Shown: one piece after another, positions 1-64,000 of the stretch | Numbering within the stretch: the stretch's first letter is position 1 | How the letters are laid out: each line of letters opens with the position of its first letter | NCBI RefSeq assembly: GCF_003020585.1 | Contig: NZ_PXUE01000002.1 | Coordinates: 744,001 to 808,000 of the forward strand | Reading direction: 5' to 3' | Origin: Chryseobacterium aurantiacum | GTDB lineage: Bacteria > Bacteroidota > Bacteroidia > Flavobacteriales > Weeksellaceae | Length of the DNA: 64,000 bases | Made by a program: the position numbers and the translations under genes | The notes under the pieces: model-generated | Seen by the model: the letters and a program-made list of their open reading frames with translations, nothing else | What the model was told of the DNA's origin: nothing | Databases searched by the model: none

Positions 1-701
1 AGATTGATTTTAGTATTGAAGTTTTCAACTCTATAGGCCGTTTGTTCGATTTTTTCAAGAGGCGTTCCTGATTTTGCCAATGAAATTTCCACCGGACTGG
101 CGAAATATTCGTCCAGCATATCATCTACAGCTTCCGTCATGGTTGCAGAGAAAAGAATATTCTGTCTCTTCTCTTTCATCATTTCGAAAATATGAGTCAA
201 CTGTGGTCTGAAACCAAGGTTAAGCATTTCATCAAATTCGTCAATAATAAGCTTCTGAACTTCTTTCAGGGAAATTGCATTGTCTATGGAAAGGTCCATC
301 ACTCTACCCGGAGTTCCTACTAGAATATCACAACCATCATTAAATAATAATTTCTGGGTATTGATATTTTTTCCACCATATATTCCGATTACTCTTGCTG
401 TAATATTTTCTGTCAGTTTCTCAATGATTTCGGTTACCTGCACCACCAATTCTCTTGTAGGTACAAGTACTAGAACAGTTGGATTCCCTGTTTTACTATA
501 CTTCCAAGTCTTTAGAACAGGTAAAAGATAGGCCAATGTTTTTCCGGTTCCGGTCTGTGCAATTCCCATTACATCTCTCCCGGAAAGGATAGGCTTTAAA
601 CTTTTCTCCTGAATAGGTGTAGGCTCAAATAATTCTAAATCCGCTAAAACATCAAGAATCTTAACCGGTAGGTCAAAATCTGCAAAAGTGAGTTTTTCCA
701 T
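1..701 (-). CDS. DEAD-box RNA helicase, N-terminal part (runs off left edge)
   Basis: ATP-dependent RNA helicase of the RhlE/CshA-like group, acting on structured RNA in the cytoplasm. About 233 codons are visible and the C-terminal RecA domain is outside the window. Read on the minus strand from ATG at 701, the motifs appear in order: Q motif (FEPTPIQ), motif I AQTGTGKT, PTRELV, GG, TPGR, motif II, and SAT. Motif II reads DEFD instead of DEAD, which keeps the acidic residues but has Phe at the third position. The start is supported by a TATCTTTG -7 box only 4 bases upstream. The family is certain; the exact paralogue cannot be assigned without the C-terminus. Confidence 0.95.
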   Translation of the reverse strand, partial: MEKLTFADFDLPVKILDVLADLELFEPTPIQEKSLKPILSGRDVMGIAQTGTGKTLAYLLPVLKTWKYSKTGNPTVLVLVPTRELVVQVTEIIEKLTENITARVIGIYGGKNINTQKLLFNDGCDILVGTPGRVMDLSIDNAISLKEVQKLIIDEFDEMLNLGFRPQLTHIFEMMKEKRQNILFSATMTEAVDDMLDEYFASPVEISLAKSGTPLEKIEQTAYRVENFNTKIN

Positions 702-705
702 TTTG

Positions 706-713
706 CAAAGATA
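706..713 (-). promoter_or_regulatory. -7 promoter box (TATCTTTG) for the helicase gene
   Basis: Matches the Bacteroidota -7 consensus TAnnTTTG and ends 4 bases before the helicase ATG, so the transcript would have almost no leader. No good -33 TTTG was found. Confidence 0.5.
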
Positions 714-826
714 GGTATTAATATGTAGAATTTAAAATCAGGTTTAAAAGGGGGCGGATGATAGATTACAGGCTCCCATTAACAACCCTTAGATTGGCAT
801 AATCACTTTTTTAACTTTTATCTTTT

Positions 827-2470
827 CTACTTTCTGGTTACCCTCAACAAAAGTATCAAAACTAAAATAACTGAAAAAACAAATCCTAAAACTGCAACAA
901 CAGACAACTCGCCAATTCTTGGACCTGATTCTGAAGTAAATACTATAGAGGTTGCTATGATATTTGCACCCAGTATCATGGCTAAAATTAAATTGACAAC
1001 ACTGGACTTTATAAGTTGATTCGTCTTTTCTATATTTTTTATTTCACTGGAAACTGTGAACTTATTTTCATCGAGCTTTTGGAGCACAGAACGAAGTTCC
1101 TTGGGGATTTCATCTACATTATCTGTAAAATTCATCATCCTGTCCATTCCAGTTTTTAAAAGGTTCTTTGGGCTGATTTTTTTTGTAAATATTTTTCGGG
1201 TATAGGGATGAAGACTTTTTACAATGTCCAGATCCGGATTGATATTTCTTCCTACTCCCTCTATCAGGCTGATTCCTTTAAATAAAAGATAAAAATAATC
1301 AGGCATATAAAGTCTGTTATCTTTTAAAATATCTTTCATCTTATTAATGATCACCTGAACGTTGATTTCCTGTAATGATGAACTATGAACAAAATTCAGG
1401 ATGTCTTCCACATCATTTTCAAACCTCCTTTCATCCGGAATTTCATAGCTTATTGCCATTTTTTTAAGATAACGAACTATTTTATGTGGATTTTTGGCAA
1501 CAAAGCTTACAATCAGATTTTCAAGAATTTCCTTATCATTAGGCTGAATCTTTCCTACGGCACCAAAATCTATAAAGACAATTTTTCCGTCTTTTTTTAC
1601 GAGAATATTTCCGGCATGCGGATCTGCGTGAAAGAATCCATAATCCAGAATCTGGGAAACAAAGAGCCTTAAGCCGGTTTCAGAAACTTTTACAGGATCA
1701 ATATGATTTGCTAAAAGAACAGATTTATCCGTTACCTTAATTCCGTCAATGAATTCCATACAAAGAATATTATTGTTGGAAAATTCATCGTATACTTTAG
1801 GAACATAGGTTTCTTTATTATTTTTAAAATTAAGACGAAACTGCTGAATATTATTCTTTTCGTTGATCAGGGATACTTCTTCCAGTAATGATCTTTCGAA
1901 GGTTGAAATGGCCTGTTTCAGATTAAGCTTCTCTCCTATTTCTGAATAGGTGGATATTAATTTTTCAATATCCTTAATTAGAAGTAAATCATCTTCAATT
2001 ACAGATTGTACATCTGGTTTTCTCAATTTTAAGATTACCGGACTGCCATCCAATAAAATGGCCTTATAAACCTGTGCAATGGAAGCCGTGGCCAATGGTT
2101 CTTTCTGAATTTCCAGGAAATGGTCTTTCACAGAAATATTGAACTCGCTTTCCAGTGCTTCTTCCACATCCATGTCAACCGTTTCTACCTTGTCCTGTAG
2201 TTTTTGTAACTCCTGAATCAGTTCCGGGGGCAGCAAGTCTTCCCTATTGCTGAATGTTTGTCCAAGCTTTACAAAGGTAGGGCCCAGCTCTTCAAGAGCT
2301 AGTCTGATTCTTTCATAAACGGTACCTTTTGAAATAACCTCATCTGAATTTGAGGATTCTTCCTTGTTTCCTCCATTCATTCTTGCCAGCATATCTTTAA
2401 AGCCGTATTTGCTTAACACGGAAATAAGTCTGGCGGATCTTTTCAATTTTCTTTGCTGCTTGTCAAACAT
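827..2470 (-). CDS. AarF/UbiB family atypical kinase
   Basis: Member of the ABC1/UbiB/ADCK atypical kinase family, which supports quinone (here probably menaquinone) or lipid metabolism at the inner membrane. With the chosen start it is 547 aa, the usual family length. Visible motifs: the family KxGQ segment (FVKLGQTFSNRE, about residue 66), ATASIAQVY in place of a Gly-rich loop, LKLRKPDV with the ATP-binding Lys, FFHADPHAGNILV (catalytic loop) and FIDFGAVG (metal-binding Asp). Two hydrophobic segments end the protein, as in UbiB. An in-frame ATG at 2545 would add 25 residues; I prefer 2470 because MFDKQQRK is the family-like N-terminus. It is monocistronic by context. The biological substrate is unknown. 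Confidence 0.9.
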   Translation of the reverse strand: MFDKQQRKLKRSARLISVLSKYGFKDMLARMNGGNKEESSNSDEVISKGTVYERIRLALEELGPTFVKLGQTFSNREDLLPPELIQELQKLQDKVETVDMDVEEALESEFNISVKDHFLEIQKEPLATASIAQVYKAILLDGSPVILKLRKPDVQSVIEDDLLLIKDIEKLISTYSEIGEKLNLKQAISTFERSLLEEVSLINEKNNIQQFRLNFKNNKETYVPKVYDEFSNNNILCMEFIDGIKVTDKSVLLANHIDPVKVSETGLRLFVSQILDYGFFHADPHAGNILVKKDGKIVFIDFGAVGKIQPNDKEILENLIVSFVAKNPHKIVRYLKKMAISYEIPDERRFENDVEDILNFVHSSSLQEINVQVIINKMKDILKDNRLYMPDYFYLLFKGISLIEGVGRNINPDLDIVKSLHPYTRKIFTKKISPKNLLKTGMDRMMNFTDNVDEIPKELRSVLQKLDENKFTVSSEIKNIEKTNQLIKSSVVNLILAMILGANIIATSIVFTSESGPRIGELSVVAVLGFVFSVILVLILLLRVTRK

Positions 2471-2704
2471 AGTGTATGTATAGTAGGTGCAATTTACTCC
2501 AAAAACTGTTCCTAATATCATTTTATTAAAGGGTAAACTAAACAAGTCGGGTGGCTAAATTAGAAACATCATCACATAATCAATGTTTTACAGAATAAAA
2601 ATCAATCATAATAACAAAATTCAACCACTAGTGATAAAATTTAATATATTTTTCTATATTTACATCGTACAAATATTAAAACAAACCAATAAAAGTATTA
2701 CAAC

Positions 2705-2872
2705 ATGAAAAATTTACGCATCAGCAAACTTTCAAGAGAGCAATTAAAAAACGTTTCCGGCGGAATCATCATTGGAGGAGGTAAATGCTCACGCCAGTGC
2801 TGCCCTACTGATGGACTTCCACAGTGCCCGGGATTGATTTGTCCTGCCGTGGTTTGCCCACAGTATAAATAA
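2705..2872 (+). CDS. Double-glycine leader, Cys-rich bacteriocin-like peptide
   Basis: A 55-residue ORF. Residues 1-20 form a leader of the type L-S-R-x-x-L-K-x-V-S-G-G, which in other bacteria is cut after GG by a peptidase-containing ABC transporter during export. The 35-residue core starts IIIGGGK and has six Cys (28, 32, 33, 41, 46, 51) and several Pro. Similar leaders are common in Chryseobacterium small 'bacteriocin-like' proteins. It is alone on its strand, with a strong hairpin terminator 26 bases after the stop, so it is a separate transcription unit. No exporter, immunity or modification gene is adjacent. Whether it is an antimicrobial, a signal or a structural secreted peptide is unknown. 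A second peptide of the same plan lies at 61298-61486. Confidence 0.8.
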   Translation: MKNLRISKLSREQLKNVSGGIIIGGGKCSRQCCPTDGLPQCPGLICPAVVCPQYK

Positions 2873-2898
2873 TATGCTCAAAAATTTTAGGTAAAATA

Positions 2899-2926
2899 AA
2901 AACAGAATGCTTTCGCATTCTGTTTT
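2899..2926. terminator. Bidirectional hairpin terminator
   Basis: A perfect 12-bp stem (AAAACAGAATGC with its complement) closes a TTTC loop between the convergent peptide gene and nitrilase gene. T-rich or A-rich flanks on either side allow termination in both directions. Confidence 0.85.
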
Positions 2927-2927
2927 G

Positions 2928-4436
2928 TTATTTAAGATAGGTTTCATAGAGGTCTTTTCTACGGTCTTTCATGACCTGAACGGAACCATTGTGGTGAAGA
3001 TCCTTTAATAAATTTAAGTCTACGTCTACAATTAAGGTCATTTCCGTATTGGGAGTGGCTTCTCCTTTAACTGCATTGGACGGGAAAGCAAAATCTGATG
3101 GAGTAAACACAGCGGCCTGTCCAAACTGAATATCCATATTATTTACTTTTGGAAGGTTACCTACACAGCCTGCAATGGCCACATAGCATTCATTTTCTAT
3201 TGCCCTTGCTGCTGCACAGTGGCGTACCCTCATGTAGGCATTCTGGGTATCTGTAAGGTAAGGAACGAATAGGATCTTCATGCCCTGATCAGCGAGAATC
3301 CTTGGTAATTCAGGGAATTCTACATCGTAGCATATTACAAGACCTATTTTACCGCAATCTGTATCAAAAACCTTTATTTCATTACCGCCTTTCATTCCGT
3401 AGTATCTCTTTTCATTTGGAGTAATGTGAATTTTTCGGTATTCGTCAATACGTCCATCACGGTGCAAAAGATAGCTTACATTATATAAGTCATTATTATC
3501 ATTATCAAAAACAGGCATACTTCCGGAGATAATATTCACATTATAGCTGATGGCCAGTTCAGAAATTTTCTTTTTGATTTCTTCCGTAAGCTTAGCCAGC
3601 TCTATCATACTGTCTCTTTCTGAAAGATTATTGAAAGGAGCCAGTAACGGTGTATTGAACAACTCCGGAAACAGTACAAAATCTGATTTGTAGTCTCCCA
3701 TCACATTCACAAAGAACTCTACTTGTTCGTAAAATGCTTCTATATCTTTAAAATGCCTCATTTGCCATTGTACCAAACCAAGACGAATGATGCTATCCTG
3801 CATGGTATTAGGACTTTTGCTGTAGTAAATATTATTCCATTGCAAAAGAACGGCGTTTTCATGTGAAGCTTCATCTTCAGGGAGATATTTTTTCAGAACC
3901 CTGATCGGAAGAAAATTATTGGAAAGCTGAAAAGATAAAACGGGATCATAAATCTCCTTATCTCTTACTCTTCGTATATATTCTCTTGGAGAAAGTTCGT
4001 GGCTGTATTTATGATAATTTGGAATTCTACCACCTAGAACAATTGATTTTAAGTTTAATAATTCACAAAGTTCTTTTCGGGCATCATATAGTCTTCTTCC
4101 GAGACGAAGCTCACGGAATTCCGGATCTACAAAGACTTCAATTCCGTATAAAACATTCCCTGTGGATAAATGGGTATTAAAAGTATAATTTCCTGTTATG
4201 TCACTATAGGTATGATCGTCTCCAAATTCATCATAGTTAACAATAATGGAAAGTGCCACGGCAGCTAGTTTTCCGTCTACGGTAATGCAGATTTGCCCAT
4301 TGGGAAACATTCTTGTCAGTTTTTCAATACTTTTTTTGGACCAAATGGATTCCGACATCTGTGGATAAGCCCTTTTCATTGTTTCCGCCAATTCATTATA
4401 ATCCTGAAGCGTCAGGTTTCTTGTATCTATTTGCAT
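2928..4436 (-). CDS. GNAT acetyltransferase-nitrilase superfamily fusion protein
   Basis: A 502-aa two-domain protein. Residues about 1-170 are a GNAT N-acyltransferase domain with the acetyl-CoA loop in VDPEFRELRLGRRLYDAR (about 103-120). Residues about 215-480 are a carbon-nitrogen hydrolase with the catalytic triad Glu258 (FPELF), Lys335 (RKIHITP) and Cys369 (VICYDVEFPE). The C-N hydrolase part would cut an amide or transfer its acyl group; the natural substrate of this fusion is not known to me. The fusion recurs in bacteria as 'bifunctional GNAT/carbon-nitrogen hydrolase', so it is not an assembly artefact. Its stop lies 2 bases from the shared terminator. It is monocistronic. All triad residues are present, so I expect activity. 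Confidence 0.92.
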   Translation of the reverse strand: MQIDTRNLTLQDYNELAETMKRAYPQMSESIWSKKSIEKLTRMFPNGQICITVDGKLAAVALSIIVNYDEFGDDHTYSDITGNYTFNTHLSTGNVLYGIEVFVDPEFRELRLGRRLYDARKELCELLNLKSIVLGGRIPNYHKYSHELSPREYIRRVRDKEIYDPVLSFQLSNNFLPIRVLKKYLPEDEASHENAVLLQWNNIYYSKSPNTMQDSIIRLGLVQWQMRHFKDIEAFYEQVEFFVNVMGDYKSDFVLFPELFNTPLLAPFNNLSERDSMIELAKLTEEIKKKISELAISYNVNIISGSMPVFDNDNNDLYNVSYLLHRDGRIDEYRKIHITPNEKRYYGMKGGNEIKVFDTDCGKIGLVICYDVEFPELPRILADQGMKILFVPYLTDTQNAYMRVRHCAAARAIENECYVAIAGCVGNLPKVNNMDIQFGQAAVFTPSDFAFPSNAVKGEATPNTEMTLIVDVDLNLLKDLHHNGSVQVMKDRRKDLYETYLK

Positions 4437-4522
4437 TTGATGTAATTTTACTTAAATTTAGTGAAAAAATAAGGAAATGCAGGGATTTACCCTTGAAAAA
4501 GAACTTTAAATATTATAAATAA

Positions 4523-4556
4523 AAACTCCTTTATGAAATGTTTCACAAAGGAGTTT
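4523..4556 (-). terminator. Hairpin terminator downstream of the 4602-5648 gene
   Basis: AAACTCCTTT pairs with AAAGGAGTTT, and a further TGAAA/TTTCA continues the stem past one mismatch. On the minus strand the tail is T-rich. Confidence 0.8.
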
Positions 4557-4601
4557 AAATATATATCCACTATTTTTATGATGTAAATAAGATCAATTGA
4601 T

Positions 4602-5648
4602 TTATTTCTGCGAACCAATCTCTCTAATAATCTCATACTTTCCATTAAAATAGTCCAAGCGACATTCATATTGTTTTGCTTTTCCTGTTTTTATCAAAAT
4701 CCCAATTACTCCGCCTACTACCCCGCCCATCAATTGTACTGTTATTCCTCCAGAAAACTGTCTTTTGCCATTTGGAAGCTCATAAAGTTTTGAAATGAAA
4801 TAAAAATCTTCCGGTGTTTTTCTCATTGGATACAATTCATCGGCATAAAGCACAAAAGGTCTCCCCTGGTAAACAACAGCGTACGAATCTTTTTTTGCAT
4901 TTTTCTTCTTTCCTTTATCGTCCATATAAGTTACCTTGGTAATCATTCCTTGCTCCATTTTTATTTCATCAATTGGCTGATCAGGAGTTTGCATACTGAA
5001 TGATTTATAATTGAGATAGATCCCATCTGTAAGCTTTTGGCTAGTATACAAAGGCAGTCGTGATTTCGCTATTTTATCATAATTATTAATATCTTCTAAA
5101 GTATAAATCCTGTCATCAATAGGACTCGCAGAAACACTTTCGAATATCGAATTTTTGATATAGTCCAAAGACTGTTTTTCCATTTCCTTTGTAACATCTA
5201 TTTTATACAAAACCAATGTAGTGTCAACCTTCTTGATTAGTTGATACTGATTATCCTTACCTCCAAAGATCAATCCTCTAAAGTCAAAATATCCGTACTG
5301 AGTAAAATCAATGGTTACTTCCAGATAATTCAAATCTCTCAACTGAAAAAATAGTTCCTGATCTTTTGCAGAGCTTTTATCAATTCCTTTATCAAACATT
5401 TTGGTGAGCTGCTCTTCAAAGCTGGGGCTGAATTTGACCTTGGCTTTTCTATCGGACACTCCTTTCATTACGATCCCGAAATTTTCAGGATCAGGCCTTA
5501 CATCCTGAAGTTGGATCTTATTATAATTAGAGTTGGAAATGGTCTGAGCAGGGTCTGGCAGATTTAGCTCTTCGATAATAAACTTTTTAGATTGGGCAAA
5601 GACAGAGGTTACTGTTAGAAGCAGTAATAATGTTAGTGTGTTTCTCAT
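4602..5648 (-). CDS. Secreted protein of unknown function
   Basis: A 348-aa protein with a clean signal peptide (MRNTLTLLLLLTVTSVFA, then QS), so probably periplasmic or outer-membrane associated. The Met at 5648 is chosen because it begins the signal peptide directly; an upstream Met at 5666 would put a charged tail in front of it. The mature part is rich in Lys, Asp and Tyr, with a glycine-rich hydrophobic stretch near the C-terminus (GGITVQLMGGVVGGVIGIL) that could be a membrane-contacting segment. I do not recognise the family. It stands between guaA and the nitrilase fusion with its own terminator, and context gives no clue to its role. Confidence 0.8.
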   Translation of the reverse strand: MRNTLTLLLLLTVTSVFAQSKKFIIEELNLPDPAQTISNSNYNKIQLQDVRPDPENFGIVMKGVSDRKAKVKFSPSFEEQLTKMFDKGIDKSSAKDQELFFQLRDLNYLEVTIDFTQYGYFDFRGLIFGGKDNQYQLIKKVDTTLVLYKIDVTKEMEKQSLDYIKNSIFESVSASPIDDRIYTLEDINNYDKIAKSRLPLYTSQKLTDGIYLNYKSFSMQTPDQPIDEIKMEQGMITKVTYMDDKGKKKNAKKDSYAVVYQGRPFVLYADELYPMRKTPEDFYFISKLYELPNGKRQFSGGITVQLMGGVVGGVIGILIKTGKAKQYECRLDYFNGKYEIIREIGSQK

Positions 5649-5765
5649 ATATAATTTGTAGACCAATGGATATGACTATTTAAAATTATCCATCTGATTA
5701 GTGTTTCATGATTATTTTATGCTAAATAAAGATTTTTCTCAGAAATAATAAAAACATTTAACAAA

Positions 5766-5796
5766 AAAAATCCCACCCAAAAAATGGGCAGGATTT
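5766..5796 (-). terminator. Probable terminator after guaA
   Basis: AAATCC and CCCA pair with TGGG and GGATTT around an A5 loop, with a small internal loop (CA/CA). On the minus strand it is followed by a run of T. Confidence 0.65.
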
Positions 5797-5819
5797 ATAT
5801 TTTAAATTCAAGTCAAAAA

Positions 5820-7349
5820 TTATTCCCACTCAATGGTTGCAGGTGGTTTGCTTGAAATATCATAAGCTACTCTGTTGATTCCTCTTACTTCGTTGATGAT
5901 TCTGCTTGAAACAGTATCCAAGAATTCGTAAGGAAGTCTGCTCCACGTTGCCGTCATAAAGTCGATTGTGTTAGCAGAACGAACTACAGCCGTGTACTCA
6001 TAAGTTCTCTCGTCTCCCATTACTCCTACAGATTTTACAGGAAGCAATACTACGAAAGCTTGAGATACTTTTTCGTAAAGATCATTTTTGTATAATTCTT
6101 CAATAAAGATATCATCAGCTTCCTGAAGGATTCTTACTTTTTCAGCATCTACAGCTCCTAATATTCTGATCCCCAATCCAGGTCCCGGGAAAGGGTGTCT
6201 GTATACTAAATGGTGAGGAATTCCCAATTCTTCTCCTACTCTTCTCACTTCATCTTTGAAAAGCTCTCTTAGAGGCTCTAGTAATTCGAATTCCATATCT
6301 TCAGGAAGTCCTCCAACATTGTGGTGAGACTTGATCACTGCAGACGGTCCGTTTACAGACTGGCTTTCGATAACGTCAGGATAAATAGTCCCTTGTGCCA
6401 GGAATTTAGCACCTTCAATTTTGTGGGATTCTTCATCAAATACGTGGATAAATTCGTTTCCGATAATTTTTCTTTTCGCTTCAGGATCATCTACTCCGGC
6501 AAGTTTTGAAAGGAATCTTTCTTGGGCATCAACCATTTTAATGTTCATATGGAAATGTTCTCCATACTGATCCATTACTTTCTTGCCTTCATCCTTTCTC
6601 AATAATCCTGTATCTACGAAGATACAAGTCAATTGATCACCAATAGCCTTGTGAATCAAAACCGCAGCTACAGAAGAGTCAACACCTCCGGAAAGACCAA
6701 GGATTACTTTATTGTCTCCTACTTTTTCACGGATTTCTTCAACTGTTTTTTCAATATAGTTGGTTAGTTTCCAGTTTTTCTCTGAGTTACAGATACTGAA
6801 AACGAAGTTTTCAAGCATTTTCCCTCCTTCTTCTGTGTGAGAAACTTCCGGGTGGAACTGAACACAGAATATTTTTTTATCTTCATTGGAAATAGAAGCA
6901 ATAACTCCTGATTTTGCATTTAATTCAAAACCTGCAGGTAATTCTCCTACTTCATCAAAGTGGCTCATCCAAACAACAGAGTTTTGAGTCACTCCTTTTA
7001 GTAGAGAACTTTCTTTAACAATTTCAAGATTAGCCTTTCCATATTCTCCTTTTTCTCCCTTGTTTACTTTCCCTCCTAAAAGGTGAGCTGTCATCTGCAT
7101 CCCGTAGCAAATTCCTAAAACAGGAATTCCCTGCTCGTATAATTCCTTTTCAACTAGGTGAGCGTTTTCCGCATTTACAGAACTTGGTCCACCAGAAAGA
7201 ATAATCCCTTTTGGCTGTTTTGCTAAAATATCTTGTAAAGGTGTATTGTAAGGTAGGATTTCAGAGTATACCCCCATCTCACGGATTCTTCTTCCGATAA
7301 GTTGGTTGTACTGGGATCCGAAATCTAAAATAATAATACCGTTGTTCAT
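5820..7349 (-). CDS. guaA: GMP synthase (glutamine-hydrolysing)
   Basis: Converts XMP to GMP using ATP and glutamine, the last step of guanine nucleotide synthesis in the cytoplasm. It is 509 aa, full length. The N-terminal class I glutamine amidotransferase has nucleophile Cys81 (GICYGMQ) and the His166/Glu168 pair (FHPEVSHT). The ATP-pyrophosphatase domain carries the PP-loop SGGVDSS at 220-226. The C-terminal dimerisation domain ends in KPPATIEWE, as usual for GuaA. It follows purD on the same strand but is separated by a terminator and a repeat, so it may have its own transcript. No missing key residue. Confidence 0.98.
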   Translation of the reverse strand: MNNGIIILDFGSQYNQLIGRRIREMGVYSEILPYNTPLQDILAKQPKGIILSGGPSSVNAENAHLVEKELYEQGIPVLGICYGMQMTAHLLGGKVNKGEKGEYGKANLEIVKESSLLKGVTQNSVVWMSHFDEVGELPAGFELNAKSGVIASISNEDKKIFCVQFHPEVSHTEEGGKMLENFVFSICNSEKNWKLTNYIEKTVEEIREKVGDNKVILGLSGGVDSSVAAVLIHKAIGDQLTCIFVDTGLLRKDEGKKVMDQYGEHFHMNIKMVDAQERFLSKLAGVDDPEAKRKIIGNEFIHVFDEESHKIEGAKFLAQGTIYPDVIESQSVNGPSAVIKSHHNVGGLPEDMEFELLEPLRELFKDEVRRVGEELGIPHHLVYRHPFPGPGLGIRILGAVDAEKVRILQEADDIFIEELYKNDLYEKVSQAFVVLLPVKSVGVMGDERTYEYTAVVRSANTIDFMTATWSRLPYEFLDTVSSRIINEVRGINRVAYDISSKPPATIEWE

Positions 7350-7372
7350 TTTTGATAATTGATTTGTTTGAA

Positions 7373-7438
7373 AGATATCAGATTTCGGACATCAGATTTC
7401 AGATTATTGGTCTGAAGTCTGGAATCTAGCATCTGACT
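7373..7438. repeat. Dispersed palindromic repeat, CAGA/TCTG family
   Basis: Imperfect inverted repeat built from AGATTTCAGA and TCTGAAGTCTG words (arms about 7393-7403 and 7411-7421), in the purD-guaA gap. Related copies lie at 11093-11161, 12163-12238 and, in tandem, 35156-35437. Confidence 0.65.
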
Positions 7439-7464
7439 CTTATTTCTAATATTAACTGTGTTAC

Positions 7465-7498
7465 AAAAAAAGACTTGGAATTTCTCCAAATCTTTTTT
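7465..7498 (-). terminator. Probable terminator after purD
   Basis: AAAAAAGA and TTGGA pair with TCCAA and TCTTTTTT around a short loop with one C/A mismatch. It lies just downstream of the purD stop, so it may separate guaA from the purine genes. Confidence 0.65.
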
Positions 7499-7509
7499 CG
7501 CGATTTTTA

Positions 7510-8748
7510 TTAAAACTTTCCGATGTCTTCTCTATAGAAGCCGTAATCGAAATGTACATGACCTGCGTCTTCGTAAACTTTCTTGCGGGCATCTTCGAAA
7601 GTAGCTCCTGTTGCTACAATGTTCAATACTCTACCACCATTGGAAACCACTTTGTCTCCTTTTCTGATAGCTCCTGCATATAATAGTTTACTGTGATTTA
7701 CTTTCTCTTCACCTGTAATTGCAAAACCTGTTTCAATGTTTCTAGGATATCCTCCTGAGCACATTACAAGACAAACTGCTTTTTCGTCCTTGAACTTAAG
7801 CTCAATGTCTTTTCCTTCCATACAGTCTTGGATCACATCCAGAAGATTATTTTCCATAAGAGCCATCAATACCTGAGTTTCAGGATCTCCGAATCTCATG
7901 TTATACTCAAGAAGGTAAGCTCCATTTTTAGTTACCATCAATCCGAAGAAGATGATTCCTTTAAATCCGAAGCCTTCAGCCTTAAGACCTGTAATAGTTG
8001 GTTCTAAGATATTTTTCTCGAAATCTGCGTAGTGCTCCTGAGTAAATTCCGGGCTTGGTGCTACAGAACCCATACCTCCTGTATTTGGTCCTGAATCTCC
8101 GTTTCCAGCTTTTTTATAATCTTTTGCCGCTACACAAGGGAATAATTTTTCACCGTTTGAAAAAGCGATGATTGATGCTTCAAAACCTTGTAAATATTCT
8201 TCAATAACTAAACGGATACCAGCATCTCCATAGATTCTTCTGATCATGAAATCATGGATTGTAGCTTCAGCTTCTTCAAGAGTGTCACAAATAACAACCC
8301 CTTTTCCGCCTGCTAAACCGCTAGCTTTGATCACCAAAGGATATTGCTGTGTCTGCACATATTCTTTAGCGTCATTGTATGAATCAAATACGACAGCCTT
8401 AGCTGTTTTGATATCATAGGTCTGCATAAATTTCTTAGAGAAAGCTTTACTTCCTTCCAGGCTCGCTACTTTTTGAGTAGGCCCGAAAACTTTAAGATCA
8501 TGCTTTTTAAATTCGTCCTTGATACCCGCTACAAGAGGAGCTTCAGGACCTACGATCGTAAGATCAACCTTTTCTTTAATAGCGAAATCTCTAAGTTCTT
8601 TGATTTCTGATAAATGAACATTTTTCCCTATTACATCGGTAGTAGCATTCCCGTTAGCAAAAAACATTTTAGAAATTCTTGAGTCATTCTGAAGCTTTGC
8701 CGCTAAAGCAGATTCTCTACCGCCTTCACCTATGATTAATATTCTCAT
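7510..8748 (-). CDS. purD: Phosphoribosylamine-glycine ligase
   Basis: ATP-grasp enzyme joining glycine to phosphoribosylamine to give GAR, step 2 of purine synthesis. It is 412 aa, slightly shorter than the roughly 425 aa of many PurD proteins but complete. It begins MRILIIGEGGRESAL (the N-domain dinucleotide-like loop), continues with VGPEAPLV, the ATP-grasp segment VIKASGLAGGKGV near 140, GPNTGGMGS, and the metal site EYNMRFGDPETQ near 285. It is the fourth gene of the purM-purN-purH-purD run, 89 bases after purH. Expression is probably shared with purH. Nothing odd. Confidence 0.97.
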   Translation of the reverse strand: MRILIIGEGGRESALAAKLQNDSRISKMFFANGNATTDVIGKNVHLSEIKELRDFAIKEKVDLTIVGPEAPLVAGIKDEFKKHDLKVFGPTQKVASLEGSKAFSKKFMQTYDIKTAKAVVFDSYNDAKEYVQTQQYPLVIKASGLAGGKGVVICDTLEEAEATIHDFMIRRIYGDAGIRLVIEEYLQGFEASIIAFSNGEKLFPCVAAKDYKKAGNGDSGPNTGGMGSVAPSPEFTQEHYADFEKNILEPTITGLKAEGFGFKGIIFFGLMVTKNGAYLLEYNMRFGDPETQVLMALMENNLLDVIQDCMEGKDIELKFKDEKAVCLVMCSGGYPRNIETGFAITGEEKVNHSKLLYAGAIRKGDKVVSNGGRVLNIVATGATFEDARKKVYEDAGHVHFDYGFYREDIGKF

Positions 8749-8837
8749 ACTTTATTTATTATCTAGTCTTATTTTACAAATATATAATTTTGAATGCTAA
8801 AAATACAATCCCTAATTATTTTTTAATTCTATTTTAA

Positions 8838-10355
8838 TTAGTGGAAAAAGTGTCTAACACCTGTAAACATCATTGGGATACCGTGCTCATTTGCAGCTTC
8901 TACACTATCCTGATCTTTTACACTTCCACCTGGCTGAATAATAGCCTTAATACCTTCCTGAGCGCAGAAATCTACTACGTCACGGAAAGGGAAAAATGCA
9001 TCTGAAGCCAATACTAAATCTCCTGTGAATTTTTCTTTTGCTCTTTCAATAGCCTGTTGTGTAGCCCAGATTCTGTTCACCTGTCCGCCTCCGATTCCGA
9101 AAGCCTGAATTCCGTTGGAAACTACGATAGCGTTTGATTTCACATATTTTACAACTCTCTGAGAGAAAAGTAATGCTTTTTTCTGCTCTTCTGTAGGCTG
9201 AACTTCAGTTACTACCTTAATATCATCAGAGAAATGAGTATCGTTATCCTGAACCAAGATACCACCATCTACTTTCACCCATGTCTGCTTGTCTGAAACA
9301 GGGTTTACAATTTTGATGATTCTTAGGTTTTTCTTTTTTCTTAAAACTTCAAGAGCTTCTTCATCAAAATCTGATGCCATTACAATCTCCAGGAATGTTT
9401 TGTTTAATTCCTCAGCTGTAGCTGCATCAATTTTATAGTTCATAGCAACAATTCCGCCAAAGATGGATACCGGATCACATTCGAATGTTTTTTGGTATGT
9501 TTCCAATGCTGAAGTACCGATAGCTACACCACAAGGAGTAGAGTGCTTTACTGCACAACAAGCCATTTCTTCTTTGAACTCCGTTACCACTTTCCAGCAA
9601 AGGTCCATATCACGAAGATTGTTGAAAGAAAGTTCTTTACCACCAAGCTGTTCGAAGTCTTTCATTGCTCCATTCTCGAAAGTAGAAACATAGTAAGCGG
9701 CTGTCTGGTGAGGGTTTTCGCCATATCTTAGGTCAGAAACCTTTTTATAAGAAGCGTTTAAATAGGTAGGATATTCCTCATCTAAAAGCATTCTTGAAAT
9801 AGCGGCATCATAAGCAGAGGTAAGGTTGAATACTTTTCCTGCAAGCTTTTTACGGGTTTCGATGTATGTATCCCCATTTTGCTCCATTTCCAGTTTTACT
9901 TTTGTATAGTCTTCTACATCAGTAATAACCGTTACAGAGTCAAAGTTTTTAGCTGCAGAACGAAGCATTGATGGTCCACCGATATCGATAAACTCTACTT
10001 TCTCGTGTAATGAAATATTTTTATTTACATTTTCAAAGAAAGGATAAAGGTTTACGATAACCATGTCAATCAGACCAATTCCGTGTTCCTGAACCGTTTT
10101 CATATGCTCTTCGTTGGTACGAACAGCCAACAATCCACCGTGAACTTTTGGGTGTAGAGTTTTCACTCTTCCATCCAACATTTCAGGAAAATTGGTTACC
10201 TCATCAATCTGAATGGGATTTAAACCAGCGTCTTTCAAATGTTTGAAGGTTCCTCCTGTGGAGATCAACTCATAGTTTTGAGCTTCCAAAAACTGTGCGA
10301 ACTCAATTAATCCGCTCTTGTCAGAAACACTGATTAAAACTCTCTTTTTACTCAT
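8838..10355 (-). CDS. purH: Bifunctional AICAR formyltransferase / IMP cyclohydrolase
   Basis: Performs the last two steps to IMP. It is 505 aa, full length. The N-terminal methylglyoxal-synthase-like domain (about 1-190) carries the cyclohydrolase, with STGGT at 32-36, [10 protein letters not shown] and [14 protein letters not shown]. The C-terminal transformylase has YGENPHQ at 211-217 and catalytic Lys270-His271 (VKHSTPCG). It is transcribed with purD downstream. The 166-base gap to purN contains another type of repeat, so a fresh promoter there is possible. Both active sites look intact. Confidence 0.98.
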
Positions 10356-10448
10356 TTTACTTTCAATTTTTTACTTTTTACAGCTATTTCAAACTGTGTC
10401 CGGGTCTTTCACCTCCGAACTTACTTTTATTTTACTTAGATTTTTGCT

Positions 10449-10523
10449 AATGTAGCAATGTATCAGTTTAACAATGTAACAATAAACTATTGGTAAATTG
10501 ATACGTTGTTAGATTGGTACATT
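10449..10523. repeat. Intergenic inverted repeat of AATGTAnCAAT words
   Basis: The left arm contains AATGTAGCAATGTATCA (10449-10465) and the right arm carries the imperfect reverse complement (TGATACG...GGTACATT, 10499-10523), with similar words between. The right arm overlaps the purN stop codon. It is different from the CAGA/TCTG family. Confidence 0.55.
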
Positions 10524-11088
10524 ATTTATTTCCCAGGACCTTGTTGATCGCTATTGGAAATATTTCATATTCAATCTGGTGAACTTTCTGAGCTAGTGTT
10601 TCAGGAGTGTCATCGGCTGTTACTTCAAAAGATTTTTGAAGAATAGCTTCTCCTTCGTCAATGCCCGATGTCACAAAATGCACTGTTGCCCCACTCTCTA
10701 CTTCTTTTGCTTCAATGACTGCATTGTGAACGTTCATTCCCCACATTCCTTTTCCTCCGAACTTCGGAAGCAATGCAGGATGAATATTGATTATCTTACC
10801 ATTCCAGTTTTCGCAGAATTCAGATTTTAAAATGGATAAAAATCCTGCCAATACGATCAGATCTGTATTTTGTGGGATTACTTTAGCCAATTCAGAGCTG
10901 AAGTTCTTTCCTCTTGGAATGAGTATGCTTTCTATCTTGTGATTTTTTGCTCTTTCCAATCCGAAACATTCTCTGTCAGCAACCACCAAATTTACTTTTG
11001 CGTTCTGAATTTCTCCAGCTTCAATAGTATCAATGATTCTCTGCAGATTGGTTCCTGAACCGGATACGAGTACAACGATGTTCTTCAT
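10522..11088 (-). CDS. purN: Phosphoribosylglycinamide formyltransferase
   Basis: Transfers formyl from 10-formyl-THF to GAR, step 3 of purine synthesis. It is 188 aa, the usual size. It shows GSGTNLQ at 10-16 (phosphate loop), NIHPALLP with Asn101/His103, and GIDEGE with Asp144; these are the catalytic Asn, His and Asp of the family. It sits 75 bases after purM with a CAGA/TCTG repeat in the gap. Its stop codon is inside a second repeat. No anomaly in the coding region. Confidence 0.97.
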   Translation of the reverse strand: MKNIVVLVSGSGTNLQRIIDTIEAGEIQNAKVNLVVADRECFGLERAKNHKIESILIPRGKNFSSELAKVIPQNTDLIVLAGFLSILKSEFCENWNGKIINIHPALLPKFGGKGMWGMNVHNAVIEAKEVESGATVHFVTSGIDEGEAILQKSFEVTADDTPETLAQKVHQIEYEIFPIAINKVLGNK

Positions 11089-11092
11089 TATT

Positions 11093-11161
11093 CAGATGTT
11101 AGATATCAGATTTAAGATTACAGACTTACAGTCTGATGTCTAGGGTCTGAAATCTGATGTC
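11093..11161. repeat. Dispersed palindromic repeat, CAGA/TCTG family
   Basis: Centred on CAGACT-TAC-AGTCTG (11121-11135) and flanked by further AGATATCAGA and TCTGAAATCTGATGTC words. It fills almost the whole purM-purN gap. Confidence 0.7.
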
Positions 11162-11163
11162 AT

Positions 11164-12156
11164 TTAAAATTTCAAATTGATTTTCTCAGCTCCTTCTGTG
11201 ATCTCACCAATTTCGTAAGCATCATCTAAAAGGTGTAATACTTTTTCAGCATGTTCAGCGTCTACTACAATGATCATCCCAACACCCATATTGAATGTTC
11301 CGAACATTTCTTCACGAGTAACTCCTCCTCTTTTCTCCAGTTCAAGCATTACACTTGGAATTCTGATTTTTGAACCGTCAACAGAAGCACAAAGTCCCTC
11401 TGGGATAATTCTTGGAACGTTTTCGTAAAGTCCACCACCTGTAATATGAGCAATTCCCCCTACTTTTACCTCTTCCAATACTTTGTGAATATCTTTGAAA
11501 TATAATCTTGTTGGAACTAAAAGTGTTTCATATAAAGGTTTTCCTTCAAACTCTTCTTCAAAGTTCGGGAATACTTTTCTTACTAAAGAGAATCCATTGG
11601 AGTGGAATCCTGAGCTTGGTAATGCAATAATTTTGTTACCCGGCTTAATGTTGGATCCATCAATAATCTGATCTTTCTCTACAATTCCTACACAAAATCC
11701 TGCAACATCATAATCTCCTGGCTGGTACATTCCCGGCATTTCGGCAGTTTCTCCTCCAATTAATGCACAATTGTTATCTTTACAAGCTTCCACCATTCCT
11801 AAAACGATCTCAGCGGCAATTTCAGAATCCAGTTTACCACAAGCTAAATAATCTAAAAAGAATAATGGCTTAGCACCGTGGCAAAGAATATCGTTGGCAC
11901 ACATGGCGAAACAGTCTACACCGATAGAGTCATATTTTTTAGTATCCAAAGCTACCTTCAGCTTTGTTCCTACTCCATCTGTTCCTGAAACAAGAACCGG
12001 ATTTTTATATCCTCCGATCTCATAGAAAGCACCAAAACTTCCCAAGTGATTCAATACATTGGAATTGTGGGTTTCACCAACCGCTTTTTTGATCTTGTCA
12101 ACCGTTTTGTATCCTTCTTCTTTGTCTACTCCTGCTGATTTGTAAGTGTTGCTCAT
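11164..12156 (-). CDS. purM: Phosphoribosylformylglycinamidine cyclo-ligase (AIR synthetase)
   Basis: Closes the imidazole ring, FGAM to AIR, with ATP. It is 330 aa, normal length. Recognisable segments: SGTDGVGTKLKVA (about 58-70), GVDCFAMCANDILCHGA, GGETAEMPGMY, SSGFHSNGFSLVRK and HITGGGLYENVPRI. It is the first gene of the purine run on this strand; upstream lie a repeat, a hairpin with a T-tract and a candidate -7 box, so its transcript may carry a leader of about 250 bases. Confidence 0.97.
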   Translation of the reverse strand: MSNTYKSAGVDKEEGYKTVDKIKKAVGETHNSNVLNHLGSFGAFYEIGGYKNPVLVSGTDGVGTKLKVALDTKKYDSIGVDCFAMCANDILCHGAKPLFFLDYLACGKLDSEIAAEIVLGMVEACKDNNCALIGGETAEMPGMYQPGDYDVAGFCVGIVEKDQIIDGSNIKPGNKIIALPSSGFHSNGFSLVRKVFPNFEEEFEGKPLYETLLVPTRLYFKDIHKVLEEVKVGGIAHITGGGLYENVPRIIPEGLCASVDGSKIRIPSVMLELEKRGGVTREEMFGTFNMGVGMIIVVDAEHAEKVLHLLDDAYEIGEITEGAEKINLKF

Positions 12157-12162
12157 GTCTGC

Positions 12163-12238
12163 TTAGATTTTTAGATTTCAGATTTCAGATTTCAGATGAT
12201 TAATTGTCTTACATCTGACGTCTTGTGTCTTCTTATCT
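12163..12238. repeat. Dispersed repeat, CAGA/TCTG family, with direct AGATTTC copies
   Basis: Several back-to-back copies of AGATTTC(AG) are followed by ACATCTGACGTCTTGTGTCT-type words, giving a loose inverted repeat right before the purM start. Confidence 0.55.
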
Positions 12239-12284
12239 TTTAATATTTCAATTACTTTTATACTCGATTTTAGAAAACAAAAAA

Positions 12285-12310
12285 GCCGACAATCTTTTCA
12301 GATTATCGGC
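12285..12310 (-). terminator. Hairpin with T-tract upstream of purM (terminator or attenuator)
   Basis: GCCGACAATCT pairs with AGATTATCGGC (one C/A mismatch) around a TTTC loop. On the minus strand it is followed by TTTTTTGTTTT. It may end the FMN reductase transcript or act as an attenuator within a purM leader. Confidence 0.65.
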
Positions 12311-12317
12311 CGTTATT

Positions 12318-12392
12318 TTATCTCAGAATTTCAGAGCCCACAATTTTCCCTTTATGAGAAAAACATTGTTTATAGGAGGTCTGAATTTTCAT
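12318..12392 (-). other. Possible 24-codon leader ORF upstream of purM
   Basis: ATG at 12392 to TAA at 12318, ending 8 bases before the hairpin at 12285-12310 and starting about 15 bases after a TATTTTTG box. The position suits a leader peptide, but the sequence has no telling codon run, so chance is quite possible. Confidence 0.2.
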
Positions 12393-12406
12393 CTCTTTTC
12401 TTTTTG

Positions 12407-12414
12407 CAAAAATA
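12407..12414 (-). promoter_or_regulatory. Candidate -7 box (TATTTTTG) for a purM leader transcript
   Basis: Matches TAnnTTTG on the minus strand, just downstream of the FMN reductase stop and about 250 bases before purM. Confidence 0.35.
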
Positions 12415-12439
12415 GTAATTTTAAATGAATATTCAAATT

Positions 12440-12991
12440 CTATTTTTCAAGGATCGTTTCAATGGCTGCAATCTTCTTGATTTTTTCCTTTAATTCACTG
12501 TTTTTCTCTTCATTAGAAATTTTTTGTTCAGCTTTATCAAAGTTATCATTAAAGAAAGGAAGGGAGAATGTTTCTACCACATTTCCACCGTGGAAAGGGA
12601 AACGCTTTGATGCTGCATCCAAAACTCCTGCACCACCTCTTCCTCCCGGAGATGTAGCCATCAATAGCATGGGTACTTCATTCCAAACGGTTCTGTCTTT
12701 GATTCTGGATACCCAGTCGAACACATTTTTGAATGCTGTAGAATAGGTTCCGTTATGTTCTGCCAAAGCAACCAACAATACGTTTGCCCCGTCAATCTTA
12801 GCAGCAAAGTCATGAGCTTCCTGAGGTACACCGCCTGCTAATTCTCTTTCATGTTTATAGATTGGCATTTCGAAAGGGTTCAGATCTACGACTTCTACTT
12901 CTGCATTTTCAAATAATGTTGATGCGTAGGCTACCAACTGTTTGTTCATAGAAACTTCTGAGTTACTTCCTGCTATTGCTAAAATTTTCAT
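12440..12991 (-). CDS. NADPH-dependent FMN reductase-like flavoprotein
   Basis: A 183-aa flavodoxin-fold protein of the NADPH-dependent FMN reductase family (quinone, chromate or azo reductase relatives). It starts MKILAIAGSNSEVSMNKQLV, where GSNSxxSxN binds the FMN phosphate, followed by PIYKHERELAGGVP and ATSPGGRGGAGV near residue 113, the usual flavin-side loop. Cytoplasmic, no signal peptide. It is next to the pirin gene on the same strand, about 100 bases apart; in Bacteroidota and Proteobacteria an oxidoreductase often accompanies a pirin gene, so the two may be functionally linked. The electron acceptor is not known. Confidence 0.9.
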   Translation of the reverse strand: MKILAIAGSNSEVSMNKQLVAYASTLFENAEVEVVDLNPFEMPIYKHERELAGGVPQEAHDFAAKIDGANVLLVALAEHNGTYSTAFKNVFDWVSRIKDRTVWNEVPMLLMATSPGGRGGAGVLDAASKRFPFHGGNVVETFSLPFFNDNFDKAEQKISNEEKNSELKEKIKKIAAIETILEK

Positions 12992-13020
12992 ATGTAGTAT
13001 TTATTTTTAAGTTACATCAG

Positions 13021-13053
13021 ACCACCATCCACAAGGGTTCTGTTGATGGTGGT
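13021..13053. terminator. Hairpin between pirin and FMN reductase genes
   Basis: ACCACCATC pairs with GATGGTGGT across a 15-base loop. No clean T-tract follows on the minus strand, so it may be only a partial terminator. Confidence 0.45.
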
Positions 13054-13093
13054 TTGATATTATTTTAATTTTTAAGAATACAAATTTAGTTTT

Positions 13094-13822
13094 TTATTTA
13101 AGATAAGAAGGCAATTCCATTGGGACTTCCATTAATAATATTTCTGCATCTTCCACTGCTTCAATATTAAAACTTTGTGTATCCAAGATTCCCAAACCAT
13201 CTCTTTCATTAAGGATACGATCACCTACTTTTGCTGATCCTTTTAAAACAAAAGCATAGACTCCGTTTCCTTTTTTATTCAACATATAGTTTTTTCCATT
13301 TCCTTTTTTGAAGTTGGCCAAATTGAACCAGGCATCCTGATGGATCCAAACGCCGTCATCATTTTTATTAGGGGATAAAATCTGCTGGAATCCGTTGATT
13401 TTTTCTCCTTCTTTGATGCTTTTCTGATCATATCTTGGTTCAACATTTAATTCTTTAGGAAAAACCCAGATCTGTAAGAATTTTACTTCTTCATCTTTAT
13501 TCTTATTGTATTCGCTGTGCATTACTCCAGTTCCGGCGCTCATCACCTGAATTTCACCTTTCTTAATTACCGCAGTAGTACCCATTGAATCTTTGTGTTC
13601 CAAATCTCCCTCCAAAGGAATGGATATAATTTCCATATCTCTGTGTGGATGTGTCCCGAATCCCATTCCCTGAGAAACGGTGTCATCGTTCAATACTCTT
13701 AAAACCCCGAAATTCATTCTGTCGTTGTTTTGATAGTTAGCAAAACTGAATGTGTGGTAAGAATTTAACCAACCATGATTAGCATGGCCTCTAGAATCTG
13801 CTTTATGATATACTGTTTTCAT
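13094..13822 (-). CDS. Pirin family protein (bicupin)
   Basis: A 242-aa cupin protein. The metal ligands of pirins are present: His58 and His60 (GTHPHRDMEI), His102 and Glu104 (GVMHSEYN). Some pirins are quercetin dioxygenases and others bind transcription factors; the sequence does not decide between these. The N-terminal cupin is well conserved and the C-terminal cupin (about 150-240) has WIHQDAWFN and ends with a typical LLMEVPM segment. It is upstream of the FMN reductase on the same strand. The start Met has a sensible length and no longer alternative is needed. Confidence 0.93.
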   Translation of the reverse strand: MKTVYHKADSRGHANHGWLNSYHTFSFANYQNNDRMNFGVLRVLNDDTVSQGMGFGTHPHRDMEIISIPLEGDLEHKDSMGTTAVIKKGEIQVMSAGTGVMHSEYNKNKDEEVKFLQIWVFPKELNVEPRYDQKSIKEGEKINGFQQILSPNKNDDGVWIHQDAWFNLANFKKGNGKNYMLNKKGNGVYAFVLKGSAKVGDRILNERDGLGILDTQSFNIEAVEDAEILLMEVPMELPSYLK

Positions 13823-14120
13823 TTCTGTGATTATTTATAGTACAAATGTAAGGGATGTGATGGTGAAAAAAGTTGATGTAGGTTAAGAAAGGAATGAATG
13901 GTTTTCGAAAGGATAAAATTGCTGATAAATTAGATTACGCAAAGGCGCAATTGATTTATCCTTTATGCTTTTAAGCCACAAGGATTTTATCTTTTATAAA
14001 ATTTCAGGTTGGATATTGTTTTTTCTTACAGAGTGAGCAAATTGAGCAGGTTATATAAAGTAGTTGTAAACATCTACGAAATCTAAGAGAAATTATTATC
14101 CTATTTTCAATAGGAAATTC
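13823..14120. other. Intergenic region, no gene seen
   Basis: AT-rich stretch between the pirin gene start and the end of the orphan acidic gene. It holds a fragment with ACGCAAAGGCGCAATTGA and GCCACAAGG words that resembles decayed intergenic repeats of flavobacteria, but no second copy is in the window. Confidence 0.35.
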
Positions 14121-14576
14121 TTATTTGTTTTTATAAAGTATAGTGGTATAATCCGTATTATAATTTCGTGTTTCTATATTTAGTTTATTTAGTAGTTCAT
14201 CAGCATCAATCTTTATATTTTTCCAGATTTCATTGGTATCCAGAAACTCCCAATCCCAAATTTCCACAGGGATATCATCCACTTTCTTTTTAAACATTAA
14301 AAGTTCGGACTTAAGAGACTCATCTATTAGTTTGTTTCTAAATACTGTTTCAAATAAAACCGGTAAAAATGCATAATCCAGTTCTTCATATAGCTCCGTT
14401 AATGGATCTATTAAAACCGGAGCCATTTCATCTAATTGTTCCACACTATAGGTATACAGAATTAGTGAGTTTATAATATTTGTATAATAAAAATTTACAT
14501 GTTTATCATATTCAAGCAACTCTTCTTGGGTAAATCCAAGGTCATCGGACTTATTCGGTTCTTCAATCTCTGACAT
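14121..14576 (-). CDS. Hypothetical acidic protein, orphan
   Basis: A 151-aa soluble protein rich in Asp, Glu, Leu and Asn, with no signal peptide and no membrane segment. It is probably mostly helical (long runs such as LIDESLKSELLMFKKKVDD) with a striking IPVEIWDWEFLDTNEIW patch in the middle. I do not recognise the family. Small, acidic, AT-rich orphan genes like this are often immunity proteins left without their toxin, but nothing here proves that, and no toxin gene is adjacent. It has its own upstream region and is followed by no clear terminator. Confidence 0.7.
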   Translation of the reverse strand: MSEIEEPNKSDDLGFTQEELLEYDKHVNFYYTNIINSLILYTYSVEQLDEMAPVLIDPLTELYEELDYAFLPVLFETVFRNKLIDESLKSELLMFKKKVDDIPVEIWDWEFLDTNEIWKNIKIDADELLNKLNIETRNYNTDYTTILYKNK

Positions 14577-14673
14577 CTTTTATTATTTTGATTTAAATAA
14601 GTGATTAAAAATACTAATTTAATTAACTTATTGGGGTTTAACCTTTTTTAGAAGATTATAAATATAAATAAGT

Positions 14674-14735
14674 TTTGGCTAAAGCCAATTGATAAATAAT
14701 TAAAGAGAAAGCGGGCTAAAGCCCGCTCCTATTGA
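14674..14735. repeat. Intergenic GGCTAAAGCC repeat with hairpin
   Basis: Two related palindromes follow each other: TTGGCTAAAGCCAA and then AGCGGGCT-AA-AGCCCGCT (14710-14727), ending in CCTATTGA. I know the same pair of words from Chryseobacterium intergenic regions, so this is probably a dispersed element; it could also serve as the terminator of the MFS gene. Confidence 0.6.
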
Positions 14736-14781
14736 ATATTAATTCTATTATTTTATTTTCTATATGCAATAATACTTTTAA

Positions 14782-16200
14782 CTAAAAGTGCACTTGTTTA
14801 ATCTCTTCTGCAATTTCTTTAGGGGTTTCGTTGTCTGACTTAACGAAAATCATGGTGACTACAGCTCCAATCAGCATGCAAACACCTCCTACCACTACAT
14901 AATCCATTGCCTGCTTACCAAAAACACCACTTACAATTGGTCCTCCGAATAAACCATTGATGATCTGCGGAATAACAATAAAGAAATTGAATATTCCCAT
15001 ATAAACACCCATTTTTCTTTGCGGAATCACTTCAATAAGCATGGCATAAGGCATTGCCAGGATGCTTGCCCAGGCAAATCCCAGTCCGATCATTGAAACC
15101 CATAGATTATTTACATCCTTGATAAAATACATGGAAATCAGTCCCAGCCCTCCACATAATAAGGCTAAAGCATGGGTTTGTTTTTTACCGATCCACTTTG
15201 CTATGGGAGTTAATAAAAACGCAAAAGGAATTGCCCAAAGATTATACATTCCAAAGAGTTTCCCTGTTAAATCTCCGGCATCATTGAATGCCTTGGAGTG
15301 TGTATCCTCCGGAGACAGCCCCATATGATGAGTTGCGAGCGCACTGGTGGTAAATACCCACATGGTAAATAATGCAAACCATGAGAAGAACTGAACAATT
15401 CCAAGCTTTTTCATTTGAACAGGAATGGTCGCAAAGTCTTTGAAGATATCTGAAAATTTTGATTTTTCAGGTTCTGCTTCTTTTCCGTCTTCAAACTCAG
15501 CAAATTCTTGTGGAGAATATTCTCTGGTCGTAATGATGGTATATAAAATGGATATTATCAGCAGTACAGCTCCCACATAAAAGGAATAAATTACATTATC
15601 TGCAACAAAGCCTTTGGGGGCTTCATTAGAAATTCCAAGCTTTGTCAACCAATCCGGCAAATAAGAACCCAGCACGGCTCCTATTCCGATCAAAATGGTT
15701 TGAACTGAAAATCCAATTGTTCCCTGATGCTTCGGAAGCATATCACCAACCAGGGCTCTAAAGGGCTCCATGGCAATATTTACGGATGCATCCATCATGG
15801 CAAGAAAAATTACGGCTAACAGCAAGGCATTTGCAGCAAACATTTGGGTTACGGAAGCTGCATTTGGAAGTAAAACCAATCCTATGGCACACAAAACAGC
15901 GCCAATTAAGAAATAAGGCTTTCGTCTTCCCAACGGGCTCCAGGTATTATCTCCCATATGCCCGATAATAGGCTGAACGATCAAACCTGTAATGGGAGCC
16001 ACCAACCAAAACCACGATAACTCATGAACATCTGCTCCTAAATTACCAAGAATACGGCTTGCATTTCCGTTCTGTAGTCCAAACGCCATTTGGATTCCTA
16101 AAAATCCCATGCTCATATTAATGATTTGCAGCATGGAAAGGTTAGGTTTTATTCTTTTCCCAGATGAACCATCTGCATATCTCCCGTCCATTACCGCCAT
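14782..16200 (-). CDS. MFS sugar transporter, SLC45/sucrose-maltose type
   Basis: A 472-aa inner-membrane protein with 12 predicted helices. The markers are RPPF-like GRRKPYFLIGA after helix 2, a family QMAFGLQNGNASRI first helix, and RALVGDMLPKHQG in the middle, as in proton-coupled disaccharide carriers of the SLC45/SUC group. It probably imports maltose or short malto-oligosaccharides made by the neighbouring GH13 and GH97 enzymes. It is translationally coupled to the gene upstream: their stop and start share one base (TAATG). Gene order MFS, NTF2-like, GH13 on one strand suggests one operon. The substrate is inferred from context only. Confidence 0.88.
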   Translation of the reverse strand: MAVMDGRYADGSSGKRIKPNLSMLQIINMSMGFLGIQMAFGLQNGNASRILGNLGADVHELSWFWLVAPITGLIVQPIIGHMGDNTWSPLGRRKPYFLIGAVLCAIGLVLLPNAASVTQMFAANALLLAVIFLAMMDASVNIAMEPFRALVGDMLPKHQGTIGFSVQTILIGIGAVLGSYLPDWLTKLGISNEAPKGFVADNVIYSFYVGAVLLIISILYTIITTREYSPQEFAEFEDGKEAEPEKSKFSDIFKDFATIPVQMKKLGIVQFFSWFALFTMWVFTTSALATHHMGLSPEDTHSKAFNDAGDLTGKLFGMYNLWAIPFAFLLTPIAKWIGKKQTHALALLCGGLGLISMYFIKDVNNLWVSMIGLGFAWASILAMPYAMLIEVIPQRKMGVYMGIFNFFIVIPQIINGLFGGPIVSGVFGKQAMDYVVVGGVCMLIGAVVTMIFVKSDNETPKEIAEEIKQVHF

Positions 16201-16718
16201 TATGACTTCAGTTTTTGGATTAATACATCTTCTATGGGTGCTTTTTCAACTACAACTTTATCTACTACATCATTCGGAACGGTCATAGAAAGAACATATT
16301 GTTTTACTTTCCAGCTTCCATTAATTTTTTCTACAACACCTGATCCACGACAAATTTTCATTTGGGTATCCAATAATTCGTCAAACCAAGCCAGTTTTCC
16401 GTCTTTACTGAAATAGATATTTCTTTTAAGAGAGGTGAAATTCCAGGTTTTCTTTTTATCAAAATATGGTTTTGCCCAAACCATGAACTCCTTTTTATTC
16501 CAGATTTCAGTGGCATCTGTTCCTATAAATGTAGATTCGTCAGCAAAATAATTGAAATAAGTTGTATAATCTGCTTTTGCAGCAGCAACGTTAAAGGCAT
16601 CCAGCATTGTACCGATCTCTGATTTTTCTTTTTCAAAAGCTTTGCCTGATTGTGCTGAAAGCATTGAAAATCCTAATAAAAACAGGATGAATGTATGAAC
16701 AGTTATTAATTTTCTCAT
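16200..16718 (-). CDS. Secreted NTF2-like (SnoaL/DUF4440-type) protein
   Basis: A 172-aa protein with a signal peptide (MRKLITVHTFILFLLGFSMLSA, then QSG) and a single NTF2-like cone fold: an N-terminal helix pair with MLDAFNVAAAKADYTTYFNYFADESTFIGTD-type sequence, EIWNKKEF, LAWFDELLDT and a final KVKQYVLSMTVPND strand. Proteins of this fold bind small ligands or are enzymes; its role here is unknown. It is 9 bases after the GH13 stop and overlaps the MFS start by one base, so it belongs to the glucan operon. Likely periplasmic. Confidence 0.85.
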   Translation of the reverse strand: MRKLITVHTFILFLLGFSMLSAQSGKAFEKEKSEIGTMLDAFNVAAAKADYTTYFNYFADESTFIGTDATEIWNKKEFMVWAKPYFDKKKTWNFTSLKRNIYFSKDGKLAWFDELLDTQMKICRGSGVVEKINGSWKVKQYVLSMTVPNDVVDKVVVEKAPIEDVLIQKLKS

Positions 16719-16727
16719 AGGTATTAT

Positions 16728-18590
16728 TTATTTTTCAAGTTCAATGATCAATGAGGTCTTAGCAGGAATTGTCATGTTATTCTGTAACATGAATTCTTTT
16801 CCTGAAATAACCTCTTTTCCTTTGGAGAATCCTTTTAATGACTCTTCAAAATATTTTAAGTCTAACGTCTGATCTTTTGTATTATTGTTGATGACAACCA
16901 TTACACTTTCCTTGTCATTATATCTAAAATAAGTAAAGACCCCATCTTTAGGAACGAAATTTTTAGTTTTACCGGTATGAATCACCTCTTTGCCCTTTCT
17001 CCAGTTCAGTAATTTCTGTGTAAATTGATAAAATTCTTTTTGCTCAGGAGTTTGTGTTGATGGATTGAATGCGCTTTGTTTATCTGATTTCCAACCTCCG
17101 GGAAAATCCCTTCGGATATCGGCATCGCCTCCTTTTTTCTTATCGCCCCGCATTCCTACTTCCGATCCGTAATAGATCTGTGGAATTCCACGAACAGTTG
17201 AAATCAAGGTTAACCCCATTTTATAAACGCTCGGATCTGCATTGAAAATTTCATTCCATCTCTCAGTGTCATGATTTTCAAAGAATACCATTACATTATT
17301 AATATCCGGATAAAGGAAGTCGCTGCTAAAGGAGTCATAAAGCCTTATTAGACCGGTATCCCAATCTTGTTTTTCTTTAAAAGCTTTAGGCATGTCTGCA
17401 AATAACATAAAATCCATTACAGACGGTAGATTGGAATTGTATCCTGCTGCTTCCCCAGTTTTGGAATTCTTTTGCCACGCTGAAATTTGTCCTGCGGTAT
17501 ATAACCATGACTCCCCTACAATATTGAATTTAGGGTATTCATCGGTAATCGCCTTGGCCCATTTTGCCATTGCTTCCTTATCATTGTAAGGATAGGTATC
17601 TACCCGAAAACCTCCCAATTCGGCATATTCTATCCACCAGATTGCATTTTGAGTTAAATATTTTAAAACCAATGGATTTTTTTGGTTGATATCAGGCATT
17701 GTAGAATCAAACCACCCATCCAGGGCATATTTTTTATCAATTTCTGAAGCGTTGGTATCAAACTGTGATGATGTTTTATAATTGGATCTTTTGAAACCAT
17801 TTTCTCCTTCTTTAAACCAGTGAATCCAGTCTTTCGTAGGGAGATCCTTGATCATCCAATGAGAAATCCCCCAGTGATTGGTTACATAATCCATCACCAG
17901 CTTCATATTTCTTTTGTTTAATTCCTTGGAAAGAGTTTTGTAGTCTTCATTGGTTCCGTAGCGGGCATCAATTTTATACAGGTCTGTTTGGGCATACCCA
18001 TGATAAGAATATACTTTCTCATTATCCTCGTTTACAGGGGTTAACCAGACTGCTGTTGCACCCAGATTTTGGATATAGTCAAGATTATTCATAATCCCGC
18101 GCAAGTCGCCACCATGTCTGCCGTTGGGCAAACTTCGATCAGCCTTTTCTGCAAGCTCAGGAGTGGAATCATTTTTTTCATCTCCATTGGCAAAACGATC
18201 CGGCATAATCAAATACATCACATCTTTTGAGGTGTAAGATTCGCGGTCTGCGGACCCTGGGTTTCTCTGTTTCAGCTCATATTTATAGGAGCCCAGATTT
18301 TTTTTATCTTTTTTAATCGTAATTGTAAACTTGGGAACATTGATTTCATTGGTATTAACCGTGATAAAAACATAATTCGGATTTTCTACCTTTTGGATGT
18401 CTTTAATTTGAATTCCGTCTGAGAGACTGATTTCATTATTAGCAATTCCTTTTCCGTACACAAGGATTTGAAGTTCAGGATTTTTCATTCCTTTCCACCA
18501 GAAAGCTGGTTCTACTTTTTCCAATACTTTGGATTGTGAAAAAGCTATTGAAGCAGCTGAAAGGGCCAAAAGCACATATATTTTTCTCAT
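16728..18590 (-). CDS. Periplasmic alpha-amylase family glycoside hydrolase (GH13, cyclomaltodextrinase/neopullulanase-like)
   Basis: A 620-aa secreted enzyme cutting alpha-1,4 (and possibly alpha-1,6) glucans or cyclodextrins. Signal peptide MRKIYVLLALSAASIAFS. An N-terminal Ig-like cyclomaltodextrinase domain (about 25-115) precedes the TIM barrel, as in SusA-like enzymes. Catalytic residues are intact: nucleophile Asp331 (GGFRVDTYPY), acid/base Glu360 (IVGESW) and Asp441 (ENHDTER); VMDYVTNHWG is conserved region I. A C-terminal beta domain covers about 545-620. It is the first gene of the GH13-NTF2-MFS unit and diverges from the hydroxylase gene. It works with the SusCDE-GH97 genes nearby. 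Confidence 0.95.
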   Translation of the reverse strand: MRKIYVLLALSAASIAFSQSKVLEKVEPAFWWKGMKNPELQILVYGKGIANNEISLSDGIQIKDIQKVENPNYVFITVNTNEINVPKFTITIKKDKKNLGSYKYELKQRNPGSADRESYTSKDVMYLIMPDRFANGDEKNDSTPELAEKADRSLPNGRHGGDLRGIMNNLDYIQNLGATAVWLTPVNEDNEKVYSYHGYAQTDLYKIDARYGTNEDYKTLSKELNKRNMKLVMDYVTNHWGISHWMIKDLPTKDWIHWFKEGENGFKRSNYKTSSQFDTNASEIDKKYALDGWFDSTMPDINQKNPLVLKYLTQNAIWWIEYAELGGFRVDTYPYNDKEAMAKWAKAITDEYPKFNIVGESWLYTAGQISAWQKNSKTGEAAGYNSNLPSVMDFMLFADMPKAFKEKQDWDTGLIRLYDSFSSDFLYPDINNVMVFFENHDTERWNEIFNADPSVYKMGLTLISTVRGIPQIYYGSEVGMRGDKKKGGDADIRRDFPGGWKSDKQSAFNPSTQTPEQKEFYQFTQKLLNWRKGKEVIHTGKTKNFVPKDGVFTYFRYNDKESVMVVINNNTKDQTLDLKYFEESLKGFSKGKEVISGKEFMLQNNMTIPAKTSLIIELEK

Positions 18591-18962
18591 AACTTAGTCT
18601 TCGTCTTCAATTTAATAATTAGTTGTATATCATGAAGCTGCATTAAAAAACAGAATTCATCACACTGAAAAACAGATTGTTACATAGATTATTACAACAA
18701 TTTAGCAATGAACAACTTAGGAGCAAATTACGAAAAAATTTTAAGAGTTATTACAAAATAATTGTTAGAATTCTCTTTTATTAATCGGGATTTTAAACTA
18801 TTGATTAATGAATATCAAGACAATAATTATTGGAGATAATGATAATATTTCACAATCACGCCTATCTTTTTTATCAATATCTCAAAAAACTGCTTTGTAA
18901 AAAGAATATTTAATCTAAAAATAACACTTTTTATCTATTTAATTTTTAATTTTACAGAAAAA
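18591..18962. other. Divergent intergenic region, GH13 and hydroxylase genes
   Basis: 372 AT-rich bases that must hold promoters for both genes. I see no perfect TAnnTTTG box and no copy of the susC-upstream palindrome, and no coding sequence. Confidence 0.5.
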
Positions 18963-19937
18963 ATGTTTGATTTTAATAAACTATTCGAAAGTGATGGGCC
19001 GGATATTGTTTATACCTGGACTATTCCCGTATTTGCGGCTATCATTTTTATAGAAATGGCCTATAGCCACTTTAATAAGGAGAAGCTTTACGAAACTAAA
19101 GATGTGGCCACGAATGTTCTTTTTGCCCTTTTAAATTATAGCCTGGACATTATCATGAAAGGATTTTCCATGTTTGTCATGATGTTCTTTTATCATTATC
19201 GTATTTTTGATTGGGAAGTTGGAATATGGTACTGGATTGCGGTATTTCTCGCTCAGGACTTTGCTTATTATGTTCACCATTATGTAGACCATCACTCTCG
19301 TGTTTTCTGGGCGGTGCACATTACTCATCATAATTCTGATTATTTCAATATCACGACAGGTTTCAGAAGTCCTGTATTTCAGCCTTTGTACAGATATTTG
19401 TTCTTTTCTCCGCTTGCGTTTGTAGGCTTCCATCCATTGCATGTTATGGTTGCTTATTCCTCCATACAGATCTATGGTACTTTTGTACACACGCAATCTA
19501 TTAAGAGCATGGGTTTTCTGGAATATTTTTTAGTAACCCCTTCGCATCATCGCGTACATCACGCCTGCAATATCAAATATCTTGACCGTAATATGGGAAT
19601 GGGATTGATTATCTGGGATAAAATCTTTGGAACATTTGAAAAGGAAGATCCTGAGGTTCCTGTGAAGTATGGTATTTACCCTAAAATGAAGTCCAAGGAT
19701 CCGGCAACTGTCTTGTTTTATGAATGGCGAAGAATAGGAAAAGACCTCAGACAACCTGGTCTATCTTTCAAGAATCGAATTCAATATCTCTTTTATTCTC
19801 CGGGATGGAGACATGACGGCACAGGAAAAACGGTAAAACAGTATCAAAAGGAATACAAAGAAAAAATAACAAAGAAGACTCCGACGGTAATGGAAGAGGT
19901 GTCTTCAGAACCAAAATTTGAATATTCAGATAAATAA
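18963..19937 (+). CDS. Fatty acid hydroxylase / sterol desaturase superfamily protein
   Basis: A 324-aa integral membrane di-iron oxygenase. The histidine clusters of the family are present: HHYVDHHSR (about 115-123), HITHHNS (about 127-133) and SHHRVHHACN (about 201-210). About four membrane segments lie in the first half, and the C-terminal tail is charged and soluble. The family hydroxylates or desaturates lipids; bacteria such as this lack sterols, so a fatty acid, carotenoid or sphingolipid-like substrate is more likely. It lies divergent to the GH13 gene and convergent to GH97, so it interrupts the glucan cluster without an obvious role in it. A strong palindromic terminator follows. 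Confidence 0.9.
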   Translation: MFDFNKLFESDGPDIVYTWTIPVFAAIIFIEMAYSHFNKEKLYETKDVATNVLFALLNYSLDIIMKGFSMFVMMFFYHYRIFDWEVGIWYWIAVFLAQDFAYYVHHYVDHHSRVFWAVHITHHNSDYFNITTGFRSPVFQPLYRYLFFSPLAFVGFHPLHVMVAYSSIQIYGTFVHTQSIKSMGFLEYFLVTPSHHRVHHACNIKYLDRNMGMGLIIWDKIFGTFEKEDPEVPVKYGIYPKMKSKDPATVLFYEWRRIGKDLRQPGLSFKNRIQYLFYSPGWRHDGTGKTVKQYQKEYKEKITKKTPTVMEEVSSEPKFEYSDK

Positions 19938-19972
19938 ATCTATAGCAGGAATTAAATTATTTTCTCAAAAAC

Positions 19973-20002
19973 AAATCGCCCCGATCATGATCGGGGCGAT
20001 TT
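19973..20002. terminator. Bidirectional palindromic terminator
   Basis: A perfect 15-bp inverted repeat centred on ATCATGAT with a GC-rich GCCCC/GGGGC part and A/T-rich flanks, between two convergent genes. Confidence 0.85.
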
Positions 20003-20019
20003 TATTGTGGCTTTTAAAA

Positions 20020-22173
20020 TTATTTTACCGGCTTAATAGAAATTGCGAATCCGCCACTTCTCACCATTTTAAAATTAATTTTGGACTTGCTGTTAATCTC
20101 TTTTTTGTAGATATTATAGCTTTGAGGATTATCAATATAATCGGCATCTTTTCCATCTTCATAAATGGTTGCCTCATATTTTTTTCCTTTGTCTAAGAAC
20201 GAGAAATCAACGGTATATTCACGTTTATTTTCATCGGTAATACCTCCTACAAACCAGTTTTCAGTACCTTTTGCTTTTCTCGCTGTAATTACATAGTCAC
20301 CTGGTTCTGCTGATAAGATTTTCGTATCATCCCAATCTGCTGCTACATCCTTGATAAACTGGAATGCATCCATATGTTTTTTATAGTTCTCAGGAAGGTC
20401 TGCCGCCATCTGAAGAGGCATATACATTGTTACATATAAGGCAAGCTGTTTTGCTAATGTAGTTTTCACAAAACGCTTATCTCCAGGGAAATAATAATCT
20501 AGCTTCGTTTGGAAAATTCCCGGTGTATAATCCATTGAACCTCCCATCCATCTTGTAAATGGAAGTACAGTTTGGTGATCCGGTTTGTTACCTCCAAAAG
20601 CTTCATACTCTGTTCCACGAGCAGCTTCTGCAGAAATGTAGTTCGGATAAGTACGGCTTTCTCCTGTAGGACGCACAGACTCGTGAGAGTTAACCATGAT
20701 TTTATATTCATTAGCTTTTTCAGCAATTCTATAGTAATGGTTAATTGTCCATTGAGAATAATGATGCTCTCCTCTAGGGATTATATCTCCTACATATCCT
20801 GTTTTCACAGCATCATAACCATATTTATTCATGGTTTGGAAGGCTTTGTCTGCCCATCTTTCGTAGTTCGTTGCAGAACCTGAAGTTTCATGGTGCATAA
20901 TTAGCTTAATTCCTTTGGAGTGTGCATATTCGTTCAACATTTTGATATCAAAATCCGGGTAAGGAGTAATGAAGTCAAAAACAAATTCTTTAGAATGTCC
21001 GAACCAGTCTTCCCAACCGATATTCCAACCTTCGATCAATAATCCCTGGAATCCGTTTTCTGCTGCAAAGTCGATATATTCTTTAACTTTAGTATTATTA
21101 GCAGCATGTTTTCCGTTCGGAGTTAACTTCCCAAAATCAGTTTTGTCTACATGCACGTTTTCTGCTGTAGAATAAGCCCACTGGGATTTTCCGATGATCA
21201 TTTCCCACCAAACTCCCATGTATTTTGTAGGGTGAATGTAGGAAGTGTCTTTATATTTTGTAGGTTCGTTAAGGTTAAAGATCATTTTGGAATCCATCAC
21301 CTGTTCTGCCTTTGGAGCAACGATAATGGTTCTCCATGGGGTTACTGACGGAGTCTGAATGTATCCTTTTGCACCTTGTCTGTCTGCTGTTAAATGGGTT
21401 TTAAACTTGAAGTTCTGCGCATCTACTTCCAAATGGGAAGCCGGATAATCCAATACAGCTGCTTCAGCAACGTTAATATACAAAGGTTCTTTTCCTTCTT
21501 TTTTAAGCATTAAAGGAGACTGAACCGCATTCTTCACTAAAGTCTGAGAGGCATTGGCATCGTAAGCTTTATCCCATTTTGCAGGAATTTCAGAAACTTT
21601 TGACTCCTGATATTGATATTCCTGAGAATCATAGTCTGCTACAAGCCACCATGCTTTCATATCTGTAGGGAAATCAATTTCTGAATCTTCTTCTCTGATT
21701 ACGAAATAATTAAGATTTTTCTGCTGTGGAAATTCATATCTGAATCCAAGACCATCATTGAACAATCTGAATTTCACTACAATACTCCTGTCTGTAGAAG
21801 CCTGATTCAGCGTAAGAGCTAATTCATTATAATGGTTGATATAATTTTTCTTTTCTCCAAGAATCGGCTGCCACGTCTCATTTTTAGAGTCTCTTTTTTC
21901 ATCTACCTTAGCAAAACCGTTATTCAAATCGAATTTTGCATCCTCCGGCTTTGCAATTCCGGAAGCAAATTTTATGGCTGTGTCTTTAAATAATCTCAGT
22001 CCCAATTTTGAATCTTCAACTACCACCGCACCGTTGTATTTCAGATTATAGAAAGGAACTCCATCTTTTAACTGGAAGTTCATTTCAAACTTACCGTCCG
22101 GCGATTTTAAAGACTGTGCATTCACACCTAACATCATTGAGAGCAAAAGGGCTCCAACTGTAATTTTCTTCAT
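20020..22173 (-). CDS. Alpha-glucosidase of family GH97 (SusB-like)
   Basis: A 717-aa enzyme removing glucose from malto-oligosaccharide ends, probably in the periplasm (signal peptide MKKITVGALLLSMMLGVNA). An N-terminal beta-sandwich is followed by a TIM barrel and a C-terminal beta domain. Three Glu fall exactly on the spacing known in Bacteroides SusB (69 and 24 residues): Glu429 (MHHETSG), Glu498 (NSHESVR) and Glu522 (RGTEYEAF). This points to an inverting, SusB-type enzyme instead of a retaining galactosidase. It is the last gene of the SusC-SusD-SusE-GH97 run, but an intrinsic terminator lies between SusE and its start. Confidence 0.95.
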   Translation of the reverse strand: MKKITVGALLLSMMLGVNAQSLKSPDGKFEMNFQLKDGVPFYNLKYNGAVVVEDSKLGLRLFKDTAIKFASGIAKPEDAKFDLNNGFAKVDEKRDSKNETWQPILGEKKNYINHYNELALTLNQASTDRSIVVKFRLFNDGLGFRYEFPQQKNLNYFVIREEDSEIDFPTDMKAWWLVADYDSQEYQYQESKVSEIPAKWDKAYDANASQTLVKNAVQSPLMLKKEGKEPLYINVAEAAVLDYPASHLEVDAQNFKFKTHLTADRQGAKGYIQTPSVTPWRTIIVAPKAEQVMDSKMIFNLNEPTKYKDTSYIHPTKYMGVWWEMIIGKSQWAYSTAENVHVDKTDFGKLTPNGKHAANNTKVKEYIDFAAENGFQGLLIEGWNIGWEDWFGHSKEFVFDFITPYPDFDIKMLNEYAHSKGIKLIMHHETSGSATNYERWADKAFQTMNKYGYDAVKTGYVGDIIPRGEHHYSQWTINHYYRIAEKANEYKIMVNSHESVRPTGESRTYPNYISAEAARGTEYEAFGGNKPDHQTVLPFTRWMGGSMDYTPGIFQTKLDYYFPGDKRFVKTTLAKQLALYVTMYMPLQMAADLPENYKKHMDAFQFIKDVAADWDDTKILSAEPGDYVITARKAKGTENWFVGGITDENKREYTVDFSFLDKGKKYEATIYEDGKDADYIDNPQSYNIYKKEINSKSKINFKMVRSGGFAISIKPVK

Positions 22174-22204
22174 AATGACTATTTATTAACTTAAAAAAAT
22201 AGAT

Positions 22205-22230
22205 AAAGTGCTGCGGTAAAGCAGCACTTT
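22205..22230 (-). terminator. Terminator between susE-like gene and GH97
   Basis: AAAGTGCTGC pairs perfectly with GCAGCACTTT around a GGTAAA loop. The minus-strand tail is T-rich (seven T in a row shortly after). Confidence 0.8.
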
Positions 22231-22254
22231 GCTTTTATAATTAAACTTAATGTA

Positions 22255-23370
22255 TTATAATGGTTTTATTGTGTAGACTCCTAGTTTTAAATCTACAGTA
22301 ATTTTATAGGTACCTCCCGTACCATCAAATTTGATATTTCCATTGCTTCCTTTCGGTCCAATATACCCAGTGTTTCCATCTGTTGTTATATTCCCCCAAT
22401 CTAATTCTCCCCAGCTCTGCTGACCCAAAAACTTGAATTCAGAAGCTGCAGGAAGAGCAACGGTGTACTCAAATTTTCCATTTCCTAAATTACTCATTGG
22501 AATGGCTGTACCTGAATCCCAACCATTAACTGTACCTACGATGTATAAATTAGCAGGATTCCAATTATTAAGTGGAGATGGAGAAACTGTAATTGACTTT
22601 TGCGTAGCATCAGCATCAATAACTATTTTATACATCCCTGTAGGCCCATTGAACTGAATATTTTCAGCCGGAGCAGCCACCAAATTAGGAGACCAGGTTT
22701 TAAAATACTTATTTTCAGTTTTTATTCCTGCTGCATCCAAGCTGTAATTTTTAGGATCCCAACCCTGCTGACCTAAGAATCTGAAAGTTTTACCGTTTTC
22801 CAGATAAGTATAAATAGTTGAGAAGTTATCTTTTTTATACAACAGCTGTGCATTCACCTCACTCCAGCCCACAGAAGAAGCATCTCCTACTAGATAGAAT
22901 GACGGAAAAGCCGTCATATAAGGTGTAACTGTAATGGTGACTGCGTTTGAAGTAATGGCGGTATTTTCTCCTAGTTTTGAAGAAAGCCTAACTTCAACAT
23001 CAGCTGCCACCTCTGGGACTAAACCTGCATCTTGTACATAGTCATTAATTTCAGCAACGGTAAATGTTACTTTGGAAGCTCCATCATTTAAAGCTATATT
23101 TTTAGGGCTGGCAAAGTTTGTTCCTTTAACAGCAATCTGAAGCTGATTCTTCTGAGCAACCGCAACACCATAATCTGGGGCTTTCCAATTGAAAGTAACC
23201 GCAGACTGTGCAGCATTATCTTTAATTAGGACCAAACTTGTTTTATCAGATGCAAGACTAGATACAGACGGATTTCCCAGTATTGCTCTGTCTTCATCTT
23301 TTTCACAAGAAACAAGCCATATTCCTACAAAAGCTATTGCTAATATTTTAAATATATTTTTCATTTTCAA
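22255..23370 (-). CDS. SusE-like outer-membrane starch-binding lipoprotein
   Basis: A 371-aa lipoprotein (signal ending LVSC, lipidated Cys22) expected on the cell surface. After an N-terminal SusE-type Ig domain (about 35-150) come two starch-binding modules with repeated landmarks: FYLVGDASSVGW ... FRFLGQQGWDPKNY and LYIVGTVNGWDS ... FKFLGQQSWGELDW. It binds glucan for the SusC/SusD importer. The start codon could also be the third codon (Met3). It is 13 bases downstream of the SusD gene, in the same operon. Assignment to SusE over SusF rests on having two binding modules. Confidence 0.9.
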   Translation of the reverse strand: MKMKNIFKILAIAFVGIWLVSCEKDEDRAILGNPSVSSLASDKTSLVLIKDNAAQSAVTFNWKAPDYGVAVAQKNQLQIAVKGTNFASPKNIALNDGASKVTFTVAEINDYVQDAGLVPEVAADVEVRLSSKLGENTAITSNAVTITVTPYMTAFPSFYLVGDASSVGWSEVNAQLLYKKDNFSTIYTYLENGKTFRFLGQQGWDPKNYSLDAAGIKTENKYFKTWSPNLVAAPAENIQFNGPTGMYKIVIDADATQKSITVSPSPLNNWNPANLYIVGTVNGWDSGTAIPMSNLGNGKFEYTVALPAASEFKFLGQQSWGELDWGNITTDGNTGYIGPKGSNGNIKFDGTGGTYKITVDLKLGVYTIKPL

Positions 23371-23383
23371 GCAATATTTTAAA

Positions 23384-24964
23384 TTAATAACCAGGATTTT
23401 GAATCAAATTAGGATTTGCAATAATATCTTTAGCCGGAATTGGGAAAAGATTTCTATAGCTTTCTACTGCTTTTCCTTCTTTCACGCCTCCTTTCCAAGG
23501 CCAAACATAGGACGCTGTTGTAAATTTATCGTAACGGATAAGGTCTGTTCTTCTTGTCATTTCCCAGCCAAGCTCTCTACCTCTTTCGTCTAATATATAA
23601 TCTGTATTTATGGAAGCAACTGTGGAAGCTCCTGCACGGGCTCTCAAGGCGTTTACATATCCAAGCGCAGTAGCAGCATTTCCTCCTCCGCCGCCTCTCA
23701 AGGTAGCTTCTGCATACATTAGATAAATGTCCGCTAACCTGAATAAAGGAACATCTGTATCACAGAAGTTTCCTGAAGCATCAGATCCTGGATTGCCTGC
23801 ACTTGTCATATTTTTATATTTAACAAATGCGTAACCATCTGTAAAGACACCAAGATCATTTATCTCAAGGTTTTGACCATCTGTATAGAAATTCCCTCTC
23901 TGGTCAGAAGGTGATCCTGCAAACAAATTCACATAAGCTTTAGTGGTTCTTAAACCTCCCCAGCCTCCACTGATTCCAAAGCTTGAGGCAGGCATACTTC
24001 CTCCTACACCAGCATGAATAAGATAAGTAGTACCTCCTGATGTTTGAATATGAACTCCATCAAAAGCAACCGGAAGTATCACTTCTGGATTATTTTTATC
24101 ATTATCCGCAAGGAATAGATCTGCATATTTAGTTTTCAAAGAATATCCTGCCCCTATTACTTTATTGCAATAAGTAATACAGTCTGTATAATGATTGGAG
24201 CCATTATACACCTGTGAATTGAGATACAAACGAGCCAATAAGGACCATGCTGCTGCTTTATCTACTCTTCCGTAAACATTTGCTTTAGGATCTTTCAATT
24301 CTCCTGCTACTGCTAGAAGTTCATTTTCAATAAAATTAAAAAGCTCTGCACGTGTAATCCTTTTAGGTGGATTTATAGATCCTGGCAAATAACTTTCGTC
24401 TACAAATGGAACATTCCCAAACAAGTCCAATGCATAATAGTAAGATAACGCTCTTAGATACCTTACCTCAGCTCTCATATATTTAGCCTCATTTAAATTA
24501 GTACCTGTAATATTATTGGATGCTAATTTTTCATCTGTTACATTTCTCAGGAATTCATTACTTGTAGCAATTTGCGTAAAAATTCTATAGTATGCTCCTT
24601 CTACAAACTCACTGGAAGAATCCCAGGTCATTTTATGGATAGTCTGAAGGGTACCGTCATTCCATGCAATTACGGCTTCATCTGTGGGAAGTGTCTGTAA
24701 GGTATATAATACTCTTGTATATTGTGAAAAGTTTCCGTCAATACCATTAATATCCGAGTTACCTCCGTTAGCATTCTGTCCTCCGTTGGCAAAGCCACCA
24801 TAAATTTTCGCTAAAGCCATTGGATAATTTGCAAAATCTGTAAATACACTTGCAGAAGTTACATCCGTAATTGGCTGTTGTTCTAGATCATTAACACAAG
24901 ATGTTGCAGTAAGAATACTGAATAAGGCAGCAACAGCTATTATATTTGTTTTAAATTGTTTCAT
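23384..24964 (-). CDS. SusD/RagB family nutrient-binding outer membrane lipoprotein
   Basis: A 526-aa surface lipoprotein (Cys23 in TATSCVND) that forms the lid over the SusC barrel. Typical segments: YYRIFTQIATSNEFLRNV, the TPR-like AEVRYLRALSYYYALDLFGNVPFV, VDKAAAWSLLARLYLNSQVY and the C-terminal LADIYLMYAEATLR and RNLFPIPAKDIIANPNLIQNPGY, which is the standard SusD ending. It is 5 bases downstream of the SusC gene, as usual for the pair. The substrate is inferred as alpha-glucan from neighbouring GH13, GH97 and SusE genes. Confidence 0.96.
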   Translation of the reverse strand: MKQFKTNIIAVAALFSILTATSCVNDLEQQPITDVTSASVFTDFANYPMALAKIYGGFANGGQNANGGNSDINGIDGNFSQYTRVLYTLQTLPTDEAVIAWNDGTLQTIHKMTWDSSSEFVEGAYYRIFTQIATSNEFLRNVTDEKLASNNITGTNLNEAKYMRAEVRYLRALSYYYALDLFGNVPFVDESYLPGSINPPKRITRAELFNFIENELLAVAGELKDPKANVYGRVDKAAAWSLLARLYLNSQVYNGSNHYTDCITYCNKVIGAGYSLKTKYADLFLADNDKNNPEVILPVAFDGVHIQTSGGTTYLIHAGVGGSMPASSFGISGGWGGLRTTKAYVNLFAGSPSDQRGNFYTDGQNLEINDLGVFTDGYAFVKYKNMTSAGNPGSDASGNFCDTDVPLFRLADIYLMYAEATLRGGGGGNAATALGYVNALRARAGASTVASINTDYILDERGRELGWEMTRRTDLIRYDKFTTASYVWPWKGGVKEGKAVESYRNLFPIPAKDIIANPNLIQNPGY

Positions 24965-24969
24965 TTCTC

Positions 24970-27738
24970 TTAAAATTGAAAGTTAAATCCTAAAGAATAT
25001 ACTTTTGGCATTTGATAATAACCATTGTCTATATTTCCGAATACTTCAGGATCTATCCCTGAATATTTGGTAATTACAAATACGTTTTGCAGCATTGCAT
25101 ACACTCTTACATTACTCCCTTTATAGAAAAGGTCTTTAAAATTGTACCCTGCATTGATGTTGTCTAATCTTAAGAAAGAAGCATTCTCAACAAAAATATC
25201 AGAAAAATACTGAGGACTTGTGAACTTGTATTCTGCAGCAGTAGAATATACATTTTGCAGATAATTATTGGTTGTTAATGATTGAATTGAGCTGTTAGAG
25301 GCAGCATTATTATATACATAATTTCCTAATACCGCTCTTGCACTTAAACCAATATCCCAGTTATTGTGAGAAAATTTAGTATTAAATCCTATAATTGCAT
25401 CAGGTTGTGTAGACTTATAATAATATCTGTCATTTACATCAATCTTACCATCGTTATTTCTATCTACATATATCCCATCCAATGGTTTCCCACTAGCATC
25501 ATAAACCTGTTGGAATACATAGAAAGCATTAGGCTGACGGCCTACAGTATGAGCCTGGATAGTATTATTAACACCTCCATCAATTCCTCCTACTAAAATT
25601 CTGTAGGAAGAATCTGCACCATTAATAAGTTTGGTAATTTTAGATTTGTAATGGGTTGCATTAAATGATACTTCCCAAGTTGTATTTTCTTTTTTAATAG
25701 GAACAATGGTAACAGAGGCTTCTATACCTTTTGTTTGCATATTTCCTACATTCAGAAGGTTGTGATTACTTAAGTCACCTGCTGCAATTGGCGAATCTAC
25801 AATAAGGTCCTTTGTATCTTTTTGATAAACATCGATGGAACCAGTAATTCTGTTGTTTGCAAAACCAAAATCAATACCTGCATTTTTTGTTGTTGTAATC
25901 TCCCAACTTAAATTTGGATTGTAAATCTCAGGTCTCATCATAAAATAAAACTGATCCCCGAATTGATACTCTGCTCCGCTGGAACTTAAATTATAAGCAG
26001 CATAAGACGGATAATTTCTTGGTTTATTGGTATCTAACGTAGGAAGCTCCTGCTGCCCTGTTTTTCCCCAACCTGCTCTTAGTTTTAAAACCTTGATTCC
26101 TGAATCTTTCAGGAAATTTTCTTCATTAATTTTCCATGCAACGGATACTCCCGGGAAGTTACCCCAAACATTACTTGTTGTGCCATTATAGAATCTGGAA
26201 GATCCGTCTCTTCTTATAGAGGCAGAAACAATATATTTATTAGCAATTGTAAAAATACCTCTTCCATAGAATGATAATAATACATTTTTGGTTTCAAAAT
26301 CATTAGTAAATGTATTTTGTCCTCTTCCTTTAAATGTAGTTGATCCCGGAATAATGGTATTAAAATCTTGATAAGAATAACCCGCAGTAAGATCTACTGT
26401 TGTAGATATAGAATTTATGGTTTTTAAATAGCTCAAATAAGTCTCCAACAACTTATTTTTCTTCTCCATTGTATATTGATTGTAGGTCCCCAAATCACTG
26501 ATTCCAGCTCTATAGATAGGACTTACGGTTTTCGCTCCGTTACTCTTAGAATAATCATAACCAGCATTTACATTCACATGCAAATCCGGTAAAAAATGTA
26601 GTTTATAATCTAACTGAATGTTTCCTAACCCCCTCCATACGGAAGCAACATCATGCACCCCATTTAAAAGTCCTAAAGGGTTTGAAGTACCATTTACATT
26701 AAGCCCAGTTATATTGTTATTAGGATCTGTCCATTCATAAAAACCACCATATGCCGGATTTCCAGAATAAATAGGTTGTGTAGGATCAAAATAAGTAGCA
26801 GACTTTATGACTTTATCATCATTAAATCTATTATCAGTAAAAGTTCCTTTAGCGTTAATGTTTACCGTCAAATGATTATCAAAAAACTTAGGATTCAAAT
26901 TTAATCCCACAGAAGTTCTTTTAAATGAATTAGTTTTTACAATACCATTCTGATCATTATATCCAATGGATAAACGGTATGGTAACCACTTCACTCCACC
27001 AGAAAATGCTAAATTATTATCTGTTCCCCAAGCTTTCTGATAGATCTGATTCTGCCAATTGGTATTAGCCGTCCCCAATCTGGATTCATTGGTAGCAACT
27101 GATGGATTTGTTTTTGCAAGTTCATTTACAAAAGACCTATAGGAATTAGCATCAAGAACATTCACATTATCCATCTTTGTGGAAACCGAAGTTACAGTTG
27201 AAAAATTCACTTTGAACTTTCCTGCTGTTCCCTTTTTCGTTGTAATCAAAATTACCCCATTAGATGCCCTATTACCATAAATAGCTGTAGCCGAAGCGTC
27301 TTTAAGAATATCAAAGCTTTCAATGTCATTCGGATTGATAAGGGATAATGGATCTGATGCTCCATTTACCCCGGTAAAATCCTGTGGAACACCATCAATT
27401 ACAATTAAAGGTGAGTTTTCACCATTTAAAGAAGATGTACCTCTAATCCTTATTTTAGTTCCGGAACCGGGAGCACCACTACTATTTGTAATTTGTACTC
27501 CGGGGGTTTTACCCTGAATAAGCTGACCTGCAGAAGTTGCACCACCATTAAAGTCCTTGGCCGTTACAGAAGTAATAGATCCCGTAAGGTCCGTTTTCTT
27601 CTGTTTACCATACCCTATCAGTACAACTTCCTCAATCTTTTTTTCCTGAGGAATAGAGTCCTTGGTCTGCGCGTGCATTACTGTACTTGCCAGTAAAAAA
27701 GCAGGCGCTATTTTTAATACCGTTGTAAAATTCTTCAC
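24970..27738 (-). CDS. SusC/RagA family TonB-linked outer membrane transporter
   Basis: A 922-aa outer-membrane barrel that imports oligosaccharide using TonB energy. Signal peptide ends VMHAQ. The TonB-box/plug start is EEVVLIGYGKQKKTDLTGS near residue 37, followed by the plug (LIQGKTPGVQITNSSGAPGS, then DILKDASATAIYGNRASNGV) and a large barrel ending in an aromatic residue (SLGFNFQF). It lacks the N-terminal carboxypeptidase-regulatory-like domain of about 80 residues that most SusC proteins carry. It is the first gene of the SusC-SusD-SusE run. A perfect inverted repeat about 200 bases upstream is a candidate operator. Confidence 0.96.
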   Translation of the reverse strand: MKNFTTVLKIAPAFLLASTVMHAQTKDSIPQEKKIEEVVLIGYGKQKKTDLTGSITSVTAKDFNGGATSAGQLIQGKTPGVQITNSSGAPGSGTKIRIRGTSSLNGENSPLIVIDGVPQDFTGVNGASDPLSLINPNDIESFDILKDASATAIYGNRASNGVILITTKKGTAGKFKVNFSTVTSVSTKMDNVNVLDANSYRSFVNELAKTNPSVATNESRLGTANTNWQNQIYQKAWGTDNNLAFSGGVKWLPYRLSIGYNDQNGIVKTNSFKRTSVGLNLNPKFFDNHLTVNINAKGTFTDNRFNDDKVIKSATYFDPTQPIYSGNPAYGGFYEWTDPNNNITGLNVNGTSNPLGLLNGVHDVASVWRGLGNIQLDYKLHFLPDLHVNVNAGYDYSKSNGAKTVSPIYRAGISDLGTYNQYTMEKKNKLLETYLSYLKTINSISTTVDLTAGYSYQDFNTIIPGSTTFKGRGQNTFTNDFETKNVLLSFYGRGIFTIANKYIVSASIRRDGSSRFYNGTTSNVWGNFPGVSVAWKINEENFLKDSGIKVLKLRAGWGKTGQQELPTLDTNKPRNYPSYAAYNLSSSGAEYQFGDQFYFMMRPEIYNPNLSWEITTTKNAGIDFGFANNRITGSIDVYQKDTKDLIVDSPIAAGDLSNHNLLNVGNMQTKGIEASVTIVPIKKENTTWEVSFNATHYKSKITKLINGADSSYRILVGGIDGGVNNTIQAHTVGRQPNAFYVFQQVYDASGKPLDGIYVDRNNDGKIDVNDRYYYKSTQPDAIIGFNTKFSHNNWDIGLSARAVLGNYVYNNAASNSSIQSLTTNNYLQNVYSTAAEYKFTSPQYFSDIFVENASFLRLDNINAGYNFKDLFYKGSNVRVYAMLQNVFVITKYSGIDPEVFGNIDNGYYQMPKVYSLGFNFQF

Positions 27739-27942
27739 AATCTTATTTTTATAGTTTCGTTTTCAGTCTTGTTTCTAGCCCTTGGCCAGCGTTGCAATTT
27801 AAAAAAAAAATAGAATTATCATAATTTTAATATAATTTAAGATAAAATTATGTATATTACGAAACGCATTTTAGTTAGTTTTTTATCCATCAATAGCTTA
27901 CACGATGCTATGCGTTGCATAATATTTGTTTTGAGTTCACAA

Positions 27943-27966
27943 TAAGTTAAACAACCGTTTAACTTA
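27943..27966. promoter_or_regulatory. Candidate operator: perfect 10-bp inverted repeat upstream of the SusC operon
   Basis: Arms TAAGTTAAAC and GTTTAACTTA are exact reverse complements separated by AACC. It has no T-tract, so it is not a terminator. It sits about 205 bases before the SusC start and about 105 before metG; either gene could be controlled. Confidence 0.45.
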
Positions 27967-28043
27967 AATTCATAATCAAAGCTAAAAAACAGGAAGATTG
28001 GTCATAATAACACCTCAAAGAGCGGTATTCAAGAGATAATCCT

Positions 28044-28051
28044 TATCTTTG
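28044..28051 (+). promoter_or_regulatory. -7 promoter box (TATCTTTG) for metG
   Basis: Exact TAnnTTTG match, 20 bases before the metG ATG. No clear -33 TTG upstream. Confidence 0.55.
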
Positions 28052-28071
28052 CAGTCAAAACTTTACTATAA

Positions 28072-30108
28072 ATGTCAAACAGAAAGATGATTACGGCAGC
28101 TTTGCCTTATGCAAACGGACCGGTTCATATAGGGCATTTGGCAGGTGTCTATATTCCTGCGGATGTTTACGCAAGATTTCAAAGAAGATTAGGAAAAGAT
28201 GTAGCGTTTATCTGTGGTTCGGATGAACATGGTATTCCTATTACTATAAGAGCCAAAAAAGAAGGAGTTACTCCTCAGGATATTGTTGACAAATATCACG
28301 GGATCATTAAAAAATCTTTTTCTGATCTTGGAATTTCATTCGATGAATATTCAAGAACAACTTCCAAGAATCATTATGAGACCAGCCAGGATTTCTTCAA
28401 GGTTTTATATGAAAAAGGGAAATTTACTGAAGAAATTTCTGAGCAGTATTTTGATGAACAGGCGGGAGAATTTCTTGCAGACCGATATATCGTAGGAACC
28501 TGCCCGAACTGTGGCAACGAGAATGCTTATGGTGATCAGTGCGAGAAATGTGGTTCTACCCTATCTCCGTCAGAGCTGATCAACCCGAAGTCCATGCTAA
28601 GCGGAAATGTTCCTATCCTTAAGGAAACCAAAAACTGGTACCTTCCTTTAAATGAATACGAAGACTTCTTAAATGAATGGATCATTGAGGGTCATAAGGA
28701 CGACTGGAAACCGAATGTTTACGGACAGGTAAAATCTTGGCTGAACGATGGTTTGAAGCCTCGTGCCATGACAAGAGACCTGAACTGGGGAGTTCCGGTT
28801 CCTCTTCCAAATGCTGAAGGAAAAGTACTTTATGTTTGGTTTGATGCACCTATCGGATATATTTCCTTTACTAAAGAATGGGCTGAGAAAAACGGAAAAG
28901 ACTGGAAAGATTACTGGCAAAGTGAAAGCAGTGACCTTGTACATTTCATCGGAAAAGACAATATTGTATTCCACTGTATCATCTTCCCAGCCATGATGAA
29001 AGCCCACGGAGACTACATCATGCCGAAAAATGTTCCTGCATTTGAATTCCTGAATCTTGAAAATGACAAAATCTCAACTTCAAGAAACTGGGCAGTTTGG
29101 GCGCACGAATATGTGGAAGACTTCCCTGGCCAACAGGATGTTTTAAGATATGCACTTCTTTCATCAGCTCCTGAAACAAAGGATAATAACTTTACATGGA
29201 AAGATTTCCAGACGAAGAATAATTCTGAATTGGTAGGAATCTTCGGAAACTTTATCAATAGAGTGGCTGTTCTTGTTCATAAATACTATGATGGAGTTAT
29301 TCCTCAGGGAGATGTAAACAGTCCGGAATTAAAGGAAATTAATAAAGCTGCAAACGAAATTTCAGGATTCCTAGACAACTATGAGTTCAGAAACGCTTTA
29401 TCTGCACTAATGAACCTTGCAAGATTTGGAAACCAATACCTTCAGACAGAAGAGCCTTGGAAGACCATTAAGGATAATCCTGAGAAAGCAGCACAATCTT
29501 TATTTGTAGGAGCACAAATTGCAGTTGCTTTGGCTCAGTTATGTGAACCGTTCATGCCTTTCAGCTCTGAAAAGTTATTGAATATGTTCAATGTTGAAAA
29601 GAAAAGCTGGAATGATGTTGAAACTCAATCTGTTTTAATTGAAACGGGTCACAAAATCAATGAATCATCTCTTCTTTTCTCAAAAATCGAAGATGATGTT
29701 ATTGAAGCTCAGATTCAAAAGCTTGAAGACACAAAACAAAACAATAAAAAAACAAACCCTAACGCAAACCCAATGAAAGACGAGATCACTTTTGATGATT
29801 TTACTAAAATAGATCTTAGAACAGCTACTATTCTGGAAGCTGAAAAAGTAGAAAAAGCAGACAAATTACTAAAACTTACTGTAGATACAGGTGTAGACGT
29901 AAGAACTGTGGTTTCAGGAATTGCAGAAAGTTTTACTCCTGAAGAACTTATTGGCAAGCAGGTAATGATTTTATTGAACCTTGCCCCAAGAAAAATCAGA
30001 GGAATTGAATCTCAGGGAATGTTGTTATTAACAACTAAACCTGATGGAAAACTATCTTTCGTAACACCAGATGACAGCAATGTTGAAAACGGTATTGAGA
30101 TCGGATAA
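28072..30108 (+). CDS. metG: Methionyl-tRNA synthetase
   Basis: Charges tRNA-Met with methionine. It is 678 aa, the long form with a C-terminal tRNA-binding domain. Class I signatures: HIGH at 19-22 (PVHIGHLAG), zinc-site Cys144, Cys147, Cys157 and Cys160, and KISTS at 333-337 in place of KMSKS. The EMAP/Trbp111-like tRNA-binding domain occupies about 573-678 ([20 protein letters not shown]), after a Lys/Asn-rich linker. It is monocistronic: its own -7 box lies upstream and a hairpin terminator downstream. It diverges from the SusC operon, probably by chance. Confidence 0.98.
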
Positions 30109-30131
30109 TCTTTTATGATTTAATATATAAT

Positions 30132-30160
30132 GAGACTGCCTTTGGGTGGTCTCTTTTTTT
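30132..30160 (+). terminator. Terminator of metG
   Basis: GAGACTGCC pairs with GGTGGTCTC (two G-U pairs) around TTTG, followed by seven T. Confidence 0.85.
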
Positions 30161-30197
30161 ATCAATTATTTAAAAGGAATATTGTTTTATACATAAA

Positions 30198-30219
30198 AAG
30201 CTGCCCTACAGAGCAGCTT
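30198..30219 (-). terminator. Probable terminator of the methyltransferase gene
   Basis: AAGCTGC pairs with GCAGCTT around an 8-base loop; the minus-strand tail begins TTTTATG. Confidence 0.6.
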
Positions 30220-30295
30220 CATCTATTTTTTCTACCCTCATCTGTGTTATCATAACCTTTTTGATTACCATAAACGATCAGGGATTATTTTTAAA

Positions 30296-31000
30296 TTATC
30301 TCTTAGTCAGTTTTGCCAGATAGGCATCCTCATCCTTAAGTATTCTTTCTATTGTAAACCCGTTATTTTCAGCGGCGTTCTTCAAAGTATTGAAATCCAG
30401 GTAAAGCCATGTAATGGGAGCTTCAGACTCTCCTTTATAATGAACCACATATTCTAGTTCCCCGTAATAACCACCGGCAGGAATATACACTCCTCCATCT
30501 TTATCACGATCAAACATATAAAGAATATCTGTGCTATCAATCAAAATCTGGCCATTTTCATTCAATAATGTTCCTAATTTTTGAAGATAAGTATCAATTT
30601 TAGAAAGTCCCTCAAAAATTCCGGTACCATTCATCAATAATAAAATGGTATCAAAAGTTTCTCCTGAAAAGTTCAGGATATTTTCACATACAGCCTTTTT
30701 AATTCCTCTTAACGAACAAACTTCAATAGATTTCGGGGAGATATCCAATGCCAGAACGTCAAGATTGACCTCATTTTGAAGATATAATGCATGAGAACCT
30801 GCTCCGGTTCCAATATCCAACACTTTTCCTTTGGAAAGCTGGAGAGCTTTTTGCTCAATAGCATTCATTTCCTCAAAATCTCTGAATAAATAGTCAACAG
30901 GAAGTTCATCCAGTTCAGAAATTGATGTTTCAGTCTGCAGGTCTTCAGGATTTTCATTGTGATAGTAATCCCAGATTGCTCTGCCCATTAAATCTTTCAT
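30296..31000 (-). CDS. Class I SAM-dependent methyltransferase
   Basis: A 234-aa Rossmann-fold methyltransferase, substrate unknown. The SAM-binding motif I is VLDIGTGAGSHALYL, motif II is VLALDISPKSIEVC and post-motif text is FDTILLLMNGTGIFEGL. The GTGAGSH loop and NGTGIF resemble a small Bacteroidota subfamily of uncharacterised methyltransferases. The start at 31000 is chosen because a TATCTTTG promoter box lies 5 bases upstream, so the further upstream Met at 31036 would not be transcribed; Met at 30988 is another option. It stands alone, convergent with metG. Confidence 0.88.
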   Translation of the reverse strand: MKDLMGRAIWDYYHNENPEDLQTETSISELDELPVDYLFRDFEEMNAIEQKALQLSKGKVLDIGTGAGSHALYLQNEVNLDVLALDISPKSIEVCSLRGIKKAVCENILNFSGETFDTILLLMNGTGIFEGLSKIDTYLQKLGTLLNENGQILIDSTDILYMFDRDKDGGVYIPAGGYYGELEYVVHYKGESEAPITWLYLDFNTLKNAAENNGFTIERILKDEDAYLAKLTKR

Positions 31001-31005
31001 AGTGG

Positions 31006-31013
31006 CAAAGATA
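31006..31013 (-). promoter_or_regulatory. -7 promoter box (TATCTTTG) for the methyltransferase
   Basis: Exact TAnnTTTG match with a TTTG about 20 bases further upstream on the minus strand; the box ends 5 bases before the chosen ATG. Confidence 0.55.
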
Positions 31014-31065
31014 CGGCTTCCACTGCTAAAGTTCAAAGTTTTGGATTTTGAGTTTATTAAATATA

Positions 31066-31099
31066 AAATCCGGTTCTGATATTAATCGGAACCGGATTT
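31066..31099 (-). terminator. Terminator of the TonB receptor gene
   Basis: AAATCCGGTTC pairs perfectly with GAACCGGATTT around a 12-base loop; the minus-strand tail is A/T-rich. Confidence 0.75.
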
Positions 31100-31147
31100 G
31101 TAGAAAGTATTGAATTCAGATTAAGGCTTCACCCTAACCTTATTTTT

Positions 31148-33361
31148 TTAAAATTCAAAGGTATAAGACAGGTTGAATGTTCTTCCTCTTCCTTTGTAGT
31201 TGAACAGTTCAGGAATTCCGTAGCTGGAATATAAAACCTGTGAACGCTTGCTCCAGATCGTTTGGTAATCTGTATTGAATACATTCTGAATACCCAGATT
31301 GAATTTTCCCCAATTGAATCGGTATCCCATCATAAGGTCTGAAGTATTGTATCCTTCAACGACGTTATTAAGTTCATCTTTTTGCTTGAAGTTTTGCAAT
31401 GACTGGAATCTGAACGACCAGTTTTTCACATTATACCCGATATAAGTAACCAATTTTGATGGTGAAGCACTGGAAATATCCTGCTTCTGCCACTCACCTT
31501 TGTTATCTACCTCAGACTTTATTAAAAGTCCACTTGCTCCGAAATAAACACCATTATTTAAGGAATAAGAGATCTCTGCCTCAATTCCCATGTTTCTTAA
31601 TTTTAAATCGTTGACAAGAATCTGGAATGTCTTTCTATCCACTGTAACAGTTTTATCCGATGTGCTTAAAAATCCAGCAACCTGCGCTCTTAATCCGCCC
31701 TTATTCACACGATATCCCATTTCAAACTGATTCGTCTTGATGGCTTGTAAAGGTTGTTCTTTTACGTTGATACTTGAGATAACATCCCAGTTTCCTCCAT
31801 TCAATGCGTATTTTCCGATTCCATAGAATTTAGCGGGATCTGCTAAGCTAGCTCCTTGCGAGAATGTTCCCCAAACCTGGTGTTGCTCGTTGATTTTATA
31901 TAGCAATCCGGCATTGGCCAATGTTACATTATAGGAACTTTCCCCTCCTGGAATGGCAGATGCAGATTTTCCATATCCCATTGCCACCTGTGTTTGCTGC
32001 TCAGATCCTACAAAATCATCCATTTTCACATTCATATGCTGATAACGAACTCCGGCATTAAGTTGTAATTTAGGAAGAATGTTATATTTTGCCTGAACAT
32101 ATCCTGCATAGCTTTGTGAATGGTTGGTAGGGTATCTGCCTAATCTGTATTGTGTTTCATTAATCAATCCGCCGCTAGACATTGTTTTAGCAATATTATA
32201 AACCGATTGATTTCCTTCAAATCTTTCAAAATCAATGTCGGTTCCATAGGTAACGTTTAATCCTCTCCATGATTTTGATAATAAAGCTTTTATTCCTGAA
32301 TAGTAGGTATCTTGCTGTGAAGAAGACATATACGCAATTTTGTCCACAGCACTAACGGCTACATTACCCGGAAAAGGGTAAAATCCAAGTTTCTCACCTC
32401 GGGTGGCAAATTGAATGTATAAATCCTGCCCGCCAAGAATTCCGTTTCCGTTATAGGTAACTGTTCCCATATAACGTTCTGTTCCTACGTTTTTATCGGA
32501 TGAAAAGCCATCTCTCATTTCCAGCAAACTTCCTTTTTTTGTAGTGAAAGCGCTCAGGTTTTCTCCCAAATACAAGCTTTTATCTCCATTAAACTTGGAA
32601 TTGTAATACTGAAGTGAAGCTGTTATTTTGTGTTTATTGTTGAACTGATATCCTCCGGTTGCAAGGATATCGATGGATTGGTTATACTGAAGATCGGTTT
32701 GTGTAATATCTGTAAAAAGCTGTTTCTGATCAGCTCCATATACTCCACCATTTTGTTGGTAGGCCACTCCCAATCGCCCGAAGAATTTCTCTCCTTTTCC
32801 AGCAATAGATTGTGCAGCACGGAAATCATGGTCATCTTTTCCCATAAAACCTGTACGTACTCCAAGTTCGGTTTCTCCGCTGATTCCTTTTTTGGATGGT
32901 GCTTTTGTAATGATATTGATGATACCACCGGTTGCATTTCCTCCATAGATAGAGCTTGCCCCTGAAAGCACCTCGATTCTTTCAATATTAAATGGGTCTA
33001 TGGCATCCAGCTGGCGGCTGATGGCACGGATACTGTTCAATGAAACCCCGTCTATCATTACCAAGGCTGAACGACCTCTCATATTTTGTCCGTAGTTGGT
33101 TCTTCCCTGAGGACCGATATCCATACTTGGAATAAGAATGGATAACATCTCCTTGATGGGAACTCCACTTTTAGCTTGTTCCTGAATTTTTTCTTTTTGT
33201 ACTACCCAAACTGTCCCTGGAATTTCAGAGATTTTTGTAGGTTTTCTGGATGCCACGATGACAACATCATCAATACCTTTAGAGGCAATAGAGTCTTTCA
33301 CTGTTTGGGAAAAGAATAATCCCGATGCTAACAGACCTATGAATGCGTACTGCTTTTTCAT
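31148..33361 (-). CDS. TonB-dependent outer membrane receptor (siderophore type)
   Basis: A 737-aa outer-membrane barrel taking up a large ligand, probably an iron chelate. Signal peptide ends GLFFSQ. The TonB-box region IDDVVIVASRKPTKISEIPG is followed by a plug with LVMIDGVSLNSIRAISRQLD, IERIEVLSGASSIYGGNATGG and IINIITKAP; the barrel ends TFNLSYTFEF with a terminal Phe. The plug resembles FepA/IutA-type siderophore receptors more than SusC, and there is no SusD partner. It is monocistronic, with its own -7 box and terminator. The ligand is not deducible. Confidence 0.88.
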   Translation of the reverse strand: MKKQYAFIGLLASGLFFSQTVKDSIASKGIDDVVIVASRKPTKISEIPGTVWVVQKEKIQEQAKSGVPIKEMLSILIPSMDIGPQGRTNYGQNMRGRSALVMIDGVSLNSIRAISRQLDAIDPFNIERIEVLSGASSIYGGNATGGIINIITKAPSKKGISGETELGVRTGFMGKDDHDFRAAQSIAGKGEKFFGRLGVAYQQNGGVYGADQKQLFTDITQTDLQYNQSIDILATGGYQFNNKHKITASLQYYNSKFNGDKSLYLGENLSAFTTKKGSLLEMRDGFSSDKNVGTERYMGTVTYNGNGILGGQDLYIQFATRGEKLGFYPFPGNVAVSAVDKIAYMSSSQQDTYYSGIKALLSKSWRGLNVTYGTDIDFERFEGNQSVYNIAKTMSSGGLINETQYRLGRYPTNHSQSYAGYVQAKYNILPKLQLNAGVRYQHMNVKMDDFVGSEQQTQVAMGYGKSASAIPGGESSYNVTLANAGLLYKINEQHQVWGTFSQGASLADPAKFYGIGKYALNGGNWDVISSINVKEQPLQAIKTNQFEMGYRVNKGGLRAQVAGFLSTSDKTVTVDRKTFQILVNDLKLRNMGIEAEISYSLNNGVYFGASGLLIKSEVDNKGEWQKQDISSASPSKLVTYIGYNVKNWSFRFQSLQNFKQKDELNNVVEGYNTSDLMMGYRFNWGKFNLGIQNVFNTDYQTIWSKRSQVLYSSYGIPELFNYKGRGRTFNLSYTFEF

Positions 33362-33389
33362 TCCTTCAAATCAAAGTTTTATAATCCGG

Positions 33390-33397
33390 CAAAGATA
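33390..33397 (-). promoter_or_regulatory. -7 promoter box (TATCTTTG) for the TonB receptor
   Basis: Exact TAnnTTTG match 28 bases before the receptor start. No convincing Fur box was seen beside it. Confidence 0.5.
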
Positions 33398-33494
33398 ATT
33401 CTTATTTAGAAGCAATAAAAATAGCAAAAGATGAAATTTTTCAGTATTTCTATAAAAAATTATGTTAACTATAGCTTGATATCAACTACAAAAC

Positions 33495-33530
33495 GTAAAA
33501 TCCCGGTCTAATGAAGATCCAGGATTTTAC
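33495..33530 (-). terminator. Terminator of the efflux operon
   Basis: GTAAAATCC pairs with GGATTTTAC, with partial inner pairing; it lies 20 bases after the last gene of the operon. Confidence 0.6.
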
Positions 33531-33550
33531 TAGTGAAAAACAAGGTATTT

Positions 33551-35143
33551 TTACATCGCAGGCCCGGCCGCATCTTTTATTTCTTCTAATAATTTTTTAC
33601 GTTCACGAAGTCTTCTTCTCGCAATAACAGATTTACCACTAAGCACTCTTACAAATCTGAAGTATTGGAAACGCTTTGCTCCAAAATGGTGGGTTATCAC
33701 ATACAGTAATACTCCGGCCCCTGCCAGAATAATATATCCAAATATTTTTTTACTGGCTATAATAATTGCATTCAGCTGAATGGCTTTCATATTGGCGGCA
33801 ACATTTTGGGGAGAAACCGTCATACCATCCATATAAACAGCAAGGTCTCCTATGGCGATGACCTGAAAATGATATTGAAACCATGAATATATTGCCGAGA
33901 AAATTCCAACCGCCAAAAATGTTCTCCATACCAATACTAATCCTATGGCAGCAAGCATGTCATTCATCTCAAGTTTATCCAGTGTATAAAACCATACTGA
34001 AATAAACAGGGAACACATTCCATAACCTTTCAGGAACATGGGCAGGTACCAGTTTTCATAATTGAATTCCAGAACCATGGAAAAGTACATGATAATTGCA
34101 TATCCCATCATGGCAGAAAATCCTGAAAAGATGTACATTTTCAATGGTTTCTCTTTTTTGAACCAGAAGATTGCAATAATTCCTGCAATAACAATCCCCG
34201 GAACCATCAGCATGCTTAACCAAGCATTCGTTAATAGATCATATCCCAAAACTCCTACTGCAAACGTATTCTGGAGTGTAGCGGTCCCTAAAAACATTCC
34301 CAACCAGAATAGCATAAACAGCCCATGCAGCACATTATTTCTTGTGAAAATCTTGAATGAAAGATAAGGTCTCTTTAATGTCAACTGACGGATGGTAAGC
34401 AGTGCAAAACTTACAAATGCTGCAATACTGGCACTGATAATATTCTTTGAGTTCAGCCAATCCTGTTGTCTTCCGAAAGAATATACATAGGCAGAAAACA
34501 TAAATGCGGAAATGAAAAGTAGTATACTCAGCCAGTCAATATAATGCAAAGGTACTTTCAGTGCAAAATACTTATCATGCATAAAAATCCAATGTATAAG
34601 AGCCAGAATAAAGCATAAAACAGCTGTCAGAATATAAAATTGCTGCCAGTTATAAAGGAGTGCAAATTTAGCTGAATAATAAACAGCCACCTGATTCATT
34701 ACGAGAACGAATGTATAGAATACTCCATAGAACATTCCTCGGTTTCCTATCATCACCATAAGTGGTAAAAACAGTTCTATGGTCACCATCATTTTCATAA
34801 ATCCGATAAGCAGGGAACTGAAAACAAAAACCATAGGTTGTAAGGTGGTCGCATTGATGTAGCTTAGTAATCCTAAAAGCACTAATAAGGCAACCATTTT
34901 ATCTCTCACCTTAAATCTCATTTTCATTCTGAGAACAATAGGCATACAGGCCCCCATGCCGATTGTAGTAGCATAGTTCGCCCACATAAAATATTCCGTC
35001 ATTGCGCCGGTACCACTTACCAGATAACTGATATTTCCCGTATACACACCACCCAAAGGCATTACCACTGCAAGCAGTAATACAATCAGCAGAAGCTGTA
35101 CGGGCTTTGGTACCCAATCGCTATATAATCCTTTGTTGTACAT
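33551..35143 (-). CDS. MFS drug efflux permease, DHA2/EmrB-like
   Basis: A 530-aa inner-membrane protein with about 14 hydrophobic helices, the DHA2 layout, ending in a basic cytoplasmic tail. It lacks a very clear motif C, so the family rests on topology, length and gene order. It would pump toxic compounds through the HlyD-type adaptor and TolC-type channel encoded just upstream (genes at 35450 and 36587). It is separated from the adaptor gene by about 300 bases filled with three tandem repeats, which is long for an operon of this type. Substrate unknown. Confidence 0.85.
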   Translation of the reverse strand: MYNKGLYSDWVPKPVQLLLIVLLLAVVMPLGGVYTGNISYLVSGTGAMTEYFMWANYATTIGMGACMPIVLRMKMRFKVRDKMVALLVLLGLLSYINATTLQPMVFVFSSLLIGFMKMMVTIELFLPLMVMIGNRGMFYGVFYTFVLVMNQVAVYYSAKFALLYNWQQFYILTAVLCFILALIHWIFMHDKYFALKVPLHYIDWLSILLFISAFMFSAYVYSFGRQQDWLNSKNIISASIAAFVSFALLTIRQLTLKRPYLSFKIFTRNNVLHGLFMLFWLGMFLGTATLQNTFAVGVLGYDLLTNAWLSMLMVPGIVIAGIIAIFWFKKEKPLKMYIFSGFSAMMGYAIIMYFSMVLEFNYENWYLPMFLKGYGMCSLFISVWFYTLDKLEMNDMLAAIGLVLVWRTFLAVGIFSAIYSWFQYHFQVIAIGDLAVYMDGMTVSPQNVAANMKAIQLNAIIIASKKIFGYIILAGAGVLLYVITHHFGAKRFQYFRFVRVLSGKSVIARRRLRERKKLLEEIKDAAGPAM

Positions 35144-35155
35144 GTTTTTTTAGAT

Positions 35156-35437
35156 AATAGATTAGAGATAACAGATCTCAGATAACAGACTTTACATCAT
35201 CATTTTTATAATCAACCTCTTACATTAAGTCTGAAATCTGATGTCTGAGAAATAGATTAAAAATTACAGATCTCAGATAACAGACTCTACATCATCATTT
35301 TTATAATCAATCTCTTACATTAAGTCTGATGTCTGAGAAATAGATTAGAAATTACAGATCTCAGATAACAGACTCTACATCATCACTTTTATAATCAATC
35401 TCTTACATTAAGTCTGAAATCTGATGTCTGAAATCTA
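35156..35437. repeat. Three tandem copies of a palindromic 88-95 bp repeat
   Basis: Unit starts at 35156, 35251 and 35339. Each reads AATAGATTA..., then CAGATCTCAGATAACAGACT, an AT-rich middle, and AGTCTGA(AATCTG)ATGTCTGA. Unit 2 lacks a 7-base AAATCTG copy. Left and right ends pair as CAGACT/AGTCTG-type arms, so each unit can fold. The units are nearly identical to each other and belong to the same word family as the repeats in the purine cluster. They end within 13 bases of the adaptor stop codon. Confidence 0.9.
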
Positions 35438-35449
35438 GTATCTTTTGAC

Positions 35450-36562
35450 TTAGTTAATATTCACATTCATGTTCATCCCGGCACTCAGTTTCTCCAGATT
35501 TTCCTTTTTATTGGAAGCTGTAAACTCAATTCTTACAGGAATTCTTTGCTGTACCTTAATGAAGTTTCCTGTTGAATTATCCGTTGGTACGCTTGAATAT
35601 CTTGATCCTGTTGCCGCAGAAACAGCAGTAACAACACCCTCAAATTTCTGTCCTCCTAAAGCATCCGCTGTCATTGTTATTTTTTCGCCCACTTTAATAT
35701 GAGGCATCTGGCTTTCCAAGAAGTTAGCAGTTACCCATTTTTGACCATTTAGAACAATAGTAGCTACTTGTTGTCCAGGTTGAATCAATTGTCCCTCAGA
35801 AATGGTTCTCCTACCCATTATCCCATCGTAAGGAGCGGTAATAACAGTATAAGAAAGATTAATTTTTGCCATATCCAAGGCAGATTTTGTTCTGTTAATC
35901 TCAGCATCATTAATTCCTAATCTACTTTTTACTTCTGTAGTGGAAAGATTAGCTGACTGCTTTTGATTCACTAATGTTTCATAAGCAGCTTTCTGAGCAT
36001 CATATTCTGTTTTTACCTGATCATATTGCTGTCTCGTCACCGCTTCTGCAGTTAAAAGATTCTTATAACGGTTTAAGTTTTGTTCAGCATTCCAAAGTCT
36101 TGCTTTTGCTCCTGCAATATTAGACTGCATCACATTGATATTATTGGAAACCGTATTCACAGAAGAACTTGTTGCAGACTTTTGAGCGATTGCGTTCTGA
36201 TAAGCCGCTTCAGCCTGTCCCAATTGTGTTAAAATCTCACGATTATCAAGAATAACCAAGGTATCCCCTTTTTTCACTCTTTGGTGCTCTATGAATTTTA
36301 TGTCTTTAATATAAGCAGAAACCCTTGTATTGATAGGATTGATAAACTCCTCTACCTGTGCTGCTTCTGTATATGTTTTATTTCCGATGTGGAAGTATTC
36401 GCGTATTAACCAAAACAATCCAAAGCCAATAACCAGAAAAACGATAATATTAGAAATGATTGCTCTGATTTTGTTGGTCTTGTTTTGCTTCTTCTTACCA
36501 TCTCCGCTTGGTCTTGCCGGAGTTGGAGTTGTATCTTGAGTTGTTTGTTCCTTGTTTTCCAT
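35450..36562 (-). CDS. HlyD/EmrA family efflux periplasmic adaptor
   Basis: A 370-aa adaptor anchored by one N-terminal membrane helix (IISNIIVFLVIGFGLFWLI, about 33-51) after a Pro/Lys-rich cytoplasmic tail. It has the biotinyl-lipoyl halves (VSAYIKDIKFIEHQRVKKGD and the later ITAPYDGIMGRRTISEGQLI), a long coiled-coil hairpin between (about 115-225, rich in Ala, Gln and Asn) and a beta-barrel segment. It joins the MFS pump to the TolC-like channel. It is 24 bases downstream of the TolC gene and thus in its operon. Well-conserved, no defect seen. Confidence 0.93.
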   Translation of the reverse strand: MENKEQTTQDTTPTPARPSGDGKKKQNKTNKIRAIISNIIVFLVIGFGLFWLIREYFHIGNKTYTEAAQVEEFINPINTRVSAYIKDIKFIEHQRVKKGDTLVILDNREILTQLGQAEAAYQNAIAQKSATSSSVNTVSNNINVMQSNIAGAKARLWNAEQNLNRYKNLLTAEAVTRQQYDQVKTEYDAQKAAYETLVNQKQSANLSTTEVKSRLGINDAEINRTKSALDMAKINLSYTVITAPYDGIMGRRTISEGQLIQPGQQVATIVLNGQKWVTANFLESQMPHIKVGEKITMTADALGGQKFEGVVTAVSAATGSRYSSVPTDNSTGNFIKVQQRIPVRIEFTASNKKENLEKLSAGMNMNVNIN

Positions 36563-36586
36563 TGTGTTGATTTTCAGTTTTAAAAA

Positions 36587-37897
36587 TTAAAGAGTTCCTG
36601 TAGATTTCAAAAGGTTATAGTATTGATACAAAACATTGATCTCTGCATTGGCGTAATCCAGCTCTGACTGCAGCTTCTGGTTTTGGGCATCAATCATTTC
36701 CGCCTGTACAGCCAGTTGATTCAGATATTTCGCTTCGGTAATCTTGTAGTTTTCCTCCGCCAGTCTTTTAGAATCATTCAGAATATCTGCCTGCTGAATA
36801 GCTTCCTGATATTTCGTATAGGCTGCATTCACTCCCATATCTACATTTTGCTGTACCAGAGTCATGGCATCACTTGCCTGATTCTTTTGCAGTTCTCCCA
36901 GTTTTACTTTTTCCTTTGTTTTATACAGATTATCTATATTATAACTAAGAGATACACCCGTCTGCCATCCTCCTGAATACATATCCAGAACAGGATTCCT
37001 TGTAGTAATCGGTCTTTGTAAGGTATATCCACCAAATCCCGCTATAGTAGGCATATTATCTGTTCTTATAATTTCAATGTTCTTATCGGCAACATCTATG
37101 TTCTTTTGGGCAGATTTAAGAATTGGATTGCTGTCATGGGCAAGGCTCACATAATAATCCATTCCTATTCCTGCTTCTTTATTTTCTAAATTTTCAGTTG
37201 GAACAATTTCCGTATCAGAAGATAAACCTAAGGCAATATTTAAATTATAATTAAGGATTTTTTTATTGTTTGAAAGGGTCAGAATACCCTGATCCAGATT
37301 TTTAAGTGCCAGTTCACCACGAATGACTTCATTTCTGGTCACCATTCCCTGTTGATAGAACTTCTGGATATTCTTAAGACGTTCCTGAGCCAACTTTTTG
37401 TTATTCTGAAAAACCTCTTCCTGATTGATGATCTTGTATATATCCAGATAATTGGAAATCACTAAAAATTTTACATCCTGTTTGTTCTTCTCCAGATCCA
37501 ACTCAGAAAGCTGTTCACGAAGTCCGGCCATTTCAATAGATTTATTCACCAATCCTCCCTTAAAGATCAGTTGTGTTGCCTGTACGGCATAAGAACTTCC
37601 ATAATGCGGCATCGGAACCCTTGTAGAATTTGAAAAATCTTTATCAATAGCTACTGCATCACCTAAATAGAATTGGCTTGTAGAAGCCGTGATAGTAGGC
37701 AGTTTCTGAAGTTTAGCAACATTCGTACTCTGTTTTGCAATGTCTATGTTCTGCGCAGAGACCTTGAGCTGCTGATGGTTTTGAACAGCAAGTTCCGCCA
37801 CCTCACCTGCGGTCATCTGTTTCATCTGTTGTGAAAAAAACAGCGCAGGAAAAGCTGCTATCAGAACTGATAGTGCTGTTTTTATTTGCTTTGTCAT
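36587..37897 (-). CDS. TolC family outer membrane efflux protein
   Basis: A 436-aa outer-membrane channel with a signal peptide (ending ALFFSQ) and two OEP repeats rich in coiled-coil heptads (LDLEKNKQDVKFLVISNYLDIYK near 130 and LVQQNVDMGVNAAYTKYQEAIQQA near 345). It would form the exit duct for the adaptor and MFS pump downstream. A full promoter lies upstream (TTTG, 19 bases, TAACTTTG). The AraC-type regulator gene is directly upstream on the same strand, so the regulator may control this promoter. Confidence 0.93.
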   Translation of the reverse strand: MTKQIKTALSVLIAAFPALFFSQQMKQMTAGEVAELAVQNHQQLKVSAQNIDIAKQSTNVAKLQKLPTITASTSQFYLGDAVAIDKDFSNSTRVPMPHYGSSYAVQATQLIFKGGLVNKSIEMAGLREQLSELDLEKNKQDVKFLVISNYLDIYKIINQEEVFQNNKKLAQERLKNIQKFYQQGMVTRNEVIRGELALKNLDQGILTLSNNKKILNYNLNIALGLSSDTEIVPTENLENKEAGIGMDYYVSLAHDSNPILKSAQKNIDVADKNIEIIRTDNMPTIAGFGGYTLQRPITTRNPVLDMYSGGWQTGVSLSYNIDNLYKTKEKVKLGELQKNQASDAMTLVQQNVDMGVNAAYTKYQEAIQQADILNDSKRLAEENYKITEAKYLNQLAVQAEMIDAQNQKLQSELDYANAEINVLYQYYNLLKSTGTL

Positions 37898-37917
37898 TTT
37901 ACCTTGTTTTACAGATG

Positions 37918-37948
37918 CAAAGTTAGGTGAACAACAAAATCAATCAAA
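37918..37948 (-). promoter_or_regulatory. Complete Bacteroidota promoter for the efflux operon
   Basis: On the minus strand TTTG (37945-37948), a 19-base spacer and TAACTTTG (37918-37925), fitting the -33/-7 consensus. It lies 21 bases before the TolC gene start. Confidence 0.7.
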
Positions 37949-37986
37949 TGCTTGATTTTTGGAAAAAGATGTTCAAATGTAATATT

Positions 37987-38832
37987 TTAATTTTCGAACT
38001 GATTTCTGTACTGTCTGGGACTCACTTCCAGATGTTTCTTAAAGAAATGTGAAAAAGAGTACTGATCACTGAATCCTAAAGTAGAAGAAATCTCTGAAAC
38101 CGACTTGTTGGAAGAGTTTAAAAGCACTTTTGCTTCATTTATGACAATTAAGGCAATAATATGGCTTGCCGACTTCCCCGTAATAGACTTTACGACTGAT
38201 GAAAGATGTCTGGTTGTAATCGATTGCCGCTCCGCATAGAACTCCACCGTTCTTTCTGTAAGGTGATATTCGGAAAGATCAGTAAGAAATACAAAGACAA
38301 TCTCTTCCTGTCTGGACATCTGATTCATCGAATTATTGTCCTCTTTAGAAATAATCCCCGCCATCTGATAGCAGAAAACAGAAAAAAGGTGTTCTACCAT
38401 TTCTCTTTTGTACAGCATCTCAGTTTCAGAATCAAGAATATACTTCAGAAAATTGACACTCTTCCAGACCACTTCCATTTCCTCTTCAGGAAAGGGAACT
38501 CCTTTATTCATCTGCTGTCTGAAATAACGGTAAGTAATTAATCTATTAAATTTTAAGGATAAAGCTGAGATAAATTCCCTTTTATAGGAAACCATCCGCG
38601 ACTGGAAATCGTCTGTTACAGATACCACTTCATAGATCGTCTGAGGATCGGTTACCATAAACATATTCGCAGAAACCTCAAGATCGCTAAAGTGCTGACG
38701 CAATTTTATGGTGCCGGATTTGATAAAAATAAATGCAGGATTTTCGGGACGGAAAGGCTTATCGACAGCAATTCTCTCGAAAATATTACGTTGCGTAAAA
38801 ATCTCTACTCCGAATTTTTCTAAGGCAGACAT
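37987..38832 (-). CDS. AraC family transcriptional regulator
   Basis: A 281-aa regulator. The N-terminal part (about 1-170) is a cupin-like sensor region and the last 100 residues are the double helix-turn-helix: HIIALIVINEAKVLLNSSNK, VSEISSTLGFSDQYSFSHFF and KKHLEVSPRQYRNQF. The GFSDQYSFSHFFKKH segment is the classic second helix-turn-helix signature. It lies immediately upstream of the efflux operon and faces the same way, so it probably senses a compound and controls the pump; this is inference from position. Confidence 0.93.
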   Translation of the reverse strand: MSALEKFGVEIFTQRNIFERIAVDKPFRPENPAFIFIKSGTIKLRQHFSDLEVSANMFMVTDPQTIYEVVSVTDDFQSRMVSYKREFISALSLKFNRLITYRYFRQQMNKGVPFPEEEMEVVWKSVNFLKYILDSETEMLYKREMVEHLFSVFCYQMAGIISKEDNNSMNQMSRQEEIVFVFLTDLSEYHLTERTVEFYAERQSITTRHLSSVVKSITGKSASHIIALIVINEAKVLLNSSNKSVSEISSTLGFSDQYSFSHFFKKHLEVSPRQYRNQFEN

Positions 38833-38904
38833 ATCACAAATGTAAGCAATCTTACCATCGATTACAAAATTTTATTATTTTAGCATTTATCCAATTCCTT
38901 CATT

Positions 38905-39378
38905 ATGAGAAAGGTTGATTTATTATTTGTAGAATATAGTAAAAGCCATAGAAACCCCACCAATAAGTTCATTCACTGGATTTGTGTTCCTTTGATTTTC
39001 TGCACCATTCTTGGTTTTATTTCTCTTATCCCAGCACCTCATTTCTGTCTCTCCTACTTTGGATGCATCAGTATTGTGAGTTTAATTGCCATTATCCTGA
39101 TCAGTCTTTTTTATATTAGACTTTCTCTGTTAATTGCTATCGTGATGGCTGTGATCATGCTTTTGATGGAGCATTTCATCTATCTTACCAATATTCATCT
39201 TGGTCAACAATCCTGGATCGCTTATCTCAGTGTTTTTATACTGACCTGGATTTTCCAGTTCATAGGACATAAAATTGAAGGAAAGAAGCCGTCATTTCTT
39301 AAAGATCTTCAATTCCTTTTAATTGGTCCCATATGGATTTTGGGTTATATTCTCAAAAAAATAGGAATCAGATATTAA
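38905..39378 (+). CDS. Mpo1-like (DUF962/YGL010w) membrane protein
   Basis: A 157-aa protein with about four membrane helices. It has the family features SKSHRNPTNKFIHWICVP (His16 and His24) and the later FQFIGHKIEGKKPSF with FLLIGPIWILGYI. Yeast Mpo1 is an Fe-dependent dioxygenase that shortens 2-hydroxy fatty acids by alpha-oxidation; the same activity on bacterial 2-hydroxy lipids is possible but unproven. Its stop codon overlaps that of the convergent DUF2891 gene by four bases, so there is no terminator room between them. Confidence 0.85.
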   Translation: MRKVDLLFVEYSKSHRNPTNKFIHWICVPLIFCTILGFISLIPAPHFCLSYFGCISIVSLIAIILISLFYIRLSLLIAIVMAVIMLLMEHFIYLTNIHLGQQSWIAYLSVFILTWIFQFIGHKIEGKKPSFLKDLQFLLIGPIWILGYILKKIGIRY

Positions 39379-40442
39379 TCTTCCAGAGCATACACAGCAA
39401 AGCTTGCCAACCAGTGGTCTCCGCCGTAGTTCCCTTGAAACAATAGAGGAAGCCCGTTTGCTAAAAAAATATCTGCTGTTTTCTGAAAGTCTTTTTTCAA
39501 TGGATGATTAGCAGGAAGTGCTTTTGCTATTCTTTTCATACACCATGCCTTTGAAAATGATAACCCTACTAGATGAACAGTCTGATAATCGCTTAAATCA
39601 TTTACTACAGGTATCTGTTCTATATTTTCCAGGCTCCTTTTTTCATAGAAATTATTCAGCCATAATACAAATTCTTTTTGAGGAAGAACTCTTCGCATGA
39701 GATCTGCAATTTCAAGGCTTGGCGAAAAGAAATCTGACCCGTCGGGTTCCAGATATGCCGGTGTCTTCTGATCTTTCAGGAAAAAATACCTGGCTTTTTC
39801 CATTAGCTGGTTTTCAAACTCCTTATCTTTATTTGCTCTTGCCCAATCAATTGCAAATCCCATTGCAAAGGCTGTATTGGGATGAACACCGGTTCGGTTT
39901 GGATAGGTTTGTTTAGGAAGATAGGTTCTCCATGATTTCAGAATTTGATCTGTTAGTGGCTTCAAATTTTGATGCCATATTTTAGCTTTCGGGTGATCCC
40001 AATGGATAAGTTCTTCATCCAGTTTTAATATCCATGCCCACCCATAGGTTCTTTCAAATGTAGCCGTCAGTTGATATTTCGTGAAATAATCTGCTTCCGT
40101 TTGAAGCTTTTCTTTTTGAAAAGACTCATCCAAAATTTTTTCAATATCCTTCGCATTGGGTAAATTGGGTTTTGTCTTCAAAAGTCTCGCCAGCATCCAA
40201 TGTCCATGAACAGAGCTATGCCAATCAAAACAACCATAAAAACTCGGATGAAGATCTTTAGGTGTTAAAGGAACTTCTCCTGCATTATTGATGATATGCG
40301 CTGTTTTATTGGGATATTCCTGATTGATACAATGAAGTGGTTTATCTGCCAATTTTAGGGCTATTTCGTCCGTAAGCTTCGGAATTTCCTGGGCATACAT
40401 CAGAAATGGTGAAAACACAAATATTAAAAGACTTTTTCTCAT
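39375..40442 (-). CDS. DUF2891 family secreted protein
   Basis: A 355-aa protein with a short signal peptide (MRKSLLIFVFSPFLMYA, then QE), probably periplasmic. The marker of DUF2891, FYGCFDWHSSVHGHWMLAR, is at about 68-86, and the rest has the repetitive helical look of an alpha/alpha toroid (for example EDKEFENQ- and DLMRRVLPQKEFVLWLNNFY-type helices, and GGDHWLASFAVYALED at the end). Function is not established. It overlaps the DUF962 gene tail to tail. The family is clear; the activity is not. Confidence 0.88.
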   Translation of the reverse strand: MRKSLLIFVFSPFLMYAQEIPKLTDEIALKLADKPLHCINQEYPNKTAHIINNAGEVPLTPKDLHPSFYGCFDWHSSVHGHWMLARLLKTKPNLPNAKDIEKILDESFQKEKLQTEADYFTKYQLTATFERTYGWAWILKLDEELIHWDHPKAKIWHQNLKPLTDQILKSWRTYLPKQTYPNRTGVHPNTAFAMGFAIDWARANKDKEFENQLMEKARYFFLKDQKTPAYLEPDGSDFFSPSLEIADLMRRVLPQKEFVLWLNNFYEKRSLENIEQIPVVNDLSDYQTVHLVGLSFSKAWCMKRIAKALPANHPLKKDFQKTADIFLANGLPLLFQGNYGGDHWLASFAVYALED

Positions 40443-40580
40443 GTATTAAAAATAGAAAATAATGTAGGCCCTTTCCAACTTTTATTGAAATTAAAGCATC
40501 TTTTATCATATAAACCGAAATGCTTTTAAAGTTTTAACACTTCCAAGCATGCTTTTTGATAACATTCATAAAAACTGTTC

Positions 40581-41450
40581 ATGAAAAATCTATTTTTGTT
40601 ATTATTCTGCCTTTTTTTGAGCAATTGCAGTAAATCCGGTTCAAATAAACATTCTGTAAATACAGAAATAGCTCAATCTAAAAATGAGGCCCCGATGGCT
40701 GCTTTGGAAGTTGCTTCTGCCCCAATACCACCACCAATGGAGACTCCCGCTATGGAGCCTACATCTCCAAAAAAAACAGACACTATCTCCAGAAAGATTA
40801 TTAAAAATGGAGACATGCAAATTCAGGTTGGAGATATTAAAAAAGCCCAAATACAGGTTAATAACATCTTGAAAAACAATAAAGCCTATATCCAAAATGA
40901 AGAATTTAAAAATACAGATGCGGATGAAAATCTGGATCTTACTATTCGGGTTCCCCACAAAAACTTTGATGCGCTTGTTAACTCCTTTTCCGATGGTTTA
41001 GGTTCTATCTTATCAAAAAATATATCCTCCGATGACGTTACAGAAGAGTACACGGATGTTTCCATCAAATTGGCTAACAAGAAAATCTATCTTGAAAAGT
41101 ATCGTGATATGCTTAGAAATGCCGCTACTACAAAAGATATGCTTGAGATTCAGGAAAACATCAGGGAGCTTGAGGATGAAATTGATATCTCTGAGGGCAG
41201 ACTCCGATTTATTGATGACCGAGTGAATTACAGCACTTTAAATTTGAATCTGTATAAAGAAAAAGTGAGAAGTTCAGCTACTTCAAAGATTGGTTTCGGA
41301 AGCCGTTTTGTGGATTCTTTAACTGAGGGCTGGAACAGTTTTGTAGGCTTTTTGCTGGGAATGGTTTCATTATGGCCTTTCTTTTTCCTTATTCCAATCA
41401 TGATCGTTCTTTGGAGAAAATGGAGATCAAAGAAAAAAGATAAAAATTGA
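40581..41450 (+). CDS. DUF4349 domain lipoprotein
   Basis: A 289-aa lipoprotein (LSNC, Cys16) anchored also by a C-terminal membrane helix (about 252-277) and a Lys-rich tail. After a Pro-rich spacer (about 45-65) comes the DUF4349 region with RKIIKNGDMQIQVGDIKKAQ and LTIRVPHKNFDALV, then a coiled coil (about 155-205, EIQENIRELEDEIDISEGRL). The family is often found with membrane-stress functions but has no proven activity. It is monocistronic, with a shared terminator downstream. Confidence 0.85.
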   Translation: MKNLFLLLFCLFLSNCSKSGSNKHSVNTEIAQSKNEAPMAALEVASAPIPPPMETPAMEPTSPKKTDTISRKIIKNGDMQIQVGDIKKAQIQVNNILKNNKAYIQNEEFKNTDADENLDLTIRVPHKNFDALVNSFSDGLGSILSKNISSDDVTEEYTDVSIKLANKKIYLEKYRDMLRNAATTKDMLEIQENIRELEDEIDISEGRLRFIDDRVNYSTLNLNLYKEKVRSSATSKIGFGSRFVDSLTEGWNSFVGFLLGMVSLWPFFFLIPIMIVLWRKWRSKKKDKN

Positions 41451-41541
41451 TCTATTAAAAATCAATAACAATGCAATAATCCTATTAACAGCTATTAGAT
41501 ATTTTTCAAAAAAAGAGAATTTAAAAATAGCTAAAACAATA

Positions 41542-41571
41542 AAAAGCCACCTTATCATAAAGGTGGCTTTT
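41542..41571. terminator. Bidirectional terminator
   Basis: AAAAGCCACCTT pairs perfectly with AAGGTGGCTTTT around a 6-base loop, between convergent genes. Confidence 0.88.
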
Positions 41572-41589
41572 ATTTTCTATATTCTTTTA

Positions 41590-43392
41590 TTATTTTCTAA
41601 TGGTTTTGGTGATACTGCTGCCATCTTTATAAAGGATTTTCACAAAATAGATTCCCGACTGAAGACGGTGGATATCCATATTGTTCTTTCCTGGATTCAT
41701 AAAAGTCATTAACTGAAGTCCGTGAGGAGCAATAATATCTACTCTACTTATTTTACCATAGTAGTTTTCAGGTACAAAATTGATCATATGCCCGGATATG
41801 ATCACTGAAAGATCATTCTCATTATTTGAAAGAGCTTGTGTTTTACAGCTCTGGCTCTCATTACAGTCGCTTACAATTTTCCAAACAGGATTACTTGCTG
41901 GTGCTTCTCCCGGATTAGCATACCATTTGTTTTCCCAGATTTTGCAAGCATGGAATACTTTTGTTCCTGCTGTTGGATAAGTTTTTGTCGGGTTATATTC
42001 TTGTGCTCCACAATAGATCACCGGACCGCTTGATTCACAACCAGGTCCTTCTGTACATGCACTTACTTCTTCCCATACCATATTGGTTCCCGGCATTTCT
42101 CCCGGATTCGCATACCATTTATTTTTCCAGATTTTACAAGAATAAAAGACTTTTACTCCAGCTGTAGGATATGCATTGACAGCATTATACTGCTCTGCTC
42201 CGCAATAGGATTGACCATTCCCTGATGTAACTTTCTTCGTTCTGGCTTTTAGTTCATTACTCATATCAGAGAGCTGATTGTTCATGGCAACAGATTTAAC
42301 TGTATAAAGATATTCTGTGTCCTGCGCCAAACCTGCTCGTAAAAAGCTTGTTTGCATCGTTTCTCCTACCTTGATCCCATTTTCAAAAATCTGGTAATTT
42401 TTAATTCCCTGGGAGTGGGTAGAAGCCATCCACATGAGTGAAACTGAGTTTTCAGTAACTGCCATTGAATGGAGGTTGGATGGTGCTGTAGGTTTTTCAA
42501 GTGTCCCTTCAGTGTTTGTTTTCACATTGAGTGGTGTACTTTTTCCTGAAGTAAGTCCGGAAGAACCTTTCGCCTGTACTTCATAAGTATAAACCGTATT
42601 AGCAGATAAACCAGTATCTTCAAATGACGCCCCGCTTACCTGCTGAATATTTTGTCCATTGCGGAAAACATTGTAAGATACAGCATCTGACTGCGGATTC
42701 CAGCTTATTTTAGCAGAAGAACTGGTTACTCCAACCTGTGTTAATCCTGTAGGAGTAGCAGGTGCAGAAACCCCTGTTCCAGACGTTACATTAACATCAA
42801 TTACATTATAAAATGCATTGGTAGTATCTGCTACATCCCAAACTGCTAAAATTATATGATACCCTGTACGGTTAGCAGGAACAGTAATCTGATGAGAAAC
42901 ATTATCTTGTGGTGGTGTCCCATTATGTGAAACTGTACCAATGAGTTCAAGGTCCTGACGAGAAAGAGGTTGATTAGGGTTCCAACCTTCCTTTGTCATA
43001 TAATAATGCCATTTAGCAGTTGCGTGATAAGCCAGATATTTCCAGATAAAAGCATTCACACCGGTTGTGATATTGGTTTTCTTCCATCGATTAGCATTTT
43101 GGATATCCAGCGTAGTATCTCCACCTATACTTCCATTAGCAGAGGCAATCTTTCCATCTGCCGGACCCAAAGCAGGGAAGCCTTTTGGTGCTTCCAAAGA
43201 TCCGGGTTCATTAATAATGGATCCATAGATGCTAAATGCTGTAGAATAACCGAGTGTAGCCTTATCCAGACTTCCCTGATATCCTCGTGAGGCAGGACTC
43301 ATTACATATCCGTGTGCAGACAAATGAATTAAAGAAGGCACCAGTATAGCCAAGATCAGCAATACCGGAAAAAAAATTTTGCGTGTCATCAT
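41590..43392 (-). CDS. Secreted AA10 lytic polysaccharide monooxygenase with FnIII, chitin-binding and T9SS sorting domains
   Basis: A 600-aa copper enzyme that would oxidatively cleave chitin (or cellulose). Signal peptide 1-26 gives mature N-terminal His27 (HGYVMSPASR), and His123 (LAYHATAKW) completes the histidine brace. Domain order: AA10 27-203, FnIII about 212-295, FnIII about 300-387, two near-duplicate chitin-binding modules of CBM5/12 type (396-447 and 460-511, both with YCGA.YN...YPTAG.KVF..CKIW.NKWYANPGE), and a T9SS type A tail (about 530-600, ending SGIYFVKILYKDGSSITKTIRK). It stands alone after an AT-rich region. Confidence 0.94.
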   Translation of the reverse strand: MMTRKIFFPVLLILAILVPSLIHLSAHGYVMSPASRGYQGSLDKATLGYSTAFSIYGSIINEPGSLEAPKGFPALGPADGKIASANGSIGGDTTLDIQNANRWKKTNITTGVNAFIWKYLAYHATAKWHYYMTKEGWNPNQPLSRQDLELIGTVSHNGTPPQDNVSHQITVPANRTGYHIILAVWDVADTTNAFYNVIDVNVTSGTGVSAPATPTGLTQVGVTSSSAKISWNPQSDAVSYNVFRNGQNIQQVSGASFEDTGLSANTVYTYEVQAKGSSGLTSGKSTPLNVKTNTEGTLEKPTAPSNLHSMAVTENSVSLMWMASTHSQGIKNYQIFENGIKVGETMQTSFLRAGLAQDTEYLYTVKSVAMNNQLSDMSNELKARTKKVTSGNGQSYCGAEQYNAVNAYPTAGVKVFYSCKIWKNKWYANPGEMPGTNMVWEEVSACTEGPGCESSGPVIYCGAQEYNPTKTYPTAGTKVFHACKIWENKWYANPGEAPASNPVWKIVSDCNESQSCKTQALSNNENDLSVIISGHMINFVPENYYGKISRVDIIAPHGLQLMTFMNPGKNNMDIHRLQSGIYFVKILYKDGSSITKTIRK

Positions 43393-43845
43393 ATTTAAAT
43401 TTTTGGTGTTGATTTTATCAGATCAATTGTACATACAACTGAATTTTTAAACTATTGTATTTCAAATAATTAAATAAATACAAATTATAAAATATTTAAT
43501 AAAAATTCAATTAAACAATATATATATATGTTAATATTTTAATTTAAAACACACAATAACAATTCATAACATATTATTGTTAACATATATATATCGTCAT
43601 TTAAAACATAAATATATAAAAATTAAATAAATTAATCACCTAATATTGAAATAAAATTACTGCAAATCACTGCTAAACAGAATGAAGATAGAAAATGAAA
43701 GCATAAGCCCTATTAGTTCTATGATTTTTAAGGAATTAAAGATTTTTTTTAAAACAAAAAAAAGGCTGGGAGAATTAATCATTCTCTCAGCCTTTATATC
43801 TTAAAGACTTTTATCTCCAAAGTTTATAATCTAATGAAGTAAAAC
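43393..43845. other. Very AT-rich intergenic region upstream of the AA10 gene
   Basis: About 450 bases with long A/T runs including repeated TATATATA stretches (43520-43610). No gene, clear -7 box or hidden peptide was found; the right part holds the terminator listed at 43761-43795. Confidence 0.5.
43761..43795 (-). terminator. Terminator of the tetrapyrrole-methylase gene
   Basis: AAAGGCTGGGAGAAT pairs with ATTCTCTCAGCCTTT (one mismatch on the minus strand) around TAATC; the minus-strand tail is TTTTTTTGTTTT. Confidence 0.78.
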
Positions 43846-44544
43846 TTATTTCCCAAGTACAAATACAGCTGGAACTTTATGCAACTCTGGCTTTTGTTTT
43901 TGCCAGTCTTTTATGGTTTTGGTACTGATAAACTCATGTTCCGGATCATTGATATTGGCAGCGATACAAAGCTTTGTATTAGGGGATAAAAACTTTGTAA
44001 GGTCTTCAAAAAGCGCATTATTTCGATAAGGGGTTTCCATAAAAATCTGTGAATAACCGGTTTTCTGAACCATTCCTTCAAGGTGTTGAATTTGTTTCTT
44101 TTTTTCTCCTTTATCAATCGGAAGATAACCATGAAATGTAAATTCCTGACCATTGAAGCCACTGGAAATCAATGCTAAGATAATGGATGATGGTCCTGAA
44201 ATAGGAATCACCCTAATATTCTTTTCATGACACCATTTTACAATCAAATTCCCCGGATCTGCAATACATGGCAATCCTGCCTCAGACAGCAACCCGAAGT
44301 CCTGTCCTTTCATCATCAGCTCCTGAGCTTCTTTAATATCGGCATTCTCAGTATACTTATCCAATAGAAATAGTTTCAGATCTGACTGTTTTTTTTCCGG
44401 AGCAAAAAATTTAACCACTTTTCTGGCCGTTTTTTCATTTTCTACAAAGAAGTAATCAGTTTGCATGATATAATCCTTTATAACAGGTGAAAAATGAGTG
44501 ATTGAAGTATTTTCAGACAGGTAAGCTGGAAGTAAAAAAAGCAT
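43846..44544 (-). CDS. SAM-dependent methyltransferase, tetrapyrrole methylase (RsmI-like) fold
   Basis: A 232-aa protein of the tetrapyrrole methylase superfamily, related to RsmI, the 16S rRNA 2'-O-methyltransferase. It has FGLLSEAGLPCIADPGNLIVKW (the RsmI-like 'DAGTPGISDPG' position is SEAGLPCIADPG) and PISGPSSIILALISSGFNGQEFTFHGYLP, with METPYRN later. It is shorter and more divergent than canonical RsmI, and Bacteroidota often have both, so rRNA methylation is only a suggestion. It is 18 bases downstream of the phosphatase gene. Confidence 0.85.
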   Translation of the reverse strand: MLFLLPAYLSENTSITHFSPVIKDYIMQTDYFFVENEKTARKVVKFFAPEKKQSDLKLFLLDKYTENADIKEAQELMMKGQDFGLLSEAGLPCIADPGNLIVKWCHEKNIRVIPISGPSSIILALISSGFNGQEFTFHGYLPIDKGEKKKQIQHLEGMVQKTGYSQIFMETPYRNNALFEDLTKFLSPNTKLCIAANINDPEHEFISTKTIKDWQKQKPELHKVPAVFVLGK

Positions 44545-44562
44545 AGGAATTGGGTTAATAAA

Positions 44563-45033
44563 TTATGAATTTAAATTAAGAGTTTGATTGGTCAGATGGT
44601 CTGCTATTTGATTACAACCGGCATCCAATAACTGAAAGACCTTTTCGAAGTCTTCCATTCCGCCCCAATATGGATCCGGAACTTCAGTATTTTTATATTC
44701 TCCGGCTGCTTCTAAAAACAACGATACTTTTTGTCGTTCTTCTTCATTTCTAGCCTTGGAAATAACATCTTTGTATACACTGGCATCCATGCAGTAGATT
44801 TGATCAAAAATTTCAAAATCCGCCTTTGTAATAGGCCTTGATTTCTGCCTGGATATATCAATATTATGGTTAGCAGCAGTTTTAACCGCTCTTTTATCAG
44901 GATGCTCTCCTTCGTGCATGGAAATAGTTCCGGCAGAATCTACCAAAAAATCCTGAGGAACTTTTACTCTCATAATTCCCTCTGCCAGAGGGCTTCTGCA
45001 TATATTTCCCAGACAGACCATCAAAATTTTCAT
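44563..45033 (-). CDS. Low-molecular-weight protein tyrosine phosphatase
   Basis: A 156-aa cysteine phosphatase acting on phosphotyrosine, cytoplasmic. It starts MKILMVCLGNICRSPLAEG, where C-x5-R is Cys7...Arg13 followed by Ser; the general acid Asp is in VPDPYWGGMEDF near 120. The start at 45033 is preferred over the in-frame Met at 45081, because the promoter box TAGTTTTG lies at 45079-45086 and the enzyme family begins with this sequence. It is transcribed with the methylase gene downstream. The in vivo target is unknown. Confidence 0.93.
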   Translation of the reverse strand: MKILMVCLGNICRSPLAEGIMRVKVPQDFLVDSAGTISMHEGEHPDKRAVKTAANHNIDISRQKSRPITKADFEIFDQIYCMDASVYKDVISKARNEEERQKVSLFLEAAGEYKNTEVPDPYWGGMEDFEKVFQLLDAGCNQIADHLTNQTLNLNS

Positions 45034-45078
45034 AATTCTATAATTGAAAGGGGTTAAATAATATTCTATTCTATGTGA

Positions 45079-45086
45079 CAAAACTA
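45079..45086 (-). promoter_or_regulatory. -7 promoter box (TAGTTTTG) for the phosphatase gene
   Basis: Matches TAnnTTTG and lies 45 bases before the phosphatase start at 45033, overlapping the alternative upstream start. Confidence 0.5.
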
Positions 45087-45091
45087 AATAA

Positions 45092-45121
45092 AAAATGAAG
45101 AATACAACGATTCTTCATTTT
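45092..45121 (-). terminator. Terminator of dnaA
   Basis: AAAATGAAGAAT pairs perfectly with ATTCTTCATTTT around ACAACG, with a T-rich minus-strand tail. Confidence 0.8.
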
Positions 45122-45144
45122 AAATTATTTTGGGTTAAGAATGA

Positions 45145-46599
45145 TTACTGCTTGATTCTTTCAGTAAGATCCTTCACGTATTTCTTAATTTCTTTATCAA
45201 TTTTTGAAACATCCTTGATGGTATCACAAGCATACATTACCGTTGAGTGATCCTTTCCTCCCATTTCTTCACCGATCTTAGTAAATGTAGAATTGGTGAA
45301 TGCTTTTGAGAAGTACATCGCCAGCTGTCTTGGTAAAGCAATCTCTCTCTTTCTTGTTTTGGAAAGAAGTTGCTCTTTTTTGATTCCAAAATAGTCACAC
45401 ACCACTTCCTGAATATAAGGAATATTGATTACTTTCTTTTGGTTGGCAGCAATTCTGTTGATTGTTTCTTTTAATAGTTCAAGACTTAAGTCTCTCTTAT
45501 ATACCGTAGAATAAGCAATTACTGAGTTGATTACCCCAATTAGCTCTCTTACGTTGGTTTTTGCTTCTGCAGCAAGGAAATCAAGCATATCTCCCGGAAG
45601 AACAATTCCGTCTCTGCTTAATTTGTCTTCAATAATTTGTCTTCTTGTGGATAAATCCGGAGATTTTATCTCTGCAGAAAGTCCCCATTTGAAACGGGAA
45701 ACAATTCTATCCTGAATATCCATAATGTCTGCAGGAGCTTTATCTGAAGTAAGGATAATCTGTTTTCCGTTTTGATGCAGGTGATCGAAAATATGGAAGA
45801 AGCTATCCTGAGTTGCCGATTTTCCTGACAAGAACTGAATATCATCTATAATCAGTACATCTACCATCTGATAGAAGTTTGCAAATTCTGTCTGTTTGTG
45901 AGCTTTTGCAGCTGAAATAAACTGTTGAATGAACTTTTCTGAAGATAAATAAAGTACTACCTTATCCGGAAACTGGTTCTTTACTTCAAGACCAACTGCC
46001 TGACCCAGGTGAGTCTTTCCAACTCCGTAACCTCCATATAAAAATAGTGGGTTAAATGCTGTAGCTCCAGGTCTTTTGGCAATAGATCTTGCCACAGTAG
46101 CTGCAAATTTATTGCTTTCTCCTTCTACATAACTATCAAACGAATAATCCGGCTTCAGGTTAGAATCAATATTTACTTTTCTTATTCCAGGGACCACGAA
46201 AGGGTTTACAATATTAGCTGAAAATCCTTGTGGCATTGTTTCTTGCGTTTTTGGAGTAGGAACGCTTTGTCCCTTCATGTTCATGGTAACCGGTTTTTCC
46301 TCACCTTTTGGCCTGTTTTCCATTACGGAATACCATAGTTTAACTCCTTTTCCTACATTTTTCTTCAGGGCAGCAGAAAGTAAGGACAAGTAATTGTCCT
46401 CAATGTATTCCTTGTAAAAATCACTCGGTACGATAAGTGTAAGGTTATTAGCGACTAACGAAAGTGGCTGTACCTTATCAAATAACATATCGAAAGATTT
46501 TTCAAGTTTCTTCAGGTCAGAATTGTCTTCAGCTGCGTTCAAATTATCGCGCATAAACTGAAGGCACTTCTGCCATATCATCATTAAATTGTCATCCAT
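45145..46599 (-). CDS. dnaA: Chromosomal replication initiator DnaA
   Basis: Binds DnaA boxes and opens the replication origin. It is 484 aa, full length. Domain I 1-85, a flexible Gln/Pro-rich linker about 100-135, the AAA+ core with Walker A GGYGVGKT at 189-196 and Walker B IDDIQF from 251, sensor text near RIVSRFKWGL, and the DNA-binding domain with GGKDHSTVMYACDTI at the signature region. It is a single gene with its own terminator, divergent to a thioesterase. No dnaN or recF neighbour and no DnaA-box cluster is present, so the origin is probably elsewhere. Confidence 0.98.
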   Translation of the reverse strand: MDDNLMMIWQKCLQFMRDNLNAAEDNSDLKKLEKSFDMLFDKVQPLSLVANNLTLIVPSDFYKEYIEDNYLSLLSAALKKNVGKGVKLWYSVMENRPKGEEKPVTMNMKGQSVPTPKTQETMPQGFSANIVNPFVVPGIRKVNIDSNLKPDYSFDSYVEGESNKFAATVARSIAKRPGATAFNPLFLYGGYGVGKTHLGQAVGLEVKNQFPDKVVLYLSSEKFIQQFISAAKAHKQTEFANFYQMVDVLIIDDIQFLSGKSATQDSFFHIFDHLHQNGKQIILTSDKAPADIMDIQDRIVSRFKWGLSAEIKSPDLSTRRQIIEDKLSRDGIVLPGDMLDFLAAEAKTNVRELIGVINSVIAYSTVYKRDLSLELLKETINRIAANQKKVINIPYIQEVVCDYFGIKKEQLLSKTRKREIALPRQLAMYFSKAFTNSTFTKIGEEMGGKDHSTVMYACDTIKDVSKIDKEIKKYVKDLTERIKQ

Positions 46600-46705
46600 T
46601 ATTATGCCCTGATTATTCTTTGTTTGTACTGTTTTTTAGAAGGAAGACAAAGGTCCAATATTTTCTTTTCAAAAAAAAATATTGCAGGTATTGATTATTT
46701 AAAAA

Positions 46706-46713
46706 TATATTTG
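46706..46713 (+). promoter_or_regulatory. -7 promoter box (TATATTTG) for the thioesterase
   Basis: Exact TAnnTTTG match with TTG about 21 bases upstream. It decides the thioesterase start: the ATG at 46715 is too close to be transcribed, so 46736 is used. Confidence 0.55.
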
Positions 46714-46735
46714 TATGTATAATTTAACACCTAAA

Positions 46736-47143
46736 ATGATACACACAACACACTCAATACGAGTACGTTACGCTGAAACAGATCCTATGAAATATGTATA
46801 CTATGGGAACTATGCTGAATACTTCGAAGTTGGCAGGGTTGAGCTCTTCCGAAGCATAGGAATTTCATACGATGAAATTGAAAACCAAGGAATTTGGCTG
46901 CCTGTTTCGGAGTATAAAATTAAGTATATCCGACCAGCTTTGTATGATCAAAAATTAGAAATTCATACTTATGTAAAAAAAATTCCGGGTGTAAGAATTG
47001 ATTTTGAATATGAAATTTACAATGAAGAGCATATCAAAATTACGGAAGCATCCACTACTCTCTTTTTTCTGGATGCGAAAACCAACAAGGTTATTAAATG
47101 TCCGGATTTTCTGATGGAACTTATAAAAGCTAATTGGAAATAG
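46736..47143 (+). CDS. Acyl-CoA thioesterase, YbgC/FadM-like hotdog protein
   Basis: A 135-aa single hotdog-fold thioesterase that hydrolyses acyl-CoA. It has the family motif RYAETDPMKYVYYGNYAEYFEVGR, where the Asp of ETDPM is catalytic, and a characteristic IKYIRPALYDQ strand. The ATG at 46736 is preferred over 46715 because of the promoter position; it gives a typical family length. It is separated from pheA by about 140 bases. The physiological substrate is unknown. Confidence 0.9.
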   Translation: MIHTTHSIRVRYAETDPMKYVYYGNYAEYFEVGRVELFRSIGISYDEIENQGIWLPVSEYKIKYIRPALYDQKLEIHTYVKKIPGVRIDFEYEIYNEEHIKITEASTTLFFLDAKTNKVIKCPDFLMELIKANWK

Positions 47144-47283
47144 CAGATTGGCAAAGAAAGTTATAGTTTTTCAAACGACAAGCAACTTTAAACCTTAAAA
47201 TTTGAACCTTAAACACTAACCCATTTGTGATTTAATTCGCACCTTTGTACCTTTATTTTTAATCATACCTTATATCAATATTT

Positions 47284-48132
47284 ATGAAGATTGCATTTTT
47301 GGGGCCTCACGCCAGCTTTACCCAGCTTGCCACCGCACAGCTTTTTCCTAATGATGAGCTACTACCACAAGCCAGTATTCTGGATTGTTTCAGTGTCGTG
47401 GAAAATGGAGATGCAGTAAAGGCTGTTGTACCCTTGGAAAACTCCATAGAAGGAACTGTTTCCATGACGCTGGATTATTTGTATAAGACACCGTCTATTA
47501 AAATTGAGGCAGAAGCAGTAATGCCGATTGCCCATCACCTTATGATTCATCCGGACAACCCGGTTGAGGATATGGAGAGAATTTACTCACACCCTCAGGC
47601 ATTGGCTCAGAGCTTTCATTTTCTTGATACTCATTACAAGGATATTCCAAAGCAGGATTTTTCTTCTACAGCAGCGGCGGCGAAGTACGTTTCTGAAAAC
47701 AAGGACATGAAAATTGCAGCCGTTGCCAATCAGTACGCTGCCAATTTATATGGATTGAAGATCATTAATCGTAACATACAGGATTTTGAACAAAACCATA
47801 CCCGATTTATCATTATATCAAAACTACAGAATAAATACGAAAATGAAACCCTGCAGACACTAGGAGAGAAATCCGGAATGCTTATTACGCTTCCCGAAGA
47901 TCATCCCGGAGGACTGCATCAGGTCTTATCAGTTTTTGCATGGAGAAAGATGAACCTTAGCAAGATTGAATCAAGAACCCTAAAAACAGGGCTAGGAAAC
48001 TATTTCTTCTTTATCAATGTGGAAGGTTCTTGGAATGACGTTCTTCACGGGAACGCCCTTAAAGAACTTGAATCCATTAATGCAGACGTTGATTTCCTTG
48101 GAAATTATAAAGAATTTCTGCTAGAAAGCTAA
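47284..48132 (+). CDS. pheA: Prephenate dehydratase
   Basis: Converts prephenate to phenylpyruvate in phenylalanine synthesis. It is 282 aa, the monofunctional form with no chorismate mutase domain. The catalytic domain (about 1-185) contains PLENSIEGTVSMTLDYL and the invariant HTRFIIIS near 180. The C-terminal ACT domain has GGLHQVLSVFAWRKMNLSKIESRT, the expected phenylalanine-binding segment, with ESRT where many have ESRP. Feedback inhibition by phenylalanine is therefore likely. It is monocistronic with a terminator directly after it. Confidence 0.96.
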   Translation: MKIAFLGPHASFTQLATAQLFPNDELLPQASILDCFSVVENGDAVKAVVPLENSIEGTVSMTLDYLYKTPSIKIEAEAVMPIAHHLMIHPDNPVEDMERIYSHPQALAQSFHFLDTHYKDIPKQDFSSTAAAAKYVSENKDMKIAAVANQYAANLYGLKIINRNIQDFEQNHTRFIIISKLQNKYENETLQTLGEKSGMLITLPEDHPGGLHQVLSVFAWRKMNLSKIESRTLKTGLGNYFFFINVEGSWNDVLHGNALKELESINADVDFLGNYKEFLLES

Positions 48133-48161
48133 AAATAGACTCACAAATCCACTTTATAGAG

Positions 48162-48191
48162 CACTGTTATTTAAAATAACAGTGTTTTTTT
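48162..48191 (+). terminator. Terminator of pheA
   Basis: CACTGTTA pairs with TAACAGTG across a short A/T loop and is followed by seven T. Confidence 0.85.
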
Positions 48192-48503
48192 ATGGGAAAT
48201 AATGATCAAAAACATAAAAAAGGAACAAAAAACACAATAATAAATACCTCATCAACAATAGCTTATACCCTATAAAATAACCCACACAAAAGGGAGATTT
48301 ATCTTTTTTAAACCCCTCAGACCCATCCTTTTATTGTGAATAAATCATCAATAACTCGTAAATACATTATGCAATAATATTTATTAAAATATAAACATAC
48401 GTTTAAAAATATCACATCATAATTGGATAAAAAATAAAAAATTCACAATGATGAGTATAATTTTTATTGTATATTTGTTAGCAACTAAATAAAAATCTTG
48501 ATC
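48192..48503. other. AT-rich intergenic region, no gene seen
   Basis: About 310 bases without coding potential; it holds the promoter of the 48504 gene at its right end. Confidence 0.5.
48470..48477 (+). promoter_or_regulatory. -7 promoter box (TATATTTG) for the 48504 gene
   Basis: Exact TAnnTTTG match, 26 bases before the ATG at 48504. Confidence 0.55.
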
Positions 48504-49211
48504 ATGAAAACTAAAATTTACAGCTTAGTATTAGCTTGTGCCACCTTGCCCTTATTTTCACAAGTTGGTATCAACACAGACACTCCCACACAAACCTTGG
48601 ACGTAAACGGAACCTTAAGAGTTCGTGTTACGCCCGCAGCAGGTACAGTAACCGGATACAATATTTTAGCTCAGGACACAAGCTCCCAAGAAGTTTTCTC
48701 AATGGATCCGCAATTAATAATTGCTGCTTCCAGTGTAAATTCAGGAATGTTTGCAGCCAGAAAAACTACAGGAATAAGTCTTTTAAGTCTTGGTCTTTTC
48801 CCATCTGGATTCAGAGCTGTTAACTTTGTAGCGGCAGAAAGAACGATAGGATCTGCAGCAATGTTCTCAGATACCGACAATACTTTCATTGTTCCCTCTA
48901 CAGGAGTTTATTACATAGGATTTTCGTTCCGTTACGGAACTGGTGTACAAGCCTCATTATTGGCAAACTCACCTGGTGTTGGAATCGTAAGAACCAGAAG
49001 TGGGGTTGCAACCACAATTGATAGCCGTGCATTCAGTGGTATTGATGTTACTTTATTAAAGTTAACGATATCAGATGCAAATATTAGCTCAATATATTCA
49101 CTACAAGCAGGGGATAAAATTTCTTTTGGACTTGTAGGCTCTTCTCTTCTTGATGCAGGAATATTAGGTTCGAGTGTTGCCGCATTCACTATTTACAAAG
49201 TATCCAATTAA
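48504..49211 (+). CDS. Secreted protein with possible C1q/TNF-like C-terminal domain
   Basis: A 235-aa secreted protein; signal peptide MKTKIYSLVLACATLPLFS. Mature residues begin QVGINTDTPTQTLDVNGTLRV, the phrase typical of flavobacterial surface proteins with a short head and a variable C-terminal domain. Residues about 100-235 look like a ten-strand jelly roll: VPSTGVYYIGFSFRYG, LTISDANISSIYSLQAGDKIS and SSVAAFTIYKVSN fit the C1q/TNF pattern. No T9SS tail is visible. Function unknown; the fold call is an inference from strand pattern. The true start is ATG 48504, not the upstream TTG. Confidence 0.82.
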   Translation: MKTKIYSLVLACATLPLFSQVGINTDTPTQTLDVNGTLRVRVTPAAGTVTGYNILAQDTSSQEVFSMDPQLIIAASSVNSGMFAARKTTGISLLSLGLFPSGFRAVNFVAAERTIGSAAMFSDTDNTFIVPSTGVYYIGFSFRYGTGVQASLLANSPGVGIVRTRSGVATTIDSRAFSGIDVTLLKLTISDANISSIYSLQAGDKISFGLVGSSLLDAGILGSSVAAFTIYKVSN

Positions 49212-49240
49212 TATAAACATATTGTTAGTTATCTATACCG

Positions 49241-49277
49241 TTAGCCCATTACAACAACTGTAATGGGTTAATTTTTT
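49241..49277 (+). terminator. Terminator of the 48504 gene
   Basis: CCCATTAC pairs with GTAATGGG, extended by weaker TTA/TAA pairs, followed by six T. Confidence 0.85.
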
Positions 49278-49299
49278 AGGGACCCAATTCAAATTTCTT

Positions 49300-49307
49300 T
49301 ATATTTG
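49300..49307 (+). promoter_or_regulatory. -7 promoter box (TATATTTG) for the DUF2339 gene
   Basis: Exact TAnnTTTG match, 14 bases before the gene start. Confidence 0.55.
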
Positions 49308-49321
49308 ATAAAAACTATATA

Positions 49322-51541
49322 ATGAATGAATACTTTGCTGTTATACTAATTGTAGTTATTGCCATTGTCTTCAATACCCTGAACACCAAGATCCGAAAAC
49401 TTGAAAAAGAAATATCAGATCTCAATTCCAAGGTCAATAAAAAGACATTGCAATCTGAAGTAACTCCAGAAGTAACTCCGGCAGAAGAACTCATCACCCC
49501 TCAACAAATACCCCTGCAGGAATCTCCTAGGGAAGAAATAAGACCTCATGAGACTGAAAATCTACCACCTCCTGAACAAAAGGATTGGCTAAGTCCTGTA
49601 TTTGAATTCTTAAAGCAAAATATCCTTACTATTATTGGTATTTTTACTCTGGTTCTTGGTATAGGTTATTTTGTAAAATATGCCATTGATAAAAACTGGA
49701 TAGGAGAAACCGCAAGAGCCGGAATAGGCCTTTGTACAGGTGCCGGAATAATACTCATCGGGCATTTTCTCCGAAAAAACTATAAAACATTTGCATCCAT
49801 TATAACGGGAGGCGGAATTGCCATTTTATACTTTACTGCTACCATAGCTTTTCGGGAATACTACCTGTTCTCCCAAAACACAGCTTTTGTTATCACTTCC
49901 CTGATTACAGCTATTTCTATTATTTTATCCTATTATTATAAAAGTGAAGTACTGATTATCACTTCATTGATTGGAGGTTTTACAGCACCATTAATGATCA
50001 GTACAGGGCAAAGCAACTACCCTTTCCTATTCATTTATCTTACCCTTTTAAATATAGGAATGCTTGCTGTTACTTTTCTTCAACATTGGAAAAGCGTGGG
50101 TTGGGCAGCCTATGTTTTCACCACCATCTATCTGTTTTATTGGACCGAAGAAAAGCCACAGCTGTTGAGTGTTACTTTTTATATGATCAGCTATGGGATC
50201 TTCTACCTGTTTGCTTTACTTGACTATTTTAGAAAAAAAGAACTTACCACTCTGGATATTCTAATGCTTGTATTGATAAATTGTTCAAGCGTCATGGGGC
50301 TTTATTATATCTTTGAACAATTACAATACGAACCTGTCATTATTTTCCCGATTATTTTCGCAATGGTAAATGCAGTTCTTTTCTTTAAAGAGCATGCAAG
50401 AAAAAGTACAGGAACATCTTTTTCTGTGTTTGCGGGGATAACGGTTAGTTTAGTCACCATAGCCATTGCCCTTCAATTTAAGGCCCACCTTATCACAAGC
50501 ATCTGGGCTATAGAAAGCACCCTGCTTCTTTTTATTTGGAAAAAAACAGGTCACAAAATCTTCAAAATTTGTTTTCATCTCCTTTTTCCTTTGGTCATCT
50601 TTGCCCAAATTGTTACCTGGAGCGAATATTTCAATGCAGAAAACCTCAGCATCGTATTTAATCCTGTATTTTTAACCAGCTTGGTGACAATCATTGCAAC
50701 AGTAATTAATTTATACTTATTAAGGAATACAAAAACAGAAAAGAGTGACTTTTTTGAAGATCTTACAGCTATAATTAGTTACGGGGTAATTTATATTGCC
50801 CTGCTTCTTGAGATCACCTACCATATGTACGATATGCCATGGGGGCCTATCAGTAATGTAGGACTGTTATTCACCATCTATTATATTTTTGCATTATTGG
50901 TCGTAAGAAAACAACTAAAAATCAGCAATGAAATTCAAACGGGTCTGATTATAATCCTTTGCTTTTTGATGATGATCAATATTTCTGCTTCCACATCAGA
51001 AGTAGTTAAAAATATCCTCTCAAAGAAACTTACACCAGGTTTTTATTTGTTACATCTGCTTCAGTGGATACCTCTTATCTATGTAATTTTTAAAATCATT
51101 CCCAACACAGAATTTCACAAATCCAAAATTTCTTACTGGATCATTTCATTGGCACTCATTACTTCGGTAAGCTGTGAGCTTCATCATACGTATGTTTTAA
51201 CCGTTTCTCAGGATGTTATGAGTTCTTATACAGCAAAGAAACATTTTAACATTCTTTACTTACCAATCATTTGGACCATTCTCGCCAGTATGTTTATTTA
51301 TATCGGACTTAAAAAAGACATTCAGGAATACAGCAAGATAGGGTTTGTGCTTGTAGGAATTATGGTTCTAAAACTTTATGGTTATGATGTATGGCAAATG
51401 GATAACATTTCAAGAATCAGCGCATTTATTGCATTGGGACTGATATTATTGTTGAGTTCATTTATGTTTCAACGCCTTAAGAATATCATCAAAAACATGG
51501 TTGATAAAAAAGATAAAAACGAAGAAAATATAGATTTATAA
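49322..51541 (+). CDS. DUF2339 family polytopic membrane protein
   Basis: A 739-aa inner-membrane protein with more than 20 hydrophobic segments. The first helix is followed by a coiled coil (KIRKLEKEISDLNSKVNK) and a Pro/Glu-rich linker (about 50-95), then the DUF2339 block with FGYFVKYAIDKNWIGETARA-type text, GAGIILIGHFLRKNYKTFA and TGGGIAILYFTATIAFREYY. No activity is known for this family. It is followed by a secreted protein gene 113 bases later. The N-terminal coiled coil and linker suggest interaction with a partner. Confidence 0.85.
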   Translation: MNEYFAVILIVVIAIVFNTLNTKIRKLEKEISDLNSKVNKKTLQSEVTPEVTPAEELITPQQIPLQESPREEIRPHETENLPPPEQKDWLSPVFEFLKQNILTIIGIFTLVLGIGYFVKYAIDKNWIGETARAGIGLCTGAGIILIGHFLRKNYKTFASIITGGGIAILYFTATIAFREYYLFSQNTAFVITSLITAISIILSYYYKSEVLIITSLIGGFTAPLMISTGQSNYPFLFIYLTLLNIGMLAVTFLQHWKSVGWAAYVFTTIYLFYWTEEKPQLLSVTFYMISYGIFYLFALLDYFRKKELTTLDILMLVLINCSSVMGLYYIFEQLQYEPVIIFPIIFAMVNAVLFFKEHARKSTGTSFSVFAGITVSLVTIAIALQFKAHLITSIWAIESTLLLFIWKKTGHKIFKICFHLLFPLVIFAQIVTWSEYFNAENLSIVFNPVFLTSLVTIIATVINLYLLRNTKTEKSDFFEDLTAIISYGVIYIALLLEITYHMYDMPWGPISNVGLLFTIYYIFALLVVRKQLKISNEIQTGLIIILCFLMMINISASTSEVVKNILSKKLTPGFYLLHLLQWIPLIYVIFKIIPNTEFHKSKISYWIISLALITSVSCELHHTYVLTVSQDVMSSYTAKKHFNILYLPIIWTILASMFIYIGLKKDIQEYSKIGFVLVGIMVLKLYGYDVWQMDNISRISAFIALGLILLLSSFMFQRLKNIIKNMVDKKDKNEENIDL

Positions 51542-51654
51542 TTAACATAAAAGCTCTTATTTATAAATAAAACTTAAAACATCTCAAGATCTGATTCACA
51601 TTTTATAAAAAATAACTATATTTATCACGTTTTTAACAGTTATATATTCCGATT

Positions 51655-52077
51655 ATGAAAAAATTACTCTATTCTTTTTTAATACTGTCATCTGCCACTT
51701 TATTTGCACAGAAAAAACTTGCAGTTGCTGACAATACTATTGGAACAGTAGATCTGTTCAATGCAAAAAAATCTCTTATGCAGGTTTCAAAGGTGTACAA
51801 CAGTGCAGCAAGCCTTCCCGCAGCCTTGAAAAAATACAGCTCAGTTTTCACTAATGGAGTTACTGAATATAAATTCAAAAACGGCCACAACGTATTAGAT
51901 GTAATGACCTTGGCTGAAATCAACAAGCAACATAATCTTCCTGAGAACAACCTTGTTTTCATTGATGGATATGAGTTTAGAGATTCGGCAACTAAGATAT
52001 TCCCTGAGATTGTAGCCAAATCAGAGAAAAAAGATTATAACGGCAATACAACGTACTACATTTACACAACGAAGTAA
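51655..52077 (+). CDS. Small secreted protein of unknown function
   Basis: A 140-aa protein with a signal peptide (MKKLLYSFLILSSATLFA, then QKK), probably periplasmic. The mature part is basic and has a repeated-looking FTNGVTEYKFKNGHNVLDVMTL and LPENNLVFIDGYEFRDS. I do not recognise a family. It follows the DUF2339 gene with a shared terminator, so it is perhaps co-transcribed. Confidence 0.75.
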   Translation: MKKLLYSFLILSSATLFAQKKLAVADNTIGTVDLFNAKKSLMQVSKVYNSAASLPAALKKYSSVFTNGVTEYKFKNGHNVLDVMTLAEINKQHNLPENNLVFIDGYEFRDSATKIFPEIVAKSEKKDYNGNTTYYIYTTK

Positions 52078-52094
52078 TTTCTAAACAATACAAA

Positions 52095-52125
52095 AAAAAG
52101 GATACTATAAAACAGTATCCTTTTT
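52095..52125. terminator. Bidirectional terminator
   Basis: AAAAAGGATACT pairs perfectly with AGTATCCTTTTT around ATAAAAC, between two convergent genes. Confidence 0.88.
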
Positions 52126-52128
52126 ATT

Positions 52129-53406
52129 TTAATATTTATTATTCCACTTTTTCTTCAGTTCTTCATAGATCTTCTTTTCAGTAGCATTATTTCCGGGTTC
52201 GTATAACTTCACATCCCTGATCTCATGAGGGAGAAAATCCTGGTCCACAAAATTTCCATCATAGGAATGAGCATATTTATACTCCTTACCATAATCAAGA
52301 TCTTTCATCAATTTTGTAGGAGCATTTCTCAAATGAAGTGGTACAGGCAGGTTTCCGGTTTGCTTTACCAAAGCCAAAGCTTCATTTATAGCCATATATG
52401 CAGAGTTACTTTTTGGGGACACAGCCAGATAGACCGCTGTTTCACTTAGTATGATCCTTGCCTCAGGATTCCCTATTACATTTACAGCCTGAAAGCAGTT
52501 ATTAGCAATCACCAGTGCATTAGGATTTGCCAGCCCTATATCTTCTGCCGCCAGAATAAGCATTCTTCTTGCGATAAACTTAATATCCTCTCCTCCTGCA
52601 ATCATTCTTGCCAGCCAATAAACTGCACCATTGGGATCACTTCCTCGCATCGATTTGATAAAGGCCGAAATAATATCATAATGCTGTTCTCCATTTTTGT
52701 CATAGAGAGCCATTGTTTCCTGAAGGACTTCCAGAACATCCGAATTGATAATTTCCTTAGTATCTGAATTTCTGTATTGATTTAAGACCAGTTCCACAGC
52801 ATTAATCAGTTTTCTGGCATCACCACCGGAATATTGAATAAAGGCTTCTTTTTCAAGAATTTTAAAATCCGTTCTTTCTTCTTTATTATATCTTTCAGAG
52901 GCAATATCTACAAGTTCTTCAAGTTTTTCATAGCTCAGCGCCTTCAGAACATATACCTGGCTTCTAGAAAGCAGGGCTGAAACTACTTCAAAGCTTGGAT
53001 TTTCTGTGGTTGCTCCTATTAAAACAATCCATCCTTTTTCCACAGCATGCAGTAAAGAATCCTGTTGGGACTTATTGAATCTGTGAATTTCATCAATAAA
53101 TAAAATTGGAGATTTTCCGGAAAACAAGTTCTGTTTCTTTGCATCTTCAATCACATCACGCACATCTTTCACTCCTGAAGAAACAGCAGACAGTTTGTAA
53201 AATTTCCTGCCCGACTGCTCAGAAATGATTTCTGCCAGAGTGGTTTTCCCTGTTCCCGGAGGCCCCCATAAAATCAGGGAATTAAGGGAATTGTTTTCGA
53301 TCATTTTTCTGATCGTCCCTTTTTCTCCGGTAAGATGCTCCTGCCCCAATACATCCTCCAGGGTTTTGGGTCTTAATATTTCGGCTAATGGAATATTTTG
53401 ATTCAA
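52129..53406 (-). CDS. rarA: Replication-associated recombination protein A (RarA/MgsA)
   Basis: AAA+ ATPase that acts at stalled replication forks. It is 425 aa, normal length. Walker A GPPGTGKT is at 48-55 and Walker B is in LFIDEIHRFNKSQQD near 100; GATTENPSFEVVSALLSRSQVY is the sensor 1 region. The C-terminal MgsA domain includes SAFIKSMRGSDPNGAVYWLARMI and HLRNAPTKLMKDLDYGKEYKYAH. It is divergent to the yidD-lgt pair, and its own TAATTTTG box lies upstream. Confidence 0.97.
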   Translation of the reverse strand: MNQNIPLAEILRPKTLEDVLGQEHLTGEKGTIRKMIENNSLNSLILWGPPGTGKTTLAEIISEQSGRKFYKLSAVSSGVKDVRDVIEDAKKQNLFSGKSPILFIDEIHRFNKSQQDSLLHAVEKGWIVLIGATTENPSFEVVSALLSRSQVYVLKALSYEKLEELVDIASERYNKEERTDFKILEKEAFIQYSGGDARKLINAVELVLNQYRNSDTKEIINSDVLEVLQETMALYDKNGEQHYDIISAFIKSMRGSDPNGAVYWLARMIAGGEDIKFIARRMLILAAEDIGLANPNALVIANNCFQAVNVIGNPEARIILSETAVYLAVSPKSNSAYMAINEALALVKQTGNLPVPLHLRNAPTKLMKDLDYGKEYKYAHSYDGNFVDQDFLPHEIRDVKLYEPGNNATEKKIYEELKKKWNNKY

Positions 53407-53463
53407 GGTATTCTTATTTTTTTAAGATCAATATTTCAGATTTCTATGCTCTGAAACTTCTAA

Positions 53464-53471
53464 CAAAATTA
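53464..53471 (-). promoter_or_regulatory. -7 promoter box (TAATTTTG) for rarA
   Basis: Matches TAnnTTTG on the minus strand, about 57 bases before the rarA start. Confidence 0.4.
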
Positions 53472-53494
53472 AACTAATTTTCATTTTTTTACCC

Positions 53495-53502
53495 TATTTT
53501 TG
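53495..53502 (+). promoter_or_regulatory. -7 promoter box (TATTTTTG) for yidD-lgt
   Basis: Matches TAnnTTTG and ends 7 bases before the probable TTG start of yidD. Confidence 0.45.
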
Positions 53503-53509
53503 CATTGTT

Positions 53510-53761
53510 TTGAAACTTACATTCAATAAAATCATTACATTTCCATTGGTAATTTTGATAAAATTTTACCAGTGGTTCATCTCGCCCCTACTTCCTAAAA
53601 ACTGCCGTTACGAACCTACCTGCTCTCATTATATGATAGAGTCACTACAGGTTCATGGTGTATTTAAAGGATTCTGGCTGGGATTTAGAAGAATTTTAAG
53701 GTGCCACCCTTGGGGAGGAAGCGGCTATGATCCAGTTCCACCCAAGCATAAAAATCAATAA
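53510..53761 (+). CDS. yidD: Membrane protein insertion efficiency factor YidD
   Basis: An 83-aa small protein aiding YidC-mediated membrane insertion. It has the amphipathic N-terminus [19 protein letters not shown], followed by [21 protein letters not shown] and [22 protein letters not shown]; the Cys-rich [10 protein letters not shown] box identifies the family. No ATG lies before the conserved part, so TTG at 53510 is the likely start (an ATT or GTT just upstream is less likely). It is 25 bases before lgt and probably co-transcribed with it. Confidence 0.93.
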
Positions 53762-53785
53762 ACAAACTATTAAATCAATAGAAAA

Positions 53786-55054
53786 ATGAGTAATATTTTT
53801 TTCAGAATTTACCTAGTAATATTTGCATTGATTACTCAATGTCTTTTTGCACAGGAATACCCTGGAGGTTTATCTGACGGAGCTTTAGACGTTAACGGAA
53901 GCAATGTTCGCGTAAAAATCTATTCTACCACAGAGCTAGGAGATCTTAATGCTTTTCCTGACAGAGCCATCAACAATAATGTTCTGGTTATCCTGAATGA
54001 TTCTAATTTTGAGCCTGCTTACTTTAACTACAGTGCTTCTACTTTAGCAAGATTCAAGGATTCAAAGTACCAGTTTTTCGATAAGAACTTTAAATTAATT
54101 GATTCTCCGGTTACTAAGGACAATATTACCACTTTCAAATATGCTGTAAAATCTGAAAAACCTATCACAGCCTCAGATAAGGTAGAGCTTGAAACAACCT
54201 TTAAAATCTGGGATCCTTCCAAAGGAATCCAGCTTGGTTCATTTACATTGCATTTCTACAGTTTAATGTTTGTTTTTGCATTTGGGTTTGGTTATATCTT
54301 AATGACCAGAATCTTTAAATTTGATAATGTTAACCAAAAATATCTGGAACCTCTTTTCACATGGACATTGATAGGAACAATCCTTGGCGCAAGACTTGGT
54401 CACGTTATTTTCTATCAGCCTGAGCTGTTTAAAGAAGACTTCTGGAGTGTATTTCTACCCATCAGCACAAAAAATGGACTGAAATTCACTGGTTTCTCAG
54501 GGCTGGCAAGCCACGGAGCAACCATTGCAATTATTTTCACCACTCTTTATTATTCATTTAAGGTGATCAAGAAAAATCCTTTCTGGGTATATGACAGATT
54601 GGGTATTGTAGTTGCCCTGGGAGGTGCATTTGTAAGAATGGGGAATTTCTTCAATTCTGAGATTGTAGGGAAACCCGCTGATCCCAACTCTCCGTTTGCA
54701 TTACTTTTCCCTCAACAGAGCAGTGAATATGGCCTTACCGTTCCTCGTTACCCAAGCCAGTTATTTGAAGCAGTGGGTTATATTGCTCTTTTCATTTTAC
54801 TTTGGATATTGTATAGAAAAACAAATAAAAAATATCAGCAGGGATGGTTATTTGGATTGTTTTTTATCATCCTTTGGGCCATTAGATTCTTTGTTGAATT
54901 CCTTAAAGAACCACAAGGTGATGAATTTATCCAAATTGGAGGTCTAAACACTGGGCAGGTTCTTTCCATTCCATTTATGGTTGCCGGAGTGATCATTATG
55001 ATTATTTCTAAGAAATTTAAAATCACCCAAGCAGAAAACGAAAAACCGGAATAG
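53786..55054 (+). CDS. lgt: Prolipoprotein diacylglyceryl transferase with N-terminal extension
   Basis: Attaches diacylglycerol to the lipobox Cys of lipoproteins in the inner membrane. The C-terminal part (about 145-410) holds the seven-helix Lgt core: IGTILGARLGHVIFYQPELF, FTGFSGLASHGATIAI (the HGG region reads HGAT), FVRMGNFFNSEIVGKP, YPSQLFEAVGY and WAIRFFVEFLKEPQ. The 422-aa protein is longer than the usual 270-300 aa: residues 1-22 look like a signal peptide (MSNIFFRIYLVIFALITQCLFA) and about 25-140 form an extra, probably periplasmic, region. It is co-transcribed with yidD. Confidence 0.95.
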   Translation: MSNIFFRIYLVIFALITQCLFAQEYPGGLSDGALDVNGSNVRVKIYSTTELGDLNAFPDRAINNNVLVILNDSNFEPAYFNYSASTLARFKDSKYQFFDKNFKLIDSPVTKDNITTFKYAVKSEKPITASDKVELETTFKIWDPSKGIQLGSFTLHFYSLMFVFAFGFGYILMTRIFKFDNVNQKYLEPLFTWTLIGTILGARLGHVIFYQPELFKEDFWSVFLPISTKNGLKFTGFSGLASHGATIAIIFTTLYYSFKVIKKNPFWVYDRLGIVVALGGAFVRMGNFFNSEIVGKPADPNSPFALLFPQQSSEYGLTVPRYPSQLFEAVGYIALFILLWILYRKTNKKYQQGWLFGLFFIILWAIRFFVEFLKEPQGDEFIQIGGLNTGQVLSIPFMVAGVIIMIISKKFKITQAENEKPE

Positions 55055-55074
55055 GTTAAAAAGATAAAATAGGC

Positions 55075-55111
55075 AAAAAGGCAAATTTACAGATTGTGAA
55101 TTTGCCTTTTT
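55075..55111. terminator. Bidirectional terminator
   Basis: AAAAAGGCAAATT pairs perfectly with AATTTGCCTTTTT around an 11-base loop, between convergent lgt and nnr. Confidence 0.88.
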
Positions 55112-55155
55112 CATTTTAAGTTTTCCAAATAGAGTTGACTTCAGCAAGTCTCTTT

Positions 55156-56673
55156 TTACAATTTCTTATTTTTCCCTGCATTCAATTCTGCAAAGACATT
55201 TCCCAATTCATCAATAACATCTGTAGGAAGCATGGATTCTTTTGAATGTTTCTCCGCAGCAAGATCTGCTGCTTTCCCATGCAGCCAAACTCCCAAAATA
55301 CAGGTATCTTCTTCCGAATATCGCTGTGCTAAAAGAGAGGTAAGAATTCCGGTAAGAACATCGCCACTTCCACCTTTCGCAAGGCCTGCATTTCCGTTAA
55401 TGTTATAGAAGACTTTTCCGCCAGGAGTAATAATCTGTGTATGGTGATCTTTTAATATAATATAAATAGAAAGTTCTGCTGCTTTCTTCACGGCCAGTTT
55501 TAATCTTTTAAAAGAGTCTTCTGTTTTTCCAAATAACCTTTCAAATTCTTTGGGGTGAGGAGTAATGATTGATTTTTCCGGAATTAAGCTGAGATTTTTT
55601 TCATTTTCGGAAATAATATTCAACGCATCTGCATCCAACACCAATGATGGGGAATAATTTTCCAGAAAGCCCAAAAGGCCTTTCCTTGTCTCTTCATGAG
55701 TTCCGAGCCCCGGACCAATTCCGACTGTCATGTTCTTTTCAACATCAAAATGATCAATCCATAATTCACCTCCTTTCACAAACATAGCTTCCGGACATGA
55801 AGTTTGCATTATCTCATATCCGCATTGGGGAGCCAGAGTAAAAGTGAGCCCGACACCCGTTTTCAAGGCTGATTTTGTGGCCAATACTGCAGCTCCTATT
55901 TTCCCATAACTCCCACTCACCACAAGAGCCTTTCCATAATTTCCCTTGTGGGCAAAATCATTTCTGGGCTTAAAAACAGATTCAGCAAGACCGTCATCTA
56001 TTACAAAATAGTTAGTTTTTTCAGCCTCTGCATATTCTCTGTGTAGGCCAATATTCAAAATTTTTATTTTTCCTGTATATTTTCCTGTTTCCGGATGAAG
56101 AAAGCCTCGTTTCCAACATTCAAAACTCAGCGTATAGTCTGCTTTCAAAACAATGGAATCTTCATGAAGCAATCTGTCAGCAGATAATCCGGAGGGAATA
56201 TCTATTGATACTTTAATTTGATCCTTTGTATTCAATAATGTTACAAGTTCTTTATATTCTCCATCCAAAGGCCTGGACAATCCTGTTCCAAAAAGTGCAT
56301 CAATGATGATTGTTTTATCATCAAAGCTATACTCCCCGATCTGACTGAACTTTCGGACAGAAACCCCTGAAATACCATTTAATCGTTTGAGATTTACGAG
56401 TGCATCTTCTGAAAATTTTGCCTTGGGATCATTTACAAATACGTCTACATCAAAGCCTTTAAGATAGAGCATCCTTGCCACAGCCAAGCCATCTCCGCCA
56501 TTATTGCCGTTACCACAAAACACAACCATTTTTTTATGGTTTTTACAATGTTCGGAAATCCAATTGGCAACAGCCATCGAGGCCCTTTCCATCAATTGAA
56601 TAGAAGAAATGGGTTCGTATGAAATGGTAAACTGGTCCCAGCTGCGAATTTGTTCTGTGGTAAAGATTTTCAT
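55156..56673 (-). CDS. nnr: Bifunctional NAD(P)H-hydrate epimerase / dehydratase
   Basis: Repairs hydrated NAD(P)H. It is 505 aa, the fused form. The N-terminal YjeF domain carries GNGNNGGDG at 54-62 and DALFGTGLSRPL; the C-terminal ribokinase-like ADP/ATP-dependent dehydratase has VGIGPGLGTHE, VLDADALN, TPHPKEFERLF and GNAGLAKGGSGDVLTGIL, with the expected catalytic Asp in GSGD. Both active centres are present. It is a single gene convergent with lgt. Cytoplasmic. Confidence 0.96.
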   Translation of the reverse strand: MKIFTTEQIRSWDQFTISYEPISSIQLMERASMAVANWISEHCKNHKKMVVFCGNGNNGGDGLAVARMLYLKGFDVDVFVNDPKAKFSEDALVNLKRLNGISGVSVRKFSQIGEYSFDDKTIIIDALFGTGLSRPLDGEYKELVTLLNTKDQIKVSIDIPSGLSADRLLHEDSIVLKADYTLSFECWKRGFLHPETGKYTGKIKILNIGLHREYAEAEKTNYFVIDDGLAESVFKPRNDFAHKGNYGKALVVSGSYGKIGAAVLATKSALKTGVGLTFTLAPQCGYEIMQTSCPEAMFVKGGELWIDHFDVEKNMTVGIGPGLGTHEETRKGLLGFLENYSPSLVLDADALNIISENEKNLSLIPEKSIITPHPKEFERLFGKTEDSFKRLKLAVKKAAELSIYIILKDHHTQIITPGGKVFYNINGNAGLAKGGSGDVLTGILTSLLAQRYSEEDTCILGVWLHGKAADLAAEKHSKESMLPTDVIDELGNVFAELNAGKNKKL

Positions 56674-56870
56674 GGGTAAATCTAACTTTTAAGCAAATTA
56701 CAAAAGATTTTTCATTATGATACCACCTCAGCAATAAAAATAGAGAGGCTTCATTAATGAAATAAATTATGAATACAAATTCATTATTTTCATTAAAATA
56801 AATGATGTAAAAATCAACTTTTACAGAACAAAAACTTATAAAAAGTAATGTTTTTTACATTTTTTAATTA

Positions 56871-56878
56871 TATTTTTG
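56871..56878 (+). promoter_or_regulatory. -7 promoter box (TATTTTTG) for mscL
   Basis: Matches TAnnTTTG, 29 bases before the mscL ATG. Confidence 0.5.
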
Positions 56879-56907
56879 TGTGTATACTAATTAAAAAAAT
56901 ATAAATT

Positions 56908-57288
56908 ATGGGATTTGTTAAAGAATTTAAAGACTTTGCCTTTAAAGGAAATGTTCTCGATCTAGCTGTCGGTGTAATCATTGGTGCAGCATTTGGTAAA
57001 ATTGTTTCATCTTTAGTGGAAGATGTAATCACGCCTTTGATATTGAACCCTGCATTAAAAGCAGCGGGAGCAGAAAATATCGCTAAACTGAACTGGAATG
57101 GTGTTGCCTATGGAAACTTCCTTTCTGCAGTAATCAGCTTCCTGTGTATTGCTATGGTTCTTTTCTGGATCATTAAAGGGGCTAATAAGATCAACAAAAA
57201 AGATGCTCCGGCTCCTGCAGGACCTACTGATGATCAAAAATTACTGACAGAAATCAGAGATTTATTGAAAAGTAAAAACAATATATAA
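56908..57288 (+). CDS. mscL: Large-conductance mechanosensitive channel
   Basis: Forms an inner-membrane emergency valve that opens under osmotic downshock. It is 126 aa. The first helix is [23 protein letters not shown]-like ([21 protein letters not shown] at about 13-33), with the pore-lining glycines and alanines expected for MscL; a second helix follows at about 70-92 ([21 protein letters not shown]), and a charged C-terminal helix ends [11 protein letters not shown]. Monocistronic, with its own promoter box and terminator. Confidence 0.97.
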   Translation: [126 protein letters not shown]

Positions 57289-57312
57289 TCTGCTATTCAT
57301 CCATTTAAATAA

Positions 57313-57339
57313 AAAAGCACCTTTTATGAAGGTGCTTTT
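57313..57339. terminator. Bidirectional terminator
   Basis: AAAAGCACCTT pairs with AAGGTGCTTTT around TTATG and is followed on the plus strand by a T-run; it lies between convergent mscL and serA. Confidence 0.88.
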
Positions 57340-57364
57340 GTTTTTTTCTATCTTAAGTTTCCTA

Positions 57365-58324
57365 TTACTGGATCTGTAAAATACTTGAAATCTGCTCTGC
57401 CAGAGAAAGTCCTATTCTATCCTGAGCTTCCAAAGTAGAAGCACCGGTATGCGGCGTTAAGGAGATTTTTGAATGGGTAAGAATTTCCTTGGAAGGCGTA
57501 GGTTCATTAATGAAAACGTCCAATCCTGCGAACTTTACTTTACCGGAATCTAAAGCTTCTATTAAAGCTCCCTCATCAATCACACCTCCTCTGGAACAGT
57601 TAACAATGGCTACTCCATCTTTCATGATCTCAAACTCATTCTTACCAATCATATACCCGTCTTTCTGAGCCGGAACATGAAGGGTGATAAAATCTGAATG
57701 TTTTAAGACATCTTGTAGAGATTCTGTTTCAATATCAACATTGATAAACTGATTGTTGTAGAATTTCACCTTAATACTTGCTCTTCCTACATTATTGTCT
57801 GCTGCAACTACTCTCATCCCAAGTCCAAGAGCAATTCTTGCCACCTCTTGTCCTATTCTACCCATACCGATAATCCCGATTGTCTTACCTCTCAGTTCAA
57901 TACCGGCAGTATATGCTTTTTTAAGTCCTGCAAATTCTGTATCTCCTACCAAAGGCATCTTCCTGTTGGAATCCTGAAGAAACCTTGCCCCTGAAAATAA
58001 GTGAGCAAAAACAAGTTCAGCTACAGATTCTGAAGAAGCCGCAGGGGTATTGATAACATGAATCCCCTTTTCTCTTGCATAATCCACATCAATATTATCC
58101 ATTCCTACACCACCTCTTCCGATGATATCTAAGGATGGGCAACCGTCAATAATATCTTTTCTTACCTGTGTAGCACTTCTTACCAATAAAGTACGAACCT
58201 TGTGCTCATTAATATAATCCACCAAAAATTCCTGTGGAACCTTTGCTGTAATAACCTCAAACCCTTTCTCTGTTAATGCATCAATTCCAGATTGGTCCAG
58301 GCCGTCATTTGCTAAAACTTTCAT
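57365..58324 (-). CDS. serA: D-3-phosphoglycerate dehydrogenase
   Basis: First enzyme of serine synthesis, oxidising 3-phosphoglycerate with NAD. It is 319 aa, the short form without an ACT domain. NAD-binding GMGRIG is at 153-158, and the catalytic Arg245 (NCSRGG), Glu274 (INEP) and His292 (TPHTGAS) are present. It belongs to the D-2-hydroxyacid dehydrogenase family, so other hydroxyacid substrates are possible. The HAD-type gene lies 83 bases upstream on the same strand. No regulatory domain, so feedback inhibition by serine is not expected from the sequence. Confidence 0.92.
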   Translation of the reverse strand: MKVLANDGLDQSGIDALTEKGFEVITAKVPQEFLVDYINEHKVRTLLVRSATQVRKDIIDGCPSLDIIGRGGVGMDNIDVDYAREKGIHVINTPAASSESVAELVFAHLFSGARFLQDSNRKMPLVGDTEFAGLKKAYTAGIELRGKTIGIIGMGRIGQEVARIALGLGMRVVAADNNVGRASIKVKFYNNQFINVDIETESLQDVLKHSDFITLHVPAQKDGYMIGKNEFEIMKDGVAIVNCSRGGVIDEGALIEALDSGKVKFAGLDVFINEPTPSKEILTHSKISLTPHTGASTLEAQDRIGLSLAEQISSILQIQ

Positions 58325-58407
58325 AAATACAACTATATTTAAAATTGAAAAGATTTAAAAATTAAAGGAAAAACTCCATTCAATTTTTAAATCTTTAATT
58401 ATATTTT

Positions 58408-58818
58408 TTATTCTCCGTCTTCTTTGAACACTTCAATAGTCACTTGTTTTTCTACCAAGTCTGTAAATCTACCTTTATATCTTGTAGCTCTTACCAAGTG
58501 GTTATCTATCCAGTGATAATTTCCACCTCTTGGTTTTCCGCAGAGTACACTGTGGTATTTAAAACCGTGTTTATCCAACCAATCTATGGTGATTTGCTTT
58601 AAGTTTTCGGTTCTTGAGGTAAAGAAACAGATCTGGTGACCTTCGTCATACCATTTATTAACAGTTTCCAGTGCATCCGGATAGGGCTCACAGGTAACCA
58701 TTCTTTCTGGTTCTTCATTGGGAACATCATCTGTAATGGTTCCGTCTATATCGATTAGGTAGTTTTTAACTCCATCCTTTAGAATAGGACTTATATGCTC
58801 TATGTATTCTAATTCCAT
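58408..58818 (-). CDS. HAD superfamily phosphatase-like protein
   Basis: A 136-aa protein with the HAD motif I DIDGTITDD (nucleophile Asp24 in LIDIDGTI and Asp at +2), motif II TSRTEN, and a conserved FFTSR segment; later Lys (GKPRGG) and WIDNHLVRA complete the small HAD fold. It resembles proteins annotated as phosphoheptose-related or LNS2-like in Flavobacteria. The substrate is unknown. It has its own -7 box just upstream and is followed by serA. Confidence 0.85.
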   Translation of the reverse strand: MELEYIEHISPILKDGVKNYLIDIDGTITDDVPNEEPERMVTCEPYPDALETVNKWYDEGHQICFFTSRTENLKQITIDWLDKHGFKYHSVLCGKPRGGNYHWIDNHLVRATRYKGRFTDLVEKQVTIEVFKEDGE

Positions 58819-58835
58819 CGTTACAATTTGAGTAA

Positions 58836-58843
58836 CAAAGTTA
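58836..58843 (-). promoter_or_regulatory. -7 promoter box (TAACTTTG) for the HAD gene
   Basis: Matches TAnnTTTG on the minus strand and lies 17 bases before the HAD gene start. Confidence 0.5.
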
Positions 58844-59160
58844 CAGCTTTTACAACTATCAGATGTATTAATCTTAGTTTATGTTAAAAATTTACTATAA
58901 AAATCGTTATTTAATAAATAATATAAACATTTTATCCATCATTTAGTACATTATGATTAAAAATTTTCATTTGAGGATTTCCTTTTATAGTAAAAATGAG
59001 GATTTTTTTAATGTTCAGATAAAGAATCATTCATTATCATATATAAAAAGAGATAACTACCTTACTCTTTTAATTTTCTTCCTTTCTTACCCATATTTGC
59101 TTTTCATTCTACAAATGCATGATGTTTATCGAAAAATTTCCAAAATACATTTATTACTCT
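58844..59160. other. Intergenic region with no convincing gene
   Basis: About 320 AT-rich bases between divergent genes. A 72-codon ORF on the plus strand (58953-59171) is judged spurious: it is low-complexity hydrophobic and overlaps the idi promoter. Confidence 0.5.
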
Positions 59161-59168
59161 TACATTTG
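59161..59168 (+). promoter_or_regulatory. -7 promoter box (TACATTTG) for idi
   Basis: Matches TAnnTTTG and ends 5 bases before the idi ATG, so the transcript should be almost leaderless. Confidence 0.55.
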
Positions 59169-59173
59169 TAGAA

Positions 59174-59683
59174 ATGGAAGAATTTGTAGTTTTAGTAAAT
59201 CCTGAGGATGAAGTTTTGGGTTTGATGGAAAAACAGCAGGCTCACATCAATGGCCTGTTACACCGCGCTTTTTCTGTATTTCTATTTAACAGTAAAGGTG
59301 AAATGCTTCTTCAAAAAAGAGCCTCGGTAAAATATCATTCTCCCAACCAATGGACCAATGCAGTATGCTCTCATCCCAGAGATGGAGAGACTTATCTGGC
59401 GGGTGCTAAACGTAGGCTGAAAGAGGAACTGGGAATTGAAGCAGAACTTTCAGAAAAATTCAGCTTTATCTATAGGGCAGATGTAGGCGGAGGTCTTTGG
59501 GAACATGAACTTGACCATGTTTTTATAGGAAATCATGAATCTGATTTTAATTTGAATAAAGAAGAAGTGGAAGAAGTAAGATTTATTTCTCCCGAAGATC
59601 TGGATAAGGAGATTTCTGAAAATCCTGAAAACTTTACTGAGTGGTTCAAGATCATCCTTGAAGAATATAAACACCATTTTTAA
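59174..59683 (+). CDS. idi: Isopentenyl-diphosphate delta-isomerase (type I)
   Basis: Interconverts IPP and DMAPP for isoprenoid synthesis. It is 169 aa of Nudix fold. Catalytic Cys65 (NAVCSHPRDGE) and Glu110/Glu112 (WEHELDHVF) are in place, and the Nudix box variant GETYLAGAKRRLKEELGI follows. It is the first gene of a run: the next start codon overlaps its stop by one base (59683), and gcvT follows 9 bases after that, so the three are probably one transcript. Confidence 0.97.
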   Translation: MEEFVVLVNPEDEVLGLMEKQQAHINGLLHRAFSVFLFNSKGEMLLQKRASVKYHSPNQWTNAVCSHPRDGETYLAGAKRRLKEELGIEAELSEKFSFIYRADVGGGLWEHELDHVFIGNHESDFNLNKEEVEEVRFISPEDLDKEISENPENFTEWFKIILEEYKHHF

Positions 59684-60156
59684 TGATGAAAAAAGTATTG
59701 CTTGTTTCTGCTTTTGTAACAGGAAGTTTGTTTTTTGCCCAAAAGACAAGTACTTATGAAAGCCCCAACTATACCATCAATGTTCCGGATGGCTGGAAAT
59801 CTACTAACGACAGTGATATTGTCAATATTTTCCCTACCAATGAAATTGGAGCCATTACCATTTCCGAATATCATGACCTTAATCTTCCCAAGACCGAAAC
59901 AAAGAAATTTATTCTGGCTCTTTATAAATCAGAAGATGCAGAAAATAAGGTAAAAGAGAGTAAAAGCAAAAAAGGATATACGGAATATTACTACGAATAT
60001 TTTGATCAAAAAGATAATCTTTTCTGGATAACCAGAGCCTTTCAAAAAGACAAGGATTTGTTTCTGGTGACCATCAACTGTGGCCAGAAATTCTGGAACG
60101 GAAACTATATGACCCTATTCAATGAGACTTTCAATAGTTTTAAAATAAAGAAATAA
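59683..60156 (+). CDS. Secreted protein of unknown function, PsbP-like fold possible
   Basis: A 157-aa protein with a signal peptide (MMKKVLLVSAFVTGSLFFA, then QK). The mature part reads like a Mog1/PsbP-type domain: YTINVPDGWKSTNDSDIVNIFP near 28-49 is a typical 'fragment of a surface protein' start of that fold, with a long strand-rich middle (YTEYYYEYFDQKDNLFWITRAF). Function unknown. It overlaps idi by one base and precedes gcvT by 9 bases, an unusual place for a secreted protein. Probably periplasmic. Confidence 0.75.
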   Translation: MMKKVLLVSAFVTGSLFFAQKTSTYESPNYTINVPDGWKSTNDSDIVNIFPTNEIGAITISEYHDLNLPKTETKKFILALYKSEDAENKVKESKSKKGYTEYYYEYFDQKDNLFWITRAFQKDKDLFLVTINCGQKFWNGNYMTLFNETFNSFKIKK

Positions 60157-60165
60157 AAATTAAAT

Positions 60166-61242
60166 ATGAAGAAAACAGCCTTGTACGACAAACATGTTTC
60201 CTTGGGAGCTAAGATCGTACCTTTTGCAGGTTTTGAAATGCCTGTACAGTATTCAGGAGTAACGGAAGAGCACTTTGCAGTAAGAGAGAAAGCAGGATTA
60301 TTTGATGTTTCCCACATGGGACAGTTTTTCATCGAAGGCCCTGGTTCTAAAGATCTTTTACAGTTTGTAACAACCAATAATGTAGATACTCTTGAAAACG
60401 GAAAAGCTCAATATTCATGTCTTCCTAACGAAAACGGAGGAATTGTGGATGATCTTATCGTTTACAAAATGGAGGATGACAAATACTTTGTGGTAGTAAA
60501 TGCTTCGAATATTGATAAGGACTGGAACCATATTTCAAAATTCAACACATTTGGAGCAAAAATGACCAATGCTTCTGATGATATGTCATTATTGGCAGTT
60601 CAGGGACCTAAGGCTACTGAAATTCTTCAGAAACTTACGGATGTAAACCTTTCTGAAATTCCTTACTATAACTTTACAGTTGGAAGTGTAGCTGGTGTAA
60701 ACGACGTAATTATTTCGAATACAGGATACACAGGGAGCGGTGGTTTTGAAATCTATTTCAACAACGAAAGTGCTGAGAAACTTTGGGATGAAATAATGAA
60801 AGCTGGTGAAGCTGATGGCATTATTCCTTGCGGATTGGCTTCCAGAGATACTTTAAGACTTGAAAAAGGATTCTGTCTTTACGGAAATGACATCGATGAT
60901 ACTACTTCTCCAATTGAAGCTGGGTTAGGATGGATCACAAAATTTGATAAGGATTTTGTTTCCAAAGATACTTTCGCAAAGCAGAAAGAAGAAGGAGTAA
61001 GCAGAAAACTAGTTGCTTTCGAACTTACAGACAAAGGAGTTCCAAGACATGACTACCCTGTTGTAGACGCTGAAGGAAATGTAATCGGAAAAGTAACTTC
61101 CGGAACACAGTCTCCAATGAAAAAGATCGGTTTAGGTCTTGCGTATGTAGACAAGCCTCACTTCAAGCTAGGTTCTGAAATCTTTATTCAGGTAAGAAAC
61201 AAGAACATTCCTGCAAAAGTAGTTAAAGCTCCTTTTGTATAA
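60166..61242 (+). CDS. gcvT: Aminomethyltransferase, T protein of the glycine cleavage system
   Basis: Transfers the aminomethyl carbon of glycine to THF, releasing ammonia. It is 358 aa, normal length. It has [15 protein letters not shown] near 17-31, [14 protein letters not shown] near 46-59, the folate-binding [10 protein letters not shown] and a family [15 protein letters not shown] near 230-244. The other glycine cleavage subunits (P, H, L) are not in the window. It is the last gene of the idi run and is followed by a strong terminator. No glycine riboswitch is possible in its 9-base upstream gap. Confidence 0.97.
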
Positions 61243-61260
61243 TCGTTTGATAATATCTAA

Positions 61261-61290
61261 AAAGAGGCTGGAAAAAATTCCAGCCTCTTT
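61261..61290. terminator. Bidirectional terminator
   Basis: AAAGAGGCTGGAA pairs perfectly with TTCCAGCCTCTTT around AAAA and is followed by a T-run; it lies between convergent gcvT and the small peptide gene. Confidence 0.9.
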
Positions 61291-61297
61291 TTTGTTT

Positions 61298-61486
61298 TTA
61301 ATAGCAGATACAGCAGACCTTTCTGTCCGGAGAGCAGGCATCTCCCACTCCAGGGGTATTGGAAGGTACCCCACCACCAGGTCCACATAAGGTATAGCAA
61401 TTAACAATGATAGGTCTGAGCCCTCCGTTAATCTCTTTCAATGCTGATCTGTTAAGATTCTTTGTTTTTAAAAAGTTTTTTGTCAT
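61298..61486 (-). CDS. Double-glycine leader, Cys-rich bacteriocin-like peptide
   Basis: A 62-residue peptide with a leader ending in GG at 21-22 (LNRSALKEINGG), the same L-x-R-x-x-L-K-x-I-x-G-G pattern as the peptide at 2705. The 40-residue core has six Cys (30, 34, 51, 58, 59, 61), a GPGGG turn and several Pro; the C-terminus is KVCCICY. It is the only gene of its unit; a shared terminator lies right after its stop. No exporter or modification gene is adjacent. It could be a secreted antimicrobial, signal or metal-binding peptide; activity is unknown. Confidence 0.85.
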   Translation of the reverse strand: MTKNFLKTKNLNRSALKEINGGLRPIIVNCYTLCGPGGGVPSNTPGVGDACSPDRKVCCICY

Positions 61487-61591
61487 GATTTTATTTTTTG
61501 GTCATTATAAAGATAAGTATTTAATAATTAAACCATTAAAATAAATCACAAGATATAGATAAAACAATAAATCAAATGGAAATGAGGAATT

Positions 61592-61948
61592 TTATTCATT
61601 AATCCCAAAGAACGCTCTCAAAGCTTCAATATTCTTTTTATCATTTCCAACAAAAATTTCCTTATCTGTAAGGAAAACCGGACGCTTTAGGAATGTATAA
61701 TGATCTAACAACAAATCCTTAAAGTCCTTTTCCGTTAAAGACTTTACATCTAGACCTCTTAGTTTGATCTGGGTAGATTTTCTACTGAACAAAGCATCAT
61801 ATGATTGGGTCATTTTATGCATTTCTGCCAATTCCTCTTGGGTGATAGGTTGTTTCTTGATCTCACGAAGTTCCCAGTCTGTAAGGTCAAACTGTGCTAA
61901 AATCTTTCTGCAGGTATCACATGTGTTAAGGTAAAATACTTTCTTCAT
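61592..61948 (-). CDS. ArsC/Spx family thioredoxin-like reductase
   Basis: A 118-aa protein of the ArsC/Spx/YffB group. Cys10 and Cys13 form a CxxC (LNTCDTCRK) near the N-terminus, followed by ELREIKKQPITQEEL and the family segment FLKRPVFLTDKEIFVGND, with the conserved Arg-Pro. Single-Cys ArsC proteins reduce arsenate and Spx proteins bind RNA polymerase; the CxxC fits either. There are no arsenic genes nearby, so the Spx/YffB-like role is the better guess. Cytoplasmic, monocistronic. Confidence 0.87.
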   Translation of the reverse strand: MKKVFYLNTCDTCRKILAQFDLTDWELREIKKQPITQEELAEMHKMTQSYDALFSRKSTQIKLRGLDVKSLTEKDFKDLLLDHYTFLKRPVFLTDKEIFVGNDKKNIEALRAFFGINE

Positions 61949-62068
61949 TATTATCTTTAAGTCTGTTATTTGTTAAAATTGGGGTTTATACCCATTTCGT
62001 CTTTCAAAAGTAGGATTTAATCTAAAACTTTGGAAATTATTAAATAACTTTATTCAAATTTTATAAAG

Positions 62069-62536
62069 ATGCAGAACAAACCTATTACTTTTCAGTTTAT
62101 TTCAGAGCCGTCAGATGTTAACTATGGCGGAAATGTACACGGCGGAAGCGTTATGAAATGGATTGATCAGGCAGGCTATGCGTGTGCCACAACATGGAGC
62201 GGAAATTATTCTGTAACTGTATATGTGGGAGGAATTCGCTTTTATGAGCCTATCAAGATTGGTGAAGTGGTAAAAGTAGATGCTCAGGTCATCTATACAG
62301 GATCTTCCAGTATGCATATTTCCATCAATGTCTTTTCCAGAAATTTAAAGCAGCCTACTTTTGATAAAAAGACGCATTGCATCATTGTATTTGTAGCAGT
62401 AGACGAAAATGGAAAAAAACTTCCTGTTCCTAAATGGACTCCTGAAACGGAAGAAGAAAAACAAAAAGAACAATATGCTAAGCGCCTGATGGATTTGAGA
62501 ACGCAGATTGAGGACGAGATGAAACCTTTTTTATAA
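62069..62536 (+). CDS. Acyl-CoA thioesterase (hotdog, YciA/BACH-like)
   Basis: A 155-aa hotdog-fold thioesterase. The motif NYGGNVHGGSVMKWIDQAGYACA contains the HGG-type oxyanion turn and the Asp of the YciA/acyl-CoA hydrolase group, followed by SVTVYVGGIRFYEPIKIGEVVKVDAQV. The C-terminal part is charged and ends TQIEDEMKPFL. It hydrolyses acyl-CoA in the cytoplasm; chain length preference is unknown. It lies just upstream of the fluoride control region but has no visible link to it. Confidence 0.9.
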   Translation: MQNKPITFQFISEPSDVNYGGNVHGGSVMKWIDQAGYACATTWSGNYSVTVYVGGIRFYEPIKIGEVVKVDAQVIYTGSSSMHISINVFSRNLKQPTFDKKTHCIIVFVAVDENGKKLPVPKWTPETEEEKQKEQYAKRLMDLRTQIEDEMKPFL

Positions 62537-62605
62537 AATTTTGGAACTTAGAACTGAAAATTAAATGATATATTTTTATTTATTTTCACATAGCTCTTAG
62601 AATTT

Positions 62606-62636
62606 TTTGAAAATCAGATTCTTCTTTTTATATTTG
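62606..62636 (+). promoter_or_regulatory. Complete Bacteroidota promoter for the fluoride exporter gene
   Basis: TTTG (62606-62609, in a T-run), a 19-base spacer and TATATTTG (62629-62636) fit the -33/-7 consensus. The expected start of transcription is just before the riboswitch at 62646. Confidence 0.75.
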
Positions 62637-62645
62637 CATTATCAA

Positions 62646-62698
62646 AAGGAAATGGTGTTCTTCCTTACCCAACCGCTTTATAAAAGCTGATGACGCCT
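62646..62698 (+). promoter_or_regulatory. Fluoride riboswitch (crcB RNA motif)
   Basis: All core parts of the crcB motif are visible: P1 stem AAGGAA (62646-62651) with TTCCTT (62661-62666) enclosing ATGGTGTTC; the conserved AACCGC; the second stem GCTTT (62675-62679... in 62675-62687) with AAAGC; the invariant GCTGATGACGCCT; and the pseudoknot GGTGT (62654-62658) with ACGCC (62693-62697), with one G-U pair. The following gene is a CLC-type channel, the classic target. Fluoride would stabilise the pseudoknot and turn the gene on. Confidence 0.95.
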
Positions 62699-62730
62699 GA
62701 TTAATAGATTATTAACAATAACTAATCAGG
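62696..62730 (+). promoter_or_regulatory. Alternative stem overlapping the fluoride pseudoknot and the start region
   Basis: CCTGATTA (62696-62703) pairs perfectly with TAATCAGG (62723-62730). The left arm reuses the last two C of the pseudoknot strand, and the right arm holds the only AGG upstream of the ATG at 62737. No T-tract follows, so it fits translation control better than termination. Confidence 0.7.
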
Positions 62731-62736
62731 ATTATT

Positions 62737-64000
62737 ATGTCAAAACATCAGTGGACTCTTCGTAAAAAAGTAATTTTTCATATTCATTTTTTTTTCAGAA
62801 AATTTCCGGCACTACCCTATATTTTAAAATGGCTGTTTATCAGTAGTATTATCGGCATATTGGTGGGGACAGCCTCTGCAGGCTTTTTACAATCATTGGA
62901 ATGGGCTACCAATTTCCGGGAAAATCATTTATGGTTAATTGCATTACTTCCTGTTGCTGGCTTTCTGATTGGACTTTTATATTATTACTTTGGAAAAGAT
63001 GTTGAGGCAGGAAATAATTTACTGATTGACAATATTCACGATCCGAAAGAAATTATTCCCTTCAAAATGGCTCCTTTTGTTTATCTGGGAACTATTGCTA
63101 CACATCTTTTTGGAGGTTCTGCAGGACGTGAAGGAACTGCTCTTCAGATGGCTGGTGCTATTGCAGACCAGCTTACTAAGCCTTTCAAGCTTGATAAAAG
63201 TGAGAGAAAAATAGTAATTATCTCCGCAATTGCTGCCGGATTCGGATCTATTTTTGGAACCCCTCTGGCAGGAGCTGTTTTCGGACTTGAGGTTTTCCTT
63301 ATTGGAAGAATACGTTACACTGCCCTATTTCCCGCTTTTGCATCGGCTATATTAGCAGATTACGCCACTAATCTATGGAATGTAAAACATACGCATTATC
63401 ATATTGACATTATTCCAAAACTAGAGTTTTTACCAATCCTGTACAGTATTTTAGCAGGTATTGCTTTTGGAATCTGTGCCGCTGCATTCAGTAGAATCAT
63501 TCATTGGGCTGGTTCTCTTTTCAAATCAAAAATTAAATATCCGCCTTTTCGTCCGGTAATTGGAGGAACTATCGTTGCTTTGGCGGTTTTGGCAATGGGT
63601 ACAACCCGTTATATTGGATTGGGAGTTCCCGTCATCGTAGAATCCTTTGAAAAGCAGCTTCCATTATATGATTTTGCCTTGAAAATGATTTTTACTATCG
63701 TTACACTTTCCGCAGGATTTAAAGGAGGTGAAGTCACTCCTTTGTTCTTTATAGGAGCAACCCTTGGGAGTGCATTATCTCTGTTTATCCCTTTGCCATT
63801 TGGTTTACTGGCCGGAATGGGCTTTGTGGCTGTATTTGCAGGGGCAACAAATACTCCGTTGGCATGTATGCTGATGGGAATTGAATTATTTGGAGCAGAA
63901 TGTGGTCCTTATATCGCCATTGCGTGCGTTGTTTCCTACCTTCTATCGGGACACAACAGTATTTACACCAAGCAGAAAATTGGAGTTGCCAAAAACCGAA
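62737..64000 (+). CDS. CLC family fluoride channel/antiporter (CLC-F type), cut by the right edge
   Basis: An inner-membrane CLC-fold protein, 421 codons visible, that probably expels fluoride. It has the CLC-F signature GREGT (SAGREGTALQMAGAIADQL) where chloride CLCs have GREGP, keeping the gating Glu, plus GFGSIFGTPLAGAVFGLEV, SAGFKGGEVTPLFFIGATLGS and FAGATNTPLACMLMGIELFG. About ten helices are seen. The fluoride riboswitch directly in its leader supports fluoride as the ion instead of chloride. ATG 62737 is chosen because it follows the riboswitch and gives the normal short N-terminus. The end of the gene is outside the window. Confidence 0.93.
   Translation, partial: MSKHQWTLRKKVIFHIHFFFRKFPALPYILKWLFISSIIGILVGTASAGFLQSLEWATNFRENHLWLIALLPVAGFLIGLLYYYFGKDVEAGNNLLIDNIHDPKEIIPFKMAPFVYLGTIATHLFGGSAGREGTALQMAGAIADQLTKPFKLDKSERKIVIISAIAAGFGSIFGTPLAGAVFGLEVFLIGRIRYTALFPAFASAILADYATNLWNVKHTHYHIDIIPKLEFLPILYSILAGIAFGICAAAFSRIIHWAGSLFKSKIKYPPFRPVIGGTIVALAVLAMGTTRYIGLGVPVIVESFEKQLPLYDFALKMIFTIVTLSAGFKGGEVTPLFFIGATLGSALSLFIPLPFGLLAGMGFVAVFAGATNTPLACMLMGIELFGAECGPYIAIACVVSYLLSGHNSIYTKQKIGVAKNR

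Follow-up and report, generated by a model that had tools for sequence, protein, structure and literature searches.

The fluoride riboswitch found in the window (the whole stretch of Chryseobacterium DNA that was analysed, 64,000 nucleotides in length) probably controls its CLC-F gene as a fluoride-ON translational switch, which works by strand competition and keeps an AGG near the start codon as the partner of the aptamer's CCU, not as a Shine-Dalgarno (SD) site. We hold this reading with good confidence. In the proposed mechanism, transcription would begin just 5' of the aptamer. When fluoride is scarce the pseudoknot of the aptamer would fail, and the 3' strand of the aptamer, CCUGAUUA, would pair with UAAUCAGG directly 5' of the AUG, shutting the initiation region. 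Mg2+-fluoride would let the pseudoknot take C62696 and C62697 together with the bases before them; the hairpin would lose its outer G-C pairs, its AU-rich remainder would open, and the CLC-F exporter would be translated. The two folds are expected to exclude each other, and Rho-dependent termination or decay may come in as a secondary effect.

The aptamer, its promoter and the CLC-F gene

The aptamer occupies 62639-62706 of the forward strand, which also carries the promoter, the stem and the gene described below. The Rfam model RF01734 (crcB) matches it over its full length (1-64) with 53.2 bits, against a gathering threshold of 34 (E 6e-12), and this is the sole Rfam match at the gathering threshold within the 64-kb window. 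By this match the element is a fluoride riboswitch of class RF01734, and it is expected to bind fluoride. Helix P1 (62646-62651 with 62661-62666) appears in the free and the constrained fold, and P2 (62675-62679 with 62683-62687) in the constrained fold. The pseudoknot between loop and tail (62654-62659 with 62692-62697) was read by eye, with six pairs, two of them G-U; the covariance model gives pseudoknots no score. One fluoride riboswitch was found in the window's own genome (4.6 Mb, 15 contigs). Within the genus, 126 of 148 sampled genomes contain one, while the frequency is 42 of 148 in a family sample, 31 of 296 in an order sample and 55 of 395 in a phylum sample; these samples overlap, and the wider ones contain genus members.

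Upstream of the aptamer stand a -33 element, TTTG (62606-62609), and, after a 19-nt spacer, a -7 box TATATTTG of the form TAnnTTTG (62629-62636), both read from the sequence and fitting the Bacteroidota-type -33/-7 promoter consensus. The -7 box is widely kept: among 129 unique genus upstream regions, 113 match it perfectly at the best of 14 offsets, vs 15 of 2000 random stretches taken from the loci at the best of 12. The -33 TTTG is kept less well, with only 19 perfect matches in the 129. An earlier sequence-only reading of this DNA had described a crcB core behind a full -33/-7 promoter and had named a covariance search as its check; the strong match and the promoter both bear it out.

The gene directly 3' of the aptamer links the riboswitch to fluoride resistance. 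Its ATG lies at 62737, after an expression platform of 30 nt, and its reading frame (62737-64000) continues beyond the window end; extended, as had been proposed, it is complete in L243 and encodes 435 amino acids with a PF00654 domain (E 9.8e-75). The protein scores 219 bits to the solved CLC-F structure 6d0j vs 54.6 bits to ClcA of E. coli. Five CLC matches, the CLC-F included, and no CrcB match were found in the own genome. Of the four other CLCs (L241, L242, L244, L245), the two compared with solved structures show the opposite preference, L241 (ClcA 110 bits, CLC-F 47) and L244 (ClcA 78 bits, CLC-F 44). An alignment of 14 riboswitch-linked CLCs shows no variation in the filter residues GNN (G92 N93 N94), GREGT (G130-T134) and GEVTP (G331-P335); L062, which stands outside this alignment, reads GREGS. 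In a published filter table the same three motifs occupy the F- rows of P. syringae, Pirellula and Ralstonia (PMC5100911). On these scores against solved structures and these filter residues the gene is classed as CLC-F type, in agreement with the earlier assignment from GREGT, and fluoride/proton exchange is predicted. Among the 80 named CLC-F matches listed, Chryseobacterium accounts for 17, including the best 12, with 78-92% identity.

The alternative stem in the window and in the genus

Over 8 bp the strand CCTGATTA (62696-62703) is fully complementary to TAATCAGG (62723-62730), exactly as the sequence-only reading had it. The 5' arm opens with C62696 and C62697, which at the same time end the pseudoknot strand 62692-62697; this is the two-base overlap on which that reading based its proposed competition. 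The intervening loop (62704-62722) is predicted, from the fold and from the alignment, to contain a further apical stem. The 3' arm ends with an AGG (62728-62730), 6 nt 5' of the ATG, and is followed by the spacer ATTATT and the start codon (62731-62739), with A at -3 and -6, Kozak-like as in Bacteroidota starts. It had been claimed that the stem covers the only AGG before the start; this holds for the neighbourhood of the start, but a second AGG lies in P1 (62647-62649).

In the predicted OFF fold the six outer pairs have probabilities of 0.98-1.0 and the inner two 0.68 and 0.50, while the AUG is paired only about half the time. The minimum-energy hairpin (62690-62739) extends into the loop and reaches -8.2 kcal/mol (z -3.05, equalled by 2 of 200 shuffles). 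The stem score of the window leader is matched in 57 of 3000 dinucleotide shuffles, which is only modestly above chance; the stem is convincing because it is kept across the genus, not from one sequence. The sequence 3' of the stem, ATTATTATG, is without a U-run, and the stem ends 6 nt from the AUG. Since the stem shares two C's with the pseudoknot and is not followed by a U-run, fluoride-ON control of translation is the best reading.

The ON state was approached by a crude fold, in which 62690-62698 were barred from pairing and the pseudoknot itself was absent. Pairing of the AGG drops to 0.34-0.70 in this fold, while the spacer and AUG are paired at 0.57-0.92, above the 0.03-0.79 of the OFF fold, so folding alone predicts no freer start. 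The aptamer, the CLC-F gene, the conserved stem and the missing U-run support the earlier prediction in so far as it implies fluoride-ON control of translation, while the opening of the start region with fluoride finds no support in this fold. The minimum-energy fold also hinted at a longer pairing, in which UGAUGA of the aptamer would take in the AUG and the UUAUUA of the spacer. This extension was rejected on a test in which 60 real upstream hexamers of the genome were put into each of 40 of the 74 unique leaders whose spacer is 6 nt long; the spacer was paired at 0.318 vs 0.325 in controls, and the AUG at 0.517 vs 0.490. Complementary runs were longer (mean 5.1 vs 3.3), which is not counted as support because it is confounded by common descent.

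Across the genus, 138 of 139 leaders, these being all matches above the Rfam cutoff, keep an anchored stem of 6 bp or more. Nine duplicate loci (L097, L106, L116, L149, L157, L166, L174, L184, L193) and two loci below the cutoff (L068, L069) were left out of the counts within and outside the genus. The lone exception, L191, is without the AGG, and no CLC gene follows it. In the 138 leaders the AGG precedes the next ATG by 6 nt in 115 cases, by 5 in 15, by 7 in 7 and by 3 in 1, and an A stands at -3 in 94%, vs 53% of 260 genes of the genome. When the register was set from the AUG only, in 135 leaders (66 unique), 84.6% of cells pair vs 11.9-50.3% at 12 other shifts. No compensatory change was seen at the outer stem pairs within the family (0 of 7 pairs), so the conservation of these pairs could reflect the sequence itself. 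Because such covariation is absent within the family, support is taken from conservation together with changes between families. A covariation table that had been built on a required 6-bp stem is circular for the first six pairs, and was discarded as a test.

Among 67 loci outside the genus, which are not independent because some are near relatives, 37 have a stem that is reached by at most 2% of 300 shuffles, and 30 fall short; the level is reached by 21 of the 35 loci with a CLC gene and by 10 of the 21 with CrcB. The arms change together between families. L093 has CCUACAAAU/AUUUGUAGG (CCTACAAAT/ATTTGTAGG; shuffle fraction 0.000 of 300), L204 has CCUGCAAA/UUUGCAGG (CCTGCAAA/TTTGCAGG; 0.007) and L203 has CCUACGAAUUAU/AUAAUUUGUAGG (CCTACGAATTAT/ATAATTTGTAGG; 0.000), each with one arm directly at the AUG. 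These three belong to eight CLC-F leaders of other families in which no more than 0-2 nt separate the AGG from the first in-frame AUG, the others being L073 (shuffle fraction 0.063), L074 (0.010), L077 (0.063), L079 (0.050) and L202 (0.023). Before two CrcB genes the AGG forms codon 3: in L071 the start codon lies inside the stem (0.017), and in L207, from another class of the phylum, the stem holds the AUG minus its first base (0.010). A stem with a T-rich tail precedes the CrcB genes of L091, L206 and L211, where the stems are likely terminators. Candidates with the AUG in the stem at L053, L072 and L075 were rejected on shuffle fractions of 0.14, 0.45 and 0.25, as was the Dysgonomonas leader L277, with AAGG one base 5' of the AUG, on 0.137.

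A further view comes from the named CLC-F loci. A riboswitch lies at most 600 nt upstream in 53 of the 80 listed (20, 13, 10 and 10 per batch). Removal of 16 Chryseobacterium loci, with the Chryseobacterium record L266 kept in, leaves 37 named leaders, 31 of them Bacteroidota by title and 6 Proteobacteria or cyanobacteria. The 2% level is reached by 15 of the 37 (11 of the 31 Bacteroidota), mostly with an arm of the CCTGATTA type; in one, Galbibacter L288, the distance to the AUG is 20 nt, and the start of Leadbetterella L270 was misassigned. In 12 of the 37, all Bacteroidota, no stem between the aptamer 3' strand and the start region was found (fraction above 0.5). These are four Pedobacter (L287, L290, L304, L319), two Telluribacter, Echinicola, Cecembia, Mongoliibacter, Lunatibacter, Neptunitalea and Sinomicrobium, and in each a fluoride aptamer stands before a CLC-F gene. 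Two leaders in genomes G599 and G649 (L215, L216) combine a fluoride riboswitch with an 11-bp OFF stem, with 0 of 300 shuffles as good, and the ORF downstream is by motif neither CLC nor CrcB.

The AGG as a probable switch strand and the rival readings

The sequence-only reading had given the stem its importance by letting it hide the AGG as an SD site, in a phylum that seldom uses such sites. In the window by itself the AGGA, 6 nt from the ATG, has good SD geometry and fits by sequence both that view and the role of a switch strand. The wider comparison does not sustain the SD framing. In the own genome 18 of 260 genes (6.9%) have an AGG no more than 8 nt before the start, vs 54 of 1300 shuffled upstream regions (4.2%), and 1 of 260 has it exactly 6 nt away; these starts come from 464 kb (the window and 20 stretches of one contig) and were predicted as the first ATG of each ORF of 200 aa or more, so that some are wrong. 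The AGG is found in 138 of 138 genus leaders, a set that excludes L191 by construction. Because the aptamer fixes the CCU, any pairing arm must contain AGG (or GGG). An AGG that lies 0-2 nt from the AUG, or that forms codon 3, could hardly serve as an SD site, and the shifted positions in other families fit a complement of the CCU better. We infer that in the window, too, pairing with the conserved CCU of the aptamer accounts for the AGG better than an SD role does. The own assembly gave no SSU rRNA match, so there was no 16S anti-SD to compare; the draft assembly is probably incomplete.

The rival that keeps closest to the earlier claim is that the stem hides a true SD site, the gene being one of an SD-led minority in a mostly SD-less phylum. 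The placing of the window AGGA would suit this, as would the AGGA of 112 of the 138 genus leaders, but the longer AGGAG appears in only 2 of them, AGG near starts is close to background, in other families it moves against the AUG or into the frame, and the CCU demands it by itself. PMC6847099 also reports Bacteroidetes as being without SD sequences, and describes for Flavobacterium johnsoniae Kozak-like start features and an initiation tuned by local structure. We consider a hidden SD site unlikely. The switch could also act on transcription, with the hairpin as an intrinsic terminator or as a cause of Rho-dependent termination. Blocked translation can reportedly trigger Rho, a point ascribed to Bastet in 2017. 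Stems with a T-rich tail do occur in some phylum members, and the well-studied fluoride riboswitches of B. cereus and T. petrophila are transcriptional (PMC11077080). The window stem, however, ends 6 nt from the AUG and is followed by a sequence free of any U-run, and the tails of the genus are similar among the leaders listed, which leaves a transcriptional switch quite improbable. That the stem is incidental, and that the aptamer alone, folded near the AUG, controls translation, would be in line with the 12 stemless leaders among the 37, four of them from Pedobacter, and with the 57 of 3000 shuffles that reach the window score. We find this very hard to reconcile with a stem kept in 138 of 139 genus leaders and with arms that change together in some other families.

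A translational fluoride-ON switch whose AGG is the partner of the CCU may extend beyond the genus. We lean slightly towards the view that many Bacteroidota use translational fluoride switches without SD sites, in which the CCU picks an AGG wherever the start region allows and occlusion of the AUG region suffices. The AGG would then be placed 5-7 nt before the AUG, 0-2 nt before it or across it, and if this is true, the apparent SD site is a switch strand. For fluoride biology the case is ordinary. Its value would lie in a natural test of translational riboswitches where ribosomes are thought to ignore SD sites, with more than 100 orthologous leaders that share one conserved switch strand, and relatives in which this strand is shifted against the AUG, as test material. 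It also advises caution, since to annotate an AGG in a leader of this kind as a ribosome-binding site would first require a test.

Known systems and other fluoride loci

Translational fluoride riboswitches, CLC-F proteins, the aptamer class and the overlap principle are already known. Pseudomonas syringae and Burkholderia pseudomallei belong to a phylum that uses SD sites. PMC13273304 describes their fluoride riboswitches as translational, with 0% fluoride-dependent antitermination; the switch proposed here would be translational as well, but what it hides does not have to be an SD site. With the RF01734 riboswitches in general the window shares the complete aptamer and a pseudoknot strand held in common with the expression platform. 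PMC11077080 reports such an overlap in fluoride riboswitches that act on transcription; in B. cereus and T. petrophila the platform is a terminator, whereas here it is a hairpin at the start codon. Among CLC-F antiporters (6d0j; P. syringae eriC-F), 6d0j is the best solved relative of the window protein. By alignment it is itself of the GMNL/GREGV subtype, whereas the window protein, with GNNLL, GREGT and GEVTP, matches the F- rows of Pirellula and Ralstonia in PMC5100911.

Repression at start regions is also familiar within the phylum. A preprint on TPP riboswitches is said to describe it at SD-less start regions in Bacteroides. The Bacteroides sRNA GibS represses an SD-less mRNA by pairing at the start region (PMC7366714). 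The proposed fluoride switch is likewise one of start-region repression, but in cis, fluoride-sensing and of a different RNA class. Among the titles listed in a search of the open literature, with most subscription journals outside its coverage, none dealt with the platform of fluoride riboswitches in Chryseobacterium or Bacteroidota, and in the part of PMC12121620 that was checked for fluoride in Bacteroidota the word 'fluoride' is absent.

Several other fluoride loci came to light. In a genome of the same genus (G145, C1:4828000-4852500, L238 and L239) three fluoride riboswitches lie within 17 kb. Their neighbours include, by Pfam, an inorganic pyrophosphatase, an enolase, three universal stress proteins and a P-type ATPase, and a relaxase and a MobC-like gene adjoin. 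Two of its leaders (L002, L190) keep the OFF stem without a CLC gene downstream; the third is L191, with its AGG lost. The region has the look of a fluoride-resistance island that sits on a mobilisable element, and resembles the fluoride operon of six genes in Enterobacter cloacae FRM (PMC5533749). Identical leaders precede CLC-F genes in G076 (twice), G123 and G214 (L178, L179, L180, L194); since G214 belongs to another genus of the family, this suggests a recent horizontal transfer. Enolase is an enzyme inhibited by fluoride. In genome G736 (L201) a fluoride riboswitch lies 156 nt 5' of an ORF that is enolase-like by eye. Finally, in Chryseobacterium sp. SSA4.19 a Flavo-1 RNA (RF01705; L260:1930-1997) lies just 3' of the CLC-F gene.
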